Position numbers and translations under genes: made by a program
In this document: positions 1-64,000 of the stretch, in pieces
How positions within the stretch are numbered: the first letter of the stretch is position 1
Layout: each line of letters starts with the position of its first letter
Assembly: GCF_015482585.1 (NCBI RefSeq)
Contig: NZ_CP049742.1
Span: forward strand, 950,501-1,014,500
Length of the DNA stretch: 64,000 nucleotides
Direction of reading: 5' to 3'
Source of the DNA: Mangrovibacillus cuniculi
Lineage (GTDB): Bacteria; Bacillota; Bacilli; Bacillales; R1DC41
The notes under the pieces: generated by a model
Seen by the model: the letters and a program-made list of their open reading frames with translations, nothing else
Database searches by the model: none
Told to the model about the DNA's origin: nothing

Positions 1-1
1 G

Positions 2-529
2 GGTGTTATTACTCCAGGAGAATGTAAGATTGGTATTATGCCAGGGTACATTCATACAAAAGGTCATGTAGGCGTAGTATCTCGTTCTGGTACATTAACG
101 TATGAAGCTGTACATCAGCTATCACAAGCTGGAATCGGTCAATCTACAGCAGTAGGTATTGGTGGAGACCCAGTAAATGGCACTAACTTTATTGATGTTC
201 TTCAAGCTTTCAATGAAGATCCAGATACGTATGCTGTTATCATGATTGGTGAAATCGGTGGTACTGCAGAAGAAGAAGCTGCTGAGTGGGTAAAAGCAAA
301 TATGACGAAACCAGTAGTAGGATTCATTGGCGGACGTACTGCACCTCCAGGAAAACGTATGGGACACGCAGGTGCCATTATTTCAGGTGGAAAAGGGACA
401 GCTGATGAGAAAATACGTGTGATGAACGAATGTGGTATTAAAGTAGCGGAAACACCTTCTGTAATGGGTGAAACGCTTATTGAAGTACTGCACGAAAAAG
501 GTATTTTTGAGAAGTGTAAAACGCATTAA
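2..529 (+). CDS. sucD: Succinyl-CoA synthetase alpha subunit (3' part only)
   Basis: The window opens inside this gene; the frame is open from base 2, so the N-terminal CoA-binding part lies outside. The alpha subunit, with SucC, makes succinate and ATP or GTP from succinyl-CoA in the TCA cycle in the cytoplasm. Visible features are the segment [15 protein letters not shown] and the phosphohistidine motif [18 protein letters not shown], whose active His is encoded at 364-366. The C-terminus ([19 protein letters not shown]) ends as expected for the family, so the gene is intact downstream. It would be the last gene of sucCD, since a folded element and a terminator follow. Identification is firm. 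Confidence 0.96.
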
Positions 530-541
530 TAGAAAGGCGTA

Positions 542-639
542 AGGAGCGTTTTAAGCCGCGGCAAAAAGTTCAGAAGACCGAGTAGGCAGTACTTCAGCCA
601 ACGGAGGACTTATGAACTTTACAGTGCGGTTGCGTACCT
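542..639 (+). repeat. Folded G+C-rich intergenic element after sucD
   Basis: Seen directly: three nested helices. They are 542-549 with 632-639 (one A-A mismatch, two G-U pairs), 554-559 with 626-631 (one G-U) and 565-572 with 613-620 (AAAGTTCA with TGAACTTT, perfect). An inner GAAG/CTTC helix at 573-576 with 592-595 is possible. The stretch is richer in G+C than its surroundings and has no convincing reading frame. It lies between the sucD stop and the terminator, so it would be in the sucCD transcript 3' region. It could be a dispersed palindromic repeat of Bacillaceae intergenic DNA or a structured RNA; I cannot tell which from one copy. Confidence 0.55.
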
Positions 640-676
640 GAAGCTAGACACTAATGTAAAGTATTTTGCAACACAA

Positions 677-716
677 GAAGAATAAGCGTTGGATTACTTC
701 AACGTTTATTCTTTCT
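677..716 (+). terminator. Intrinsic terminator after sucCD
   Basis: A 15-bp stem (677-691 with 700-714, including two G-U pairs) closes an 8-nt loop. The 3' arm is itself T-rich. It ends the sucCD transcription unit before dprA; as the 5' arm is A-rich it may also act on the other strand. Confidence 0.75.
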
Positions 717-759
717 GTCTAAATTTGACGGATTTCTACTATATTATAAGAGGTGATTT

Positions 760-1650
760 ATGCTTATTGACGAACGTAATCTTTGGGCTCTTGCTCATTA
801 CCCTTTCATTTCCCTCAAACAAAAATGGCAACTACTGAAACTAGACCCCACCCTCCATTTTCTAAATACTAAAATTCAGTCCACTTCCACTTCACTCCAA
901 AAAACGATTGAACAGTTTATCCAATTTTCTAATACATTCCCATACGATGAATTAAAGGAACGATATTTTATCCAAAAAATTGAAGTCGTTTCATTGCAAA
1001 ATTCTCTTTATCCACTATCTCTACTGCAAGTGTATCTCCCTCCACTACTGCTTTTCACAAAAGGAAATACCAGTTTATTGAATAAGGAAAAGATTGCTGT
1101 GATTGGTTCTAGAAAAGGTAATGAAGAAGGTAAGCGTATCATTGAACAGCTTTTTCCATCATTAATAGATCGGGGAATGGTTATTGTAAGTGGTGGTGCA
1201 AAAGGTATAGATTTTTACGCACATGATAGTACGTTAAAACTGGGTGGAAATACCATTGCCGTTTTAGCAGGTGGTTTGTTTCATATGTATCCAAGAAATC
1301 ATTTGAGTCTATTTAGAGAAATTGCATTGGACTCTTTAGTAGTGACAGAACATCCACCGTCAACTTTCGTTCAAAAGTGGCATTTTGTCGAGAGAAATAG
1401 AATTATTTCGGGTATTTCTAAGGGTGTCATTGTTATTCAAGCAGAAATTAATAGTGGATCGATGAGTACGGTTAGACATGCTCTAGATCAAGGTAAAGAA
1501 GTATTTGTAACTCCCGGTTGTTGGGGGCACGCATTGTCAAAAGGTCCTCAACTATTAGCCAAAGAAGGTGCGACATTGGTAACGTGTTCGGATGATATTT
1601 TTAGAGAGATTGAAAATAAACCGTTTACAAACATTGCCTCTTTCGTGTAA
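760..1650 (+). CDS. dprA: DNA processing protein DprA (Smf)
   Basis: DprA loads RecA onto incoming single-stranded DNA during natural transformation. The 296-residue length matches the B. subtilis protein. An N-terminal helical region of about 95 residues precedes a Rossmann-like core. The core shows IAVIGSRKG (near 111), VSGGAKGIDFYAHD (near 145), NTIAVLAGG, the RNRIISGIS motif (near 212) and SGSMSTVRHALDQGKEVFVTPG (near 232), which are the family hallmarks. An AGAGGTGA ribosome site sits 5-7 nt before the ATG. It stands alone between the sucCD terminator and the topA promoter. Presence of dprA does not by itself show competence. Confidence 0.95.
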   Translation: MLIDERNLWALAHYPFISLKQKWQLLKLDPTLHFLNTKIQSTSTSLQKTIEQFIQFSNTFPYDELKERYFIQKIEVVSLQNSLYPLSLLQVYLPPLLLFTKGNTSLLNKEKIAVIGSRKGNEEGKRIIEQLFPSLIDRGMVIVSGGAKGIDFYAHDSTLKLGGNTIAVLAGGLFHMYPRNHLSLFREIALDSLVVTEHPPSTFVQKWHFVERNRIISGISKGVIVIQAEINSGSMSTVRHALDQGKEVFVTPGCWGHALSKGPQLLAKEGATLVTCSDDIFREIENKPFTNIASFV

Positions 1651-1699
1651 TATCGGTTGAAAGATAGAAGAAGTAAGGGAACTTATTCCATGTGTTTGC

Positions 1700-1728
1700 T
1701 TGACAAACATCTAATCCCTCTTTACTAT
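1700..1728 (+). promoter_or_regulatory. Sigma-A promoter of topA
   Basis: TTGACA at 1700-1705 and TACTAT at 1723-1728 are separated by exactly 17 bp. Transcription would start near 1735, giving a leader of about 55 nt before the topA ribosome site AAGGAGG. Confidence 0.7.
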
Positions 1729-1790
1729 TTACATTTGATTACACAAACAATAAAACATTGAAATTTAAAGACCTCTAAGGAGGAACCATT

Positions 1791-3866
1791 ATGTCAGATT
1801 ATTTAGTTATCGTTGAATCTCCTGCGAAAGCAAAAACGATTGAGCGATATTTAGGGAAAAAATATAAAGTAAAAGCATCTATGGGACACGTGCGAGACTT
1901 ACCGAAAAGTCAGATGGGTGTAGATGTAGAACACGATTATGAACCAAAGTATATTACCATAAGAGGTAAAGGTCCTGTTTTAAAGGAATTAAAAACTGCA
2001 GCAAAAAAAGCAAAAAAAGTATATCTCGCGGCCGATCCGGATCGTGAGGGAGAAGCGATTGCGTGGCATTTAGCACATAGTTTAGATGTGGATATTCATT
2101 CCGACTGTCGAGTGGTATTTAATGAAATTACAAAAGATGCCATCAAGGAATCATTCAAAACACCAAGACCAATCAACATGGATTTAGTAGATGCTCAACA
2201 AGCGAGAAGAATTCTAGATCGCTTGGTAGGTTACAACATTAGCCCGTTACTTTGGAAAAAAGTAAAAAAGGGATTAAGTGCAGGTCGAGTTCAATCTGTA
2301 GCTGTTCGTATGATTGTAGACCGTGAAAAAGAAATTGCTAACTTTATTCCAGAAGAATATTGGACTATTGATGGTTCCTTTCAAAAAGGTAGAGAAATAT
2401 TCTCTGGTCAATTTTATGGAATTAATGGCAAGAAAACGGCTTTATCTTCCGAAGAAGAAGTAAAGTCAGCTCTTTCGCAAATGAAAGGTAATGATTTTAC
2501 TGTTGCGAGTGTAGCTAAAAAAGAGCGAAAGAGAAACGCTGCCCCTGCATTTACGACTTCTTCTTTGCAACAAGAAGCAGCTAGAAAATTGAATTTCCGA
2601 GCAAAGAAAACGATGATGTTGGCTCAGCAATTATATGAAGGGATCGACTTAGGGAAAGAAGGAACAGTCGGTCTTATCACATACATGCGTACAGACTCAA
2701 CGAGAATCTCTGAAGTAGCAAAGCAAGAAGTGACAGAGTATATCTCTCAACAGTATGGAAAAGAATTCACCAAAATGACACCTTCTGCTGTGAAGAAATC
2801 ATCTAATTCGCAAGATGCGCATGAAGCGATTCGTCCAACTAGTGCACTGAGAGATCCTCAATCGCTAAAAGAAGTTTTATCAAGAGATCAACTTCGATTA
2901 TATAAATTAATATGGGAAAGATTTGTTGCAAGTATGATGGCTCCAGCTGTGATGGATACGATGAGTGTAGACTTAACAAACGAAGCTGTTATGTTCCGTG
3001 CGACGGGATCTAAAGTTAAATTCGCCGGTTTTATGAAAGTTTACGTTGAGGGAAATGATGATGGAAAGGAAGAAAAAGATACCTTCCTTCCAGATTTAAA
3101 AGAAGGCGATAAAGTTGTTTCAAAAGATATCGAACCAAAACAACATTTTACACAGCCTCCCCCAAGATATACGGAAGCTCGTCTAGTAAAAACGATGGAA
3201 GAGCTTGGTATTGGTCGTCCTTCCACTTATGCTCCAACGCTTGATACAATTCAAAAAAGAGGATATGTAGGATTAGATAATAAACGCTTTATTCCTACAG
3301 AGCTAGGAGAAATTGTTTTAGAACTTATTATGGAATTCTTCCCTGACATCTTGGATGTAGCCTTCACTGCTAAAATGGAACATGATTTAGATAGTATTGA
3401 AGACGGTGATGAGAGATGGGTTCGCATTATAGATGAATTCTATAAGAAGTTTGAGAAACATTTAGAGAAGGCAGAAAAAGAAATGGAATCTGTCGAGATT
3501 AAAGATGAGCCTGCTGGTGAAGATTGTGAGAAGTGTGGACATGAAATGGTCTTTAAAATGGGCCGCTTCGGTAAGTTTATGGCTTGTAGCAACTTCCCAG
3601 AATGTCGAAATACTAAAGCTATAGTAAAAGAGATTGGGGTTCCTTGTCCGAAGTGTGAAAAAGGAAAAATAATAGAGCGTAAAAGTAAGAAAAAGAGAAT
3701 CTTCTATGGTTGTGACCAGTATCCAACATGTGACTTCTTATCATGGGATAAGCCAATCGAAAGGCCTTGTCCAAAGTGTAATGAGATGTTAGTGGAGAAG
3801 AAGTTAAAGAAGGGTATTCAAATTCAATGTACATCTTGTGATTATAAAGAACAACCTCAGCAATAA
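1791..3866 (+). CDS. topA: DNA topoisomerase I
   Basis: Type IA topoisomerase that relaxes negative supercoils by passing strands through a transient single-strand break. The 691-residue length equals that of B. subtilis TopA. The N-terminal Toprim domain starts with [14 protein letters not shown] and carries [13 protein letters not shown] near residue 82. The active-site tyrosine is Tyr298 in [10 protein letters not shown]. The [20 protein letters not shown] motif lies near residue 464. Three C-terminal four-cysteine zinc ribbons start near residues 579, 617 and 658, all with intact cysteines. It has its own promoter and a strong terminator, so it is separate from dprA and xerC. Confidence 0.98.
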
Positions 3867-3872
3867 CGTTTT

Positions 3873-3912
3873 GAAAACCTTAGGGGGAATAAACCCCTAA
3901 GGTTTTCTATTT
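3873..3912 (+). terminator. Intrinsic terminator after topA
   Basis: A perfect 14-bp stem (3873-3886 with 3894-3907, GAAAACCTTAGGGG with its complement) and 7-nt loop are followed by TATTT. The A-rich 5' arm would let it work in both directions. Confidence 0.85.
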
Positions 3913-4220
3913 GGTCGTAATTGTGTTTAGTAACAGGAATAAGTAGACATACTTTGAAAAAAGTAGATAATTTCCATATATGGTGTCGTATGTGAGAGAA
4001 ATTAATATTTTTCTATCTAAAACAATAATATAACTTTTTTTCAGGCAAATTGTAGTGTACAATGCTTGATGGACTACTAGAGTATTTTATGAAAATAATA
4101 TTATTAGCACATTCCCTTAACAGTTCATTCTATCGGAACTTTGTGAATACTTTGTAAACTAATTGCTATCTTAAATCTAATTATGGTACGCTGAACGTAA
4201 AGTGGAAGGGGATGAGTAGG
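3913..4220 (+). promoter_or_regulatory. Gene-free region before xerC with a candidate promoter
   Basis: About 300 A+T-rich bases without a plausible gene. In B. subtilis trmFO occupies this position; nothing resembling it, intact or decayed, is seen here. A possible sigma-A promoter is TTGTAA at 4152-4157 and TCTAAT at 4176-4181 with 18-bp spacing, which would drive xerC-hslVU-codY. The match is moderate. Confidence 0.4.
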
Positions 4221-5117
4221 ATGATTGGAAATGAAGAATGTATTCGACTTTTTTCCTTATATCTTCAAGTTGAAAAAAACTACTCCCTCCATACTGTAAG
4301 TGGATATACAAATGATATCCATGAGTTTGAACAATTCTTGAAAGAAGAAAACGTACATTCTTTTTTACAAGTACAATACATTGAAGCAAGGCTTTTTGTA
4401 AGTAAGTTAGTTGAAAGAAAACTATCTAGAGCTACTGTTTCTAGAAAATTATCAAGTCTAAGAAGTTTTTACCGTGTACTAGTTAGAGATGCTTATCTAA
4501 GCGAAAATCCATTTTCTTTAATTCTTCAACCTAAAAAAGAGCACCGACTTCCAAGATTTTTCTATGAAGAAGAACTAGATACTCTTTTTGAATTTGCTCG
4601 TAATGATCCGTCTTCCCTTGGAATACGTAATTATGCATTGTTAGAGTTGTTATATGCAACTGGTATTCGTGTAAGTGAGTGTCAAGGGATAAAACTACAA
4701 GATATTGATTTCCACCTATCAGTTGTATTGATTCGTGGAAAAGGAAGAAAAGAACGTTACGTTCCCTTTGGCTCATTTGCGCATGATGCTTTAACTACAT
4801 ACATAAATATAGGACGAGTGGACTTAGTAAAAGAAAAACATGATTATGTCTTTGTCAATAATAGGGGAAAATCTATTACCTCCCGTGGTATACGACATGC
4901 TCTCCAACAATTGATGGAGAAAGCGACTGTAAATGGAAAGATTTATCCCCATATGTTGCGACATACTTTTGCTACTCACTTATTAAATAATGGTGCTGAT
5001 TTAAGAACGGTACAAGAGTTGTTAGGTCATGCACACTTAACGTCAACTCAAGTGTATACACACGTAACAAAAGAAAGACTGAAAGAAACATATATGCACC
5101 ATCATCCTCGTGCTTAA
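4221..5117 (+). CDS. xerC: Tyrosine recombinase XerC (CodV)
   Basis: With XerD, this recombinase resolves chromosome dimers at dif near the replication terminus. The N-terminal SAM-like core-binding domain (about residues 5-90, with SRATVSRKLSSLRSFYR) is followed by the catalytic domain. That domain has the conserved Arg in ATGIRVSE, Lys in RGKGRKERYVP, HMLRHTFATHLL, the second His in LLGHAHLTSTQVYTHV and the Tyr nucleophile in the same segment. I chose ATG 4221 because GGAAGGGG at 4204-4211 lies 9 nt before it; the ATG at 4212 touches that site. It is first in a four-gene unit with hslV (ribosome site overlapping its stop), hslU and codY. Confidence 0.95.
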   Translation: MIGNEECIRLFSLYLQVEKNYSLHTVSGYTNDIHEFEQFLKEENVHSFLQVQYIEARLFVSKLVERKLSRATVSRKLSSLRSFYRVLVRDAYLSENPFSLILQPKKEHRLPRFFYEEELDTLFEFARNDPSSLGIRNYALLELLYATGIRVSECQGIKLQDIDFHLSVVLIRGKGRKERYVPFGSFAHDALTTYINIGRVDLVKEKHDYVFVNNRGKSITSRGIRHALQQLMEKATVNGKIYPHMLRHTFATHLLNNGADLRTVQELLGHAHLTSTQVYTHVTKERLKETYMHHHPRA

Positions 5118-5129
5118 GGAGTGAAATCT

Positions 5130-5672
5130 ATGGGATCATTTCATGCAACTACCATATTCGGAATACATCATAATGGCAAGGCCGCGATGTCTGGAGATGG
5201 CCAAGTGACCTTTGGGAATGCCGTAGTAATGAAACATACTGCGAAAAAGGTACGTAGACTTTTTAATGGAAAAGTTTTAGCTGGTTTTGCTGGGTCAGTA
5301 GCAGACGCATTTACTTTATTTGAGATGTTTGAAGCAAAGCTGCAAGAATATAACGGAAACCTTCAACGTGCTAGTGTAGAGTTAGCAAAACAATGGAGAA
5401 GTGATAAAGTACTAAGGAAATTAGAAGCAATGCTGATTGTGATGGATAAGGAAAGCATGCTTCTGATTTCAGGGACTGGAGAGGTAATTGAACCTGACGA
5501 TGGAATATTAGCTATTGGCTCTGGTGGACAATATGCTCTTGCTGCTGGCAGATCGTTAAAAAAATATGCGGGTGAGTACCTATCAGCTTCTGAAATAGCC
5601 AAAGCTGCTCTAACAACAGCAGCTGATATTTGTGTGTACACAAATCACAACATTATTTTAGAAGAATTATGA
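5130..5672 (+). CDS. hslV: HslV (ClpQ/CodW) protease subunit
   Basis: Proteolytic core of the HslUV ATP-dependent protease, a proteasome-like double ring in the cytoplasm. Length is 180 residues. The protein starts [29 protein letters not shown], matching the Bacillus form that has five residues before the TT that is N-terminal in E. coli HslV. Other family segments are [24 protein letters not shown] and [19 protein letters not shown]. The start is ATG 5130, 8 nt after AAGGAG (5116-5121); the GTG at 5121 falls inside that site. In B. subtilis CodW was reported to be an N-terminal serine protease; here residue 2 is Gly. It is translated together with hslU. Confidence 0.96.
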
Positions 5673-5689
5673 GACGGGAGTGATTAGAG

Positions 5690-7102
5690 ATGAAACAGCA
5701 AACTTCAGCGTTAACACCACGTCAAATTGTTGAAAGGTTAGATCAATATATTATTGGACAGCGTGATGCTAAAAGGTCCGTTGCCGTTGCCCTGCGCAAT
5801 CGCTATCGAAGATCTAAGTTATCTGAGAACCTACGAGATGAAGTAGTACCTAAAAATATCCTTATGATTGGACCTACAGGCGTAGGAAAGACAGAGATTG
5901 CTAGAAGAATGGCCAAATTAGTTGGCGCTCCCTTCATTAAGGTGGAGGCTACGAAATTTACCGAAGTTGGATATGTCGGTAGAGATGTGGAGTCCATGGT
6001 AAGAGATTTAGTAGAGACTTCTGTTAGGCTAGTAAAAGAAGAAAGAATTTTAGGCGTGGGTGAACGTGCGGAAGAGCTTGCGAATAAACGCCTAGTTGAA
6101 CTACTAGTTCCGACAGCTAAAAAAGCTACTAACTATAAAAATCCATTTGAAATGCTGTTTGGTGCTCAAGATGAAGAAGAATCAACTGTTTCGTCATCTG
6201 ATATAGAAGAGCAAACATTACGTACAAAAAGGCAACATATCGCTGCTAAGTTAGCTGCAGGTGAATTAGAGGAAGAGCTAGTTTTAGTAGAATTAGAAGA
6301 ACAGTCTCCGCAAATGTTTGATTTTTTACAGGGTTCGGGTATGGAACAAATGGGGATGAACATGCAAGATGCTCTAGGTAATTTTATGCCAAAGAAAAAG
6401 AAGAAAAGAAAATTACCTGTTCGTGATGCTAGGAAAGTGTTGGCTAATGATGAGGCTCAAAAATTAATTGATATGGATGAAGTGACGCAAGAAGCGGTTT
6501 ATCGTGCCGAGCAAATGGGTATCATCTTTATTGATGAAATTGATAAAATAGCAAGTAAGAGTCAAGGTGGTTCTTCAGCGGATGTTTCAAGGGAAGGTGT
6601 TCAACGAGATATCTTACCAATTGTGGAGGGGTCAACTGTTGTCACAAAGTATGGCTCTATTAAAACGGATCATGTATTATTTGTAGCAGCAGGTGCTTTC
6701 CATACTTCTAAACCTAGTGATTTGATTCCCGAATTACAAGGTCGTTTTCCGATTAGGGTTGAATTACAGAAATTATCGGTGGAAGACTTCTATCGAATTT
6801 TAGTGGAACCTAATAATGCCCTTTTAAAACAATATCAAGGATTATTAGAAACAGAAGGTATACAGATTGAATTTTCTGACGATGCTATTCGTAAGTTAGC
6901 TCAAATTGCATTTGATGTAAATCAAAACACAGATAATATAGGGGCAAGAAGGTTACACACAATTTTAGAAAAATTGCTGGAAGACTTATCTTTTGAAGCT
7001 CCTGATATCTCTATGGAAAAAGTAGTTATTACGCCAGCTTACGTAGAAGAAAAGCTTGGTGCAATCGTTCAAAATAAGGACTTAAGTCAGTTTATTTTAT
7101 AA
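5690..7102 (+). CDS. hslU: HslU (ClpY/CodX) unfoldase ATPase
   Basis: AAA+ ring that unfolds substrates and feeds them to HslV. The 470 residues are close to the family length. It begins with the [17 protein letters not shown] segment, then Walker [10 protein letters not shown] near residue 62 and the GYVGRDVE pore loop near residue 92. An intermediate domain with an acidic and Lys-rich stretch covers roughly residues 110-235. Walker [12 protein letters not shown] lies near 277, and the sensor-2 region [10 protein letters not shown] near 419. The C-terminus SQFIL is of the type that docks into HslV. It lies 17 bp after hslV and before codY. Confidence 0.97.
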
Positions 7103-7164
7103 TAGTTTAATTAATATATGTAGAAAGATACGTGCTTGAAACGTACTACTAGGAGGACTAAGGA

Positions 7165-7944
7165 ATGAATTTATTATCTAAAACAAGAAAGATCAATGCC
7201 ATGCTTCAAAACGCAGCTGGAAAACCTGTTAACTTTAAAGAAATGGCCGAAACTCTGACAGAAGTAATCGTGGCAAACGTGTTTGTCGTTAGTCGCCGAG
7301 GAAAACTTTTAGGGTTTGCTGTTAATCAGCAAATTGAAAACGAACGAATGAAGAAAATGTTAGCGGACCGTCAATTCCCAGAAGAATATACAAAAAACTT
7401 GTTTACTATTCAAGAGACATCTTCAAATTTAGATATCACTAGTGAACATACAGCGTTCCCAGTAGAAAACAGAGATTTATTTAAAAATGGTTTGACTACA
7501 ATTGTACCGATCATTGGTGGTGGCGAGCGTCTAGGTACGCTGATTCTAGCTAGATTAGAACAGTCATTTGAAGATGATGATTTAATCTTGGCGGAATATG
7601 GTGCAACGGTTGTTGGGATGGAAATACTTCGTGAAAAAGCGGAAGAAATAGAGGAAGAAGCTCGTAGTAAAGCTGTAGTACAGATGGCTATTAGCTCTTT
7701 ATCTTATTCTGAGTTAGAGGCAATTGAGCACATCTTTGAAGAATTAAAAGGACATGAAGGTCTACTTGTTGCTTCAAAGATTGCAGACCGTGTAGGTATT
7801 ACTCGTTCTGTTATTGTTAATGCTCTTCGAAAACTAGAGAGTGCAGGAGTAATTGAATCACGTTCTCTAGGTATGAAGGGGACTTATATTAAAGTCTTAA
7901 ATGATAAGTTCTTAATGGAATTACAACAACTAAAAACAAATTAA
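7165..7944 (+). CDS. codY: GTP- and branched-chain-amino-acid-sensing repressor CodY
   Basis: Global regulator of stationary-phase adaptation in Firmicutes that represses nutrient-acquisition, competence and, in B. subtilis, motility genes. At 259 residues it has the usual length. The N-terminal GAF domain (about 1-150) binds isoleucine or valine. The C-terminal winged helix-turn-helix contains [22 protein letters not shown] near 204 and ends [14 protein letters not shown]. An AGGAGG site precedes the ATG. It closes the xerC-hslVU unit, with a terminator just after, and lies immediately upstream of the fla/che operon. Confidence 0.98.
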
Positions 7945-7960
7945 ACCATAACTATATGGA

Positions 7961-7992
7961 AAAGACGACTTCGAAAACGAGGTCGTCTTTTT
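7961..7992 (+). terminator. Intrinsic terminator after codY
   Basis: A 13-bp stem (7961-7973 with 7978-7990, one G-T pair) has an AAAA loop and a T-rich tail. It separates codY from the motility operon. Confidence 0.85.
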
Positions 7993-7995
7993 CTG

Positions 7996-8507
7996 TGTTG
8001 TGGACAACAGCACATACAAGAAGATGCATTTTTCCATATGGTAATGAAGGATAATGGAATACGTTAATGCATTGTTACGTTATTGTAAATTTTTTTTATT
8101 AAAAGTAATGATTGAAATTTTTAGTTCATATAAAAAAATCAGTTTATTTGAGTATTTTATACCATTTGTATTACAAATAATACAAATTACATCATATTTC
8201 AGACTCGAAGTAACTGTAATAATAGGTATTAAGTATAGGGAAATAGAGAGTGTGGTTTCTGTAAAAACCTTTACGAAAGTATTATAGGAAAAAAGGGTTC
8301 TATATGGTATTGTATGGATAGGTATTTGCGGAAAAAGTCGAAATGTGACGAAGTATCTATTATATAATTAGGATTTTTGACCTATGCATTTCTTCTGAAA
8401 TCGCATAGACACTATGATTTTAGTAGTTTAAAATGTTTATATCAGCAATGTCTAAATATGTTACATTTGATAAAAACTTGTCATTTAATTAGCAAGGAGT
8501 GGTATAG
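7996..8507 (+). promoter_or_regulatory. Control region before the fla/che operon
   Basis: More than 500 A+T-rich bases without a credible gene. An exact TATAAT is present at 8363-8368, but no good -35 lies 16-18 bp upstream. Just after it is an inverted repeat (8382-8392 with 8397-8408, one bulged C). I did not find a convincing sigma-D promoter (TAAA, about 15 bp, GCCGATAT) or a close CodY box. This is where the main operon promoter should be, by position. Confidence 0.5.
8382..8408. repeat. Inverted repeat upstream of flgB
   Basis: CTATGCATTTC at 8382-8392 pairs with 8397-8408 around a TTCT loop, with a single unpaired C at 8402. It could be an operator overlapping the promoter region or an early leader hairpin; there is no T-run after it, so it is not a typical terminator. 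Confidence 0.45.
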
Positions 8508-8900
8508 TTGAAATTGTTTTCCGGTACAATTACGTCGTTAGAAAGCGGACTTGCTTATTCTTCTATGAAACAAAAGGCAATTTCCGATAATATTGCTAAC
8601 GTAGATACCCCAGGTTATAAAGCAAAGGATGTCCAATTTAAAAGTTTCTTGGAAAAAGAGATGTCTAATTCATTTCCGTCTAAAAAGACAGATGATAGAC
8701 ATATTGACTTTTCCAGTAAAGAAACTGCTTTTAATACAATAGTTAGACCAAATGTGAACTATAACGAAAATAATAATAGTGTAGATATTGATAACGAAAT
8801 GGCTGACTTAGCTACAAACCAAATTTACTACAACTCGCTAGTTGATCGGTTAAATGGAAAATTTAACTCTCTTCAATCAGTTATAAGAGGAGGTAAGTAA
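8508..8900 (+). CDS. flgB: Flagellar proximal rod protein FlgB
   Basis: First gene of the fla/che operon. FlgB forms the rod next to the MS ring and export gate. It is 130 residues long. The N-terminal rod signature KQKAISDNIANVDTPGYKAKDVQF starts near residue 22, and the C-terminal heptad helix that packs in the rod is present (ADLATNQIYYNSLVDRLNGKF). The start is a TTG placed 5-6 nt after AAGGAGTGG. No signal peptide is present, as expected for a protein exported by the flagellar type III system. It is 2 nt from flgC. Confidence 0.97.
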   Translation: MKLFSGTITSLESGLAYSSMKQKAISDNIANVDTPGYKAKDVQFKSFLEKEMSNSFPSKKTDDRHIDFSSKETAFNTIVRPNVNYNENNNSVDIDNEMADLATNQIYYNSLVDRLNGKFNSLQSVIRGGK

Positions 8901-8902
8901 CA

Positions 8903-9358
8903 ATGACAATGTTCCATGGAATGAATATCACTGCTTCGGCCCTATCAGCTCAAAGACTTAGAATGGATGTTATCAGTTCCAATATGGCGAATGCGGAAAC
9001 AACTAGAGGAGAATTTGTAAACGGAGAGTGGCAGCCGTATCGCAGGAAACAGGTAGAGTTTACACCGAAAAGTGCGAATTTTGCATCGTTTCTTCATCAA
9101 GCTATCGGATCTAGTGGTTCAAGTAATGGAGATGGGGTAAAAGTGAAACAAATCTCTGAAGATGATACGCCGTTCAAGATGGTTTACGATCCTACACATG
9201 TGGATGCAAATGAAGAAGGATATGTAGAGATGCCTAATGTAGACCCATTAAGAGAAATGGTAGATCTAATGTCTGCAACAAGATCATATGAAGCCAATGT
9301 AACAGTATTCAATGCCAATAAATCAATGATGATGAAGGCGCTCGAATTAGGTAAATAA
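8903..9358 (+). CDS. flgC: Flagellar rod protein FlgC
   Basis: Proximal rod subunit exported through the flagellar export gate. It has 151 residues, with the N-terminal motif LRMDVISSNMANAETTRGEFVNGEW and the C-terminal helix NVDPLREMVDLMSATRSYEANVTVFNANKSM that defines the FlgC group. A GGAGG site inside the end of flgB precedes the ATG. It sits between flgB and fliE, the invariant Bacillus arrangement. Confidence 0.97.
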   Translation: MTMFHGMNITASALSAQRLRMDVISSNMANAETTRGEFVNGEWQPYRRKQVEFTPKSANFASFLHQAIGSSGSSNGDGVKVKQISEDDTPFKMVYDPTHVDANEEGYVEMPNVDPLREMVDLMSATRSYEANVTVFNANKSMMMKALELGK

Positions 9359-9387
9359 CAAATACATCAAAGGAGGATGACAAAATC

Positions 9388-9699
9388 ATGTCCATTCAAA
9401 ACATACCTTCGTTTTCTCTTCATGCTTTACGACCGTCGAACCCAACAGAAAGTGTAAAAATTTCTCCGGGTGAGGCTCAAGCACAATTCGGTGCATACCT
9501 CCAAAATGCTATTCAAAACGTAAACCAAAACCAAATTCAATCTGATGTCATTACAAACAAAATGATTAATGGAGAAAACATTCAATTACATGATGTGATG
9601 ATTGCTTCTCAAAAGGCTAGTATCACGTTGCAAACCACGATGGAAGTTCGAAATAAAGTAGTAGAAGCGTATCAAGAAATTATGAGAATGCAAGTATAA
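9388..9699 (+). CDS. fliE: MS ring-rod junction protein FliE
   Basis: FliE joins the MS ring and FliP-FliR gate to the rod. It has 103 residues. The N-terminus is variable, and the conserved C-terminal half contains IQLHDVMIASQKASITLQTTMEVRNKVVEAYQEIMRMQV. AAAGGAGG lies about 12 nt before the ATG. An unusually long 146-bp gap to fliF follows. Confidence 0.96.
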   Translation: MSIQNIPSFSLHALRPSNPTESVKISPGEAQAQFGAYLQNAIQNVNQNQIQSDVITNKMINGENIQLHDVMIASQKASITLQTTMEVRNKVVEAYQEIMRMQV

Positions 9700-9703
9700 T
9701 AGT

Positions 9704-9835
9704 CGGTTACCGCTGTTAAGGTTGCCATGCAACTATTAACCATTCTCGAATAACGAGGAATCTATGCTATTGTCGTGCGAATAATAGTAATCATTAAATT
9801 AGCTAAAGACATACAACGCCGACACATCGTAACCG
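9704..9835 (+). promoter_or_regulatory. Three-hairpin folded region before fliF
   Basis: Seen directly: CGGTTAC at 9704-9710 is the exact complement of 9829-9835. It encloses three hairpins. They are 9715-9719 with 9736-9740 plus 9721-9725 with 9729-9733 (loop CAT); 9742-9748 with 9754-9761 (one bulged G); and 9767-9771 with 9783-9787 plus an inner TC/GA helix. The closing helix ends against the GGGGGA ribosome site of fliF. An alternative pairing is GTCGG (9702-9706) with CCGAC (9819-9823). It could tune fliF translation or mRNA processing, or be an inserted palindromic repeat. Confidence 0.5.
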
Positions 9836-9845
9836 GGGGATAATA

Positions 9846-11441
9846 ATGAACGAGAATATATCTAAGTATGTAACTACTACAAAAGAATATTGGGGCAGTA
9901 GAAGCAAAAAGCAAAAAGGTTTCTTTATAGGTGGAGCAGTTGCTATTTTACTGGCAGTAATTTTAACAGGTATTTTTGCAAACAGAACAGTGATGGCGCC
10001 TTTATATACAAACTTAACTCCTGCTGAAACTGGATCTATTACAGAAATCTTAACTGGGCAAGCAGTCCCTTATGAACTTGGAGAAAATGGCACAAGTATT
10101 TTAGTTCCACAAGAGCAAGCAGATGCATTGAAGGTTCAGCTAGCAGCACAGGGTCTACCAAATTCAGGTGAAATTACATTTGCGACAATCGGACAAGGTA
10201 GTGGTTTTGGGCAAACAGAAAATGAATTTAATGCTTCCAAACTAGCTGCCATGCAGACGGAACTGGCTAACTTAATTAAAGGGATAGAAGGTATTAATGA
10301 TGCGAAAGTGATGATCAGCCTTCCAGAACAAGGTGTATTTGTCAATACCACCACTGATCAAGCTTCCGCCTCTGTTTTACTAAACACTCAACCAGGTTTC
10401 AGGTTAAGTGATCAACAAGTAGAAACACTTTACCATTTAGTTTCAAAAAGTATCCCTAATTTGTCTACAGATAATATCGTCATTAGTAATCAAAACTTTG
10501 AGTACTTCTACTTAAAAAATTCAAATTCTGGTGTAGCAACCATATCTGACCAAATGGGGATAAAAAAACAAATTGAACAGGACATTCAGCGTCAGGTGCA
10601 ATCCATGTTGACAATGCTTATGGGGAATGGGAAAGCGATGGCGACTGTGACGGCAGATATTGATTTCTCAAAAAAGAATTCTGTTGAAGATTTAGTCGAA
10701 CCTGTTGATGAAGAAAATATGCGTGGTATTGAGATAAGTGCTCAAAATATCACGGAGACATACACTGGCGCTGGAGCTGGTGCTAATATAGGCGGTGTTC
10801 CTCAAGGACAAGACCCAGCAGATGCATTAGGTGCAGGTTATGTAGAAGGTGCAAATGGGAACGGTGACTATGAAAGAACAGAAAGTACCATTAATAGCGA
10901 AGTCAATCGAATCCGAAATGAAATTGCTGGTGCAGATTACAAGATTAGAGATCTTGGAATTCAAGTACTTTTAGAACCACCAAATCCGGATGATGAAACG
11001 TCAATGCCTGCTGGCTTAGAGCAAAATGTTGAACAAATTTTATCAACGATTATTCGTACTTCTATCGATAAAGATGTAGGGACACCTTTAACGGAAGAGG
11101 AAATAGATTCAAAGGTTTCTGTTAACATTCACAAACTTAATGGGAAGACGGAGTTTGTTGCAAATAGCACTCCAACTATCCCATGGTGGGTTTACGTAGT
11201 TGGTGGGATTTTACTTGCGGTTATCATTCTACTTCTATTCTTCATTTTAAGATCTCGAAAATTAAAAGCTGAAGAAGATGAAGAGATTCTATCAGAAGTT
11301 GCCTCCACAATTAATGTGGCAGATGTAAATCAAGAAAAAGTAACAGAAGGAACACTTCGAAGAAAGCAATTAGAGAAAATGGCAAAAGATAAGCCAGATG
11401 AATTCGCAAAACTATTAAGAACTTGGATTGCAGAAGATTAG
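9846..11441 (+). CDS. fliF: Flagellar MS-ring protein FliF
   Basis: Inner-membrane ring that is the foundation of the basal body and holds the export gate and FliG. It is 531 residues, typical for Bacillus. One membrane span lies near residues 25-45 (GFFIGGAVAILLAVILTGIF) and a second near 442-464. Between them are the ring-building domains, including LANLIKGIEGINDAKVMISLPE and DLGIQVLLEPPN. The acidic and charged C-terminal tail ending KLLRTWIAED is the part that binds FliG. GGGGGA lies about 6 nt before the ATG. fliG follows after 14 nt. Confidence 0.97.
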   Translation: MNENISKYVTTTKEYWGSRSKKQKGFFIGGAVAILLAVILTGIFANRTVMAPLYTNLTPAETGSITEILTGQAVPYELGENGTSILVPQEQADALKVQLAAQGLPNSGEITFATIGQGSGFGQTENEFNASKLAAMQTELANLIKGIEGINDAKVMISLPEQGVFVNTTTDQASASVLLNTQPGFRLSDQQVETLYHLVSKSIPNLSTDNIVISNQNFEYFYLKNSNSGVATISDQMGIKKQIEQDIQRQVQSMLTMLMGNGKAMATVTADIDFSKKNSVEDLVEPVDEENMRGIEISAQNITETYTGAGAGANIGGVPQGQDPADALGAGYVEGANGNGDYERTESTINSEVNRIRNEIAGADYKIRDLGIQVLLEPPNPDDETSMPAGLEQNVEQILSTIIRTSIDKDVGTPLTEEEIDSKVSVNIHKLNGKTEFVANSTPTIPWWVYVVGGILLAVIILLLFFILRSRKLKAEEDEEILSEVASTINVADVNQEKVTEGTLRRKQLEKMAKDKPDEFAKLLRTWIAED

Positions 11442-11455
11442 GGGGACATGAAAAA

Positions 11456-12469
11456 ATGGCTAAAAGAGAAAAAGGGCTATCAGGGAAACAAAAAGCTGCC
11501 ATCCTCCTAATCTCTTTAGGACCTGAAGTGGCTTCCTCTGTATATAAGCACCTTTCGGAAGAAGAGATTGAAAGGCTTACTTTAGAAATTTCTAGTGTAA
11601 AAAAAGTAGATGCAGATTCAAAGGAAGAGGTATTAGAAGAATTTCATAATATAGCTCTTGCGCAAGATTATATTACTCAAGGTGGAATTGGCTACGCAAA
11701 AACAGTTCTAGAAAAAGCACTTGGTCAGGACCAAGCGTCTGCCATCATAAATAGATTGACATCATCTCTCCAAGTGAGACCGTTTGATTTTGCTAGAAAA
11801 GCAGATGCTAGCCAAATCCTTAATTTTATTCAAAATGAACATCCGCAAACAATTGCGTTGATTCTATCGTATCTAGACCCACAAAAAGCAGGACAAATAT
11901 TGTCTGAATTAGCGCAAGAAGTACAAGCGGATATCGCACGCAGAATAGCAATTATGGACTCGACATCCCCTGAGATAATTAGTGAAGTGGAATCTATCTT
12001 AGAACGAAAGTTATCTGCAACTGTTACACAAGACTTTACACAAACTGGTGGAATTGAATCAGTAGTAGAAGTGTTAAATGGAGTAGATAGAGCAACAGAG
12101 AAAACAATCTTGGATGCTCTTGAAATTCAAGATCCAGAACTTGCAGAAGAAATTAAGAAACGTATGTTTGTGTTCGAGGATATTGTTACATTAGATAACA
12201 GATCTATTCAACGAGTTATACGTGATTGTGAAAATGAAGATTTACTATTGTCATTAAAGGTTTCTAGCGAAGAAGTAAAAGAAATCGTCTTCCGTAATAT
12301 GTCTAAACGTATGGTAGATACATTTAAAGAAGAGATGGAATTCATGGGACCAGTCAGATTGCGTGATGTGGAAGAAGCGCAATCAAGAATTGTTGCGATT
12401 ATTCGAAGATTAGAAGAATCTGGTGAGATCATTATTGCGCGTGGTGGAGGAGACGATATCATTGTCTAG
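11456..12469 (+). CDS. fliG: Flagellar switch protein FliG
   Basis: Rotor protein that contacts FliF, FliM and the stator and converts ion flow into torque. From ATG 11456 it is 337 residues (MAKREKGLSGKQKAAILLISLGPEV), which matches the family N-terminus and follows GGGGGAC by about 9 nt; the upstream ATG at 11423 lies within fliF. The middle domain has the FliM-binding EHPQT motif in IQNEHPQTIALILSYL near 123. The C-terminal domain carries the charged torque helix around DLLLSLKVSSEEVKEIVFRNMSKR. Confidence 0.97.
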   Translation: MAKREKGLSGKQKAAILLISLGPEVASSVYKHLSEEEIERLTLEISSVKKVDADSKEEVLEEFHNIALAQDYITQGGIGYAKTVLEKALGQDQASAIINRLTSSLQVRPFDFARKADASQILNFIQNEHPQTIALILSYLDPQKAGQILSELAQEVQADIARRIAIMDSTSPEIISEVESILERKLSATVTQDFTQTGGIESVVEVLNGVDRATEKTILDALEIQDPELAEEIKKRMFVFEDIVTLDNRSIQRVIRDCENEDLLLSLKVSSEEVKEIVFRNMSKRMVDTFKEEMEFMGPVRLRDVEEAQSRIVAIIRRLEESGEIIIARGGGDDIIV

Positions 12470-13247
12470 ATTAATCAAATCAAGGTGGGCTAGTGCTTCC
12501 GATGACAATGTAAAAGTAATTGGAATAAAAAAAGTTCAAGATTCTTCTTCTGAAGGAGAAGTGGAAAATCCTCTTAAGCAAGAACATCTAAAACGGCTAG
12601 CAGAAGAAAAGGAATTCATCCTTTCTCAAGCTGTTATGGAATCGAATTCGATGATTCAACAGGCACAAGAAGAAGTTGCTAAGTTGTATGAACAATTAAA
12701 AGATGAACAAGAGCAATTTCAAGAATGGCGTTCAAATGAACTCCAAATCGCAAAAAAAGAAGGGTACGAAATCGGTTTGGCAGAAGGCAGACATACTGCA
12801 CAAATGGAATATGAGTCCCTCTTAGAACAAGCTAAAACGATTGTTCAACAAAGCGAGATACAAGTACAGCAACATTTAGAAAATGCAGAAACAACGATCC
12901 TTCGTTTATCTATGGAAGTTGCTGAAAGTATTCTTCACGATACGTTAGCAGAATCACCAGAAAAATTTATCTCTTTAGTGAAACACGCAATTAAACTAGG
13001 GAAAGAACAAAAAAAGTTACAACTACATGTTCATCCGAAAATGTACGAATTATTGATAAATGTAAAGTCAGAGCTTGACCATTTGTTACCACCAGATGCT
13101 ACTTTAACCATTTTTGCGGATGATGACCTCTCTACGACAACATGTTTCATTGAATCACCAGCTGGCAGAATTGATGCAACTGTTGACCACCAGTTAACAG
13201 AGTTAAAAAGTAGGCTATTGCAACTGTTACAGGAGGAGAAGGAATGA
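12462..13247 (+). CDS. fliH: Flagellar export ATPase regulator FliH
   Basis: Peripheral stalk of the flagellar export ATPase; it binds FliI and restrains its activity. The TTG at 12462 lies 9 nt after GGAGGAG (12446-12452) and overlaps the fliG stop, giving 261 residues starting MSRLIKSRWA; the frame is open further upstream but inside fliG. The protein has a Gln/Glu-rich coiled coil over about residues 40-135. The C-terminal domain resembles the V/F-type ATPase stalk, with LRLSMEVAESILHDTLAESPEKFISLVKHAI. Its stop overlaps the fliI start by 4 nt. Confidence 0.94.
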   Translation: MSRLIKSRWASASDDNVKVIGIKKVQDSSSEGEVENPLKQEHLKRLAEEKEFILSQAVMESNSMIQQAQEEVAKLYEQLKDEQEQFQEWRSNELQIAKKEGYEIGLAEGRHTAQMEYESLLEQAKTIVQQSEIQVQQHLENAETTILRLSMEVAESILHDTLAESPEKFISLVKHAIKLGKEQKKLQLHVHPKMYELLINVKSELDHLLPPDATLTIFADDDLSTTTCFIESPAGRIDATVDHQLTELKSRLLQLLQEEKE

Positions 13248-14560
13248 AGGCTCGAGATCTCATCCCTCATGTAAAAAATGTAACCGGCATTAAGGTCTTT
13301 GGTCGAGTAAAGCGAGTGGTTGGTCTAATGATTGAATCAAAGGGTCCTTCAACGTTTATCGGTGAGATGTGTTGGATTCATGTAAAAAGTAACGGAATTG
13401 TAAAAAAGATAAGAGCGGAAGTAGTTGGGTTTAAGGACGATGATGTCATATTAATGCCTTACCAAAATATTCAAGATATTGCACCAGGGTCGCTAGTCGA
13501 AGCGACTGGTTCGACACTTGAAGTCAAAGTTGGACACGCTTTAAAAGGCAAGGTATTAAATTCACTAGGAGAACCATTGGATCAGTCACCGTTACCTATT
13601 GGATTGACCTCTGTTCCGATTGACCAAGATCCGCCCAATCCTTTATCAAGACCGCCAATAAATGAAACCTTAGAGGTTGGGATAAAAGCAATAGACGGAC
13701 TTTTAACCGTAGGAAAAGGGCAACGTTTAGGTATATTTGCTGGAAGTGGTGTTGGAAAAAGTACTTTGATGGGAATGATTGCGAAAAATACGTCAGCTGA
13801 TATTAATGTCATTGCTTTAATAGGAGAACGAGGTCGTGAAGTTAGGGAATTTATTGAGCGAGATCTGGGTCCTGAAGGCTTAGCAAGAAGTATTGTAATT
13901 GCCGCAACATCTGATCAACCCGCACTGATGAGAATTAAGGCAGCTTACACGGCAACAGCGGTGGCTGAGTATTTCAGAGATAGAGGACTAAATGTACTGT
14001 TCATGATGGACTCTGTTACTAGGATAGCAATGGCTCAAAGGGAAGTTGGACTTGCGATTGGAGAACCTCCAGCTACGAAAGGCTATACGCCATCTGTTTT
14101 TGCCATCCTTCCTAGACTATTAGAGAGAACTGGAACAAATCATCTTGGCAGCATTACTTCTTTTTACACGGTCTTAGTAGATGGAGATGACATGAATGAA
14201 CCAATTGCAGATACTGTTCGTGGTATTTTAGATGGTCATTTTGTATTAGATAGAAACTTGGCAAATAAGGGCCAGTATCCTGCTATAAACGTTTTAAAGA
14301 GTGTTAGTAGATTGATGAATCACCTAGTAGATCCTGCACATTCGGAATCAGCTAACAAAGTAAGGGAAAAGTTAAGTGCTTATTTACAATCAGAAGATTT
14401 AATCAACATTGGAGCATATAAGAAAGGATCATCTAAAGACATTGATGATGCAATAATTATGTATCCGAAAATCATCGAGTTTCTTAAACAACCAACAGAA
14501 GACAAAGTTCCTATTACTACTACAACAATGAGACTACAGTCGCTTGCTCAAGGAGGATAA
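13244..14560 (+). CDS. fliI: Flagellar export ATPase FliI
   Basis: ATPase that energises and orders substrate entry into the flagellar type III exporter, related to F1 beta. It has 438 residues. Walker A is FAGSGVGKST near residue 166, followed by ALIGERGREVREF, Walker B LFMMDSVTRIAMAQREVG near 250, and GEPPATKGYTPSVFAILPRLLERTG, a FliI/YscN signature. The start overlaps fliH by 4 nt (coupling) and AGGAGGAGAAGG lies just upstream. Confidence 0.98.
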   Translation: MKARDLIPHVKNVTGIKVFGRVKRVVGLMIESKGPSTFIGEMCWIHVKSNGIVKKIRAEVVGFKDDDVILMPYQNIQDIAPGSLVEATGSTLEVKVGHALKGKVLNSLGEPLDQSPLPIGLTSVPIDQDPPNPLSRPPINETLEVGIKAIDGLLTVGKGQRLGIFAGSGVGKSTLMGMIAKNTSADINVIALIGERGREVREFIERDLGPEGLARSIVIAATSDQPALMRIKAAYTATAVAEYFRDRGLNVLFMMDSVTRIAMAQREVGLAIGEPPATKGYTPSVFAILPRLLERTGTNHLGSITSFYTVLVDGDDMNEPIADTVRGILDGHFVLDRNLANKGQYPAINVLKSVSRLMNHLVDPAHSESANKVREKLSAYLQSEDLINIGAYKKGSSKDIDDAIIMYPKIIEFLKQPTEDKVPITTTTMRLQSLAQGG

Positions 14561-15012
14561 TGAAATTGAAGTTTGTCAACCGCTTTGAAAAAATTCAAAT
14601 CGTTCGAGAGCAAGAAAAAGTAGAGGCCATCACTCATTATGAACATTCCATGAAACAGTTTGAGAAGGTAGCGGAAGAACTGTATGAGTTACTGAAGAAA
14701 AAAGAAACATTGCAAGCAGATCAAGAACAGAAGTTGTTAGTAGGATATTCTGTGCAAGAGATGCGCCAACAGCAGTTGTTCCTTCAACATCTTGATAAAA
14801 GTATTGAATTTTATCAAAAAGAAGTGGTGAAAGCCCGTCAAAAGATGAACTGGAATGCAGAAAAAGTGAAAGAGAAAAATATGGAAGTGAAAAAAGTGGA
14901 ATGTTTAGTAGATAAGGGATTTGCTGCATTCACACAGAATCAAGCCGCGTTGGAGGCGAAAGAAATGGATGAGATTTCTACTCAATTCTTTGCTAACAGG
15001 GCACTTAAGTAG
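14560..15012 (+). CDS. fliJ: Flagellar export protein FliJ
   Basis: Central stalk of the export ATPase that links FliI to FlhA. It has 150 residues and is almost entirely charged alpha-helical coiled coil (KFVNRFEKIQIVREQEKVEAITHYEHSMKQF at the start, long Lys/Glu/Gln-rich helices after). The identification rests on this composition, the FliJ-type N-terminus and the position directly after fliI, with stop and start sharing one base. AGGAGG lies 5 nt before the ATG. Confidence 0.93.
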   Translation: MKLKFVNRFEKIQIVREQEKVEAITHYEHSMKQFEKVAEELYELLKKKETLQADQEQKLLVGYSVQEMRQQQLFLQHLDKSIEFYQKEVVKARQKMNWNAEKVKEKNMEVKKVECLVDKGFAAFTQNQAALEAKEMDEISTQFFANRALK

Positions 15013-15022
15013 GTGAGATTAC

Positions 15023-15610
15023 ATGGCTAACTCAGTGGAAAAAGTAGAAAGAAAAGCATCGAAGTTTCAGTGGTTTATGATGGCTTTCCTAATTCCCTTA
15101 TTAACCGTCATCGCAGTTGGGCTCGTCTTATTACAAATAAGTGGAGTCAATGTGTTTCAAGAGGTAAGCAAAATGGGAGAAAAGGTATCTGTGCTCCAAT
15201 CTGTATTTGGTGACGGTGAAGAGGCGGTAAAAGAATTGGAAAACAGGTCACTTAATCTTCAAGCGGAAATAGAAGAACGAGAAGCACAAATAGCAAAACT
15301 AGAAACAAAAATTCTCGATAAAGATAATGCAATCAAACAAGTGGAGTTAGAAAAAGAACAACTAGAAAATCAACTAGAAGAGTTAAGACAGATCCAAAGT
15401 GATAATAAACGTGCATTTGCAGATGTTGTGGAAACGTATGAAGCAATGTCAGCAAAAAAAGCAGCTCCAATACTAGTGGAACTAGAAGAGGAAGAAGCGG
15501 TTAAAATACTTTCACAGGTTTCCCCTGATCAATTAGGTAAAATCCTTGAGTCTATGCTGCCACAAGATGCAGCAAGGTTCACTAAATTATTAGCAACGGA
15601 AGGGAGGTGA
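15023..15610 (+). CDS. ylxF: YlxF/MotE-like membrane coiled-coil protein
   Basis: Has 195 residues. One N-terminal membrane span lies at about 17-37 (WFMMAFLIPLLTVIAVGLVLL), followed by a coiled coil at about 65-130. The C-terminal domain resembles the MgtE intracellular N-domain (AAPILVELEEEEAVKILSQVSPDQLGKILESMLPQDAARFTKLLA). The gene occupies the ylxF position between fliJ and fliK. The family is thought to act at the motor or export complex, but its exact role is not settled; I make no stronger claim. AGGTGA precedes the start, and fliK begins 4 nt after the stop. Confidence 0.88.
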   Translation: MANSVEKVERKASKFQWFMMAFLIPLLTVIAVGLVLLQISGVNVFQEVSKMGEKVSVLQSVFGDGEEAVKELENRSLNLQAEIEEREAQIAKLETKILDKDNAIKQVELEKEQLENQLEELRQIQSDNKRAFADVVETYEAMSAKKAAPILVELEEEEAVKILSQVSPDQLGKILESMLPQDAARFTKLLATEGR

Positions 15611-15614
15611 CAGA

Positions 15615-16853
15615 ATGAATGTAGGTACCGTATTTCAACTTAGTCAAGAGGTTATGGTGGATAATGGGAAAAACAATCAGAAAACTAGTGGAAGCGGCTT
15701 TGAATTTATGCTAGGAAACGCTCTAGGGCAAGCGCAAGCTGGTAGGAAGCTAGAAGGAGATACGAAAGCACCTATTAAACTAAGCGTTGAGGAATTGACG
15801 GCTTTACTTGCTAGTTTAACAGAAGATCAAGAAATCCCTTCTGATATAGGTGTTGACATAGAAAGTTTCCTTTTATCAATGGATATGTCTGTAGAAGAGA
15901 TAATGAATGTAATGGAATCATTAATGAAGAATCTTACATCTACCTCACTTCCTACTCTTTATGAAGAAGCCTCTAATGCAAATACTCCAGAAGAATGGGT
16001 AAATGCCACGGCGAAATTCTTAGAGGTTTTAGTATCGGAAGGAAAAGACAAAGAAAATCAACTACCTATTCAGACGAAACTAAATGAGATGGTTCAAGTA
16101 GTTTCTATCTTGAAAAAATTTATTCGTCAATCTGATCAAACGAGTACAACTGATCGCATCTCCCAATCACTGAACTCTACAGTTGATGATTTAAAAAGTA
16201 TCGTGCAACAGTTATTGAATCAAATACAAAGAAAAGAAAATGATGCAACTAGCAAGTTTCAGCAAGCTCTTTTGAGATTACCCAACCAATCTACAAATGA
16301 AACTAGTAAAATTACTTCCCTTTCACAAGGGCTGAACGTGGAACAAAGCATTATCTCTTCAAATGCTTCGTCAACCTTTGAACAAGTAGCTCTTCATTTA
16401 CCAAAAGGGACAACTAAACTTCAAACAGAAGCCTTTGTTAGGGAGTTTACTAATGTGTTATCTAAAGCTAATTGGATGAAGAACCCTATGCAGTCTAAGT
16501 TGCAAATTAACTTATACCCTGAACATCTAGGAACGCTAAAAATTGAATTAGTTCAGAAAGACGGCATTTTAACTGCAAGGATATTAGCAAGCAGTTTAGC
16601 TGCAAAAGAAATGATTGATACGAACCTTTCAAGTTTGAAAAATAGTTTTGCACTACAAAACATTCAAGTGGAGAAAGTAGAAGTGTTTCAATCCTCTGCT
16701 CCAGATTTAAGACAATCTTCAAGAGACTCGTACCAAGGTGGTCAACAGCAAGAACAACAATCTGATCAGCAAGAAGACAAAAGTACTACTAGAACATTTT
16801 TAGATGAATTGTCAGAACAACTCCAATCAGCTGAAGAGGACGTGACGAGTTAA
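15615..16853 (+). CDS. fliK: Flagellar hook-length control protein FliK
   Basis: Secreted ruler that measures the hook and switches export from hook to filament substrates through FlhB. It has 412 residues. The N-terminal two thirds are low-complexity and poorly conserved, as is usual. The conserved C-terminal hook-control domain covers about residues 277-360, with [26 protein letters not shown] followed by [26 protein letters not shown] Gln/Ser/Asp-rich tail follows. GGAGGTGA precedes the ATG. Its stop shares one base with the flgD start. Confidence 0.93.
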
Positions 16854-17488
16854 TGGTATCAGTTAATAATGATTTGCTCTATTCCTCTGTAATAAAAGAG
16901 AGAAAAACAAACGGGGATATTTTAGGAAAAGATGATTTCTTGAAAATACTCATGACACAATTACAAAATCAAGATCCACTCAATCCTATGGAAGACAAAG
17001 ATTTTATTGCACAAATGGCTACTTTTTCTAATCTAGAACAAATGACCAACATGGCGAATACTATGGAGAAGTTTGTACAAACCTCTGAACAAAACCAATT
17101 AATCTCCTATAACCAGTTTGTTGGAAAAGAAGTGACTTGGCACATAATGCAAGAGGGAGAAACGCCTGAAACACCACCTACATTTACAGAAGGAACTGGA
17201 TTGGTAAAATCAGTGGTGTTTAAAAATAATACTGTAGAGTTTCTTTTAGAAGATGGAACGAAATTAGAACCAGGAAATATTTCTCAAGTAAACCATGTTA
17301 ATGATAGTCACGAATCTCCACTTTTACAAGCAAGTTATTTAATTGGAAAAAATGTTTCTTATGAAAAAGCTGGAGTATCCATTTCGGCAATAGTTTCGTC
17401 GGTTTCCCGAAAAGATGGACAGACATGGATTCATTTAAATAACGAGGAAAAAATTCTAAGCAATCAATTAACAGAAATTAAAGGATAG
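16853..17488 (+). CDS. flgD: Hook-capping scaffold protein FlgD
   Basis: FlgD forms the temporary cap on which hook subunits (FlgE) assemble outside the cell. It has 211 residues. The conserved N-terminal part contains [44 protein letters not shown] near residue 24. The C-terminal half is beta-rich ([29 protein letters not shown]). Start and upstream stop overlap as TAATG, so translation is probably coupled to fliK. Confidence 0.95.
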
Positions 17489-17500
17489 GATGAAAGCTGA

Positions 17501-17884
17501 ATGGATAAGAGAATTCTCTCCTCCATTCCCATTCCAAAACAAGTTCCTTTTCATAAGAAGACATCCATCACGCATGGAGAAACAAAGGTGTCATTTAAAG
17601 ATCACCTAGAACAAGCAACTGGTGAAAATCCAATACTCGTTTCCAAACATGCGGAAAAAAGATTAGCGCAAAGGGATATCTCTATCTCTTCTAGAGAATG
17701 GGCAATGATGGAGCAAAAAGTACAAGAAGCAAAACAAAAAGGCTTAAAAGAATCACTCGTGTTAGTAGGAAACGCTGCACTAATTGTTAGTGTACCGAAT
17801 GAAACGGTCATTACTGCGATGAATCGTGAGGAAGCGGTTGGTCAGATTTTCACCAATATCAATGGAACAATCATTATTGAATAA
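17501..17884 (+). CDS. Flagellar operon protein of TIGR02530 type
   Basis: A 127-residue protein without membrane spans. The segment VSKHAEKRLAQRDISISSREWAMMEQKVQEAKQKGLKESLVLVGNAALIVSVPNETVITAMNRE is characteristic of the small family I know as TIGR02530 (flagellar operon protein), found between flgD and flgE in many Bacilli and Clostridia but, as far as I recall, missing from the B. subtilis operon. Its position here fits. The biochemical role is unknown; an assembly or export role is inferred only from location. GGATGAAAGCTGA gives a weak ribosome site. Confidence 0.85.
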   Translation: MDKRILSSIPIPKQVPFHKKTSITHGETKVSFKDHLEQATGENPILVSKHAEKRLAQRDISISSREWAMMEQKVQEAKQKGLKESLVLVGNAALIVSVPNETVITAMNREEAVGQIFTNINGTIIIE

Positions 17885-17893
17885 AAGGCTGGA

Positions 17894-17939
17894 CCACTCG
17901 GTGGAGGCCGCTACTCTGTGGAATGAAGGAAACAGAGTA
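17894..17939 (+). promoter_or_regulatory. Two small hairpins in the flgE leader
   Basis: CCAC (17894-17897) pairs with GTGG (17901-17904) around TCG. TACTCTG (17912-17918) pairs with CAGAGTA (17933-17939) around a 14-nt loop. They lie just before the flgE ribosome site AAAGGGGAT, in a 76-bp gap that is long for this operon. They may modulate translation or stability of the hook-protein mRNA. Confidence 0.4.
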
Positions 17940-17960
17940 AAACGAAAGGGGATAATCAAT

Positions 17961-19157
17961 ATGCTACGATCCATGTACTCTGGAATTAGTGGAATGAAAA
18001 ACTTTCAAACAAAACTGGACGTTATCGGAAATAACATTGCTAACGTGAACACGTACGGTTTCAAAAAAGGTCGTGTAACGTTTAAAGATACAATGAACCA
18101 AACGATTTCCGGTGCAAGTGCAGCGACAGATACCCGTGGTGGTAAAAACCCCATGCAAGTAGGACTAGGGTCTACGCTTGCTAGTATTGACACAATTGAT
18201 ACACAAGGAAGCTTACAAACTACTGGTCGTTCTCTAGATTTAGCATTAAATGGTGATGGGTATTTTGTTGTTCGTCAAGGTAATCAAGATGTGTATACAC
18301 GTGCAGGGAACTTCTATTTAGATAATGAAGGTACTTTGGTTAATAGTGATGGGTTGAAGTTACAGGCTTATGCGGTTGATCAGAGTGGAGTAAGAGCCAA
18401 CAACTATGGAGATGTAACGGTGAATGTAAATGCTGTTATGTCACCTACTAGGACCACAACTGCAACAGTTGAGGGTACTCTAAGTGATGTTGCTGCACCA
18501 AATAGTAAATATGTACAACAAATCGAAGTTGTTAGAGCCGATGGAACACCACTAAAGGTAGATATAACTTTTACGAAAAATACTGCAGCTCGTGAGTGGA
18601 GTATTAACGGTACATCTTCTTCAGGGAACATAGCTACGCCGCTGCCGACTATTACTTTTGATGCAACAACAAGGCAAGCTACACCAAACACTACTAATAT
18701 AACTATCGGTGGGGAAACATTTGCCTTAAACATGGCAAATTTAACTTCCCCTGCAGGTAACAATCAAAACACAGCCATCATCAACACAGACGGTAATCTT
18801 GAAGGCTCCATTGAATCATTTAACATCGGAGCTGGCGGAGAAATCAACGGAGTTTACTCCAATGGTTTAGTTCGTACACTGGGTGTCCTTGCAATTGCTA
18901 AGTTCTCTAACCCAGCTGGTTTAACACGTGCTGGCGGGAACAATTTCCAACAATCCATTAACTCTGGTGTAGCAAACACAGGTATTCCAGGTGAAGGTCG
19001 AGGAACAATCGCTGCTGGAGCTCTAGAGATGTCTAACGTAGACTTGTCTGAAGAGTTTACAGAGATGATTACGGCACAACGTGGATTCCAGGCGAATACG
19101 CGAATTATTACGACATCTGATGAAATTCTACAAGAATTAGTGAATCTAAAACGTTAA
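17961..19157 (+). CDS. flgE: Flagellar hook protein FlgE
   Basis: Exported subunit of the hook. From ATG 17961 it is 398 residues and begins MLRSMYSGISGMKNFQTKLD, the family N-terminus, 8 nt after AAAGGGGAT; the frame is open back to 17826 but overlaps the previous gene. Conserved parts are VIGNNIANVNTYGFKKGRVTFKDT, SLQTTGRSLDLALNGDGYFVV, and at the C-terminus AAGALEMSNVDLSEEFTEMITAQRGFQANTRIITTSDEILQELVNLKR. The middle (about 130-330) is Thr/Asn-rich and likely surface exposed. It is much longer than the B. subtilis FlgE I recall (264 residues), so it carries an extra middle domain. Confidence 0.95.
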   Translation: MLRSMYSGISGMKNFQTKLDVIGNNIANVNTYGFKKGRVTFKDTMNQTISGASAATDTRGGKNPMQVGLGSTLASIDTIDTQGSLQTTGRSLDLALNGDGYFVVRQGNQDVYTRAGNFYLDNEGTLVNSDGLKLQAYAVDQSGVRANNYGDVTVNVNAVMSPTRTTTATVEGTLSDVAAPNSKYVQQIEVVRADGTPLKVDITFTKNTAAREWSINGTSSSGNIATPLPTITFDATTRQATPNTTNITIGGETFALNMANLTSPAGNNQNTAIINTDGNLEGSIESFNIGAGGEINGVYSNGLVRTLGVLAIAKFSNPAGLTRAGGNNFQQSINSGVANTGIPGEGRGTIAAGALEMSNVDLSEEFTEMITAQRGFQANTRIITTSDEILQELVNLKR

Positions 19158-19163
19158 TAGAAT

Positions 19164-19199
19164 AGGAGGGACAGGGTTAAGCTAGAGCGTTTAACCCTG
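19164..19199 (+). promoter_or_regulatory. Distant ribosome site plus spacer hairpin before swrD
   Basis: AGGAGGG at 19164-19170 is a near-perfect Shine-Dalgarno, but no ATG, GTG or TTG lies within about 15 nt after it. A 9-bp hairpin (CAGGGTTAA at 19172-19180 with 19191-19199) follows directly, and the swrD ATG is at 19209 with no ribosome site of its own. If the hairpin forms, about 10 nt separate the site from the ATG, which is normal. This resembles the folded spacers described for phage T4 genes 25 and 38. Confidence 0.7.
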
Positions 19200-19208
19200 G
19201 TCACACCA

Positions 19209-19433
19209 ATGATTCAAGTTACTAGATTAAATGGATCTAATTTTACCATTAACGCACTCTATATAGAGACGATGGAGTCGTTTCCTGATACGACGATTAC
19301 GCTAACAAATGGAAAGAAATTTGTTGTGAAAGAATCCCGAAAAGAAGTAGAACAGAGATGTGTGGAATTTTATCAATCTATTCATACACTCGGGCGATTA
19401 ACTAGAGAAAGGATAGCGCAGGATGAAGAATAA
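19209..19433 (+). CDS. swrD: FlbD-family motility protein SwrD (YlzI)
   Basis: A 74-residue protein beginning MIQVTRLNGSNFTINALYIETMES, with DTTITLTNGKKFVVKESRKEVEQR, the FlbD/SwrD pattern. In B. subtilis SwrD raises stator-derived torque and supports swarming. It lies between flgE and fliL as in B. subtilis. The start has no adjacent ribosome site; the only good one is 38 nt upstream beyond a hairpin (19164-19199). The stop overlaps the fliL start region by 11 nt. Confidence 0.93.
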   Translation: MIQVTRLNGSNFTINALYIETMESFPDTTITLTNGKKFVVKESRKEVEQRCVEFYQSIHTLGRLTRERIAQDEE

Positions 19434-19857
19434 TAAATTGATGATTATTATGTTAGGGATGGTTGGTTCCATTCTCATAGTAGGAACTATTTTTTTGGTG
19501 CTAATCCTAAATAGTCAAAAGGCAAGTGGAGATGAGCCGAAAGAGCCAACAATTGATGAAATATTAGAGGCATCTGTTGACGTACCTGAAATGACCACGA
19601 ATTTACAAGGTAACGATTTTATCAGAATAGCTTTTAAAATTCAATCCGATAGCAAAAAAGCAAAAGAAGAATTAGAGAAACGTAGTTTTCAAGTTCAGAA
19701 TATTATTATTGAAGAGTTATCTTCCAAAACTGCGGAAGATTTAAGCAGTGCTGAAGGTAAGCAACAATTGGAAGATGTAATCCAAACAAGGACGTCCGAG
19801 TTAATGCAAGAAGGTAGTGTTGTTCGGGTGTACATCACCTCCGCAGTAATACAATAA
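19423..19857 (+). CDS. fliL: Flagellar basal-body-associated protein FliL
   Basis: Single-span inner-membrane protein that surrounds and stabilises the stator near the motor. It has 144 residues. A membrane anchor spans about 6-29 (IIMLGMVGSILIVGTIFLVLIL). The external domain contains NDFIRIAFKIQSDSKKAKEELEKRSFQVQNIIIEELSSKTAEDLSSAEGKQQLEDVIQ, the family core. Its start lies inside the end of swrD, so expression is likely coupled. Confidence 0.93.
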   Translation: MKNNKLMIIMLGMVGSILIVGTIFLVLILNSQKASGDEPKEPTIDEILEASVDVPEMTTNLQGNDFIRIAFKIQSDSKKAKEELEKRSFQVQNIIIEELSSKTAEDLSSAEGKQQLEDVIQTRTSELMQEGSVVRVYITSAVIQ

Positions 19858-19891
19858 TGTTCGTTAAACATCTATAGGAGGTGAAGATGTC

Positions 19892-20890
19892 GTGGCTGGA
19901 GATGTATTGTCACAAAGTGAAATTGATGCTCTCCTCTCTGCTATTTCTACTGGAGAGATGTCAGCAGATGAACTAAAAAAAGAGGAACAAGAAAAGAAAG
20001 TTAAGGTCTATGATTTTAAGCGTGCTCTACGCTTTTCGAAAGATCAAATTAGAAGCTTGACAAGAATTCATGAGAACTTTGCACGTCTATTAACAACGTT
20101 CTTTTCTGCACATCTTAGAACGTATGTCCAAATAACAGTTGCATCCGCTGATCAAATTCCGTACGAAGAATTTATTCGTTCCATACCTAAGATGACAATC
20201 TTAAACACATTTGAAGTTCCACCTTTAGATGGACGAATTCTAATGGAAGTGAATCCTAATATAGCCTATGCCATGATGGATCGCATATTAGGGGGATCAG
20301 GTGAGAGCATTAATAAAGTGGATAACTTAACAGAAATCGAAACCAGAATTATGTCCAATACGTTTGAACGAGCGTTTGAATATTTCAGAGAAGCTTGGTC
20401 AACTATTTCAGATATTGATCCTATGTTAAGTGAATTCGAAGTAAATCCTCAGTTCTTACAAATGGTTTCTCCTAATGAAACGGTTGTAGTTATTTCGTTG
20501 AATACGACCATAGGTGATACAAGTGGGATGATTAATATTTGTATACCTCACGTAGTATTAGAACCTATCATTCCGAAGTTATCAGTTCATTACTGGATGC
20601 AAACAAAGAAAAAAGATAGAAATCCAATCGAAGTAGAGTTACTAGAAAATAAAGTAAAAAAGTCTCAAGTTCCATTAGTAGCTGAACTAGGAACATCTGA
20701 AATAGCTATAGAAGATTTTCTACTTCTAGATATTGGAGATGTCATTGAACTAAATCAGTCTATAGATAAACCTCTTGTTGTAAAAGTTGGAGGAATACCG
20801 AAATTTACTGGTCAAGTAGGAAAAGTAAAGAGACATATGGGAATACAAATTTTGGATGTATTGAAGGGAGGAGACGACGATGATGAGTGA
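19892..20890 (+). CDS. fliM: Flagellar switch protein FliM
   Basis: C-ring switch component that binds CheY-P and changes rotation. It has 332 residues. The start is GTG 19892 (MAGDVLSQSEIDALLSAIS), about 10 nt after AGGAGGTGA. The N-terminal LSQSEIDALLSAI peptide is the CheY-P-binding site. A CheC-like middle domain follows (KDQIRSLTRIHENFARLLTTFFSAHLRT; NPNIAYAMMDRILGGSG). The C-terminal SpoA-type domain covers about residues 255-325. It overlaps fliY by 11 nt, which suggests coupled synthesis of the two switch proteins. Confidence 0.97.
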   Translation: MAGDVLSQSEIDALLSAISTGEMSADELKKEEQEKKVKVYDFKRALRFSKDQIRSLTRIHENFARLLTTFFSAHLRTYVQITVASADQIPYEEFIRSIPKMTILNTFEVPPLDGRILMEVNPNIAYAMMDRILGGSGESINKVDNLTEIETRIMSNTFERAFEYFREAWSTISDIDPMLSEFEVNPQFLQMVSPNETVVVISLNTTIGDTSGMINICIPHVVLEPIIPKLSVHYWMQTKKKDRNPIEVELLENKVKKSQVPLVAELGTSEIAIEDFLLLDIGDVIELNQSIDKPLVVKVGGIPKFTGQVGKVKRHMGIQILDVLKGGDDDDE

Positions 20891-22106
20891 TGAAATGCTA
20901 TCTCAAGAAGAGATTGATGCTTTGTTAAAAGGAACTAGTGATGATAGTTCCGGCAATGGAGCTTCATCTGATACACAATCATCAGGGTTAAACGTCGATG
21001 ATTATTTACTACCAGAGGAGCAAGATGCACTAGGGGAGATTGGAAACATCTCTTTTGGTAGCTCTGCAACCGCGTTGTCCACACTTTTAAACCAAAAGGT
21101 TGAAATTACCACTCCAACTGTCTCTGTAGTGGACCGCTCAAACTTAAGAGGAGAGTTTCCAGATCCATACGTGGCAATAAATGTTGGTTACACAGAAGGT
21201 TTTTCAGGTAACAATCTGTTAGTAATTAAACAGAGTGACGCGGCAATTATTGCAGATTTAATGCTAGGTGGAGATGGAAGGAATCCAGCAGAACTCTTAG
21301 GTGAAATTCAACTAAGTGCTGTACAGGAAGCAATGAACCAAATGATGGGTTCTGCAGCAACATCTATGTCGACGATTTTTAAGAAAAAAGTTGATATTTC
21401 TCCACCGTCCATTGATTTACTAGATTTAGACGATGGAAAGGGTCAATCAAATTTACAACAAGATGATTTGTTAGTAAGAGCCTCTTTTTCTATAAAGGTT
21501 GGAGATTTAATTGATTCTAAAATAATGCAACTATCTCCACTTACTTTTGCAAAACAATTAGTTTCAGAATTATTCCAACCAGTGGACACAAAGGAAGAAA
21601 AATCCGTTACAATAGAAGAGAAGGATTCGTCACGTTCAGACCATTTACAACAATCTCCGACAAGTGTTAGAAGTGCTAGTGTAAATGAAGTTCCTTACTC
21701 ACATGGAAATACGGCAGTCGTCGCCGAGGCTACTGGACCACACCATTTTGGTGGAACACAATCATCTTATGGACAATCACAAGTAACTAATATTCAACCA
21801 GCTTCTTTCACAAGCTTTGAAGCTCCTAGTTTACAAGAACATGAGGCTAGAAACTTAAATATGTTATTAGACATCCCACTTCAAGTTACAGTGGAACTAG
21901 GTAGAACAAAGCGTTCTGTAAAAGAAATCCTGGAGTTGTCCTCTGGCTCCATAATTGAATTAGATAAACTTGCTGGGGAACCGGTTGATATTTTAGTGAA
22001 TAGTAGATTAGTAGCAAAAGGTGAAGTAGTCGTTATTGAAGAAAACTTCGGTGTGCGGATTACGGATATAGTGAGTCAATCAGAACGTATTAAAAAATTA
22101 AAATGA
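20880..22106 (+). CDS. fliY: Flagellar switch phosphatase FliY (FliN-type)
   Basis: In Bacillus, FliY replaces FliN and also removes phosphate from CheY-P at the motor. It has 408 residues. An N-terminal EEIDALLKGT peptide resembles that of FliM. Two CheC-type phosphatase motifs are seen, in EEQDALGEIGNISFGSSATALS and in LSAVQEAMNQMMGSAATSMS, each with the Glu-x-x-Asn pattern. A variable Ser/Gln-rich linker covers about 235-320. The C-terminal SpoA domain (LDIPLQVTVELGRTKRSVKEILELSSGSIIELDKLAGEPVDI) builds the C-ring. GGAGGAGACG precedes the ATG. Confidence 0.97.
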   Translation: MMSDEMLSQEEIDALLKGTSDDSSGNGASSDTQSSGLNVDDYLLPEEQDALGEIGNISFGSSATALSTLLNQKVEITTPTVSVVDRSNLRGEFPDPYVAINVGYTEGFSGNNLLVIKQSDAAIIADLMLGGDGRNPAELLGEIQLSAVQEAMNQMMGSAATSMSTIFKKKVDISPPSIDLLDLDDGKGQSNLQQDDLLVRASFSIKVGDLIDSKIMQLSPLTFAKQLVSELFQPVDTKEEKSVTIEEKDSSRSDHLQQSPTSVRSASVNEVPYSHGNTAVVAEATGPHHFGGTQSSYGQSQVTNIQPASFTSFEAPSLQEHEARNLNMLLDIPLQVTVELGRTKRSVKEILELSSGSIIELDKLAGEPVDILVNSRLVAKGEVVVIEENFGVRITDIVSQSERIKKLK

Positions 22107-22131
22107 TCGATGTAAATGGAGGATGTAACAA

Positions 22132-22494
22132 ATGGGAAAATCAATTTTAATCGTAGACGACGCAGCTTTTATGCGAATGATGATCAAAGATATCTTGACA
22201 AAAAATGGATACAATGTTGTTGCTGAAGCTGCAGATGGTGCACAAGCAGTAGAAAAATACAAAGAACATAAGCCAGATTTAGTTACAATGGATATTACTA
22301 TGCCCGAAATGGATGGGATAACTGCTCTTAAGGAAATTAAATCATACGATGCAAATGCAAAAATTATTATGTGTTCTGCAATGGGACAACAGGCAATGGT
22401 TATTGATGCAATTCAAGCTGGTGCAAAAGACTTTATTGTTAAACCATTCCAAGCTGATCGTGTAATCGAAGCAATTGCAAAAACGTTATCGTAA
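22132..22494 (+). CDS. cheY: Chemotaxis response regulator CheY
   Basis: Single-domain receiver phosphorylated by CheA; CheY-P binds FliM (in B. subtilis it promotes smooth swimming). It has 120 residues. The acidic pocket is Asp9/Asp10 in ILIVDDAAFMR, the phosphoryl acceptor is Asp54 in VTMDITMPEMDG, the switch Ser is 82 and the catalytic Lys is 104 in FIVKPFQ; all are intact. GGAGGATG precedes the start. It lies between the two CheY-P targets or phosphatases and the export genes. Confidence 0.97.
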   Translation: MGKSILIVDDAAFMRMMIKDILTKNGYNVVAEAADGAQAVEKYKEHKPDLVTMDITMPEMDGITALKEIKSYDANAKIIMCSAMGQQAMVIDAIQAGAKDFIVKPFQADRVIEAIAKTLS

Positions 22495-22513
22495 TAGGAA
22501 AGGTGAATGTGCT

Positions 22514-23221
22514 TTGCGACATCTAAGAAGACTTACAGAATTACTTCTTTTCGCAATGATCATTCTCACTCTGCATGGGTCTTTCTCTCTTGTGACCCAT
22601 GCAGAATCATTTGATGGATCTGTGGATGAGTGTAAGGATAGTTCTGGCTCTATTGCAGAATGTTTCGGTGGTTCATCAAATGAACAAAATGAGGAAGTTT
22701 CATTAGATAATGAGAAAAGAAGTACAGAAGAGACTGCCAATAGCTTTGTGTCATTCGGTGATGTTATTCGAATGATCTTTGCCTTACTAGTTGTCATCGG
22801 TTTACTATATGGGGTTCTTAAATTTCTCGGGAAGAAAAGTCAATCCTATCAACATACTCAAATGATTCAGAATTTAGGAGGGACTTCACTTGGCGGGAAT
22901 CGTTCTATCCAACTTGTGAAGATTGGGACAAAATTATACGTAGTTGGTGTAGGAGAAAACGTACAATTAATGAAGGAAATAGAAGATACACAAGAAAAAG
23001 AATTGCTAATAAAAGAGTATCAAGGGAAGCTTTCAAATACTTCTACTTCAGATATTGTAGGCAAAATAGTAGAAAGAGCGACTGGAAAGAAGCATGCAGA
23101 TGCAAATAAGCCTTCAACCGAAAATTTCTCCTCCCTTTTCCAAACACAATTGAAATCTATTCAAAAGGATAGGAAAAAGAGATTAGAAGATTGGAGTAAG
23201 GAGGAGAACAAAGATGAATGA
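22514..23221 (+). CDS. fliO: Flagellar export gate assembly protein FliO (FliZ)
   Basis: FliO helps FliP assemble in the membrane. From TTG 22514 (7 nt after AAAGGTGA) it has 235 residues starting MRHLRRLTELLLFAMIILTL. The N-terminus is a signal peptide with a likely cut after VTHA near residue 31. An acidic extracellular stretch is followed by one membrane span near 88-105 (VIRMIFALLVVIGLLYGVLKFLG). The cytoplasmic domain has GGTSLGGNRSIQLVKIGTKLYVVGVGENVQLM. This is the Bacillus FliZ/FliO layout. It overlaps fliP by 8 nt. Confidence 0.92.
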   Translation: MRHLRRLTELLLFAMIILTLHGSFSLVTHAESFDGSVDECKDSSGSIAECFGGSSNEQNEEVSLDNEKRSTEETANSFVSFGDVIRMIFALLVVIGLLYGVLKFLGKKSQSYQHTQMIQNLGGTSLGGNRSIQLVKIGTKLYVVGVGENVQLMKEIEDTQEKELLIKEYQGKLSNTSTSDIVGKIVERATGKKHADANKPSTENFSSLFQTQLKSIQKDRKKRLEDWSKEENKDE

Positions 23222-23879
23222 TTTCGTTAATTTGTTTAGTTCAAGTTCTCCTGAAAATGTCTCCACTTCCGTACAATTACTATTACTTTTAACGGTACTT
23301 TCATTGGCACCTAGCATTTTGATACTAATGACTTCCTTTACACGAATTATTATCGTACTTTCTTTTGTCCGTACGTCCCTGGCTACACAGCAGATGCCAC
23401 CGAACCAGGTACTAATCGGGCTAGCCCTATTTTTAACTTTCTTTATTATGGCGCCAATCTTTTCGGAAGTAAATGAAGAAGCTTTAACGCCTCTATTTAA
23501 TGAAGAAATTAGTATCGATGAGGCATATGATCGAGCAGCTGTTCCGTTTAAAGAATTTATGGCAAAACACACAAGAACAAAAGATTTAGAATTATTTCTT
23601 ACCTATGCAGGAAATGAAAGGCCAGAAACCATTCAGGATATTCCATTAACAACTTTAGTACCTGCGTTTGCTCTAAGCGAAATTAAAACAGCGTTTCAAA
23701 TAGGATTCATGATTTTTATCCCATTCCTAGTAATTGATATGGTAGTTGCAAGTGTCTTGATGTCAATGGGGATGATGATGTTACCACCTGTGATGATTTC
23801 GTTACCGTTTAAGATTTTGTTGTTTGTATTAGTGGATGGATGGTACTTAGTCGTCAAATCGCTATTGCAAAGTTTTTAG
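23214..23879 (+). CDS. fliP: Flagellar export gate protein FliP
   Basis: Membrane subunit that forms most of the export gate (FliP5-Q4-R1). It has 221 residues, as in B. subtilis. Conserved segments are SLAPSILILMTSFTRIIIVLSFVRTSLATQQMPPNQVLIGLALFLTFFIMAPIF, TTLVPAFALSEIKTAFQIGFMIFIPFLVIDMVVASVLMSMGMMMLPPVMISLPFKILLFVLVDGW. Several membrane helices are evident. The ATG overlaps the end of fliO and is preceded by AAGGAGGAG. Confidence 0.97.
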   Translation: MNDFVNLFSSSSPENVSTSVQLLLLLTVLSLAPSILILMTSFTRIIIVLSFVRTSLATQQMPPNQVLIGLALFLTFFIMAPIFSEVNEEALTPLFNEEISIDEAYDRAAVPFKEFMAKHTRTKDLELFLTYAGNERPETIQDIPLTTLVPAFALSEIKTAFQIGFMIFIPFLVIDMVVASVLMSMGMMMLPPVMISLPFKILLFVLVDGWYLVVKSLLQSF

Positions 23880-23894
23880 AGGAGGGGAATCCTA

Positions 23895-24164
23895 ATGTCA
23901 CCTGAGACTGTCATCAGTATTGCTGAGAATGGAATTTACGTTACCTTAATTATTAGTGCTCCTCTATTACTAATCGCCTTAATTATTGGTTTAGTAGTAA
24001 GTATTTTTCAAGCAACTACTCAAATACAAGAACAAACGTTGGCTTTCGTCCCTAAAATTGTTGGTGTGTTAATTGGTGTCATCTTTTTTGGGCCATGGAT
24101 GTTAAGTCACATGCTATCCTACGCCACAAATATTTTTTCTAACTTAACTAGGTTTATCGGGTAA
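23895..24164 (+). CDS. fliQ: Flagellar export gate protein FliQ
   Basis: An 89-residue membrane protein with two helices (about 15-38 and 51-75). It carries the FliQ segments APLLLIALIIGLVVSIFQATTQIQEQTLAFVPKIVGVL. It is part of the FliPQR gate in the basal body. GAGGGGAATCCT precedes the ATG and the gene lies between fliP and fliR as always. Confidence 0.96.
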   Translation: MSPETVISIAENGIYVTLIISAPLLLIALIIGLVVSIFQATTQIQEQTLAFVPKIVGVLIGVIFFGPWMLSHMLSYATNIFSNLTRFIG

Positions 24165-24169
24165 TTACT

Positions 24170-24949
24170 ATGACATCATTGATTCCAGACATCTCCGTGT
24201 TTGTCCTAATGTTAGCAAGGATATCTGCCTTTTTTGTGACGATGCCAATATTTTCTTACCGAACCTTACCAGCGCAACATCGCATAGCTTTTTCCTTTCT
24301 TTTAACTTGGATGATGGTATATACGGTTGATGTTCAACCATTTGTCATTGATGGAGCGTATATCCTTCTTGTAGTAAAAGAAGTAATGGTTGGTCTGTTA
24401 TTAGGTTTTGTAGCTTATATGATTATTTCTGCAGTTCAAGTAGCGGGTGGTTTTATTGATTTTCAAATGGGATTTGCGATAGCAAATGTAATTGACCCTC
24501 AAACAGGTGTTCAAAGTCCTCTCATTGGTCAATATCTGTATACCTTCGCACTACTGCTTTTATTAAGCTTAAATGGACACCATTTAATTTTGGATGGGAT
24601 TTTTTATAGTTATGAATTCATTCCTTTAGATAGTGCAATGATTCAATTCGCACAAGAACCATTGGTAGAAATGATAATCAAATCTTTTAATACTGTCTTT
24701 ATTATTGCTTTACAGCTATCCATGCCTGTCGTAGCTACTTTATTTTTGGTAGATGTTGCTTTAGGAATTGTTGCAAGAACTGTTCCTCAGTTCAATATCT
24801 TTGTCGTTGGTTTTCCTATAAAAATTGCTGTTAGTTTTATTGTATTAGTAATCTCGATGACCATTATGATGGTTGTGATACAAGACTTATTTCACTACAT
24901 GTTTCAGACAATGCGTGGAGTAATGGATTGGTTAGGTGCTGAAAGATGA
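24170..24949 (+). CDS. fliR: Flagellar export gate protein FliR
   Basis: Multi-span membrane protein that completes the FliPQR gate and contacts FlhB. It has 259 residues. Family segments are MLARISAFFVTMPIFSYRTLPAQHRIAFSFLL, VKEVMVGLLLGFVAYMIISAVQVAGGFIDFQMGFAIANVIDPQTGVQSPLIGQ, and VDVALGIVARTVPQFNIFVVGFPIKI. The stop overlaps the flhB start by 4 nt. The ribosome site is weak, so coupling with fliQ is likely. Confidence 0.96.
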   Translation: MTSLIPDISVFVLMLARISAFFVTMPIFSYRTLPAQHRIAFSFLLTWMMVYTVDVQPFVIDGAYILLVVKEVMVGLLLGFVAYMIISAVQVAGGFIDFQMGFAIANVIDPQTGVQSPLIGQYLYTFALLLLLSLNGHHLILDGIFYSYEFIPLDSAMIQFAQEPLVEMIIKSFNTVFIIALQLSMPVVATLFLVDVALGIVARTVPQFNIFVVGFPIKIAVSFIVLVISMTIMMVVIQDLFHYMFQTMRGVMDWLGAER

Positions 24950-26031
24950 TCCAAAAATTAAGAGTAGATCTTCAATTTTTTGCGGGAGAAAAAACCGAAA
25001 AGGCTACACCTAAGAAAAGAGAAGATACCCGTAAAAAAGGGCAAATTGCGAAAAGCCAAGATGTTAACACTGCCATAAGTTTACTATTAATCTTTTTATT
25101 TTTTATGTTTGGAGCATTTCTACTTGGGGATAGACTGTTAGATTTCTTTAAAGAAAGTTTTACTAATTATATCGGAATGCAGTTAACAGAAAAAAACGTG
25201 GAAGCAATCTTTATTGATGTTTTAACACAAATGGGATTATTTATGGCACCCATCTTAGCCGTAGCTGTAGTAGGAGGATTGCTCTCAAATTACTTGCAGG
25301 TTGGGGTTTTATTTACAGCTAAACCACTTCAACCAAAATTTGAAAAGATTGACCCTATTAAAGGGGCAAAGCGTATTTTCTCTGTTAGAGCTCTGGTGGA
25401 ACTAGCTAAATCCTTATTAAAAATCTCGTTGATAGGTTCTGTCACTTTCTTTATGCTATTACTCCAATTTGATGAAGTAGTGAACTTAGCATATAAGACT
25501 CCTTTGCAGACAATGCATATCGTCGGAAGATTAACTATCCAGATGGGGATTGTGGCATCGATTGTTTTATTATTATTGTCGCTACTAGATTATCTTTATC
25601 AAAAGTATGACCATGAGAAAAATATCAGAATGTCCAAACAAGATATTAAAGACGAGTACAAAAAGAGTGAAGGGGATCCACTAATTAAGTCTAAGATTAA
25701 ACAAAGACAACGTGAAATGGCTACAAGGAGAATGATGCAAGAAGTGCCAAATGCAGATGTCATCATTACAAATCCCACTCACTTTGCCATCGCTTTAAAG
25801 TACGATGAAACCAAAATGGATGCTCCATTTGTGGTAGCAAAGGGAGTAGATTTTGTGGCTCAAAAAATTAAGTATGTTGCAAAAGAAAATGGTGTAACGA
25901 TGGTAGAAAATCGTCCACTAGCAAGAGCTCTATACGATCAAGCAGAAATAGGGGATGCAGTTCCTGAGGAGTTCTTTAAAGCAGTAGCAGAGATTTTAGC
26001 ATATGTATATAAACTTCAAAAAAAGATATAA
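24946..26031 (+). CDS. flhB: Flagellar export specificity switch FlhB
   Basis: Membrane protein whose cytoplasmic domain cleaves itself and switches export specificity. It has 361 residues. The N-terminus contains GEKTEKATPKKREDTRKKGQIAKSQDVNTA, then four membrane helices to about residue 210. The autocleavage site is intact: ITNPTHFAIALKYD near residue 268. The C-terminal domain ends AVAEILAYVYKLQKKI. It starts inside the end of fliR. Confidence 0.97.
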   Translation: MIQKLRVDLQFFAGEKTEKATPKKREDTRKKGQIAKSQDVNTAISLLLIFLFFMFGAFLLGDRLLDFFKESFTNYIGMQLTEKNVEAIFIDVLTQMGLFMAPILAVAVVGGLLSNYLQVGVLFTAKPLQPKFEKIDPIKGAKRIFSVRALVELAKSLLKISLIGSVTFFMLLLQFDEVVNLAYKTPLQTMHIVGRLTIQMGIVASIVLLLLSLLDYLYQKYDHEKNIRMSKQDIKDEYKKSEGDPLIKSKIKQRQREMATRRMMQEVPNADVIITNPTHFAIALKYDETKMDAPFVVAKGVDFVAQKIKYVAKENGVTMVENRPLARALYDQAEIGDAVPEEFFKAVAEILAYVYKLQKKI

Positions 26032-26055
26032 CTCCCAGGTTAGGAGAGATGTTCG

Positions 26056-28092
26056 ATGAAAGCAAGAGACTTATCCGTATTATTAGCAGTTATTTTAATC
26101 GTAGCTATGTTAATTATTCCATTTCCAACATGGCTATTAAGTGTCCTGATTATTGTTAACATTTCTCTTGCGCTTCTAGTTCTTTTAACGTCAATGAATA
26201 TGTCAGAACCACTAGAGTTCTCGATATTTCCTTCTTTACTATTACTCCTAACATTATTTAGGCTAGGGTTAAATGTATCTACTACGAGATCTATTCTTTC
26301 AGAAGGTGATGCGGGTGAAGTAGTAGATACCTTTGGTAACTTTGTGGTTGGTGGAGATGTATTAGTAGGTATTGTTGTCTTCGTTATACTAGTCATTATC
26401 CAGTTTGTTGTTATTACAAAAGGTTCTGAACGTGTATCGGAAGTTGCAGCAAGATTTACACTTGATGCAATGCCAGGAAAACAAATGAGTATCGATGCCG
26501 ATTTAAATGCGGGGATGATATCGGAAACAGACGCAAGAGAGCGAAGAGAAAAGATTGGAAGAGAAGCCGATTTTTACGGAGCAATGGATGGAGCGAGTAA
26601 ATTTGTCAAAGGTGACGCTATTGCAGGTATTATTATCGTCTTCATTAACTTAATATTTGGCATTATCATCGGAATGACCTCAGAAGGCTTACCTATTGGA
26701 GAAGCAGCTCAAAAGTTCTCTTTACTAACTGTAGGAGATGGAATCGTTTCTCAAATCCCAGCTCTTTTAATTTCCACCGCAACAGGTATTGTTGTTACTC
26801 GAGCAGCTTCTGATGGTAATTTGGGTCAAGATATCATGAAGCAGTTATTTGCGTATCCAATGATGCTGTATGTCGCTGGAGGGACAATACTTTTACTTGG
26901 ACTTGTGACACCAATTTCTAATTTACTAACATTACCAGTTGGTGGCTTGATGATATTTGGTGGTTACATGCTTTCGAGACAAGTGACGCCAGATGAACAA
27001 GACCTTATGGAAATGGAAGAAGAAGTGGAATCGGATGAAATGAAGAGTCCAGAAAGTGTCGTAAACTTATTGAGCGTGGATCCCATTGAATTTGAATTCG
27101 GTTACGGTTTAATACCGTTAGCAGACACAAGCCAGGGAGGAGACCTACTCGATAGAATTGTCATGATAAGACGACAACTAGCAGTGGAACTTGGAGTGGT
27201 AATTCCAGTAGTTCGAATTAGGGATAATATTCAACTACAACCGAACGAATACCGCCTAAAAATTAAAGGGAATGAAATGGCTAGAGGAGAGTTGTTATTA
27301 GATCACTATTTAGCGATGAGTCCGGACGGAGAAGATGACTTAATTGATGGAATTGAGACAATTGAACCTTCCTTTGGTTTACCAGCTAAATGGATTTCAG
27401 AAGATACAAAAAATACAGCGGAGACATTTGGATTCACTGTCGTGGACCCTCCATCAGTTGTATCTACTCATATTACGGAAGCAATAAGAGCAAATGCTCA
27501 TGAGCTTTTAGGTAGAGAAGAAACAAAACAATTAATTGACCATTTAAAAGAAAGTTATCCAATTTTAGTAGAAGAAGTGACACCATCACCGTTAACCATT
27601 GGAGAAGTACAAAAAGTATTAGGGAAGTTGTTGAAAGAATCTGTATCTATAAGAAACTTACCAGTCATTTTTGAAACGCTAGCGGATTATGGGCGAATAT
27701 CATCTGACACAGAAGTACTTGCCGAGTACGTTCGCCAGGCTCTAGCTAGACAAATAACCAATCAATATATGCAGGGGGATAATACCTTAAAGGTTGTTAC
27801 ATTATCTGGTAAAGTAGAGAAACTTATTGCGGATGGTATCCAACAAACAGAACACGGTCAATTTTTATCGATCGATCCAGAGCATTCCCAAGCAATCCTA
27901 GAATCAATCGCAAAGCAAGTAGAACAGATGGGGATGATGAACCAACAAGCAATTGTTCTCTGTTCGCCAGGTGTTAGGATGTTTGTCAGACAGATGACGG
28001 AAAGATATTTTCCTCAAGTCCCAATCCTTTCCTATAATGAATTAGAAGCAAATGTTGAACTACAAAGTGTTGGGGTGGTGACGGTTGAATGA
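26056..28092 (+). CDS. flhA: Flagellar export protein FlhA
   Basis: Large export-gate protein whose cytoplasmic nonamer receives substrates and chaperones. It has 678 residues, normal for Bacillus. About eight membrane helices fill the first 320 residues. The FHIPEP-family signature is seen in RFTLDAMPGKQMSIDADLNAGMI near 133, with DARERREKIGREADFYGAMDGASKFVKGDAIAG after it. The C-terminal half is soluble. GGAGAGATGTTCG precedes the ATG. The stop overlaps flhF by 4 nt. Confidence 0.98.
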   Translation: MKARDLSVLLAVILIVAMLIIPFPTWLLSVLIIVNISLALLVLLTSMNMSEPLEFSIFPSLLLLLTLFRLGLNVSTTRSILSEGDAGEVVDTFGNFVVGGDVLVGIVVFVILVIIQFVVITKGSERVSEVAARFTLDAMPGKQMSIDADLNAGMISETDARERREKIGREADFYGAMDGASKFVKGDAIAGIIIVFINLIFGIIIGMTSEGLPIGEAAQKFSLLTVGDGIVSQIPALLISTATGIVVTRAASDGNLGQDIMKQLFAYPMMLYVAGGTILLLGLVTPISNLLTLPVGGLMIFGGYMLSRQVTPDEQDLMEMEEEVESDEMKSPESVVNLLSVDPIEFEFGYGLIPLADTSQGGDLLDRIVMIRRQLAVELGVVIPVVRIRDNIQLQPNEYRLKIKGNEMARGELLLDHYLAMSPDGEDDLIDGIETIEPSFGLPAKWISEDTKNTAETFGFTVVDPPSVVSTHITEAIRANAHELLGREETKQLIDHLKESYPILVEEVTPSPLTIGEVQKVLGKLLKESVSIRNLPVIFETLADYGRISSDTEVLAEYVRQALARQITNQYMQGDNTLKVVTLSGKVEKLIADGIQQTEHGQFLSIDPEHSQAILESIAKQVEQMGMMNQQAIVLCSPGVRMFVRQMTERYFPQVPILSYNELEANVELQSVGVVTVE

Positions 28093-29222
28093 AAATAAAA
28101 AAAGTAACTGCTAACACAATGCCAGAAGCCATGGTGCTCATTAAAAAAGAGTTAGGGCCTCATGCAGTCATACTACATTCAAAAACTGTTCAAAAAGGTG
28201 GATTTATGGGCTTGTTTCGAAAAAAACAACTCGAAGTGGTCGCAGCTATTGACGGCGAACAACACGCTTCATTAAATCGAAACAATCTACCTGAGAAAAA
28301 GGATGTTGTTCCTAAGCCTTTAACTATGACAAGGCCGGAGGAAAAAATAAAAGCACAGCCATGGAAAGAAGATCTAGATGAATTAAAGAACCTAGTAAAA
28401 GAGTTAAACAGACAAACAAGAAGGCCGCTAAGTGATAATGTATATATCCCTTCAGAAATTGAAAAAGTAGTCAATAGATTAACAGAACAAGAACTAGACT
28501 CACTACTAATTGATGAGATAACAAATGTATTAATAATATCTTATAAAGAAAATAAGTTAACGGAAAAAGAAGCGCAAGTCGTAGCAAAAAAATATTTACT
28601 TGAGAAATTAGCTTCTATTCCCTTTGGTGAACAAATAACCAATTCAATGTACACAACATTAATAGGACCTACAGGTGCTGGGAAAACCACTACACTTGCC
28701 AAATTAGCAGCGAAAGCGGTCCTACAAGAGCGAAAAAAGATTGCTTTTTTAACAACAGACACCTATCGAATTGCTGCAATCGAGCAATTAAAAACATATG
28801 CTCAATTATTAAGTGTACCTGTAGAAGTAATTTATAAAGAGAAAGATAGATTGGAAGTAGTAGATAAATTACAACAAAAGGACCAGATCTTTATTGATAC
28901 AGCCGGAAGGAATTACCGAGAAGGTCGCTACCTCAAAGAACTGCTTCCGTTGCTACCAGAACTAGGTCAAGTAAACGCGTATGTTACTTTTTCAGCAACA
29001 GGCAAACAACGAGACTGGGAAGCGATGCTAGCGAATTTTACACAAATACCAGAATTCTCTTTTATATTTACGAAATTGGATGAAACAGAAATATATGGTT
29101 CCATATACAATCTAGTGCTAAAGTATGATAGAGGGGTCTCCTATATAACAAATGGTCAAGATGTTCCAGATGACATTCAACCAGCAACAAAAGAGCATCT
29201 AATCGACCTTATCTTGGGGTAG
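28089..29222 (+). CDS. flhF: SRP-type GTPase FlhF
   Basis: GTPase that sets the position of flagellar assembly together with FlhG. It has 377 residues. The N-terminal basic domain (MKIKKVTANTMPEAMVLIKKELGPHAVILHSKTV) and a helical N domain precede the G domain. The G domain has G1 GPTGAGKTTTLAKLAAK near 194, FLTTDTYRIAAIEQLKTYAQLL, and G3 IDTAGRNYRE near 270, with FIFTKLDETEIYGSIYNL further on. It is coupled to flhA by a 4-nt overlap. Confidence 0.97.
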   Translation: MKIKKVTANTMPEAMVLIKKELGPHAVILHSKTVQKGGFMGLFRKKQLEVVAAIDGEQHASLNRNNLPEKKDVVPKPLTMTRPEEKIKAQPWKEDLDELKNLVKELNRQTRRPLSDNVYIPSEIEKVVNRLTEQELDSLLIDEITNVLIISYKENKLTEKEAQVVAKKYLLEKLASIPFGEQITNSMYTTLIGPTGAGKTTTLAKLAAKAVLQERKKIAFLTTDTYRIAAIEQLKTYAQLLSVPVEVIYKEKDRLEVVDKLQQKDQIFIDTAGRNYREGRYLKELLPLLPELGQVNAYVTFSATGKQRDWEAMLANFTQIPEFSFIFTKLDETEIYGSIYNLVLKYDRGVSYITNGQDVPDDIQPATKEHLIDLILG

Positions 29223-29231
29223 GTGATCAAG

Positions 29232-30107
29232 TTGGATCAAGCAAGTAAATTAAGGGCGCAAGTACAAAGGTCTGAAACAAATAACCAAAGTTCGTGTCGT
29301 ACGATAGCGGTTGTCAGTGGGAAAGGCGGAGTAGGAAAGTCAAATATAACCTTGAATTTGGCTGTTTCTCTTGCAACTAATCATCAAAAAAAAGTGTTAA
29401 TTCTTGATTTGGATTTTGGAATGTCTAATTTACATCTTTTACTTGGTAAAAGTCCAAACTATTCACTTGTGGATTGTTTACAGTATGGTATATCGATTGA
29501 AAAAGCAATAATGGAAGGCCTTAATGGTCTGCATTATATGTCTGGTGGAAATGGATTAACAGATATTTTTGAATTCTCATTGGATATGAGAAAACGGCTT
29601 ATTGATGAATTGGAAAACTTCGCTTATATCTATGATTTTATTTTATTAGATATGGGAGCTGGTGCTACAGAGCAAACAATGGCTTTTTTGTCTACAGCTG
29701 AAGAACTTCTGGTCATCACGACACCAGAGCCAACTGCCATGACAGATGCTTACTCAATGATGAAATTTTTACATCTTCGTTATGAAAACAGACCGTTCTA
29801 TTTAATTTGTAATCGTGCGTTTTCTGTAAATGAAGGAAAAGAAGCTATGGACAGACTAGTAAGTACAGTAAAACAGTTTTTAAAGAAAGATATATTGCCT
29901 TTAGGTATTGTCTTAGAAAGTACCCAGTTAAGACAGGCGGTAATTAATCAAGAACCAGTTACGCTAAAATACCCTAAAGATGAGATTACGAGAACGTTTT
30001 CCCAATTAGCTGAAAAGATTACAGTGCGTTCATTTGAAAACAATATAGAGAGATCATCAACCCTTTCATTCTTTCAAAAATTGCGTAAAAGGTTATTAGA
30101 AAGGTAG
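29232..30107 (+). CDS. flhG: MinD-like ATPase FlhG (YlxH)
   Basis: MinD/ParA-family ATPase that activates FlhF GTP hydrolysis and limits or places flagella. I use TTG 29232 (MDQASKLRAQVQ), 5 nt after AGGTGAT; a GTG at 29223 is possible but overlaps that ribosome site. It is then 291 residues. The deviant Walker A is VVSGKGGVGKSNITLNLAVSLA, the next segment is ILDLDFGMSNLHLLLG, and IYDFILLDMGAGATEQTMAFLSTAEELLVITTPEPTAMTDAYSMMK follows. A basic C-terminal helix (FQKLRKRLLER) may bind membrane. Confidence 0.95.
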   Translation: MDQASKLRAQVQRSETNNQSSCRTIAVVSGKGGVGKSNITLNLAVSLATNHQKKVLILDLDFGMSNLHLLLGKSPNYSLVDCLQYGISIEKAIMEGLNGLHYMSGGNGLTDIFEFSLDMRKRLIDELENFAYIYDFILLDMGAGATEQTMAFLSTAEELLVITTPEPTAMTDAYSMMKFLHLRYENRPFYLICNRAFSVNEGKEAMDRLVSTVKQFLKKDILPLGIVLESTQLRQAVINQEPVTLKYPKDEITRTFSQLAEKITVRSFENNIERSSTLSFFQKLRKRLLER

Positions 30108-30113
30108 ATTCTG

Positions 30114-31187
30114 ATGGATAACATACGTGTCTTAGTAGTAGACGATTCAGCATTTATGAGAAAGTTAATTACCGATTTTTTAGAAGAAGATGCAGACATA
30201 TCTGTTGTAGGAGTAGCAAGAAATGGGAAAGATGCTTTGGAAAAAGCTAAGGTATTAAAACCCACTGTTATTACAATGGATGTAGAAATGCCGGTTATTA
30301 ATGGTTTAGATGCACTACAACTCATTATGAAAGAAGTACCTACACCAGTAATTATGCTTTCTAGTACGACGAAAGAAGGGGCAGAAAATACTATGATGGC
30401 AATGCAGCACGGTGCCATTGATTTTATTGCCAAACCATCAGGGACCATATCTTTGGACTTGCATAAAATAAAAGACGAGCTTATTGAAAAGGTAAAACTA
30501 GCTAGCTCTGTTTCTATGAAAAATGTCAGCATTAAATCCTATCCGAAAGTAGAAAGTAAATCATTCACACCAAGAAGACAATTATCTACACAGCACATGT
30601 CAAAGCAAGCAAAAAAATTGATCTGTATCGGAACATCAACAGGTGGGCCGAGAGCACTTCAGGAAGTTTTAGCATCTATCCCTTCGACTGTTAGTGCACC
30701 AATTGTCATCGTTCAGCACATGCCACCAGGGTTTACCAAGTCTTTAGCCGTTAGATTAAACTCTATCTGCTCTATCGAAGTAAAGGAAGCGGAAGATGGA
30801 GATATCTTAAAAAATGGGTGTGCCTATATAGCTCCAGGCGGCTTCCATATGAAAATAACAAATTCAAGAGAAGCATACGCCATTAAGTTGGATCAAATCG
30901 AACCACCAAGAAGCGGGCATCGTCCATCAGTAGATGTCATGTTAGAGTCTTTGCTACCTTTTCCAGAATTAGAAAAGAATGTTGTTATTATGACAGGTAT
31001 GGGCAGTGATGGAACAAAAGGACTTACAGATTTGAAGCGTGGTATGCATAAAGTGAATGCGATTGCAGAAGCTCAGGAAACATGCATAGTGTTTGGAATG
31101 CCGAAAATGGCGATTGCATCAGGAAATATAGATACTGTTCTCCCTTTACAAGAAATTGGACCAAAAATTATGAATCTATTGCCTTAA
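30114..31187 (+). CDS. cheB: Chemoreceptor methylesterase CheB
   Basis: Adaptation enzyme that removes methyl groups from (and can deamidate) chemoreceptors when phosphorylated by CheA. It has 357 residues. The receiver domain has VLVVDDSAFMRKL and phospho-Asp56 in ITMDVEMPVING. A linker of about 40 residues follows. The catalytic domain has Ser in CIGTSTGGPRALQEVL, His in VIVQHMPPGFTKSLA and Asp in IMTGMGSDGTKGL, so the triad is complete. It is 6 nt after flhG. Confidence 0.97.
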   Translation: MDNIRVLVVDDSAFMRKLITDFLEEDADISVVGVARNGKDALEKAKVLKPTVITMDVEMPVINGLDALQLIMKEVPTPVIMLSSTTKEGAENTMMAMQHGAIDFIAKPSGTISLDLHKIKDELIEKVKLASSVSMKNVSIKSYPKVESKSFTPRRQLSTQHMSKQAKKLICIGTSTGGPRALQEVLASIPSTVSAPIVIVQHMPPGFTKSLAVRLNSICSIEVKEAEDGDILKNGCAYIAPGGFHMKITNSREAYAIKLDQIEPPRSGHRPSVDVMLESLLPFPELEKNVVIMTGMGSDGTKGLTDLKRGMHKVNAIAEAQETCIVFGMPKMAIASGNIDTVLPLQEIGPKIMNLLP

Positions 31188-31202
31188 GGATGGTGTGAAA
31201 TA

Positions 31203-33212
31203 ATGGATTTAAATCAATACTTAGAAGTGTTTATTGATGAAAGTAAAGAACATTTACAAACATGTAACGAGCAATTACTAGAATTAGAAAAAAATCCTAC
31301 GAATCTCTCTATTGTTAATGAAATCTTTCGTTCAGCGCATACCTTAAAAGGAATGTCTGCAACGATGGGCTATGAAGACTTAGCAAACTTAACACACAAA
31401 ATGGAAAATGTTTTAGATGCTATTAGGAACGAAAAATTACTTGTTACACCTGAGTTGCTAGATGTTGTTTTTATGGCTACAGAGGATTTAGAAGAGATGG
31501 TAGAGTCCATAGCATCTGGTGGCGATGGGAAAAGAGATGTACAAATAGTAATGGAGAAATTGCATCTTTTAGAAACAGGAGAAATGCCGATTACTACTTC
31601 AGAAGCAGCTCCTACAATGGAATTAGAACAACGACCTGTGTCTTCTATGTCTTATGATGAATTTGAAAGAACGGTTATTATTCAATCAAAAGAGCAGGGA
31701 TTCTCTTGTTATGAAGTGACTGTTACATTAAGGCAAGATTGTATGCTAAAAGCTGCACGAGTATTTATGGTTTTTGAAATCCTAGAGAAGAGTGGAGAAG
31801 TTATCAAATCTTCCCCTTCTGTTGAACTGTTAGAAGACGAAAAGTTTGATGCTTCCTTTACCGTAACAATTGTTTCTAAAGAATCAAGAGACGATTTAGT
31901 CAGCAAGATTGGAAAAGTATCAGAAGTCGAAGAGATTCATGTAACCTTACTAAATCTTGAAGAAACCGTTGTTCCTACAAAGGTGGAACAGAAGCAAGAG
32001 ACGCTAAAAAAAGAAGAAAATGGATCGGTGAAAGAGCAAGAGGTTACTGCTGCAAAAACATCTTCTAGTAAAACAATCCGAGTAAATATCGAACGATTAG
32101 ATATTTTAATGAATCTGTTTGAAGAGTTAGTAATTGACCGTGGTAGGTTAGAGCAGATTTCCAAAGAATTGAATCATGCCGAACTACATGAAACAGTGGA
32201 AAGAATGTCCCGTATTTCTGGAGACCTACAAAATATTATTTTAACGATGCGAATGGTTCCTGTAGAAACAGTCTTTAATCGTTTTCCAAGAATGGTGAGA
32301 CAATTAGCTAGAGATTTAAATAAAAAGATACATCTAGAAATTACGGGTGCTGAAACTGAACTAGATCGAACAGTAATTGATGAAATTGGGGATCCACTTG
32401 TTCATTTAATTCGTAACGCGATTGATCACGGGATTGAAATGCCTGCAGCTAGGAGAGCTTCTGGTAAGGATGAAGAAGGAACTGTCGAGTTAAAAGCCTA
32501 CCATAGTGGAAATCATGTTTTCATTGAAATCCAAGATGATGGTAATGGTATCAGCCGTGATAGAGTTTTAGCCAAGGCTATATCTAAAGGGATTGTTACA
32601 CCAGAGATAGCTTCAACGATGTCCGATCGTCAGGTATTTGAATTAATTATGGCATCTGGTTTTTCAACTGCAGAAACAATATCTGATATATCTGGACGTG
32701 GTGTTGGATTAGATGTTGTTAGAAGTACGATAGAATCACTAGGTGGCTCCATTACAATTGATTCTATTGAAGGAAAAGGGTCAACATTTTCGATCCAACT
32801 ACCTTTAACACTTTCCATTATTTCTGTCATGTTAGTGGAAGTAGAAGAGGAGAAGTATGCAATTCCACTATCCTCTATCATTGAAACAGCGATTGTAAAA
32901 CGATCAGATATTTTAAATGCACATAATCAACAAGTGATTGATTTTAGAGGGAAAGTTGTACCTCTAGTGTTTTTAAATAGTGTCTTTGAAGTACCTAACA
33001 GTGGGGAATTAGATGAATTTTTCTCAGTTGTAATTGTTAGAAAAGGTGACAAAATGGCTGCACTTGTCGTAGATTCATTTATCGGTCAACAAGAAGTTGT
33101 ATTAAAATCACTAGGAAACTACCTATCTTCAGCGTTTGCTATCTCTGGTGCTACTATTCTAGGAGACGGACAAGTAGCGCTAATAGTTGATTGCAATGCA
33201 CTTATTAAATAA
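31203..33212 (+). CDS. cheA: Chemotaxis sensor kinase CheA
   Basis: Autokinase that relays receptor state to CheY and CheB. It has 669 residues. The P1 domain carries phospho-His46 in IFRSAHTLKGMSATMGYEDLANLTHKMEN. P2 lies around 150-260. The P3 dimer helices begin near TIRVNIERLDILMNLFEELVIDRGRLEQI. The P4 ATPase shows HLIRNAIDHGIE (N box), DDGNGIS (G1) and SGRGVGLDVVRSTIESLGGSITIDS (G2). The P5 CheW-like domain occupies the last 140 residues. It is followed by a 57-bp gap before cheW. Confidence 0.98.
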   Translation: MDLNQYLEVFIDESKEHLQTCNEQLLELEKNPTNLSIVNEIFRSAHTLKGMSATMGYEDLANLTHKMENVLDAIRNEKLLVTPELLDVVFMATEDLEEMVESIASGGDGKRDVQIVMEKLHLLETGEMPITTSEAAPTMELEQRPVSSMSYDEFERTVIIQSKEQGFSCYEVTVTLRQDCMLKAARVFMVFEILEKSGEVIKSSPSVELLEDEKFDASFTVTIVSKESRDDLVSKIGKVSEVEEIHVTLLNLEETVVPTKVEQKQETLKKEENGSVKEQEVTAAKTSSSKTIRVNIERLDILMNLFEELVIDRGRLEQISKELNHAELHETVERMSRISGDLQNIILTMRMVPVETVFNRFPRMVRQLARDLNKKIHLEITGAETELDRTVIDEIGDPLVHLIRNAIDHGIEMPAARRASGKDEEGTVELKAYHSGNHVFIEIQDDGNGISRDRVLAKAISKGIVTPEIASTMSDRQVFELIMASGFSTAETISDISGRGVGLDVVRSTIESLGGSITIDSIEGKGSTFSIQLPLTLSIISVMLVEVEEEKYAIPLSSIIETAIVKRSDILNAHNQQVIDFRGKVVPLVFLNSVFEVPNSGELDEFFSVVIVRKGDKMAALVVDSFIGQQEVVLKSLGNYLSSAFAISGATILGDGQVALIVDCNALIK

Positions 33213-33269
33213 CTATTTTATAGACACTAGAATTTCTAGTTTTCATATTAATAGATAGGAGTGTTTATT

Positions 33270-33722
33270 TTGACGGAAATACTTTTAACGGATCAAGATG
33301 TGAAGGTAATTGTTTTTCAATTAAATGAAAAGGAATATGCCATCCCAGTGAATGAAGTTAAATCGATTGAAAAGTTACAACACATCACACGTGTCCCAAA
33401 AGCTGCTAATTACGTAAAAGGCGTAATTAATCTAAGAGGGGTTGTAACACCTATTATAGATCTTCGTAAAAGATTTGGGTTGGAGGATGACTCCTACACA
33501 GATAATACAAGAGTAATTATCGTGTCTGCTGAGGAGCTTGAAGTTGGGCTTATCGTGGATGCAGCTAATGATGTACTAGACATTCCTGCAAATGCAATAG
33601 AGCCGCAACCTGATGTGGTTGGTTCTGTAGAATCTGAGTATATCAATGGTGTCGCTAAACTAGAAAGAAGATTACTCATTATGCTTAATCTATCAAAAGT
33701 TTTAAAACCTACAAAAGAGTAA
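33270..33722 (+). CDS. cheW: Chemotaxis coupling protein CheW
   Basis: SH3-like adaptor that connects CheA to receptors. I start it at TTG 33270, 8 nt after AGGAG (33257-33261), giving 150 residues (MTEILLTDQDVKVIVFQLNEKEYAIPVNEVKSIEKL). Conserved parts are ITRVPKAANYVKGVINLRGVVTPIIDLRKRFGL and RVIIVSAEELEVGLIVDAANDVLDIP. The open frame extends to a GTG at 33261, which lies within the ribosome site. The gap before it holds a short palindrome (ACTAGAATTTCTAGT near 33225-33239). Confidence 0.96.
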   Translation: MTEILLTDQDVKVIVFQLNEKEYAIPVNEVKSIEKLQHITRVPKAANYVKGVINLRGVVTPIIDLRKRFGLEDDSYTDNTRVIIVSAEELEVGLIVDAANDVLDIPANAIEPQPDVVGSVESEYINGVAKLERRLLIMLNLSKVLKPTKE

Positions 33723-33733
33723 ATGCGGTGTGA

Positions 33734-34378
33734 ATGATGGACAATCTAAGTCGAATCACCTCTTTTCAACTGGAGGTTCTAAAAGAGATAGGTAATATAG
33801 GGGCAGGACATTCAGCAACTGCCCTTTCTACCCTACTTGGTAGAAAAATTGATATGAAAGTACCATCCGTTCAAGTAGTCTCGTTTGATGAAATGATGGA
33901 GATGGCTGGGGGACCTGATAATATAGTGGTTAGTGTGTTTCTGCGTATTGAAGGAGATGCACCAGGTAGTATGTTTTTTGTTCTTTCATTAGAACAAGCT
34001 AGCAGATATATTCAACAGATGACGGGAGAAGAAGACTTTTCGTTTTCTTCACCACCTTATTCTGAAATTGGGCTATCGGCAATGCAAGAACTTGGAAACA
34101 TATTATCAGGATCTTATCTGTCTTCTCTTTCTGATTTTACAAACCTCTCTCTTTTCCCTAGTGTACCTGGCTTAAGTATAGATATGGTTGGGGCAATAAT
34201 TAGTTATGGTTTAATAGAATTATCACAAAGTAGTGACATGGCAATAGTCATCAATACCACTTTGACAGATGATGATAATAAAAACGATAACTCACTAAAT
34301 GGTCACTTCTTTTTGCTACCGGATCCAGATTCATTCGCTATCATGTTTTCTGCGCTAGGGGTGGACAAACATGAATGA
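33734..34378 (+). CDS. cheC: CheY-P phosphatase CheC
   Basis: Phosphatase of CheY-P that also binds CheD, feeding adaptation back to receptors. It has 214 residues. Two phosphatase motifs are present, LKEIGNIGAGHSATALSTLLG near 15 and MQELGNILSGSYLSSLSDF near 117. Two adjacent ATGs (33734 and 33737) are possible starts; the ribosome site GGTGTG is weak. It overlaps cheD by 8 nt, consistent with CheC and CheD acting as a complex. Confidence 0.96.
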   Translation: MMDNLSRITSFQLEVLKEIGNIGAGHSATALSTLLGRKIDMKVPSVQVVSFDEMMEMAGGPDNIVVSVFLRIEGDAPGSMFFVLSLEQASRYIQQMTGEEDFSFSSPPYSEIGLSAMQELGNILSGSYLSSLSDFTNLSLFPSVPGLSIDMVGAIISYGLIELSQSSDMAIVINTTLTDDDNKNDNSLNGHFFLLPDPDSFAIMFSALGVDKHE

Positions 34379-34868
34379 TGTAACAGAGGTAGTAAAAGTA
34401 GGGATTGCTGCTAAGGATTTCGCTAAGCCACCACAAACAATCAGAACTTCTGGATTAGGCTCTTGTGTGGGAATTATTTTATATGATGATCGTCAAAAAG
34501 TTGCTGGGTTAGCGCACGTAATGTTGCCTGATTCTAGTTTAGCGAATGGGTCAGTATTTAATGAAGCGAAGTTTGCTGACACGGCTATTTATGATCTACT
34601 ACTGGGGTTAGAGAAGCTCGGTGCAAGTAGAAGTAATATAAAAGCGAAAATGGCTGGTGGAGCACAAATGTTTCAATTTACTACTAAGAGTGATTTGATG
34701 AGAATTGGTCCTAGGAACGTAGAAATTTTAAAGCTACATTTAGAACGAACAAAAATTCCTTTAGTAGCAGAAGATACGGGTGGAAATAGTGGTCGTACCA
34801 TTGATTTTGACCCTGCCTCCACCATATTAACTATTCGAACGGTAAATAAAGGGACGAGTGAGCTCTGA
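34371..34868 (+). CDS. cheD: Chemoreceptor glutamine deamidase CheD
   Basis: Deamidates receptor glutamines and is stimulated by CheC and CheY-P balance. It has 165 residues. The catalytic Cys32 lies in TSGLGSCVGIILYD and His49 in VAGLAHVMLPDS, as in known CheD proteins; a GGAQMF segment follows. It shares one base with the small membrane gene that follows (stop and start overlap). Confidence 0.97.
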   Translation: MNDVTEVVKVGIAAKDFAKPPQTIRTSGLGSCVGIILYDDRQKVAGLAHVMLPDSSLANGSVFNEAKFADTAIYDLLLGLEKLGASRSNIKAKMAGGAQMFQFTTKSDLMRIGPRNVEILKLHLERTKIPLVAEDTGGNSGRTIDFDPASTILTIRTVNKGTSEL

Positions 34869-35176
34869 TGATTGGAAGTTGGTTATGGAATGCTTGGTTT
34901 TCATTAGCAGGTTTTTCCTATTATTTTTTTCTAACTTTTCTAGATAAATCGCCCAAATCGGTACTAATGGGATCCGTCTGTACCGCTGTGATTTTCTATC
35001 TCTTAATGTTTGGATTTAGAATGGTTCTTTCTTATTTCTTTTCAGGGGAGATACAAAGTGTTGAAGAAATGGACATACAAGTAGGAAGCACTGGAATGGA
35101 AGAACATTCATCGAGTGAGGAACTTGCTAATTTAGTAAAGTCGTTATTGCATGAAGATGAACATAAAACATCCTAA
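34868..35176 (+). CDS. Small membrane protein of unknown function between cheD and sigD
   Basis: A 102-residue protein I do not recognise. Two membrane segments are visible, about 8-25 (AWFSLAGFSYYFFLTFL) and 32-56 (VLMGSVCTAVIFYLLMFGFRMVLSYFF). An acidic cytoplasmic-type tail of about 45 residues (SVEEMDIQVGS, then Ser/Glu-rich) follows. The ATG overlaps the cheD stop (TGATG), so it is very likely translated as part of the operon. In B. subtilis cheD is followed directly by sigD, so this gene is an addition relative to that operon. A role in motility or sigD control is only suggested by position. Confidence 0.75.
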   Translation: MIGSWLWNAWFSLAGFSYYFFLTFLDKSPKSVLMGSVCTAVIFYLLMFGFRMVLSYFFSGEIQSVEEMDIQVGSTGMEEHSSSEELANLVKSLLHEDEHKTS

Positions 35177-35219
35177 TGTGGTTCTTTAATATGGATTGGT
35201 AAACAGTGAGGAGGGGATC

Positions 35220-35975
35220 ATGACGCAGCCTACAATGCATGATGAACAGGCACAATGGGAAGTATGGACGCAAACAAAAGACCCTGAAATTGGTGATATA
35301 TTAGTTAAGAGATATATGCCACTAGTCCAATATCATGTTCAACGAATAGGTGTTGGACTTCCGAAAAACGTTTCACGCGAAGATATCCGTAGTTTAGGAC
35401 TAATGGGACTTTATGATGCACTTCAAAAGTTTGATGCAAAAAGAGATTTAAAGTTTGATACCTATGCTTCCTTTCGAATTAGAGGTGCAATACTAGACGG
35501 GTTAAGGAAAGAAGATTGGTTACCAAGAAGTACAAGAGATAAAGCAAAAAAGATGGAGTTAGTAGTAGAAAAGTTAGAACAAAAGCTAATGAGATCTGCA
35601 ACAGCGGCAGAAATTGCTTCGGAAATGAATACGACGGAAGAAGATGTCTATCGTACGATGACAGAGTATTTTCATGCCAATATCTTATCCATGGATGAAC
35701 AAGTAAATGATACAGAAGATCGTGATGGTAGTAGTTTTGTCTTAAAAGATGAAAAAATTCTAACTCCAGAAGAAAGTATCTTGCATAATGAAAGGCTTGC
35801 AGAGTTAACAGACTCAATTACCCTCCTTTCAGAAAAAGAACAATTAGTATTGAGTTTATTCTACAAAGAAGAAATGACACTAACTGAAATTGGGGAGATA
35901 CTTCAACTATCTACTTCAAGAATTTCACAAATTCATTCAAAAGCTATTTTTAAGTTGAAAAAGCAGTTATTGTAA
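35220..35975 (+). CDS. sigD: Motility sigma factor SigD (FliA/sigma-28)
   Basis: Directs RNA polymerase to late flagellar, autolysin and chemoreceptor genes. From ATG 35220 (after GAGGAGGGG) it has 251 residues; the frame extends upstream to a TTG without a ribosome site. Region 2 is DALQKFDAKRDLKFDTYASFRIRGAILDGLRKEDWLPRSTRDKAKK near 68. Region 3 follows. Region 4 helix-turn-helix is EEMTLTEIGEILQLSTSRISQIHSKAIFKLKKQL. Its far-downstream place in the operon, over 26 kb from the first gene, is where transcript abundance is known to limit motility in B. subtilis. Confidence 0.97.
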   Translation: MTQPTMHDEQAQWEVWTQTKDPEIGDILVKRYMPLVQYHVQRIGVGLPKNVSREDIRSLGLMGLYDALQKFDAKRDLKFDTYASFRIRGAILDGLRKEDWLPRSTRDKAKKMELVVEKLEQKLMRSATAAEIASEMNTTEEDVYRTMTEYFHANILSMDEQVNDTEDRDGSSFVLKDEKILTPEESILHNERLAELTDSITLLSEKEQLVLSLFYKEEMTLTEIGEILQLSTSRISQIHSKAIFKLKKQLL

Positions 35976-36000
35976 ACGGAATCCTTGAAAAGGGTGTGAT

Positions 36001-36315
36001 ATGATGACGCTAAAAGCTATAGAAATGCAAGTTGCTTTACCTAGAACAATAGATGCAGGTAAACTTTCTGAACAAATGCAACAAAGAGGACAAATAGCTC
36101 AATCGGTCATTGCTGATGAAGCGATAAAAAAGCAAGAACGAGAAAGAAAAGTCGTTTCCCAAAAAGAACAAGTTTATAAAAGTAAGAATTCGTTAGAAAA
36201 TAATACTCCACAAACTAGTAATAATAACGGAGAACCAAAAGTATCAGAGCAAAGAAGAAAGAATTCTCTGGGTGAACACCCCTATAAAGGGAAGTCAGTT
36301 GACTATTCAGGTTAG
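36001..36315 (+). CDS. Small soluble protein of unknown function after sigD
   Basis: A 104-residue hydrophilic protein starting MMTLKAIEMQVALPRTIDAGKLSEQMQQRGQIAQSVIADEAIKKQERERK. The first 45 residues look like a conserved family I have seen in Bacilli near sigD or rpsB; the rest (about 50-104) is Asn/Ser/Lys-rich and probably disordered. No membrane span, signal or enzymatic motif is visible. AAAGGGTGTGAT precedes the ATG (36001; 36004 is an alternative). It lies 25 bp after sigD and 8 bp before the swrB-like gene, so it belongs to the operon. Function unknown. Confidence 0.78.
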   Translation: MMTLKAIEMQVALPRTIDAGKLSEQMQQRGQIAQSVIADEAIKKQERERKVVSQKEQVYKSKNSLENNTPQTSNNNGEPKVSEQRRKNSLGEHPYKGKSVDYSG

Positions 36316-36323
36316 GAGTTAAT

Positions 36324-36809
36324 ATGTTACCATTCGTCATTAGTATTATTTTTATCATCCAAATAATTTTAGTACTGGCTGTTATCAATCTTACATTGAG
36401 ACAAAATAGAATACTAGAAACAGAGAAGTCACAGGAAAGAGCTGTTCGTGAGTTAGAGGAAACAATGGCTTCTTTTATAGTAGAAATGAAAGAAGAGAAT
36501 GACAAGTTTATTCAACAGCTAACTCTGGTGAAGAGAAGAGAACCAGTAGTGAATAGGGAAGAAGAAGTAGAAAGCAGAAAAAATGATGCTTCTTTAAACA
36601 GTCTACCTACTGAATTAATAAGTAAAAGGCAAGCGACTTCTGCATACAAAAACAATATAGAAAATCAGAAGCCACCTACCTTAACCTTTGAAGAAAAAGT
36701 AGAAAAGCTCCATTCTGAAGGTCATTCAGCAGCTGCAATTGCTAAATTATTTAATAAAGGAACGACAGAAATCGAGTTATTACTAAAATTTCGCCAAAAA
36801 GAGCAATGA
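36324..36809 (+). CDS. swrB: SwrB-like (YlxL) membrane protein, end of fla/che operon
   Basis: A 161-residue protein with one N-terminal membrane span (about 2-24, LPFVISIIFIIQIILVLAVINLTL). A coiled coil covers about 28-70, then a variable middle. The C-terminal conserved piece is FEEKVEKLHSEGHSAAAIAKLFNKGTTEIELLLKFRQ, which looks like a helix-turn-helix fold. This architecture and its place after sigD fit SwrB, which in B. subtilis promotes basal-body completion and SigD activity. Overall similarity to SwrB is low, so the symbol is by architecture and position. Confidence 0.75.
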   Translation: MLPFVISIIFIIQIILVLAVINLTLRQNRILETEKSQERAVRELEETMASFIVEMKEENDKFIQQLTLVKRREPVVNREEEVESRKNDASLNSLPTELISKRQATSAYKNNIENQKPPTLTFEEKVEKLHSEGHSAAAIAKLFNKGTTEIELLLKFRQKEQ

Positions 36810-36831
36810 AATTCTTGATTGCTCTTTTTTT
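36796..36831 (+). terminator. Intrinsic terminator of the fla/che operon
   Basis: A 12-bp stem (36796-36807 with 36818-36829) runs into a T-run to 36831. The 5' arm overlaps the last codons of the swrB-like gene. It is the first clear intrinsic terminator I see after flgB. Confidence 0.85.
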
Positions 36832-36875
36832 ATGTGCTATATTAACTAACGGTGTAACTACACACGTTCTCTGAT

Positions 36876-36913
36876 TTATAGTATGGTGCTAGAAAATTTC
36901 TAGTGTGCTATAA
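36876..36913 (+). promoter_or_regulatory. Nested inverted repeat in the rpsB leader
   Basis: TTATAG (36876-36881) pairs with CTATAA (36908-36913). Inside it CTAGA (36889-36893) pairs with TCTAG (36899-36903). The structure lies about 50 nt before rpsB. Several ribosomal-protein mRNAs are controlled by such leaders, but I cannot match this to a defined S2 leader; it could also overlap the promoter (TATAGT at 36877). Confidence 0.35.
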
Positions 36914-36960
36914 AGATGATGAGAGCGGAGGAGAATTAAAACCATTAGGAGGAAACACAC

Positions 36961-37689
36961 ATGTCAGTAATTTCTATGAAACAATTGCTAGAAGCTGGTG
37001 TACATTTCGGACACCAAACACGTCGTTGGAACCCAAAAATGAAGAAGTATATCTTCACAGAGCGTAACGGAATCTACATCATTGATCTTCAAAAGACAGT
37101 GAAAAAAGTAGAAGAAGCTTATAACTTCGTTCGTGAACTTTCTGCTAACAACGGAACAATTCTTTTCGTTGGTACAAAGAAACAAGCTCAAGAATCAGTT
37201 AAAGAAGAAGCTGAGCGTTCTGGAATGTACTACATCAACCAACGTTGGTTAGGTGGAACGTTAACAAACTTTGGTACAATTCAAAAACGTATTGCTCGTC
37301 TTAAAGAAATCGAGCGTATGGAAGAAGATGGAACTTTCGCAGTTCTACCAAAGAAAGAAGTTGTACAACTTAAAAAAGAACATGAGCGTCTTGTTAAATT
37401 CCTAGGCGGAATTAAAGACATGAAATCTATTCCTGATGCATTATTCATCATCGATCCTCGTAAAGAGCGTATCGCTGTTGCAGAAGCACGCAAATTAAAC
37501 ATCCCTATCGTTGGTATTGTTGATACAAACTGTGATCCAGATGAAATCGACTACGTTATCCCAGCGAATGACGATGCTATCCGTGCAGTAAAACTTCTTA
37601 CAGGTAAAATTGCAGATGCAATCCTAGAATCGAAGCAAGGCGAAGAAACAGCTGAAGTTGAAACAGCTGAAGTTACTGCTGCTGAGTAA
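36961..37689 (+). CDS. rpsB: Small ribosomal subunit protein uS2
   Basis: Ribosomal protein S2 at the back of the 30S head-body junction. It has 242 residues. Sequence landmarks are [41 protein letters not shown] and [20 protein letters not shown], with [30 protein letters not shown]. The acidic C-terminal tail ([14 protein letters not shown]) is repeated. TTAGGAGG lies 8-9 nt upstream. Codon use is visibly biased to preferred codons such as CGT, in line with high expression. Confidence 0.98.
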
Positions 37690-37730
37690 TTCGTAATCAA
37701 GCTGAATGAGGAATTGTTCAGTCTTTAGGA

Positions 37731-37770
37731 AAAAGGTGATAAGTGGAGCGACACCCTTATCACTTTTTTT
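37731..37770 (+). terminator. Terminator-like hairpin between rpsB and tsf
   Basis: A stem of up to 13 bp (37731-37743 with 37756-37768, core GTGATAAG/CTTATCAC) is followed directly by a run of Ts. It may end or attenuate the rpsB transcript, so part of tsf expression would rely on readthrough or a separate promoter. Confidence 0.75.
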
Positions 37771-37842
37771 TGAGAATCGGACAACCCTCATTTAGTCACT
37801 ATATTAATATGACTACATATTCATATGAAGGAGGCAACCAAC

Positions 37843-38724
37843 ATGGCGGTTACAGCTCAATTGGTTAAAGAACTACGTGAAAAAACTGGTGCAGGTATGA
37901 TGGACTGCAAAAAAGCATTAACAGAAACAGGTGGAGACATCGATAAAGCGATCGATTTCTTACGTGAAAAAGGTATTGCGAAAGCTGCTAAGAAAGCAGA
38001 TCGTATTGCTGCAGAAGGTACAACTTTCACACTAAGCAGTGGTAACGAAGCAGTTATCCTTGAAGTAAACTCTGAGACAGATTTCGTTGCAAAAAACGAA
38101 AACTTCCAAAAGTTAGTTAAGGAACTTGCTGAGCATTTACTATCTCAAAAACCAGAATCTTCTGAAGCTGCTTTAACTTCAACTATGCCTAACGGTAATA
38201 CTGTTGAAGCTACAATCAACTCTGCTATCGCTACAATCGGAGAAAAACTTTCTCTACGTCGTTTCACAATTCTTACAAAAACAGATAACGATGCTTTTGG
38301 TGAATACCTGCACATGGGTGGACGTATCGGAGTACTAACAGTTCTTGAAGGTACAACTGATGCTTCTGTTGCAAAAGATATCGCTCTTCATGCAGCAGCT
38401 TTAAACCCTAAGTATGTATCTCGCGACGAAGTTTCTGCAGAAGAAACAGAGCGTGAGCGTGAAGTATTAACACAACAAGCTCTAAACGAAGGTAAACCTG
38501 AAAACATCGTAGCAAAAATGGTTGAAGGCCGTCTAAGCAAATTCTTCGAAGATATTTGTATCGTAGACCAAGCATTCGTTAAAAACCCAGATCAAAAAGT
38601 ACGTCAGTACGTTGAATCTAAAGGTGCTACAATTAAAACTTTCGTTCGTTATGAAGTAGGAGAAGGTATCGAGAAGCGTCAAGATAACTTTGCTGAAGAA
38701 GTAATGAGCCAAGTGAAAAAATAA
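37843..38724 (+). CDS. tsf: Elongation factor Ts
   Basis: Guanine nucleotide exchange factor for EF-Tu. From ATG 37843 it has 293 residues ([44 protein letters not shown]), after AAGGAGG at 37828-37834; the in-frame ATG at 37825 is upstream of that site. The [10 protein letters not shown] motif that contacts EF-Tu lies near residue 80. It contains the N-terminal UBA-like domain, a core and a coiled region. Codon use indicates high expression. Confidence 0.98.
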
Positions 38725-38783
38725 TTGTAGAATTCCTACAAAATATTTTCCAAAACGGGGAGCACATAGTGTTCCCTATTTTT
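38725..38783 (+). terminator. Hairpin and terminator after tsf
   Basis: TTGTAG (38725-38730) pairs with CTACAA (38736-38741). A second stem, GGGAGCAC (38758-38765) with 38769-38776 (one G-T pair), is followed by TATTTTT. The second is a fair intrinsic terminator. Confidence 0.65.
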
Positions 38784-38846
38784 AAGTAATTAAATGAACT
38801 ATTTCAGCATTCCTTATGAATGACTAAAACGTCTGGGGGTTACACA

Positions 38847-39569
38847 ATGACGAATCCAAAATACAAACGCGTCGTGCTAAAGCTTAGTGGTGAAGCATTA
38901 GCTGGAGATCAAGGATACGGAATTAATCCTTCTGTAGTGAAATCTGTATCAGATCAAATCAAAGAATTGCATGAACTAGGTGTCGAAGTCGCAGTAGTTG
39001 TTGGTGGCGGAAACATTTGGCGAGGTAAAGTCGGTAGTGAGATGGGTATGGACCGTGCATCAGCGGATTACATGGGAATGCTTGCTACAGTAATGAATTC
39101 ACTGGCACTTCAAGATTCATTGGAGAATATCGGTGTATCAACTCGAGTGCAAACTTCCATTGATATGCGTCAAGTAGCAGAACCATACATTCGTCGTCGT
39201 GCAATCCGACACCTGGAAAAGAAGCGCGTTGTAATTTTCGCTGCTGGAACAGGTAACCCGTATTTCTCAACTGATACAACTGCAGCATTACGTGCAGCGG
39301 AAATTGATGCTGAAGTGATCTTAATGGCTAAAAATAATGTGGATGGAGTATACACTGCTGATCCAAAGATTGATAAGAACGCAACTAAGTATGAAGAGCT
39401 TTCCTACTTAGATGTACTTAAAGATGGATTAGCTGTTATGGATTCCACTGCATCATCTTTATGTATGGACAATGATATCCCATTAGTCGTATTCTCCATT
39501 ATGGAGAACGGAAATATCAAACGCGCAGTTATGGGCGAAAATATCGGTACAATTGTTAGGGGGAAATAA
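38847..39569 (+). CDS. pyrH: UMP kinase
   Basis: Phosphorylates UMP to UDP, a hexameric enzyme of the amino acid kinase fold unlike eukaryotic UMP kinases. From ATG 38847 it has 240 residues ([26 protein letters not shown]), the B. subtilis length, 7 nt after GGGGGT. Landmarks are [14 protein letters not shown] near 52, the [16 protein letters not shown] region, and [23 protein letters not shown]. The stop is close to two possible frr starts. The rpsB-tsf-pyrH-frr order is conserved widely. Confidence 0.97.
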
Positions 39570-39571
39570 TG

Positions 39572-40129
39572 ATGGCAAAGCAAGTAATGTCAAGCACAAA
39601 AGAGCGTATGGAGAAAGCTATTCAGTCGTTCTCTCGTGAATTAGCTTCTATTCGTGCAGGTCGTGCTAATGCTTCTTTACTAGATCGCATTGAAGTAGAA
39701 TACTATGGTGCTATGACACCTATCAACCAAATGGCTGGAATCTCTGTTCCAGAAGCAAGATTACTTAGCATTCAGCCTTATGACAAGTCCATTTTAGGTG
39801 ATATTGAAAAGGCTATTTTAAAGTCTGATCTTGGGTTAACACCTTCAAATGATGGCTCAATCATTCGACTAACTATTCCTCCATTAACGGAAGAGCGTCG
39901 TAAAGAATTAGTGAAACTTGTGAAAAAAGAGGCAGAAGAAGCGAAAGTAGCAGTACGTAACATCCGTCGTGATGCGAATGATGATCTGAAGAAGCTAGAA
40001 AAGAACGGTGAACTTACGGAAGATGATCAACGCGGTTACTCTGAAGATGTTCAAAAGCTAACAGATGATTTCATTGCAAAAATTGATAAATTAGCTAAAG
40101 AGAAAGAAGAAGAAGTTCTTTCTGTATAA
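39572..40129 (+). CDS. frr: Ribosome recycling factor
   Basis: With EF-G, splits the post-termination ribosome. From ATG 39572 it has 185 residues ([38 protein letters not shown]), equal to B. subtilis; an ATG three bases earlier overlaps the pyrH stop and is also possible. Conserved segments include [37 protein letters not shown] and [41 protein letters not shown] is the ribosome site. A terminator follows. Confidence 0.97.
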
Positions 40130-40140
40130 TAAGCTAGTAA

Positions 40141-40192
40141 GAGGCTGCTAAAAATGTTTAACATATTAAACATTTTAGCGGCCTTTCCTTTT
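40141..40192 (+). terminator. Intrinsic terminator after frr
   Basis: A long stem runs from 40143-40160 to 40167-40183, with one T-G pair and one bulged A. It is followed by TTTCCTTTTATTT. It closes the tsf-pyrH-frr unit. Confidence 0.8.
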
Positions 40193-40295
40193 ATTTAAGC
40201 AATATAAAAGTAACCATAATAACATTATGTAAACTAATTTCGCTTTCGATTTGTAATTCATACTATTTATTCTTTTTATACATATTAATGACAAT

Positions 40296-40374
40296 AGGTA
40301 AATTAGAGAAATTTACCTGTTTATACGAGTATTTTTAGTAATTACAAGCTAAGCAATTGTTTTTTTGGTATGAT
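40296..40374 (+). promoter_or_regulatory. Inverted repeat and extended -10 promoter before uppS
   Basis: AGGTAAAT (40296-40303) is the exact complement of 40311-40318. Further on, TGGTATGAT at 40366-40374 is an extended -10 element (TGn then TATGAT); no good -35 is seen. The gap of 280 bp between frr and uppS has no gene. This promoter would serve uppS-cdsA and following genes. Confidence 0.45.
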
Positions 40375-40409
40375 AGTGATGCGCAGTTTGGTTACTGGAG
40401 GATTTGTCT

Positions 40410-41222
40410 ATGCTAAAGAAAATAAAAGATTGGGCGACTAAAACGAATAATTCACAAAAAGGAGTTCAATCATTAAAAGAACAAATAGTTCAATTGAAAC
40501 AAGGGGAAATCCCTGAACATATTGCAATAATTATGGATGGAAACGGGAGATGGGCAAAGAAACGAGCACTTCCAAGAATTGCTGGTCACCATGAAGGGAT
40601 GAAGGTAGTTAGAGAAACCACCCGCTTAGCTAATAATTTAGGTGTAAAAGCACTAACTCTTTATGCATTTTCTACTGAGAATTGGAAGAGACCTAAACTA
40701 GAAGTAGATTATTTAATGAAATTACCGGAAGAGTTTTTAGGAACATTTCTACCGGAACTGATTGAAGAAAATGTTCGCGTGACAATGATGGGTGACTCTA
40801 GCGCATTACCAAATCATACCAAGCGAGCGGTAGAGAATGCAATAAGTAAAACGTCTCATAATACCGGATTGGTTTTAAATTTTGCTCTTAATTATGGAAG
40901 TAGAGCAGAGATGTTATCAGGAATGAAAGATTTAATAGAAGACATAAAGCTAGGGAAAATAAGTACAAATGATATAACGGAAGAAAAGTATGCAGAATAC
41001 TTATACACATCTCACTTACCTGACCCTGATTTGTTAATTCGTACAAGTGGCGAAATCAGGTTAAGTAACTTTATGTTATGGCAATTAGCCTATACAGAAT
41101 TTTGGTTTACAGACGTGTTGTGGCCAGATTTTTCAAATGCTCATTTACTTGAAGCGATTGAAGTGTTTCAAGCACGTTCAAGGAGATATGGTGGTATTCC
41201 AAGCGAGGAGTCAAAATCATGA
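40410..41222 (+). CDS. uppS: Undecaprenyl diphosphate synthase
   Basis: Adds eight isopentenyl units in cis to farnesyl diphosphate, giving the C55 carrier for peptidoglycan and teichoic acids. From ATG 40410 (7 nt after GGAGGA) it has 270 residues. Catalytic Asp is in AIIMDGNGRWAKKRALPRIAGHHEGMK near 41. LTLYAFSTENWKRP and SGEIRLSNFMLWQLAYTEFWFTDVLWPDF carry the substrate-binding Arg and Glu residues. An N-terminal extension of about 35 Lys-rich residues is present. It overlaps cdsA by 4 nt. Confidence 0.97.
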   Translation: MLKKIKDWATKTNNSQKGVQSLKEQIVQLKQGEIPEHIAIIMDGNGRWAKKRALPRIAGHHEGMKVVRETTRLANNLGVKALTLYAFSTENWKRPKLEVDYLMKLPEEFLGTFLPELIEENVRVTMMGDSSALPNHTKRAVENAISKTSHNTGLVLNFALNYGSRAEMLSGMKDLIEDIKLGKISTNDITEEKYAEYLYTSHLPDPDLLIRTSGEIRLSNFMLWQLAYTEFWFTDVLWPDFSNAHLLEAIEVFQARSRRYGGIPSEESKS

Positions 41223-42013
41223 AGCAAAGAATTATTACTGCTGTAATTGCTGCAGCGATCTTTTTACCAATCGTAGTGTATGGAAAAGCTCCATTTACCG
41301 CAGTGATCTATTTATTAGCAACAGTTGGATTATATGAATTGTTAAGAATGAAACGAATACCCTTACTTTCCATACCAGGGATAATTTCATTAGTATTATT
41401 ATGGATTTTTTTACTCCCTTCACAATATAGTGAGTATATGGGACAACTATATGTCATGAAAATTGAACTAGCGCTTTTCGGTGTCTTGTTATTTCTAACA
41501 TATACAGTAGTTACAAAGAATCGATTTACATTTGATGATGTAGCATTTGCAACTTTAGGAACGTTATATGTCGGAATTGGCTTCTACTATTTCATTGAAA
41601 CTAGAGCTGCTGATTCAGGATTAGAGTATCTGTTTTTCGCGTTATTTGTTGTATGGGCTACAGATTCAGGAGCTTATTTTGTTGGACGAGCGATTGGGAA
41701 ACGAAAACTTTGGCCAGATATTAGCCCAAACAAAACTATTGAAGGTTTTGTAGGTGGAATTGTTTGTGCATTAATCGTAGGGTTCTTATTTATTCAATTC
41801 TCTACTATTGATGCAGGTATCGTACAGTTTATTATTGTGACTATTATTTTATCTGTCTTTGGTCAAATTGGTGATTTGGTAGAATCTGCACTAAAACGAC
41901 ATTATGATGTCAAGGATTCGGGAAACATCTTACCTGGACATGGTGGGGTTCTAGACCGCTTTGATAGTTTATTGTTTGTCCTACCATTGTTGCATATCTT
42001 ACAATTCATTTAA
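41219..42013 (+). CDS. cdsA: Phosphatidate cytidylyltransferase
   Basis: Membrane enzyme making CDP-diacylglycerol from phosphatidic acid and CTP, the branch point of phospholipid synthesis. It has 264 residues and about eight membrane helices. The CDS signature is intact near the C-terminus: GQIGDLVESALKRHYDVKDSGNILPGHGGVLDRFDSLLFV. SGAYFVGRAIGKRKLWPDISPNKTIEGFVGG precedes it. The ATG overlaps uppS, with GAGGAGTC upstream. Confidence 0.97.
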   Translation: MKQRIITAVIAAAIFLPIVVYGKAPFTAVIYLLATVGLYELLRMKRIPLLSIPGIISLVLLWIFLLPSQYSEYMGQLYVMKIELALFGVLLFLTYTVVTKNRFTFDDVAFATLGTLYVGIGFYYFIETRAADSGLEYLFFALFVVWATDSGAYFVGRAIGKRKLWPDISPNKTIEGFVGGIVCALIVGFLFIQFSTIDAGIVQFIIVTIILSVFGQIGDLVESALKRHYDVKDSGNILPGHGGVLDRFDSLLFVLPLLHILQFI

Positions 42014-42029
42014 GTAATAGCAAATGGAT

Positions 42030-42065
42030 AACTAATTTACACATGACATGCTATGCAAATTAGTT
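42030..42065 (+). repeat. Hairpin between cdsA and dxr
   Basis: AACTAATTT (42030-42038) is the exact complement of 42057-42065, with an 18-nt loop. It has no T-run. It could be a weak attenuator or mRNA-stability element in the uppS-proS operon. Confidence 0.35.
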
Positions 42066-42100
42066 GGCTAATCGAAAACGTCAGTTGTTGAGGTGATGGG

Positions 42101-43243
42101 ATGAGAAGAATTAGTTTATTGGGGGCATCCGGATCTATTGGAACGCAGACGATAGATGTTATTAATACGCATCAAGAGGAATTCGCATTAGTTGGTTTAT
42201 CTGTTGGTCGTAATATAGGGTATCTAAGAGAGGTGCTGGCTAACCATCAACCTAAAATCGTATCTGTCCAAAATAAAGAAGATGCACAAACGTTAGCAAT
42301 GGAATACCCAAAGACTCACTTTACTTATGGTTCTGAAGGGTTGATTGAGGTAGCTACCGAAGAAACAGCGGATGTTTTAGTGAATGCAGTGATTGGTAGT
42401 GTTGGCCTAGAGCCGACACTCCAAGCTATTGAAGCAGGGAAAGTGATCGCTTTAGCTAATAAGGAAACACTTGTTACTGCTGGTCATCTTGTCATGAATG
42501 CTGCAAGAGAAAAAGGTGTACCCGTTCTACCAATTGACAGTGAGCATTCAGCTATCTATCAGTGTTTAAACGGAGAGAATCCAAAAGATGTAGAACGGTT
42601 AGTTATTACAGCTTCAGGTGGAAGCTTTAGAGATCTCAATAGATCTCAATTAGCGAATGTGACAGTTGAGGACGCTTTAAATCATCCTAACTGGTCTATG
42701 GGATCGAAAATCACAATTGATTCAGCGACAATGATGAATAAAGGATTAGAAGTTATTGAAGCGCACTGGCTCTTTGATTTACCTTATCAAAAGATTGATT
42801 GCTTACTTCATAAGGAAAGTATCATTCACTCTATGGTTGAGTTTCACGACGGCTCTGTAATGGCTCAATTAGGTACACCAGATATGAGAGTGCCTATTCA
42901 ATATGCATTAACGTATCCAAAGAGATTGAGTCTGCCTCAAACGAAGAGATTAAGGCTCGAGGAATATCAAACGCTTCATTTTAAACAAATGGACTTTGAA
43001 CGATATCATGCTTTGCAGTTAGCGTATGAAGCTGGTAAAATCGGTGGAACGATGACAACCGTATTAAATGCCGCTAATGAAGTTGCAGTAGCACAATTTC
43101 TTAACAAACAGATCTCTTTCCTTCAAATTGAAGAAGTGATTGAGAAAGCAATGAATCGTCACAATGTGATAAATGAGCCAACACTAGAACAAATTCAAGA
43201 GGTTGACGTAGAGACGAGACGCTATGTCGATAGCCTTAACTAA
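42101..43243 (+). CDS. dxr: 1-deoxy-D-xylulose 5-phosphate reductoisomerase
   Basis: Second enzyme of the MEP isoprenoid pathway, making MEP with NADPH; it supplies precursors for UppS two genes upstream. It has 380 residues. NADPH site: [16 protein letters not shown] at the N-terminus. Active-site segments are [12 protein letters not shown] near 126, [25 protein letters not shown] near 178, and [43 protein letters not shown] precedes the ATG. Confidence 0.98.
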
Positions 43244-43258
43244 GGTGGGGATATTGTA

Positions 43259-44524
43259 ATGGAAACGGTAATTGCGTTTATCGTCATATTTGGAGCTTTA
43301 GTTTTCTTTCATGAGTTAGGACATTTAGTTTTTGCAAAAAGAGCTGGAATTCTTTGTCGTGAGTTTGCAATAGGTTTTGGACCAAAAGTGCTTGCATTTA
43401 AAAAGAATGAAACTTTGTATACCATAAGGTTGTTGCCCCTTGGTGGTTATGTGAGAATGGCTGGTGAAGACCCAGAGGTAGTAGACCTAAAGCCTGGACA
43501 CAGAATTGGTATTGTAGAAAATACAGATGGGCTCGTGACAAAGATTATTTTATCTGGAAGAGACAAATATCCTACTTCTCGTGCTATTGAAGTTGAAGAA
43601 GCAGATTTAGAACACCAACTGTTTATTAAAGGGTATGAAGAAGGGGAAGAAAATTTACATAGGTTCTCTTTAGCGGAAGACGCACTAATTATTGATGGAC
43701 CAACTAAGACGCAAATTGCCCCGTGGAATAGACAATTTGCTTCTAAATCTCTTGGTCATCGTGCTATTACCATTTTCGCAGGGCCTTTAATGAACTTTGT
43801 CTTAGCTTTCTTTATCTTTGTTATAATTGGAATCTTACAAGGAGTTCCGTCTGATGCCCCTAGACTCGGGACAATAGAACCTTCAGGAGCTGCTGCTGAA
43901 GCAGGTCTAATAGAGGGTGATGAAATTGTCGCAATCGACGGAGAGAGAACGCCTTCATGGGAAGAGATTGTGAATAAAGTAAGACAACACCCTGGTGATG
44001 AACTTCAGTTTACTGTAAACAGAGATGGAGAAACGCTTCAATATGCAGTAACTCCGGAAACGGTGGAGGTAGAAACGGAAGAAGATTCGTATGGAAGAAT
44101 TGGGGTATATAACCCTGTAGAAAAATCTGCTTTCAAGTCCATTACATATGGATTAGAAGAAACAAAGAATTGGACAATACAGATCATTCGTATGTTAGGT
44201 CTATTAGTTACAGGGCAATTTTCTATTGATATGTTGTCTGGACCTGTAGGTATTTATAAATCGACAGAAATTGTTGCAGCATCTGGCATATATCAATTAA
44301 TGCGTTGGGCAGCAATTCTTAGTATTAATTTAGGGATAATGAACTTGCTTCCTATACCGGCACTTGACGGAGGACGCTTATTATTCTTCGCCGTTGAAGC
44401 AGTTAGAGGTAAGCCTATTGATCGACATAAAGAAGGTTTAGTCCATTTTGTTGGATTTGCTCTTTTAATGTTACTTATGTTAATTGTAACTTGGAATGAC
44501 ATTCAACATTTCTTCTTGCAGTAA
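43259..44524 (+). CDS. rseP: Site-2 metalloprotease RseP (RasP/YluC)
   Basis: Intramembrane zinc protease that cuts anti-sigma factors and remnant signal peptides. It has 421 residues. The zinc motif HELGH lies near residue 18 in the first membrane helix (VFFHELGHLVFAKRAG). A PDZ domain is at about 200-275 (GTIEPSGAAAEAGLIEGDEIVAIDGE). The third zinc ligand lies in NLLPIPALDGGRLLF near 367. A last membrane span ends the protein. About four membrane helices are visible. It is 15 nt after dxr. Confidence 0.97.
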   Translation: METVIAFIVIFGALVFFHELGHLVFAKRAGILCREFAIGFGPKVLAFKKNETLYTIRLLPLGGYVRMAGEDPEVVDLKPGHRIGIVENTDGLVTKIILSGRDKYPTSRAIEVEEADLEHQLFIKGYEEGEENLHRFSLAEDALIIDGPTKTQIAPWNRQFASKSLGHRAITIFAGPLMNFVLAFFIFVIIGILQGVPSDAPRLGTIEPSGAAAEAGLIEGDEIVAIDGERTPSWEEIVNKVRQHPGDELQFTVNRDGETLQYAVTPETVEVETEEDSYGRIGVYNPVEKSAFKSITYGLEETKNWTIQIIRMLGLLVTGQFSIDMLSGPVGIYKSTEIVAASGIYQLMRWAAILSINLGIMNLLPIPALDGGRLLFFAVEAVRGKPIDRHKEGLVHFVGFALLMLLMLIVTWNDIQHFFLQ

Positions 44525-44578
44525 CCAACTTTCGTAAGTAGAATAAGAGAATAGTTTATTAAATTAGAGGTGCTTGTA

Positions 44579-46279
44579 ATGAAACAGTCAACGCTATTCA
44601 TGCCAACTCTTCGTGAGGTACCAGCTGATGCTGAGATAAAAAGTCATCAGTTACTTCTTCGAGCGGGGTATATGAGACAAACAGCTAGTGGGATTTATAG
44701 TTATTTACCACTTGCTATGAAAGTTCTTCAGAAAATTGAAACAATAGTTCGTGAAGAAATGAATAACACAGGTGCCTCAGAGCTTCTTATGCCAGCGCTT
44801 CATCCAGCTGAAACATGGAAAGAGTCTGGCAGATGGGATGTTTATGGTCCAGAACTTTTCCGACTTAAAGATAGACATAATCGTGACTTTGCTCTTGGCG
44901 CAACACATGAAGAAGTAATTACTCAATTAGTTCGTGATGAAGTGAAATCATACAAACGACTTCCTTTAGCACTATATCAAATTCAATCTAAGTTCCGTGA
45001 TGAACAAAGACCACGCTTTGGCCTTCTACGTGGTAGAGAATTTATCATGAAAGATGGATACTCATTTCATGCTTCTCAAGAAAGCTTAGATGAATATTAT
45101 GAAAAAGTATTTACTGCTTATCAAAACATTTTCCGTCGTTGTGGATTGGACTTTAGAGCAGTTATAGCTGACTCTGGTGCAATGGGTGGTAAAGATACAC
45201 ATGAGTTTATGGTACTTTCAGAGGTTGGAGAAGATACAATTGCTTATTCAACTGATTCTGACTATGCAGCCAATGTAGAAATGGCACCAGTAGTGACAGA
45301 ATATACTCGTTCTAATGAGGAAGAATTATCACTAGAGAAATTTGAAACGCCTGATGCAAAAACGATTGCTCAATTAGAAGAACAGTATGAACTTGCTTCA
45401 AACAGTATTATTAAATCACTAGTAGTAAAAGTGGATGAGGAATATGTTCTTGCTCTTGTTCGTGGCGATCACGAGTTAAATGATATAAAGATTAAAAACT
45501 TATTAAATGCTTCAGTAGTAGAGTTTGCTTCTCCTGAAGAAACGAAATCAGTAATAGGTACATCCATTGGTTCTATTGGACCTCTTTCCTTACCTGAAGG
45601 GATCAAAATTATTGCTGATAACGCAGTCGCAGCAATGGTTAATGCGGTGACAGGAGCTAATGAAGAAGGATATCATTACAAGAACGTCAACCCTGACCGT
45701 GATATCGAGAATGTAGAATATGCAGACCTTCGTTTTATCCAAGAAGGAGATGTATCTCCGGATGGAAATGGCGTTATTGCATTTGCAAAAGGTATCGAAG
45801 TTGGACATGTATTCAAACTAGGTACAAAATATTCAGAAGCAATGGGTGGTTTATATCTGGATGAAAACGGAAGAAACCAACCATATATCATGGGTTGTTA
45901 TGGAATTGGTGTATCTCGTACACTAGCTGCCATTGCAGAACAATATCATGATGAAAATGGCTTAACGTGGCCTTCTCATATGGCACCATTTAACGTTCAT
46001 GTGATTCCTGTTAATGTGAAAGATGACACGCAAGTAGAAGTAGCAGATAAGATTTATACTACTTTACAACAGGCTGGTATGGATGTTTTGATTGATGATC
46101 GAAAAGAACGCGCTGGCGTTAAATTCACAGATAGTGATTTATTTGGAATTCCAGCTAGAGTAACAGTTGGTAAACGAGCTAGTGAAGGAATGGTAGAAAT
46201 CAAAGTGAGACAAACAGGAGAAGTTATAGAGGCTTCTGTGGATGAGATACTTCAAATTCTTACAGACAAAGTGAAGTAA
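44579..46279 (+). CDS. proS: Prolyl-tRNA synthetase
   Basis: Class II synthetase charging tRNA-Pro. From ATG 44579 (8 nt after AGAGG) it has 566 residues, the bacterial long form. Motif 1 region is [25 protein letters not shown]. Motif 2 is [26 protein letters not shown] near 138. The inserted editing domain that removes mischarged alanine covers about 230-390. Motif 3 is [25 protein letters not shown] near 441. The C-terminal anticodon-binding domain covers about 470-560. No T-box leader is visible in the short gap upstream. Confidence 0.98.
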
Positions 46280-46287
46280 CAATAAAC

Positions 46288-46330
46288 AAGGGAGAATCTT
46301 CGTTGATAGTGACAGGGTCCTCCCTTTTCC
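46288..46330 (+). terminator. Weak terminator-like hairpin after proS
   Basis: AAGGGAG (46288-46294) is complementary to CTCCCTT (46320-46326) with a 25-nt loop and a short TTTT tract. It is weak because of the long loop. It may separate the uppS-proS unit from polC. Confidence 0.35.
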
Positions 46331-46373
46331 ATGTTTAAGTATGCAAAAGTAAATGATGTAAAGGGGGATAAGT

Positions 46374-49300
46374 ATGACGAGTTCAGCTCGCTTAGAAGGG
46401 AAAGAGCGCTTTCGACTTTTATTAAAACAACTTTCTTTAACGGAAGATGTGTACATGTCAAATTTTGAAGATGCCTCAATAGTAAAACTTCAAGTAGACC
46501 GTAAACAGAAGAAATGGCATTTTGTTTTCCAATTCTCCAAAATTTTACCTGCTAATATCTATGAGATTTTTACAGTGCGCTTACACCAAACTTTTTCACC
46601 CATTGCAAGTATTTCCTTTGAATGCGTTGTAGAAGATCCTAGCTTCACAGAAGAATTACTTCTATCCTATTGGAATGCTTCCGTTGCTTCTCTACAAGGT
46701 GTTGCTCCACCATTATTAAAGTTGTTGCAAACTAGAATGCCTAGTGTTAAAGGGAACAAAGTAATAGTTGCCGCAACGAATGAACCAGAAGCGAAAGCAC
46801 TAGCTAACCGATACAGTGAACTACTGTCTACTATATATTCATCTTATGGATTTCCTCCAATTCAATTAGATGTCCAGGTGAAAGAAGATGCTGGAGTGGA
46901 AGAATACGAGAAATTCATGGAAGAAAAACGCAAAGAAGATGAAGAGCGAGGAAAACAGGCGCTTGTAGAAATGCAAAAATTAGAACAACAAGCAGCGAAG
47001 CAAGAACCAGGGTCTTATGATGGTCCTGTCATGATAGGACAAATCATAAAAGATCAGCAGAATATCTCTTTAATGGAACAGATAGTAGAGGAAGAAAAGA
47101 GTGTTATCCTAGAAGGAATGGTATTCTCTGTAGAAGTTCGAGAGCTTCGAAGTGGTCGTTCTTTATTAATGGTAAAAATGACAGACTATACCGATTCTCT
47201 ACAAATAAAAATGTTCTCTCGTGATAAGGAAGACGAAGCTATATTCGGGATGATCAAGTCAGGAATGTGGTTAAGAGTCCGTGGTCCTGTAACGATGGAT
47301 ACATTCGCGCGTGAGTTAGTAATGAACGCACGTGATCTTAATGAAATTAAAAAATCTCCTAAAGTTGACACAGCTAAAGAAGGTAAGAAACGTATTGAAC
47401 TTCACGCTCATTCCCCAATGAGCTCAATGGATGCTGTTTCTTCTATTGGTTCTCTAGTTAAAAGAGCAAAAGATTGGGGCCACACTGGCTTTACCATCAC
47501 AGATCATGCGGGAGCACAAGGTTTCCCAGATGCATTCAGTGCTGCAAAGAAAAATGGTTTGAAGATGCATTACGGTGTGGAAATTAACTTGGTAGACGAT
47601 GGTGTCCCTATTGCATACGGCGATAGAGATATAGATTTAGAAGATGCAACGTTTGTGGTATTTGATGTTGAAACAACTGGACTTTCAGCAGTTTACGACA
47701 CGATTATTGAGCTAGCTGCAGTTAAAATACAAAATGGCTCTGTCATTGACCGATTTGAATCTTTTGCAAATCCACATCATAAATTATCTGCTACAACAAT
47801 TAATTTAACGGGAATTACAGATGATGATGTAAAAAATGCACCAGAAGTTTCAGAGGTGTTAAGTCGCTTTAAAGAATGGTCACAAGACACTATTCTTGTT
47901 GCTCATAATGCATCTTTTGATATGGGCTTCCTTCAAAAAGGATATGAGCGTTATGATTTAGGAGTAGAAGAAGTACCTGTAATTGATACATTAGAATTGG
48001 CTAGATTATTGTATCCAACTATGAAAAATCACAGGCTAAATACGCTAGCGAAAAAATTCGATATTGAGTTAACACAACATCACCGTGCCATTTACGATGC
48101 AGAGGCAACGGGATATCTTCTTTTGCGTCTACTAAAAGATGCGAAAGAAAAAGGTATAACGAATCATCAGCAATTTAATGATTATATGGGAGAAGGAGAT
48201 GCTTATAAACGAGCAAAACCTTACCATGCCATCATTATGGCGAAGAATGAGGTTGGACTAAAGAATCTTTTTAAATTAGTGTCGATTGCTCATTTAGAGT
48301 ATTTTTATCGAGTACCAAGAATTCCAAGATCTGTATTAGTGAAACATAGAGATGGGTTGTTAGTAAGCTCTGCCTGTGATCGTGGCGAAATATTTGAGGC
48401 CATGATGCAAAAAGGTATGGAAGAAGCGGAGAAAGTAGCGCGCTTTTACGATTATATCGAGGTATTCCCAAAACCTGTTTACGCTCACCTATTAGAGCTT
48501 GAGTTAGTGGCAAATGAACAAAAGTTAGAAGAAATTATTAAGAATTTAGTCCAACTTGGAGAAAAATTAGAAAAGCCAGTTGTGGCAACCGGTAATGTTC
48601 ACTATTTGGATCCTACGGATAAAATTCATCGTACTATCTTAGTGAGGTCACAAGGTGGTGCGAATCCATTAAATCGCCACGAACTCCCAGATGTTCACTT
48701 CCGTTCAACCAATGAAATGTTAGAAGAGTTCTCTTTCTTAGGAGAAGAGTTAGCGGAAAAGATTGTAGTTGATAACACTCATTTCGTCAGTGATTTAATA
48801 GAACCTATAAAGCCAATACGTGATGAGCTTTATACACCTAAAATTGAAGGTGCAGACGAAGAAGTTCGTTCCATGAGTTACGACATGGCGAGAAGTATTT
48901 ATGGTGATGAACTACCAGAAATCGTAGAAGCTCGTTTAGAAAAAGAACTAAAAAGTATTATTGGACATGGATTTGCGGTTATCTATTTAATTTCACATAA
49001 ACTTGTAAAAAAATCATTAGATGACGGCTATCTAGTTGGATCCCGTGGTTCAGTAGGATCTTCATTTGTTGCAACTATGACGGAGATTACGGAAGTAAAT
49101 CCCCTACCACCACATTATGTATGTCCTAGCTGTAAGAAATCTGAGTTCTTTAACGATGGTTCCGTTAGTTCAGGGTATGATTTACCTGATAAAAAATGTC
49201 CTGATTGTAATAGTGTTTATCGAAAAGATGGACAAGATATTCCGTTTGAAACATTCCTAGGCTTTAAGGGAGATAAAGTACCAGATATTGATTTGAACTT

Positions 49301-50702
49301 TTCAGGTGAATATCAACCACGTGCCCATAATTATACGAAGATCCTCTTTGGAGAGGAGTATGTATTTAGAGCAGGTACGATCGGTACAGTAGCAGAAAAA
49401 ACTGCCTTTGGGTATGTGAAAGGCTATGCCGGAGACAGAAATTTGACGCTTCGGAATGCAGAGGTAGAGAGATTAGCTCTTGGTTGTACAGGTGTAAAGA
49501 GAACAACAGGACAGCATCCAGGTGGTATCATAGTTGTTCCAGATTATATGGATATTTATGATTTCTCACCAATACAATTCCCTGCGGATGATTCTACTTC
49601 TGAGTGGAAAACGACCCATTTTGACTTCCATTCCATTCATGATAACTTGCTGAAACTTGATATACTTGGCCACGATGATCCTACCGTAATTAGGATGCTA
49701 CAAGATTTATCTGGGATTGACCCAAAGACAATTCCGACGGATGATCCGGAAGTAATGAAAATATTTAGTGGTACGGAGTCATTGGGTGTCACAAAAGAAC
49801 AAATCATGTGTAAAACTGGTACACTAGGCATTCCAGAGTTTGGTACTAGATTCGTACGTCAAATGTTAGAAGATACGAAGCCTTCTACTTTTTCAGAATT
49901 AGTACAGATTTCCGGTCTGTCACATGGTACAGACGTATGGCTTGGAAATGCACAGGAATTAATACACAATAAAACATGTACGCTATCTGAAGTTATTGGT
50001 TGTCGTGATGACATCATGGTATACCTAATTTATCAGGGTTTAGAACCATCTAATGCATTCAAAATCATGGAGTCTGTTCGTAAAGGTAAAGGTTTAACAC
50101 CTGAAATGGAAGATGAGATGATCCAAAATGGTGTACCTGATTGGTATATTGATTCATGTAAGAAAATTAAGTACATGTTCCCGAAAGCCCATGCTGCTGC
50201 ATATGTCTTAATGGCAGTACGTATTGCATACTTTAAAGTCCACCATCCACTACTATATTACGCAGCGTACTTTACGGTAAGAGCAGAAGATTTTGACGTG
50301 GATGCAATGGTAAAGGGTTCTACATCCATTCGTTCAAGAATAGAAGAGATTAATGCAAAAGGTTTAGATGCTTCTCCAAAAGAAAAGAATTTACTTACAG
50401 TGTTAGAGTTAGCGCTAGAGATGTGTGAAAGATCATTTTCTTTCCAAAAGATTGATCTATATCGTTCGAGCGCAAGTGAGTTCATCATAGATGGAGATAC
50501 GTTGATTCCACCGTTTAATTCTATTCCTGGATTGGGTACGAATGCTGCTTTCAATATAGTAAAAGCACGTCAAGACGGAGAGTTCTTATCTAAAGAGGAT
50601 CTTCAGCAGAGGTCAAGGATTTCTAAAACCGTTATTGAGTACCTCGATCAACAAGGATGCCTTGGTGATTTGCCGGAGCAAAACCAGTTGTCGTTGTTTT
50701 GA
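46374..50702 (+). CDS. polC: DNA polymerase III alpha subunit, PolC type
   Basis: Replicative polymerase of low-G+C Gram-positives with built-in proofreading. It has 1442 residues, close to B. subtilis PolC. The N-terminal domain and OB fold (about 235-330) are followed by the split PHP domain ([14 protein letters not shown] near 342). The DnaQ-like exonuclease is inserted in it, with Asp431 and Glu433 in [19 protein letters not shown]. Palm catalytic Asp971 and Asp973 are in [17 protein letters not shown] Cys4 zinc module lies near 920. The C-terminus ends QNQLSLF, a beta-clamp-binding motif. AAGGGGGAT precedes the start. Confidence 0.99.
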
Positions 50703-50743
50703 TTGTGTGATTTAGAAGCACCACTTTCGCTTTGTGACTGCAC

Positions 50744-50883
50744 GTTTTGGGCTCATTCGTGTGAAACTTGTTTCACACGCCTTTCAGCTTTGCTGAAAGG
50801 TAGCAGATACGTATACCAAGTCTTTAGGGAAAGCTAGCTTTCCCGGCGACTTGTCATACGTATCTGCTAAATGAGCCCAAAAC
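50744..50883. repeat. Perfectly paired cloverleaf (four-way-junction) palindrome
   Basis: Outer stem: GTTTTGGGCTCATT (50744-50757) with 50870-50883, 14 bp perfect. Arm 1: 50758-50767 with 50770-50779, 10 bp perfect. Arm 2: CCTTTCAGC (50780-50788) with 50792-50800, 9 bp perfect. Arm 3: TAGCAGATACGTAT (50801-50814) with 50856-50869, 14 bp perfect. Arm 3 continues through CAAGTC (50817-50822) with 50848-50853 to the palindrome GGGAAAGCTAGCTTTCCC (50827-50844). The four helices abut with no unpaired base at the junction. No reading frame is present. It lies between the polC stop and the rimP promoter. It may be a MITE- or REP-like element or a structured RNA; no target duplication is evident. Confidence 0.85.
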
Positions 50884-50912
50884 AGTTTGTTTCCTGCATC
50901 CCAAGGGGGCGT

Positions 50913-50941
50913 TTGCAACAAATTATTTTTTGTGCTATCAT
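50913..50941 (+). promoter_or_regulatory. Promoter of the rimP-nusA-infB operon
   Basis: TTGCAA at 50913-50918 and TATCAT at 50936-50941 are spaced by 17 bp, with an extended TG at 50933-50934. Transcription would start near 50948, so the mRNA has a leader of about 105 nt. Confidence 0.75.
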
Positions 50942-50973
50942 CAAATTGGAAATACTATCTATAGTGTTCGAGC

Positions 50974-51000
50974 AAAGAGTGGGCTAAAAACCCACTCTTT
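50974..51000 (+). promoter_or_regulatory. Leader hairpin before rimP
   Basis: AAAGAGTGGG (50974-50983) is the exact complement of CCCACTCTTT (50991-51000), with a 7-nt A-rich loop. A smaller hairpin, ACTATCTATAGT, lies at 50953-50964. The T-run after the big stem is poor, so it may be an attenuator or a processing and antitermination site rather than a full terminator. A hairpin of this kind in front of rimP is, from memory, common in Bacillaceae. Confidence 0.6.
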
Positions 51001-51052
51001 CGTATTGTGTTAGATTTTTCCTCGTAAGCAGGAATGATAGTAGGAGGTACAC

Positions 51053-51520
51053 ATGAGCAAAGTAACGGAGACGGTTGAACAGTTAGCTTCTCCTATAGTG
51101 AAGGATTTTGGCTTGGAGCTTGTGGATGTAGAGTACGTAAAAGAAGGTTCTAACTGGTTTTTACGTGTTTACATTGATAAACCAACTGGTGTTGATATTG
51201 AAGAGTGCGCGATGGTAAGTGAACGTCTTAGCGAAAAATTAGATGAACTAGATCCGATTAGCGAAAACTACTTCTTAGAAGTATCTTCCCCTGGGGCAGA
51301 GCGACCATTGAAAAAGCCAAGCGATTTTGAAAATGCGATTGGAAAACATGTACATGTTAAATTGTACGAACCAATTGAAGGAGAAAAGGTTTTTGAGGGT
51401 ACGCTTAAATCATATTCAGAAGAAGAACTAACGATTGAAGTGACCATTAAGACTCGTAAAAAACTTTTTACCTTGCCAACAGCAAAAGTGGCAAAAGCAC
51501 GCTTAGCAGTAATTTTCTAA
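51053..51520 (+). CDS. rimP: Ribosome maturation factor RimP
   Basis: Binds the immature 30S subunit and helps its assembly. It has 155 residues. Landmarks are [50 protein letters not shown] and [20 protein letters not shown] near residue 82. An SH3-like C-terminal domain ([15 protein letters not shown]) follows. GTAGGAGGT precedes the ATG. First gene of the nusA-infB operon, as in most bacteria. Confidence 0.97.
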
Positions 51521-51628
51521 TAAAGCGAAAGTGTTGCTTTTGCAGTTTTATGAAAGTTATCGAAATGGAAAAATGAAAAGGCATAAAATAGCCTTTACTA
51601 ATAGAAACAAAAGGGGGACTTGAGGTTC

Positions 51629-52765
51629 ATGAGCACGGAATTTATTGATGCTCTAACTTTGTTAGAAAAAGAGAAAGGCATTTCTCGTGAGGTTATTATT
51701 GATGCAATTGAAGCGGCTGTTGTTTCAGCTTACAAACGTAACTTTAACCAAGCGCAAAATGTTCGTGTAGATTTAAATTTTGGTAACGGTTCAATGCGTG
51801 TATTCGCTCGTAAAGATGTGGTAGAGCAAGTATTTGATTCTCGTCTGGAAATATCAGAGGAAGAAGCCAAGAAAATTAACCCATCATATGAACTAAATGA
51901 TGTAGTAGAAATCGAAGTAACACCAAAGAACTTTGGTCGTATTGCTGCTCAAACGGCAAAGCAAGTTGTGACGCAAAGAGTTCGTGAAGCGGAAAGAGGT
52001 ATTATCTACTCTGAATTCAGTGATCGCGAAGAAGATATTATGACTGGTATCGTTGAGCGTCAAGATTCCCGATTCATTTACGTTTCTTTAGGTAAAATTG
52101 AAGCAATTTTACCACAAAGTGAACAAATGCCTAATGAATCTTACAAGCCTCATGATCGTATCAAAGTATTTTTAACAAAAGTGGAACGCACTACTAAAGG
52201 ACCTCAAATCTATGTATCAAGAACACATCCTGGACTTTTAAAGCGTTTATTTGAAATTGAAGTACCAGAGATTTTTGATGGCACAGTGGAGATACGTTCT
52301 GTTTCTCGTGAAGCGGGAGACCGCTCGAAGATTTCTGTTTATGCAGCGAATCCAGAAGTTGATCCTGTTGGCGCTTGTGTTGGTCCTAAAGGAGCTCGTG
52401 TACAAGCAATTGTTAACGAATTAAAGGGAGAAAAAATCGACATCGTTAAATGGTCTGAAGATCCAGTCGTATTTGTCGCTAATGCTTTATCACCTTCACA
52501 AGTACTTGATGTACAAGTGAATGAAGAGGAAAAGTCTACAACTGTAGTTGTACCTGACTTCCAATTATCACTTGCTATCGGTAAACGTGGTCAGAATGCT
52601 AGATTAGCAGCTAAATTAACTGGTTGGAAAATTGACATTAAGAGCGAGACAGATGCAAGAGCATTAGGTATTTACCCTCGCCCAGATGCTCCATTATTCC
52701 AAGACACTGATTTAGATGATGACGATTCATATGAATACGATTTTGACGAAGATGCAACAGAATAA
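51629..52765 (+). CDS. nusA: Transcription termination/antitermination factor NusA
   Basis: RNA polymerase-associated factor that modulates pausing, intrinsic termination and rRNA antitermination. From ATG 51629 it has 378 residues (MSTEFIDALTLLEKEKGISREVIIDAIEAAVVSAYKRNFNQAQNVRVDL). The N-terminal polymerase-binding domain is followed by S1 (about 130-200) and two KH domains (VGACVGPKGARVQAIVNELKGEKIDIV; LAIGKRGQNARLAAKLTGWKIDI). The acidic tail DLDDDDSYEYDFDEDATE is present, without the extra acidic repeats of E. coli NusA. A small hairpin lies in the 108-bp gap after rimP. Confidence 0.98.
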   Translation: MSTEFIDALTLLEKEKGISREVIIDAIEAAVVSAYKRNFNQAQNVRVDLNFGNGSMRVFARKDVVEQVFDSRLEISEEEAKKINPSYELNDVVEIEVTPKNFGRIAAQTAKQVVTQRVREAERGIIYSEFSDREEDIMTGIVERQDSRFIYVSLGKIEAILPQSEQMPNESYKPHDRIKVFLTKVERTTKGPQIYVSRTHPGLLKRLFEIEVPEIFDGTVEIRSVSREAGDRSKISVYAANPEVDPVGACVGPKGARVQAIVNELKGEKIDIVKWSEDPVVFVANALSPSQVLDVQVNEEEKSTTVVVPDFQLSLAIGKRGQNARLAAKLTGWKIDIKSETDARALGIYPRPDAPLFQDTDLDDDDSYEYDFDEDATE

Positions 52766-52777
52766 GAGGTGAATAAC

Positions 52778-53053
52778 ATGTCAGTACAGAAGAAAGTTCC
52801 GATGCGCAAATGCGTTGCGACCGGTGACATGTTTCCAAAGAAAGAACTAGTTCGAATCGTTCGATCAAAAGAAGGAGATGTGTCCGTAGACTTAACGGGG
52901 AAGAAGTCAGGTCGAGGTGCATATCTTTCTAAATCGAAGGAAGCAGTAGAACTTGCAAAAAAGAGAAATATCTTAGCTAACCAACTACAAGTAAAAATTC
53001 CAGAAGAGATTTATGAGGAACTTCTGTCGATGATCAATGGGGATGGAAAATAA
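52778..53053 (+). CDS. ylxR: YlxR family RNA-binding protein
   Basis: A 91-residue basic protein of the DUF448 family: [59 protein letters not shown]. The family is reported to bind RNA and to modulate RNase P in some bacteria. ATG 52778 follows AGAGGTGA; the in-frame GTG at 52769 belongs to that site. It lies in the conserved nusA-ylxR-ylxQ-infB block and shares one base with ylxQ. Confidence 0.95.
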
Positions 53054-53364
53054 TGAACAGAAGTACAAAATGGATGAACCTACTTGGATTAGCTAATCGT
53101 GCACGTAAAGTGATTTCTGGTGAAGAACTAGTGGTGAAAGAAGTAAGACACCAGAGAGCAAAGTTAGTCATACTATCTGATGATGCATCACCAAATACAG
53201 AAAAGAAAATTATGGATAAGTGTCGCTCGTTTAATGTGCCAGTTGCTCGAGGAGTAACACGCTATGAATTAGGACATGCCATTGGAAAAGATGCACGTGT
53301 TGTTGTAACTATTTTAGATGGAGGCTTTGCTCGTTCACTACAAACGTTGCTCGATGAATCTTAA
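53053..53364 (+). CDS. ylxQ: YlxQ, L7Ae-family RNA-binding protein
   Basis: A 103-residue protein of the L7Ae/L30e family that binds K-turn RNAs: [87 protein letters not shown]. Role in the cell is not defined; a ribosome-associated role is inferred from the family and from the nusA-infB neighbourhood. Start and ylxR stop overlap as TAATG. Confidence 0.95.
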
Positions 53365-53377
53365 TGGGGGTGTAGAA

Positions 53378-55558
53378 ATGAGTAAACAGCGCATTTATGA
53401 ATACGCGAAACAATATAATGTTCCTAGTAAGAAAGTAATCGAAACGTTGAAGGCAGCAAATATAGCCGTAAGTAACCATATGGCGACAATTGATGGTTCG
53501 ATGTTAGATGTATTAAACAAAGAGTTTTCTACACAAACTAACGAAACATCAACGCCAAAAGCGGCTCAAAAGGGAGACGGAAAATTAGTGACGAATAAAG
53601 AACAAATGAAAGCATCTGATCGACCTACTACAAATAGTACTGATAAAGATGTAACAACAAAAGCAAAAAATAATACAGCTTCAAAACCGAAAAATGCTAA
53701 AAATACAGCGAACAAGCCTGCAAACAAAAAAGGACCTGGAAAAGCTAAAGGTAAACAACAAAAGCAAACCTTTACTCCACCTGCTCCTAAAAAACAAAAA
53801 GAGCTTCCGGAAAAGATTACTTTTACAGAATCTTTAACAGTTGCAGAACTTGGTAAAAAACTTCACCGTGAACCATCTGAAGTAATCAAAAAATTATTCC
53901 TACTTGGCGTTATGGCGACAATTAACCAAGAGCTAGATAAAGATGCAATTGAGTTAATCTGTGCGGAGTACGGAGTAGAAGTAGAAGAAGAAATCAAAGT
54001 TGATCAAACGGACTTAGATGTCTACTTCACAGAAGACGCAGATGAAGATAAACAAGAAAGACCAGCAGTTGTTACAATCATGGGTCACGTTGACCATGGT
54101 AAAACAACATTATTAGATTCTATCCGTAACACAAAGGTTACATCTGGAGAAGCTGGAGGAATCACACAGCATATCGGTGCATACCAAATTAAGCATGAAA
54201 ATAAAAAAATTACGTTCTTAGATACTCCAGGACATGCTGCGTTTACAACAATGCGTGCACGTGGAGCAAAAGTAACGGATATCACAATTCTAGTAGTAGC
54301 AGCGGATGACGGTGTTATGCCTCAAACGGTAGAAGCTATCAACCATGCTAAAGCAGCAGAAGTTCCAATTATTGTTGCGGTAAACAAAATGGATAAGCCG
54401 ACAGCTAACCCTGACCGTGTGATGCAAGAGTTAACGGAACATGGACTTGTTTCAGAAGCTTGGGGTGGAGATACTATCTTCGTAAACCTATCTGCTTTAA
54501 CTGGTGAGGGAATAGATGATTTAATTGAAATGATCTTACTTGTAACAGAAGTAGAAGAATTAACTGCTAATCCAAAACGTCCTGCAATCGGAACAGTTAT
54601 TGAGGCGCAATTAGATAAAGGTCGTGGATCTGTAGCAACATTACTAGTACAAAATGGTACTCTTCGTGTAGGAGACCCTATCGTAATTGGTAATACTTAT
54701 GGACGTGTTCGTGCAATGGTTAATGACCTTGGTCGACGCGTAAAAGAAGCTGGACCATCTACGCCTATTGAAATTACAGGTTTAAATGATGTACCTCAAG
54801 CTGGTGACCGATTTGTAGTGTTTGAGGATGAGAAAACTGCGCGTTCTGTTGGGGAGTCTCGTGCAAAAGACGCGATCCAAGCTCAACGTAGTGAGAAATC
54901 ACGTGTGACATTAGATAATCTATTTGAACAGATGAAACAAGGTGAAATGAAAGACTTAAACGTCATCGTAAAAGGTGATGTTCAAGGTTCTGTGGAAGCA
55001 TTATCTTCTGCTCTAATGAAACTAGAAGTAGAAGGGGTAAATATCCGCATCATTCACTCCGCAGTAGGAGCTATTTCTGAGTACGATGTAACATTAGCAG
55101 CTGCATCTAATGCGATCATCATTGGATTTAACGTACGTCCAGACGTTAATGCGAAGCGTTCAGCAGAAGCAGAAGGCGTTGACATGCGTTTACACCGCAT
55201 CATCTATAAAGTAATTGAGGAAATCGAAGCTGCTATGACTGGTCTTCTAGATCCTGAATTTGAAGAAGTTGTAATTGGTCAAGTAGAAGTGCGTCAAACG
55301 TTCAAAGTTTCTAAAGTTGGAACAATTGCTGGTGGATATGTAACGGACGGAAAAATCACTCGTGATTCAAGCGTTCGTATCGTTCGTGATGGTATCGTTG
55401 TATTTGAAGGTGAAATCGATGCATTAAAACGTTTTAAAGACGACGCGAAAGAAGTAGCGCGTGGGTATGAGTGTGGTATTACAATTAAAAACTTCAATGA
55501 CGTTAAAGAAGGCGACACGCTAGAAGCTTTCGTTATGGAAGAAATTAAACGCAAATGA
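53378..55558 (+). CDS. infB: Translation initiation factor IF-2
   Basis: GTPase that places initiator tRNA on the 30S subunit and promotes subunit joining. From ATG 53378 (after GGGGGTG) it has 726 residues ([27 protein letters not shown]); the frame extends upstream into ylxQ. A Lys/Thr/Asn-rich flexible N-terminal region spans about 55-145. The G domain shows G1 [14 protein letters not shown] near 235, G3 DTPGHAAF and G4 NKMDK. Domains II to IV follow, with the C-terminal fMet-tRNA-binding part. The stop overlaps ylxP by 4 nt. Confidence 0.98.
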
Positions 55559-55833
55559 TTGGCTACGTTGAATGCGAATGGCGAATGGAACTGTCTCAAT
55601 CGTTAAAAGATAAGAGGGCCATCCTTCAACGAGTAATGTCAAGGGTGAAACAAACTCAAAATGTCTCGATTGCAGAAGTGGACCATCAAGACAAATGGCA
55701 GCTTACAACGATTGCTTTAGTCACAGTGGCTTCTTCTCGACAGGCATGTGAGAAAAATCTTCACTACTGTTTAGCTCTAATGGATTCTTTTCCTGAATGG
55801 GAAAGAGGATATACGAGTTATGAATGGTTGTGA
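55555..55833 (+). CDS. ylxP: YlxP-like DUF503 protein
   Basis: A 92-residue protein: [82 protein letters not shown]. This is the DUF503 (YlxP) pattern of a small ferredoxin-like fold. Its function is unproven; the conserved place between infB and rbfA suggests a link with ribosome assembly or translation. Translation is probably coupled to infB by the ATGA overlap. Confidence 0.95.
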
Positions 55834-55863
55834 AGATGTACTTTTAAGGTAGAGGTGAAAAAT

Positions 55864-56202
55864 ATGAGCTTACGTTCTAATCGTGTTGGAGAACAGATGA
55901 AAAAAGAGCTAAGCGAGATTATCAGCCGAAAAATTAAAGATCCACGTGTAGGTTTTGTGACTGTTACAGACGTAAAAGTTACAGGAGATCTTCAACAAGC
56001 TAAAGTGTATATCACTGTGCTAGGCACTGATTATAATCGTGAAGAAACACTAAAAGGGCTGGCGAAAGCAAAAGGCTTTATTCGAACAGAATTAGGCACA
56101 AGAATTCGTTTGCGTAAAACGCCAGAACTTCTTTTTGAATTTGATGAGTCGATTGAATACGGTAATCGTATCGAACGTTTGATTGATGATTTAAACAAGT
56201 AA
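55864..56202 (+). CDS. rbfA: Ribosome-binding factor A
   Basis: KH-fold protein that binds 30S precursors and supports 16S 5' end maturation and cold growth. From ATG 55864 (after AGAGGTGA) it has 112 residues. Landmarks are [48 protein letters not shown] and [40 protein letters not shown]. The in-frame GTG at 55855 overlaps the ribosome site. It ends the rimP-nusA-infB unit. Confidence 0.97.
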
Positions 56203-56207
56203 TAGCC

Positions 56208-56236
56208 AAGCCGGGAGAAATATCCCCGGCTTTTTG
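56208..56236 (+). terminator. Intrinsic terminator after rbfA
   Basis: AAGCCGGG (56208-56215) pairs with CCCGGCTT (56225-56232), with a 9-nt loop and a TTTTT tail. Confidence 0.88.
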
Positions 56237-56365
56237 TATGTTGTATTTAATCGTTCATCAACTCGTCTTAGAGAAGGATATTAGGGTAATATAGAATTAA
56301 ATCACTTTTTTTCGAATACTTAAGTGCTTAATAAAACTGTTACTAATCAGAATAGGGGTTTACAT

Positions 56366-57286
56366 ATGGATGGAATTTTACCATTATGGAAAACAAGAGG
56401 CATGACATCACATGACTGTGTTTTTCAACTTAGAAAAATTTTAGGAACAAAAAAAGTAGGACATACAGGTACGCTAGATCCAGAAGTAGAAGGTGTCCTT
56501 CCTATCTGCATCGGAAAAGCCACTAGAATTGCAGAATATGTAACGGATGCTGGCAAAACGTATGTTGGTGAAGTAACATTCGGGTATACGACTACTACGG
56601 AGGATCAAACTGGAGAAATTGTTGAACAGCAAGACATACAGCCAAATAGCATCTCCCTAGAATCTATTGAACAGGCAGTAAAAGAGTTAACTGGTGTAAT
56701 CGACCAAACTCCCCCAATGTATTCTGCTGTAAAGGTCAATGGGAAGAGACTGTATGAGTATGCAAGAAAAGGAGAAGTGGTGGAAAGGCCTACACGTACA
56801 GTTACTATTTATTCGTTTTCTCTATTAACTCCGCTTACCTTTCATGAAGACACTAAAACAGCTTCCCTATCATTTGAAGTTGCATGTAGTAAAGGTACCT
56901 ATATTCGTACGTTAGCAGTTATGCTAGGAGAGAAACTAGGATTACTTTCACACATGTCAAAGTTAGTAAGAACAAAATCTGCTACATTCACGAAAGAAGA
57001 CTGTGTAACACTAGAGTATTTAAAAGCTGAAAAAGATAATAATCAAGATTTAACTCGTTATTTACTCCCACTAGAGCGTGGAATTTCTCATTTGCCGAAA
57101 TGGGAAATCAGTGATACAGTAGCAGAGAAAGTAAGGAACGGAGCTGTCCTAGAGGCTTTTAGAGAGTGGCCTAAAGGGGAGGATCTTGTACGATTTAATT
57201 ATCAAGGTAAAACAATAGCACTGTATGAGCAACACACATCAAAAGAAGGAATGTGGAAACCGAGAAAAGTAATTCCATCCTTCTAA
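56366..57286 (+). CDS. truB: tRNA pseudouridine-55 synthase TruB
   Basis: Forms pseudouridine 55 in the T loop of tRNAs. From ATG 56366 (6-7 nt after AGGGGT) it has 306 residues (MDGILPLWKTRGMTSHDCVFQLRKILGTKKVGHTGTLDPEVEGVLPICIGKATRI). The catalytic Asp is Asp38 in GHTGTLDPEVEGVLP. Other segments are QTPPMYSAVKVNGKRLYEYARKGE and CSKGTYIRTLAVMLGEKLG. The frame extends upstream to 56324 without a ribosome site. It lies 23 bp before ribF. Confidence 0.97.
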   Translation: MDGILPLWKTRGMTSHDCVFQLRKILGTKKVGHTGTLDPEVEGVLPICIGKATRIAEYVTDAGKTYVGEVTFGYTTTTEDQTGEIVEQQDIQPNSISLESIEQAVKELTGVIDQTPPMYSAVKVNGKRLYEYARKGEVVERPTRTVTIYSFSLLTPLTFHEDTKTASLSFEVACSKGTYIRTLAVMLGEKLGLLSHMSKLVRTKSATFTKEDCVTLEYLKAEKDNNQDLTRYLLPLERGISHLPKWEISDTVAEKVRNGAVLEAFREWPKGEDLVRFNYQGKTIALYEQHTSKEGMWKPRKVIPSF

Positions 57287-57309
57287 TTTCATTAATCGGG
57301 GTGAAGGAC

Positions 57310-58257
57310 TTGGAACTGATTCACATTTATCATCCTCATCAACTAAGGAAAGAAGAATTTCCAGAGTTATCCATGGCTCTTGGGTACTTTGATGGCGTTC
57401 ATTTAGGACACCAAGAGGTTATTAGACGTGCTGTAAGAAATGCAAAAGAAAATGACCGTAAATCAGCCATAATGACATTTGATCCTCATCCATCAGTTGT
57501 CCTTGGCTTTAAACATAAGCATGTCCAATTTATTACCCCATTAAAGGATAAAATAAAGCTATTTGAAAACCTGGGAGTAGACTACATCTTTGTCGTTCGT
57601 TTTACGTCAGAGTTTGCTAGCTTAGATCCTCAATCATATATAGACCAGTATATAATTGGCTTGCACGTAAAGCATGTCGTTGCAGGATTTGATTTTAGCT
57701 ATGGTCGATTAGGGAAAGGAACGATGGAAACTATTTCTTTTCACTCAAGAGAAGCGTTTACTTTTGAAGTGGTGCAAAAACAAGACTTTATCAATGAAAA
57801 AGTAAGCTCTACTAGAATACGAGAAGCCCTTAGAGTCGGTGATACTCATTTAGTAGAAAAATTATTAGGTAGACCTTATACCATGAAGGGTACTGTCATT
57901 CATGGTGACAAACGTGGTAGAAAGATTGGATTCCCAACAGCAAATATTGAACTAGCCGATGACTATCTACTCCCTAGCCCTGGTGTTTATGCTATGGAGG
58001 TAACCATTCAAGGAGTAAGCTACGAAGGGGTTTGCAATATCGGTTATCGTCCTACCTTTAAGGATCCAAATGAAAAGAAGCTTTCTATCGAGGTGCATTT
58101 GTTTCAATTTGAAAGGTCTATTTATGGAGAAGAAATAACCCTCCATTGGTTAAAAAGAATTAGAAATGAACAAAAGTTTTCTGGAATTGAAGAATTAGTC
58201 CAACAGATTGAAAAGGATAAACAAGAAGCTATTGTTTTTTTTCACGACCGTAAGTAA
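57310..58257 (+). CDS. ribF: Bifunctional riboflavin kinase/FAD synthetase
   Basis: Converts riboflavin to FMN and FMN to FAD. From TTG 57310 (6 nt after GGGGTG) it has 315 residues (MELIHIYHPHQLRKEE), like B. subtilis RibC. The N-terminal nucleotidyltransferase has ALGYFDGVHLGHQEVI near 25, MTFDPHPSVVLG, and VAGFDFSYGRLGKGTME. The C-terminal kinase has GDKRGRKIGFPTANI near 200, PSPGVYAMEV and GVCNIGYRPTF. It is translated after truB; no terminator follows directly, but rpsO has its own promoter. Confidence 0.97.
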   Translation: MELIHIYHPHQLRKEEFPELSMALGYFDGVHLGHQEVIRRAVRNAKENDRKSAIMTFDPHPSVVLGFKHKHVQFITPLKDKIKLFENLGVDYIFVVRFTSEFASLDPQSYIDQYIIGLHVKHVVAGFDFSYGRLGKGTMETISFHSREAFTFEVVQKQDFINEKVSSTRIREALRVGDTHLVEKLLGRPYTMKGTVIHGDKRGRKIGFPTANIELADDYLLPSPGVYAMEVTIQGVSYEGVCNIGYRPTFKDPNEKKLSIEVHLFQFERSIYGEEITLHWLKRIRNEQKFSGIEELVQQIEKDKQEAIVFFHDRK

Positions 58258-58298
58258 ACATGTATTTCTCATGGCGAATAAGAATTTCCCTATGTTAC

Positions 58299-58327
58299 TT
58301 GCAAATACCAACTTATTAGTGTATGAT
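58299..58327 (+). promoter_or_regulatory. Promoter of rpsO
   Basis: TTGCAA at 58299-58304 and TATGAT at 58322-58327 are spaced by 17 bp. The start of transcription would be near 58334, leaving a leader of about 83 nt. Confidence 0.72.
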
Positions 58328-58333
58328 AACTCA

Positions 58334-58416
58334 TGTACTAAAAGAACCTATGCTTGGCAGCTCGACTCACCGACGGCTGCGAGGGATGGGGAATTTATAT
58401 TTTGGAGGTGATTTGG
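58334..58416 (+). promoter_or_regulatory. Probable S15-binding autoregulatory leader
   Basis: GCAGC (58357-58361) pairs with GCTGC (58376-58380), with TCG/CGA (58362-58364 with 58371-58373) inside. The 3' side GAGGGATGGGG and the GGAGG ribosome site follow. Ribosomal protein S15 represses its own mRNA through short structured leaders in Bacillaceae; the position and a branched G+C-rich fold fit, but I have not matched it to a defined family model. Confidence 0.55.
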
Positions 58417-58686
58417 ATGGCAATCACACAAGAGCGTAAAAATCAATTAATCGCTGAGTACCGCGTACACGAAAGTGACACTGGATCTCCAGAGGTACAA
58501 ATTGCAATCCTTACAGAAGAAATCAACAGTTTAAACGAACATTTACGTGTTCATAAGAAAGATCACCATTCTCGTCGTGGTCTTCTAAAAATGGTTGGAC
58601 ACCGTCGTAACCTTTTAACGTACCTACGTAATAAAGATGTTACTCGTTACCGTGATCTAATCAATAAACTAGGTCTTCGTCGATAA
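58417..58686 (+). CDS. rpsO: Small ribosomal subunit protein uS15
   Basis: Primary binder of the 16S central domain three-way junction, early in 30S assembly. From ATG 58417 it has 89 residues ([89 protein letters not shown]), complete and typical. GGAGGTGATTTGG lies just upstream; the frame runs further upstream through the leader and is not coding there. A terminator follows directly. Confidence 0.98.
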
Positions 58687-58693
58687 GACTATT

Positions 58694-58720
58694 AAAGCGG
58701 GCGCTCGTCCCGCTTTTTTA
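58694..58720 (+). terminator. Intrinsic terminator after rpsO
   Basis: AAAGCGGG (58694-58701) pairs with CCCGCTTT (58709-58716), with a 7-nt loop followed by TTTTATT. Confidence 0.88.
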
Positions 58721-58846
58721 TTACGCAAAAATCTTCGTTATAGGTGTATTTTTCTCATTTTTGACTTATCATAGAGATGGACTAACTTTTTTATAGTACA
58801 GTACATAAATTTAAGAACAAGTAGTAATAGAGAGGGGTATTAAATT

Positions 58847-60964
58847 ATGTCACAAGACAAACAAACCTTCTCCTTCGAATGGGCAGGTCGTCCATTAGTA
58901 GTAGAAGTTGGACAACTAGCCAAACAAGCAAGTGGTGCTGCGTTAATTCGTTATGGAGATACAGCTGTCTTAAGTACAGCAACAGCTTCTAAAGATCCGA
59001 AACCATTGGATTTCTTCCCATTGACAGTAAACTATGAAGAGCGTTTATATGCAGTCGGTAAAATCCCAGGAGGTTTCATTAAACGTGAAGGTCGTCCTAG
59101 TGAAAAAGCTATCTTAGCAAGTAGATTAATCGACCGCCCAATTCGTCCTTTATTTGCAGATGGATTCCGTAATGAAGTACAAGTAATCAACATCGTAATG
59201 AGCGTTGATCAAAACTGTTCTTCCGAAATGGCAGCTATGTTTGGTTCCTCACTAGCTTTAACTATTTCAGACATTCCTTTTGAAGGACCGATTGCTGGAG
59301 TGGTAGTAGGAAGAATTGATGGAGAGTTTGTTATCAATCCTACTGTGGAACAACAAGAGAAATCAGATATGCACCTTGCTGTAGCAGGAACAAAATATGC
59401 TATTAACATGGTAGAAGCTGGTGCCGATGAAGTACCAGAAGAAGTTATGTTAGAAGCTATCATGCATGGTCACGAAGAAATCAAAAAACTAATCGCTTTC
59501 CAAGAAGAGATTGCAGCTGCTGTAGGTGTAGAAAAACGCGAAATCTCTTTATATAAAATTGACGAAGAGATCGAAAAATCCGTTCGTGAACAGTGTGAAG
59601 CTGACATGATTAGTGCGATTCAAGTAGTAGAAAAACATGCACGTGAAGAAGCTATTCGTGCAGTAAAAGACCGTGTTATTTCATCTTATGAAGAAAAAGA
59701 TGAAGTAGACCAAGATGAAATGAAACAAGTGAAACAAGTACTTGATAAAATGGTAAAACAAGAAGTACGTCGTTTAATTACAGAAGACAAAATTCGTCCT
59801 GATGGTCGTAAACAAGACGAAATTCGTCCACTTGCTTCTCAAGTTGGTCTTCTATCTCGTACGCATGGTTCTGGATTATTCACTCGTGGACAAACACAAG
59901 CACTAAGTGTGTGTACGCTTGGACCATTAGGAGATGTACAAATCCTAGACGGTTTAGGGGTGGAAGAAACGAAACGTTTCATGCACCATTATAATTTCCC
60001 TCTATTCTCTGTAGGGGAAACTGGTCCTTCTCGTGGTCCTGGTCGTCGTGAAATTGGACACGGGGCACTTGGTGAAAGAGCACTTGAGCCAATTATTCCT
60101 AATGAAGAGGATTTCCCATATACAGTAAGATTAGTGTCTGAGGTACTAGAATCAAACGGTTCTACATCTCAAGCAAGTATTTGTGCAAGTACATTAGCAA
60201 TGATGGATGCTGGTGTTCCAATTAAAGCACCTGTTGCTGGTATTGCAATGGGACTTGTTAAGTCTGGAGAGCACTACACTATTTTAACGGACATTCAAGG
60301 TATGGAAGATCACCTAGGAGATATGGACTTTAAAGTAGCTGGTACGGCTAAAGGTGTAACAGCACTTCAAATGGACATCAAGATCGATGGATTATCTCGT
60401 GAAATTCTAGAAGAAGCTTTAACTCAGGCGAAACACGGGCGTATTCATATCCTAGAATCTATGATGGAAGCAATTGCAGAGCCTCGTAATGAGCTTTCTC
60501 AATATGCTCCTAAAATCATTACAATGAAGATTAATCCAGATAAAATTCGTGATGTTATTGGACCAAGTGGGAAACAAATCAATAAGATTATTGAAGAAAC
60601 TGGCGTAAAAATTGATATCGAACAAGATGGAACGGTATTTATCGCATCTACAAATCAAGAGATGAATGATAAAGCTAAATCGATCATTGAAGATATCGTA
60701 CGTGAAGCAGTTGTAGGTCAACTGTATCTGGGTAAAGTAAAACGTATTGAGAAGTTTGGTGCATTCGTAGAAATCTTCTCTGGTAAAGACGGATTACTTC
60801 ACATCTCAGAGATTGCAGAAGAGCGTATTAAACAAGTAGAAGACGTACTAAAACTTGGGGATGAAGTACTTGTAAAAGTTACGGAAATCGACAACCAAGG
60901 ACGCGTAAACCTTTCTCGTAAAGCAGTTCTTAAAGACCAAAAAGAAGCAGAAAATAACGCATAA
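58847..60964 (+). CDS. pnp: Polyribonucleotide nucleotidyltransferase (PNPase)
   Basis: Phosphorolytic 3'-5' exoribonuclease and degradosome component. It has 705 residues. The first RNase PH-like domain ([36 protein letters not shown]) and a helical linker precede the catalytic second one, which has [55 protein letters not shown] and [19 protein letters not shown]. The KH domain ([25 protein letters not shown]) starts near 562 and the S1 domain ([30 protein letters not shown]) near 626. AGAGGGGT is the ribosome site. The rpsO-pnp order is widely conserved. Confidence 0.98.
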
Positions 60965-60969
60965 TAAAG

Positions 60970-61019
60970 AAGCTGTTCAGAAAATAGGGAAGTACTATTT
61001 TTCTGACAGCTTTTTTTGT
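60970..61019 (+). terminator. Intrinsic terminator after pnp
   Basis: A long stem (AGCTGT at 60971-60976 with 61006-61011, extended by CAGAAAATAG at 60978-60987 against 60995-61005 with small bulges) is followed by TTTTTTTGTTT. Confidence 0.85.
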
Positions 61020-61191
61020 TTGAAGGTCTGTAACTACTAATTCGGGACCTTAACAAGTTGGTACATCCATAAAATATGTCTTCTGGTGTTTTGAAGTTAT
61101 TTCGTAGACCAAATGATGAGTGATGATCATGTTATTTCGTTCTAACTTGTCCTTCTATTTCATAAAGTAAATAGGAGGAGAGTGATATATC

Positions 61192-62151
61192 TTGAAGACG
61201 ATGAAAACAATTTGGATGATTTGCGCCATTTTCCTACTCGGCGTAGTTGCATATATGAAACTTCCAATAGTAGAAACTTATGTATCCCTCTTAACGGAAG
61301 AAGGAGTCCCTGTTGTTAGTGAAGATACTCTAAAAAATCAAATTAAAGAGCGGGCTAGCTCTTTACTTGTAGAACCTAAAGATGCAAGAATAGATCCTGT
61401 TTGGAAAAAAGTTCCTGGTATTAATGGGTTAAAAGTTGATGTCGAATCATCATACAAAAAGATGAAAGAAGTAGGGGAGTACAAAGAAGAATTACTTGTT
61501 TTCGAACAAGTTTCTCCTCAAGTATTACTGAAAGATTTGAAGGCTGCACCAATATATATTGGGCACCCCGATAAAGAAATGGTTAGTTTAATGATTAACG
61601 TAGCATGGGGGAATGAGTATATTCCGGGACTTTTATCGACGTTAAAAGAAGAACATGTGAAAGCAACATTTTTCTTAGAGGGAAACTGGACGAAGAAAAA
61701 TCCAGAGTTAGCGAAAACAATCTCGGAAGCTGGTCACGAAATTGCAAATCATTCTTTTTCTCATCCTAATATGAGCTCCCTAACAAGAGATCAAAATAGA
61801 GAGGAGATTGTCAAAACAAATGATGTGATTGAAGCAACAACTGGAAAAACGCCTACCATTTTAGGACCACCAAGTGGAGATTACTCTCAAGTTACTGTAG
61901 ATGTCGCTCATGAACTTGGAATGTACACGGTACTATGGTCAATTGATACCATTGACTGGCAGAAGCCACCTGTTAGTAAGATTATGGAACGTGTGTCAAA
62001 GAAAATGCATTCGGGGGGAACCATCTTGATGCATCCAACAGAATCAACAGTAGAAGCACTTCCATTAATTATTCAGTTAGCTAAACAGAAAGATTTGCGT
62101 ATTGGAACAATTTCTGATTTACTAGATGAAGAGCGATTGGTAAAAAAATGA
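61192..62151 (+). CDS. ylxY: Sporulation protein YlxY, polysaccharide-deacetylase fold
   Basis: 319 residues, the same as B. subtilis YlxY. A signal or anchor segment is at about 5-24 (IWMICAIFLLGVVAYMKL). The C-terminal NodB-type domain begins at about 140. The usual TFDDGP motif is replaced by MINVAWGNEY, so the catalytic Asp pair is lost, while the His pair in HEIANHSFSHPNMSSL remains. The protein may therefore bind rather than deacetylate glycan. The start is TTG 61192, about 11 nt after AGGAGGAG; ATG 61201 is an alternative. Its family is restricted to spore formers. A terminator overlaps its stop. Confidence 0.92.
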   Translation: MKTMKTIWMICAIFLLGVVAYMKLPIVETYVSLLTEEGVPVVSEDTLKNQIKERASSLLVEPKDARIDPVWKKVPGINGLKVDVESSYKKMKEVGEYKEELLVFEQVSPQVLLKDLKAAPIYIGHPDKEMVSLMINVAWGNEYIPGLLSTLKEEHVKATFFLEGNWTKKNPELAKTISEAGHEIANHSFSHPNMSSLTRDQNREEIVKTNDVIEATTGKTPTILGPPSGDYSQVTVDVAHELGMYTVLWSIDTIDWQKPPVSKIMERVSKKMHSGGTILMHPTESTVEALPLIIQLAKQKDLRIGTISDLLDEERLVKK

Positions 62152-62180
62152 GGGTTGACAAGTGTCAGTCCTCGTTTTTT
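62143..62180 (+). terminator. Intrinsic terminator overlapping the ylxY stop
   Basis: A 17-bp stem (62143-62159 with 62164-62180, with G-U pairs) has an AAGT loop and a terminal run of six Ts. The 5' arm contains the last ylxY codons. mlpA starts only 30 nt later. Confidence 0.85.
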
Positions 62181-62209
62181 AGAAACGCAACTAGACAGGG
62201 GGTACACCG

Positions 62210-63442
62210 TTGATTAACACATTTACATGTAATAATGGTGTTCGAGTTGTATTGGAATCTATCCCTACTGTACGTTCAGTAGCTATAGGAGTATGGATTA
62301 ATACAGGTTCTCGACATGAAACAAAGGAACTTAATGGAGTATCACATTTCTTAGAACATATGTTTTTTAAAGGAACAAAAACAAAAAATGCTAGAGAATT
62401 AGCGGAAGCATTTGATTCTATTGGTGGACAAGTGAATGCTTTTACATCAAAAGAATACACATGTTACTATGCTAAAGTTCTGGATACATATTCTTCCTTT
62501 GCATTAGAAACATTAGCGGACATGTTTTTTAACTCTACTTTTGATGAAGAAGAGCTTAAGAAAGAAAAAAATGTTGTATATGAAGAAATTAAGATGTATG
62601 AAGATACACCTGATGATATTGTACACGATCTTTTAGGAAAAGCAGCCTACGGTGACCATTCTCTTGGCTATCCAATATTAGGTACGGAGGAAACACTATC
62701 TACCTTTAATGGACAAACTTTAAGAGATTATATGCACCATTTATATACACCTGACAGAGTAGTTATCTCGATTGCAGGTAACGTAAATGAAGCATTTATT
62801 AAAGAAGTAGAAAAACTTTTTGGTGGTTTCCAAGGTGGATCTCCACTAAAGGAAGAAATAAAGCCTTCTTTCTATCCGAAGCATGTAGCGAAGAAAAAAG
62901 ATACAGAACAAGTACATTTAACAATGGGCTTTGAAGGTTTAGAAGTTGGGCATAAGGACGTTTACAGTTTAATTATTTTAAATAATGTCCTAGGGGGCAG
63001 TATGTCTTCTCGCTTGTTCCAAGACGTTCGTGAGTCTAGGGGTTTAGCATACTCTGTATTCTCTTATCACTCTTCTTTCCAAGATAATGGAATGGTTACT
63101 ATATACGGTGGTACTGGTGCGAATCAGCTTGATGATTTGTTTGAAACAATTCAGGGCACGCTTAGCGTACTAAAAGCCGATGGATTGTCGGATAAGGAAC
63201 TTAAAAACAGTAAAGAGCAACTGAAAGGTAGCTTAATGCTAAGTTTAGAAAGTACCAACAGTCGAATGAGCAGAAACGGTAAGAATGAGCTATTGTTAGG
63301 ACGTCACCGTTCATTAGATCAAATTGTGGAAGAGATTGATAAAGTATCTCTAGAGTCTGTGAACCGTCTAGCGCAGCAAATTTTCAAAGACGAGTTTGCA
63401 ATGGCGGTAATAGGTCCAAATGGACGTCTGCCAGGTGAATAA
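62210..63442 (+). CDS. mlpA: M16-family zinc peptidase MlpA (YmxG)
   Basis: Cytoplasmic zinc peptidase of the inverzincin (mitochondrial processing peptidase-like) family. It has 410 residues. The inverted zinc motif HFLEH is at residues 46-50 (NGVSHFLEHMFFKGT), and the downstream Glu ligand lies in KKEKNVVYEEIKMYEDTPDD near 125. The C-terminal half contains HLTMGFEGLEVGHKDVYSLIILNNVLGGSMSSRLFQDVRESRGLAYSVFSYHS, a conserved family segment. The start is TTG 62210 after AGGGGGT. In B. subtilis this gene lies just before ymxH and spoVFA. Confidence 0.95.
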   Translation: MINTFTCNNGVRVVLESIPTVRSVAIGVWINTGSRHETKELNGVSHFLEHMFFKGTKTKNARELAEAFDSIGGQVNAFTSKEYTCYYAKVLDTYSSFALETLADMFFNSTFDEEELKKEKNVVYEEIKMYEDTPDDIVHDLLGKAAYGDHSLGYPILGTEETLSTFNGQTLRDYMHHLYTPDRVVISIAGNVNEAFIKEVEKLFGGFQGGSPLKEEIKPSFYPKHVAKKKDTEQVHLTMGFEGLEVGHKDVYSLIILNNVLGGSMSSRLFQDVRESRGLAYSVFSYHSSFQDNGMVTIYGGTGANQLDDLFETIQGTLSVLKADGLSDKELKNSKEQLKGSLMLSLESTNSRMSRNGKNELLLGRHRSLDQIVEEIDKVSLESVNRLAQQIFKDEFAMAVIGPNGRLPGE

Positions 63443-63463
63443 GTAACTTAAAGTTAATAGATT

Positions 63464-63510
63464 ATACAAACAGGTGCATTCCAAGATGAATGCGCCTGTT
63501 TGTATTCATT
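63464..63510 (+). terminator. Intrinsic terminator after mlpA
   Basis: A 17-bp stem (63464-63480 with 63489-63505, one T-G pair) has an 8-nt loop and a T-rich end. It isolates mlpA from spoVFA. Confidence 0.87.
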
Positions 63511-63635
63511 TAATAATGATAGTGGAGTAAAAAACATATTACTGCAGTTTTATTGCTTTCTTATGAATATATTTAGGGATTGGAGCGGAAATCCCTGTGC
63601 AGTCTTTTCGATGTTTTCCTAATCCGCTTTTCTTT

Positions 63636-63664
63636 CACCCATTCTAAGGGACACTCATAGACTA
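63636..63664 (+). promoter_or_regulatory. Candidate sigma-K promoter of spoVFA
   Basis: CACC at 63636-63639 (the AC-type -35) and CATAGACTA at 63656-63664 (CATAnnnTA -10) are 16 bp apart, the known sigma-K arrangement. It lies about 40 bp before the dipicolinate synthase gene, which in B. subtilis is expressed in the mother cell late in sporulation. Confidence 0.7.
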
Positions 63665-63703
63665 ATGACGTGCTAGGTTTGAACCCGAGAGGAAGGTGGT
63701 TAC

Positions 63704-64000
63704 ATGTTAACCGATGTTCAAATAGCCGTACTGGGTGGCGATGCTCGTCAGTTAGAAATTATTCGTAAACTAACAGAGTTAGATGCACGTTTATCATTAG
63801 TAGGCTTTGAGCAATTAGATCATGCATTTTCAGGTGCTGTGAAAGAGAAGTTAGAAGATGTTCAATGGGAAAGCTTAGATGCTGTTATTCTACCCGTCCC
63901 AGGAACAAATCCTGAAGGTAAGATTGACTCAATCTTTTCAAATGAAGTGATTTATTTACATGAAGAGCTAGTAAAAAGAACCCCTGAACACTGTATTTAT
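63704..64000 (+). CDS. spoVFA: Dipicolinate synthase subunit A (5' part only)
   Basis: With SpoVFB, converts dihydroxy-tetrahydrodipicolinate to dipicolinic acid, the spore-core heat-resistance compound. Only the first 99 codons are in the window: MLTDVQIAVLGGDARQLEIIRKLTELDARLSLVGFEQLDHAFSGAV, with LDAVILPVPGTN and IFSNEVIYLHEELVKRTPEHC. This matches the N-terminal domain of B. subtilis SpoVFA very well. AGGAAGGTGG precedes the ATG. It has a sigma-K-like promoter, and ymxH is missing upstream. Confidence 0.96.
   Translation, partial: MLTDVQIAVLGGDARQLEIIRKLTELDARLSLVGFEQLDHAFSGAVKEKLEDVQWESLDAVILPVPGTNPEGKIDSIFSNEVIYLHEELVKRTPEHCIY

Follow-up and report, generated by a model that had tools for sequence, protein, structure and literature searches.

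The described systems closest to the element reported here are the MITEs and cassettes with IS1595-type ends, with which it shares terminal inverted repeats, 8-bp AT-rich duplications, the lack of a transposase of its own, a multicopy state and an intergenic location. It differs from them in its core, a four-arm cloverleaf paired throughout, in which one arm varies in sequence yet stays paired. The bcr1 repeat of the Bacillus cereus group is, by description, similar in being structured, in its size (147 and 167 bp) and in its mobile-element character (PMC2267715, available excerpt). It is set apart, also by description, because a title cited in that excerpt (PMC2267715) calls it specific to the B. 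cereus group, whereas the cloverleaf family occurs in other genera. REP/BIME palindromes are likewise palindromic intergenic repeats. Finally, the available parts of two papers on inverted repeats report that template switching homogenises the arms of such repeats and inverts their spacers (PMC8604942) and that it can create and maintain hairpins (PMC8794818). The arm homogenisation, paired double substitutions and spacer inversion found in these parts (PMC8794818, PMC8604942) resemble the changes described below, but the systems treated there are RNA genes and yeast coding DNA, whereas ours is a multi-arm bacterial mobile element. A literature search returned no description of such a cloverleaf element among the matches listed. 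As a MITE the element belongs to a known kind; its fully paired, four-arm form is unusual, and the way in which it evolves is informative.

The copy under study lies in the window, by which we mean the whole stretch of 64,000 nucleotides of Mangrovibacillus cuniculi DNA that was analysed, and it is flanked by the genes for PolC (stop at 50702) and RimP (start at 51053), both identified with NCBIfam. A preliminary description of this DNA had proposed a 140-nt cloverleaf at 50744-50883, and our folding reproduced it with four helices meeting without an unpaired base at the junction. The fold is identical with RNA and DNA energy parameters, and none of 200 dinucleotide shuffles reached the minimum free energy of either (-83 kcal/mol for RNA, z -13.3; -55.1 kcal/mol for DNA, z -14.6). 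On the forward strand, the outer stem pairs 50744-50757 with 50870-50883 over 14 bp and is conserved in sequence in the copies. Arm 1 (50758-50779) and arm 2 (50780-50800; 9 bp with a 3-nt loop) are hairpins defined by the fold and by comparison of the copies in this genome. Arm 3 (50801-50869) is made of a 14-bp base helix (50801-50814 with 50856-50869), a 6-bp middle helix (50817-50822 with 50848-50853) and a tip, and its sequence varies among copies while its pairing is kept. Helix lengths of 14, 10, 9 and 14 bp had been given initially; these are correct for the outer stem, arm 2 and the base of arm 3, but arm 1 has 9 bp in the fold and reaches 10 only if a 2-nt loop is allowed. The 18-bp perfect palindrome said to cap arm 3 is indeed present at its tip (GGGAAAGCTAGCTTTCCC, 50827-50844), but the arm below it is interrupted by small internal loops on either side of the middle helix, which the preliminary description did not contain.

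As previously stated, no gene explains the structure, since it is not covered by any ORF of at least 60 aa. Rfam gave no family at threshold on the window element. With a relaxed threshold, a search of five loci yielded only sub-threshold matches of the hairpin (microRNA) type, and these were rejected because they look like generic long hairpins. The sole above-threshold Rfam match in the window was rliD, a Listeria antisense RNA, at 58726-59027 on the reverse strand (54.9 bits for a threshold of 50).

A BLAST search of the genome itself, one of the checks that had been proposed, found copies at 8 places in its 3.15 Mb, and a covariance model built from these 8 copies returned the same 8 places and no others among 150 candidates scored. 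A loose spacing pattern run on this genome gave mostly noise (9 forward matches for 4 in the reversed control, one of the 9 being an element). When folded with their flanks, all 8 copies form three arms on an outer stem, less perfectly so in L006, L007 and L025. Their mean pairwise identity, with gaps counted as letters, is 0.89 in the outer stem, 0.77 in arm 1, 0.86 in arm 2 and 0.46 in the middle of arm 3. Across these copies 93.9% of structure cells are paired, as compared with 29.8-45.7% when the partners are slid, and both-sided changes occur in 25 of 59 pairs, which none of 500 shuffles reached; the reference structure used for these counts came from one of the compared copies, and this favours it somewhat. 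By eye, some copies carry the tip of arm 3 in the opposite orientation to the remainder, for example L005 when compared with L004. Directly upstream of the full copy L004 there is a second, partial copy comprising the outer stem and the start of arm 1.

Within the order, at least 64 of 397 genomes, from 18 of 135 genera, contain a family match; as the model search of these genomes scored 8 candidates per genome, both the 64 and the copy numbers per genome are lower bounds. A class-wide model search matched 7 of 398 genomes, six in the same order and one (G465) weakly and partially, at model positions 68-114. When named genomes were scanned with a pattern, 96 stretches matched, and the 80 listed come from Rossellomorea, Alkalihalobacillus macyae, Pseudalkalibacillus, Niallia endozanthoxylica, Oceanobacillus sojae, Gracilibacillus, Robertmurraya and several Bacillus strains. 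The plasmid collection held no blastn match to the element and the viral contigs no exact pattern match. We then worked with 124 elements from 51 genomes, taking one row per place from the listed matches and leaving out matches on the reverse strand, further loci for a place already included (L010, L065, L069, L147), the deletion form L018 and listed places that were not fetched. Their core measures 122-142 nt, about 137 nt typically and 135-140 nt in 110 of the 124. At 117 places classified with mechanically called ORFs, the two flanking ORFs are codirectional in 82 cases, divergent in 26 and convergent in 9. The neighbouring genes change by genus and include sufC, ileS-lspA, tig and pgi among others.

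In several genomes the cloverleaf is enclosed by longer inverted repeats starting GGCTMTGTTA or similar, with 8-bp direct repeats outside them. Both terminal repeats were recognised in 30 of the 124 copies (mean in shuffled flanks, 0.55), and 19 of these 30 (19/124) also have an 8-bp target duplication with at most one mismatch (shuffled, 0). A single end was seen in 15 of the 124 copies and in 15.25 with shuffled flanks; since one-ended counts equal the shuffled level, only the two-ended copies count, and the ends are unproven for about three quarters of the copies. Intact elements measure about 195-205 bp and their target duplications are AT-rich. In G097 and G126, full 195-bp elements occur beside 106-bp forms in which arms 2 and 3 are missing and a single uninterrupted hairpin is left; 68-bp forms are found in G097 as well. 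The 106-bp forms are L258, L260 and L271, the 68-bp forms L264 and L274 are armless, and matching 8-bp flanks were found at L258, L260 and L264. A related end pattern is present in 123 of the 397 genomes and in none of the reversed-control rows listed. It is absent from the window's genome and from the g27 genomes with copies (one genus), which hold most of the shared insertion sites, so that there it is the core by itself that points to a MITE origin.

Two longer TIR-bounded elements, L286 and L293, carry remnants of an IS1595 transposase (NF033547, E 1.2e-14 and 3.9e-17; PF12762, E about 4e-4), all matches being fragments below the curated cut-offs. An acetyltransferase gene lies beside the remnant in L286 (1501-2468, about 1.0 kb) and a polyketide-cyclase-like fragment in L293 (1501-2646, about 1.1 kb), and in L294 (760 bp) similar ends enclose a different gene, with no transposase seen. 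No intact autonomous partner element was found. PF12762, the IS1595 transposase, was found in none of five genomes (G000 and G044 among them), namely the window's genome and four relatives with copies, and the copies here therefore look stranded. Five copies (L057, L086, L087, L103 of G103 and L113 of G255) have quite different ends on both sides, CTATATAAGTTGAA, as if the cloverleaf module in G103 and G255 had been taken up by a second transposon type. Taken as a family, the element bears out the suggestion of a DNA-level, MITE-type origin, given its dispersed copies, its IS1595-type inverted repeats, its 8-bp target duplications and the short structure-free spacers of near relatives. The suggested recent origin is not supported for the window copy, as its outer terminal repeats and target duplication are unrecognisable and PF12762 was not found in the genome.

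What the window copy has in common with other copies of its genome, outside the core, is a short inner stretch only. This stretch, GTGACTGCA (50734-50742, forward strand), also occurs in the flank of L002 and L003 and, inverted, on the other side of L004, as compared by eye, and it is probably the inner remnant of a terminal repeat. Among the 8 copies of this genome, only L005 has both ends and a target duplication. The insertion would extend approximately over 50703-50911, that is from the polC stop to the rimP promoter-like site, its exact ends being no longer recoverable.

With the start of the RimP match taken as its end, the spacer behind polC spans 350 nt in the window's genome and 160, 160 and 148 nt in L311, L312 and L313, which have the highest RimP identity (73-74%). 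In four aligned relatives a rimP promoter-like stretch comes soon after polC. The difference in spacer length fits one element of about 190 nt, and an insertion at a variable polC-rimP site is the likely, if not proven, cause of the extra length here. Other copies of the element exist, so that the mobile-repeat or conserved-RNA reading of the preliminary description was not refuted, yet spacer lengths vary widely among relatives. The comparison it had proposed, run on 23 relatives of other families whose polC end could be located (in 6 others it could not, and 11 of 41 matching genomes were without the locus), gave 148-968 nt, with 7 spacers of 181 nt or less and 7 above 350 nt. Unrelated sequence is present in the spacers that were read. 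The model matched none of the 29 other rimP loci searched. A loose regular expression also accepted the spacers of L329 and L337, which were rejected as copies for want of a model match. The spacers of L328 and L329 hold other sequence, with a GC-rich insert in L329 that follows an IS1595-like end (by eye), so that the polC-rimP spacer may be a frequent landing place.

To describe how the arms change, we compared nearest neighbours of at least 93% identity among the 121 elements with a three-branch fold (all but L137, L145 and L153), which made 40 comparisons, 19 of them within one genome. They contain 86 paired-site differences, made up of 14 pairs changed on both sides and 58 single-sided changes. 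All 14 two-sided changes end in a Watson-Crick pair and 7 of them involve transversions, for which there is no G.U intermediate. Random placement of an equal number of changes gave a mean of 0.26 double-changed pairs with a maximum of 3 in 5000 trials, and sliding the partners by 1-4 columns gave 0-3 double-changed pairs, 0-2 of them complementary. Fast compensation under selection is a possible source of such double changes. As single-sided changes are common and mismatches are evidently tolerated, a templated origin is the simpler reading. A looser run, at 86% identity over 64 tree edges and with G.U allowed, gave 61 compensated double changes (35 with transversions) and 5 uncompensated ones, together with 47 single changes that keep the pair, 75 that break it and 72 places where the second sequence alone is paired.

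At least one mismatch is present in 87 of the 124 copies and none in the other 37. On the element strand G.T and A.C mismatches number 57 and 49 (p 0.50), and on the gene-sense strand of codirectional spacers 39 and 27, again without significance (p 0.18). RNA selection on one strand should favour G.T, and the near equality of the two classes therefore favours templated correction at the DNA level. In L137, 12 nt exactly complementary to the element's own outer stem stand in place of the left half of arm 2, while the orthologues L054, L084 and L089 keep arm 2; as far as these sequences allow us to read it, this is a direct trace of copying. Loops exactly inverted with respect to a near relative were found in 4 of 119 changed loops, which we judged too weak for loop inversion to serve as main evidence.

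We consider it probable, on these observations, that the window element is an old and now probably immobile MITE copy with IS1595-type ends, whose near-perfect arms are kept paired by templated change at the DNA level. An origin of the window copy by MITE insertion, with no need for an RNA function, is the most likely one. An IS1595-family transposase would have moved the non-coding MITE in trans, and the MITE would have inserted between the polC stop and the rimP promoter. A strand folding into a hairpin would then allow a change on one side to be copied to the other, presumably by polymerase template switching or by mismatch repair in an extruded hairpin, and arm 3 would in this way drift in sequence while staying paired.

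Conservation at shared sites bears on whether selection is also involved. In 11 orthologous sets, hand-picked from shared flanks, identity is 0.921 in the outer stem, 0.934 in arm 1, 0.891 in arm 2 and 0.817 in arm 3, for 0.713 in the 70-nt flanks. The values vary from set to set; for tig, conservation of arm 3 (0.722) does not exceed that of the flanks (0.736). This suggests that some constraint acts on the sequence near the junction, where a binding protein or a mild effect on a transcript may be involved. One may ask whether the structure works as DNA, as a cruciform or single-strand hairpin bound by the transposase or by a protein of the host, its pairing being maintained by selection and not by mutation. 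This explanation otherwise overlaps with the templated MITE, and it agrees with the sequence conservation of the outer stem and arms 1 and 2, with the narrow range of core length and with mismatches that show no strand bias. We find it doubtful, although deserving of attention, because the 106-bp and 68-bp forms have the same ends and some of them 8-bp flanks, so that the whole cloverleaf seems unneeded for movement unless the arms were lost after insertion. The frequency of single-side changes in near-identical copies (58 of the 86 differences) and of copies with at least one mismatch also speaks against it.

A functional structured RNA appears unlikely. On this view the element would act, for example, in a 3' UTR, in processing or in regulation, selection on the transcript would maintain its pairing, and its mobility would be secondary. 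Such an RNA would account for the strong covariation among the copies of this genome, for the conservation of the outer stem and arms 1-2 above the flanks and for the persistence of the element at shared positions in different species, next to tig, sufC, ileS-lspA and pgi. On the other side, neither strand has the significant excess of G.T over A.C, and transversions take part in half of the double changes between near-identical copies (7 of 14). Moreover the neighbours change among genera, the copies occupy codirectional, divergent and convergent contexts, and their orientation relative to codirectional genes shows 50 in the same and 34 in the opposite direction (p 0.10). A structured RNA at the 3' end of the polC mRNA is possible as a secondary effect.

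We regard it as very improbable that the element is the transcription terminator of polC. Its position directly behind polC and its great stability would suit this role, but, in agreement with the earlier remark that no T-run explains it, its 3' side ends in A with no T-run following, and copies are found in every type of intergenic context. The one terminator-like site in 50650-51080 lies downstream, at 50974-51000. This hairpin is in the rimP leader and is strongly conserved in four aligned relatives. A REP/BIME element, a chance palindrome or an assembly artefact would be palindromic and intergenic too, but these have a negligible chance of being correct, as REPs measure 20-40 bp (PMC3733652, available part) whereas the 137-nt core is too large for the REP-type label once offered, no shuffle folds as well, copies in independent genomes already refute chance and artefact, and 8-bp duplications are present.

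The MITE copy kept paired by templated change may also be part of a wider picture, which we put forward tentatively as less likely true than not. The cloverleaf would be a self-contained module that travels on at least two types of transposon end (IS1595-type and that of the G103 and G255 copies) and that different genera have kept, independently, at the housekeeping loci tig, sufC, ileS-lspA and pgi. Its junction and conserved arms 1 and 2 would serve the host, and arm 3 would be free to vary, with template switching preserving its pairing.

When paired bases covary, this is commonly read as proof that an RNA structure is functional. Here strong covariation is found in a mobile DNA element, with no strand bias of its mismatches and with paired transversions between near-identical copies, and this points to a mutational rather than a selective cause. 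The cloverleaf family would be a warning for RNA discovery based on covariation. Given many copies of varied age and close relatives, hairpin-templated mutation in bacteria could also be studied well in this natural system, and the copies that persist next to housekeeping genes offer a testable case of possible exaptation.
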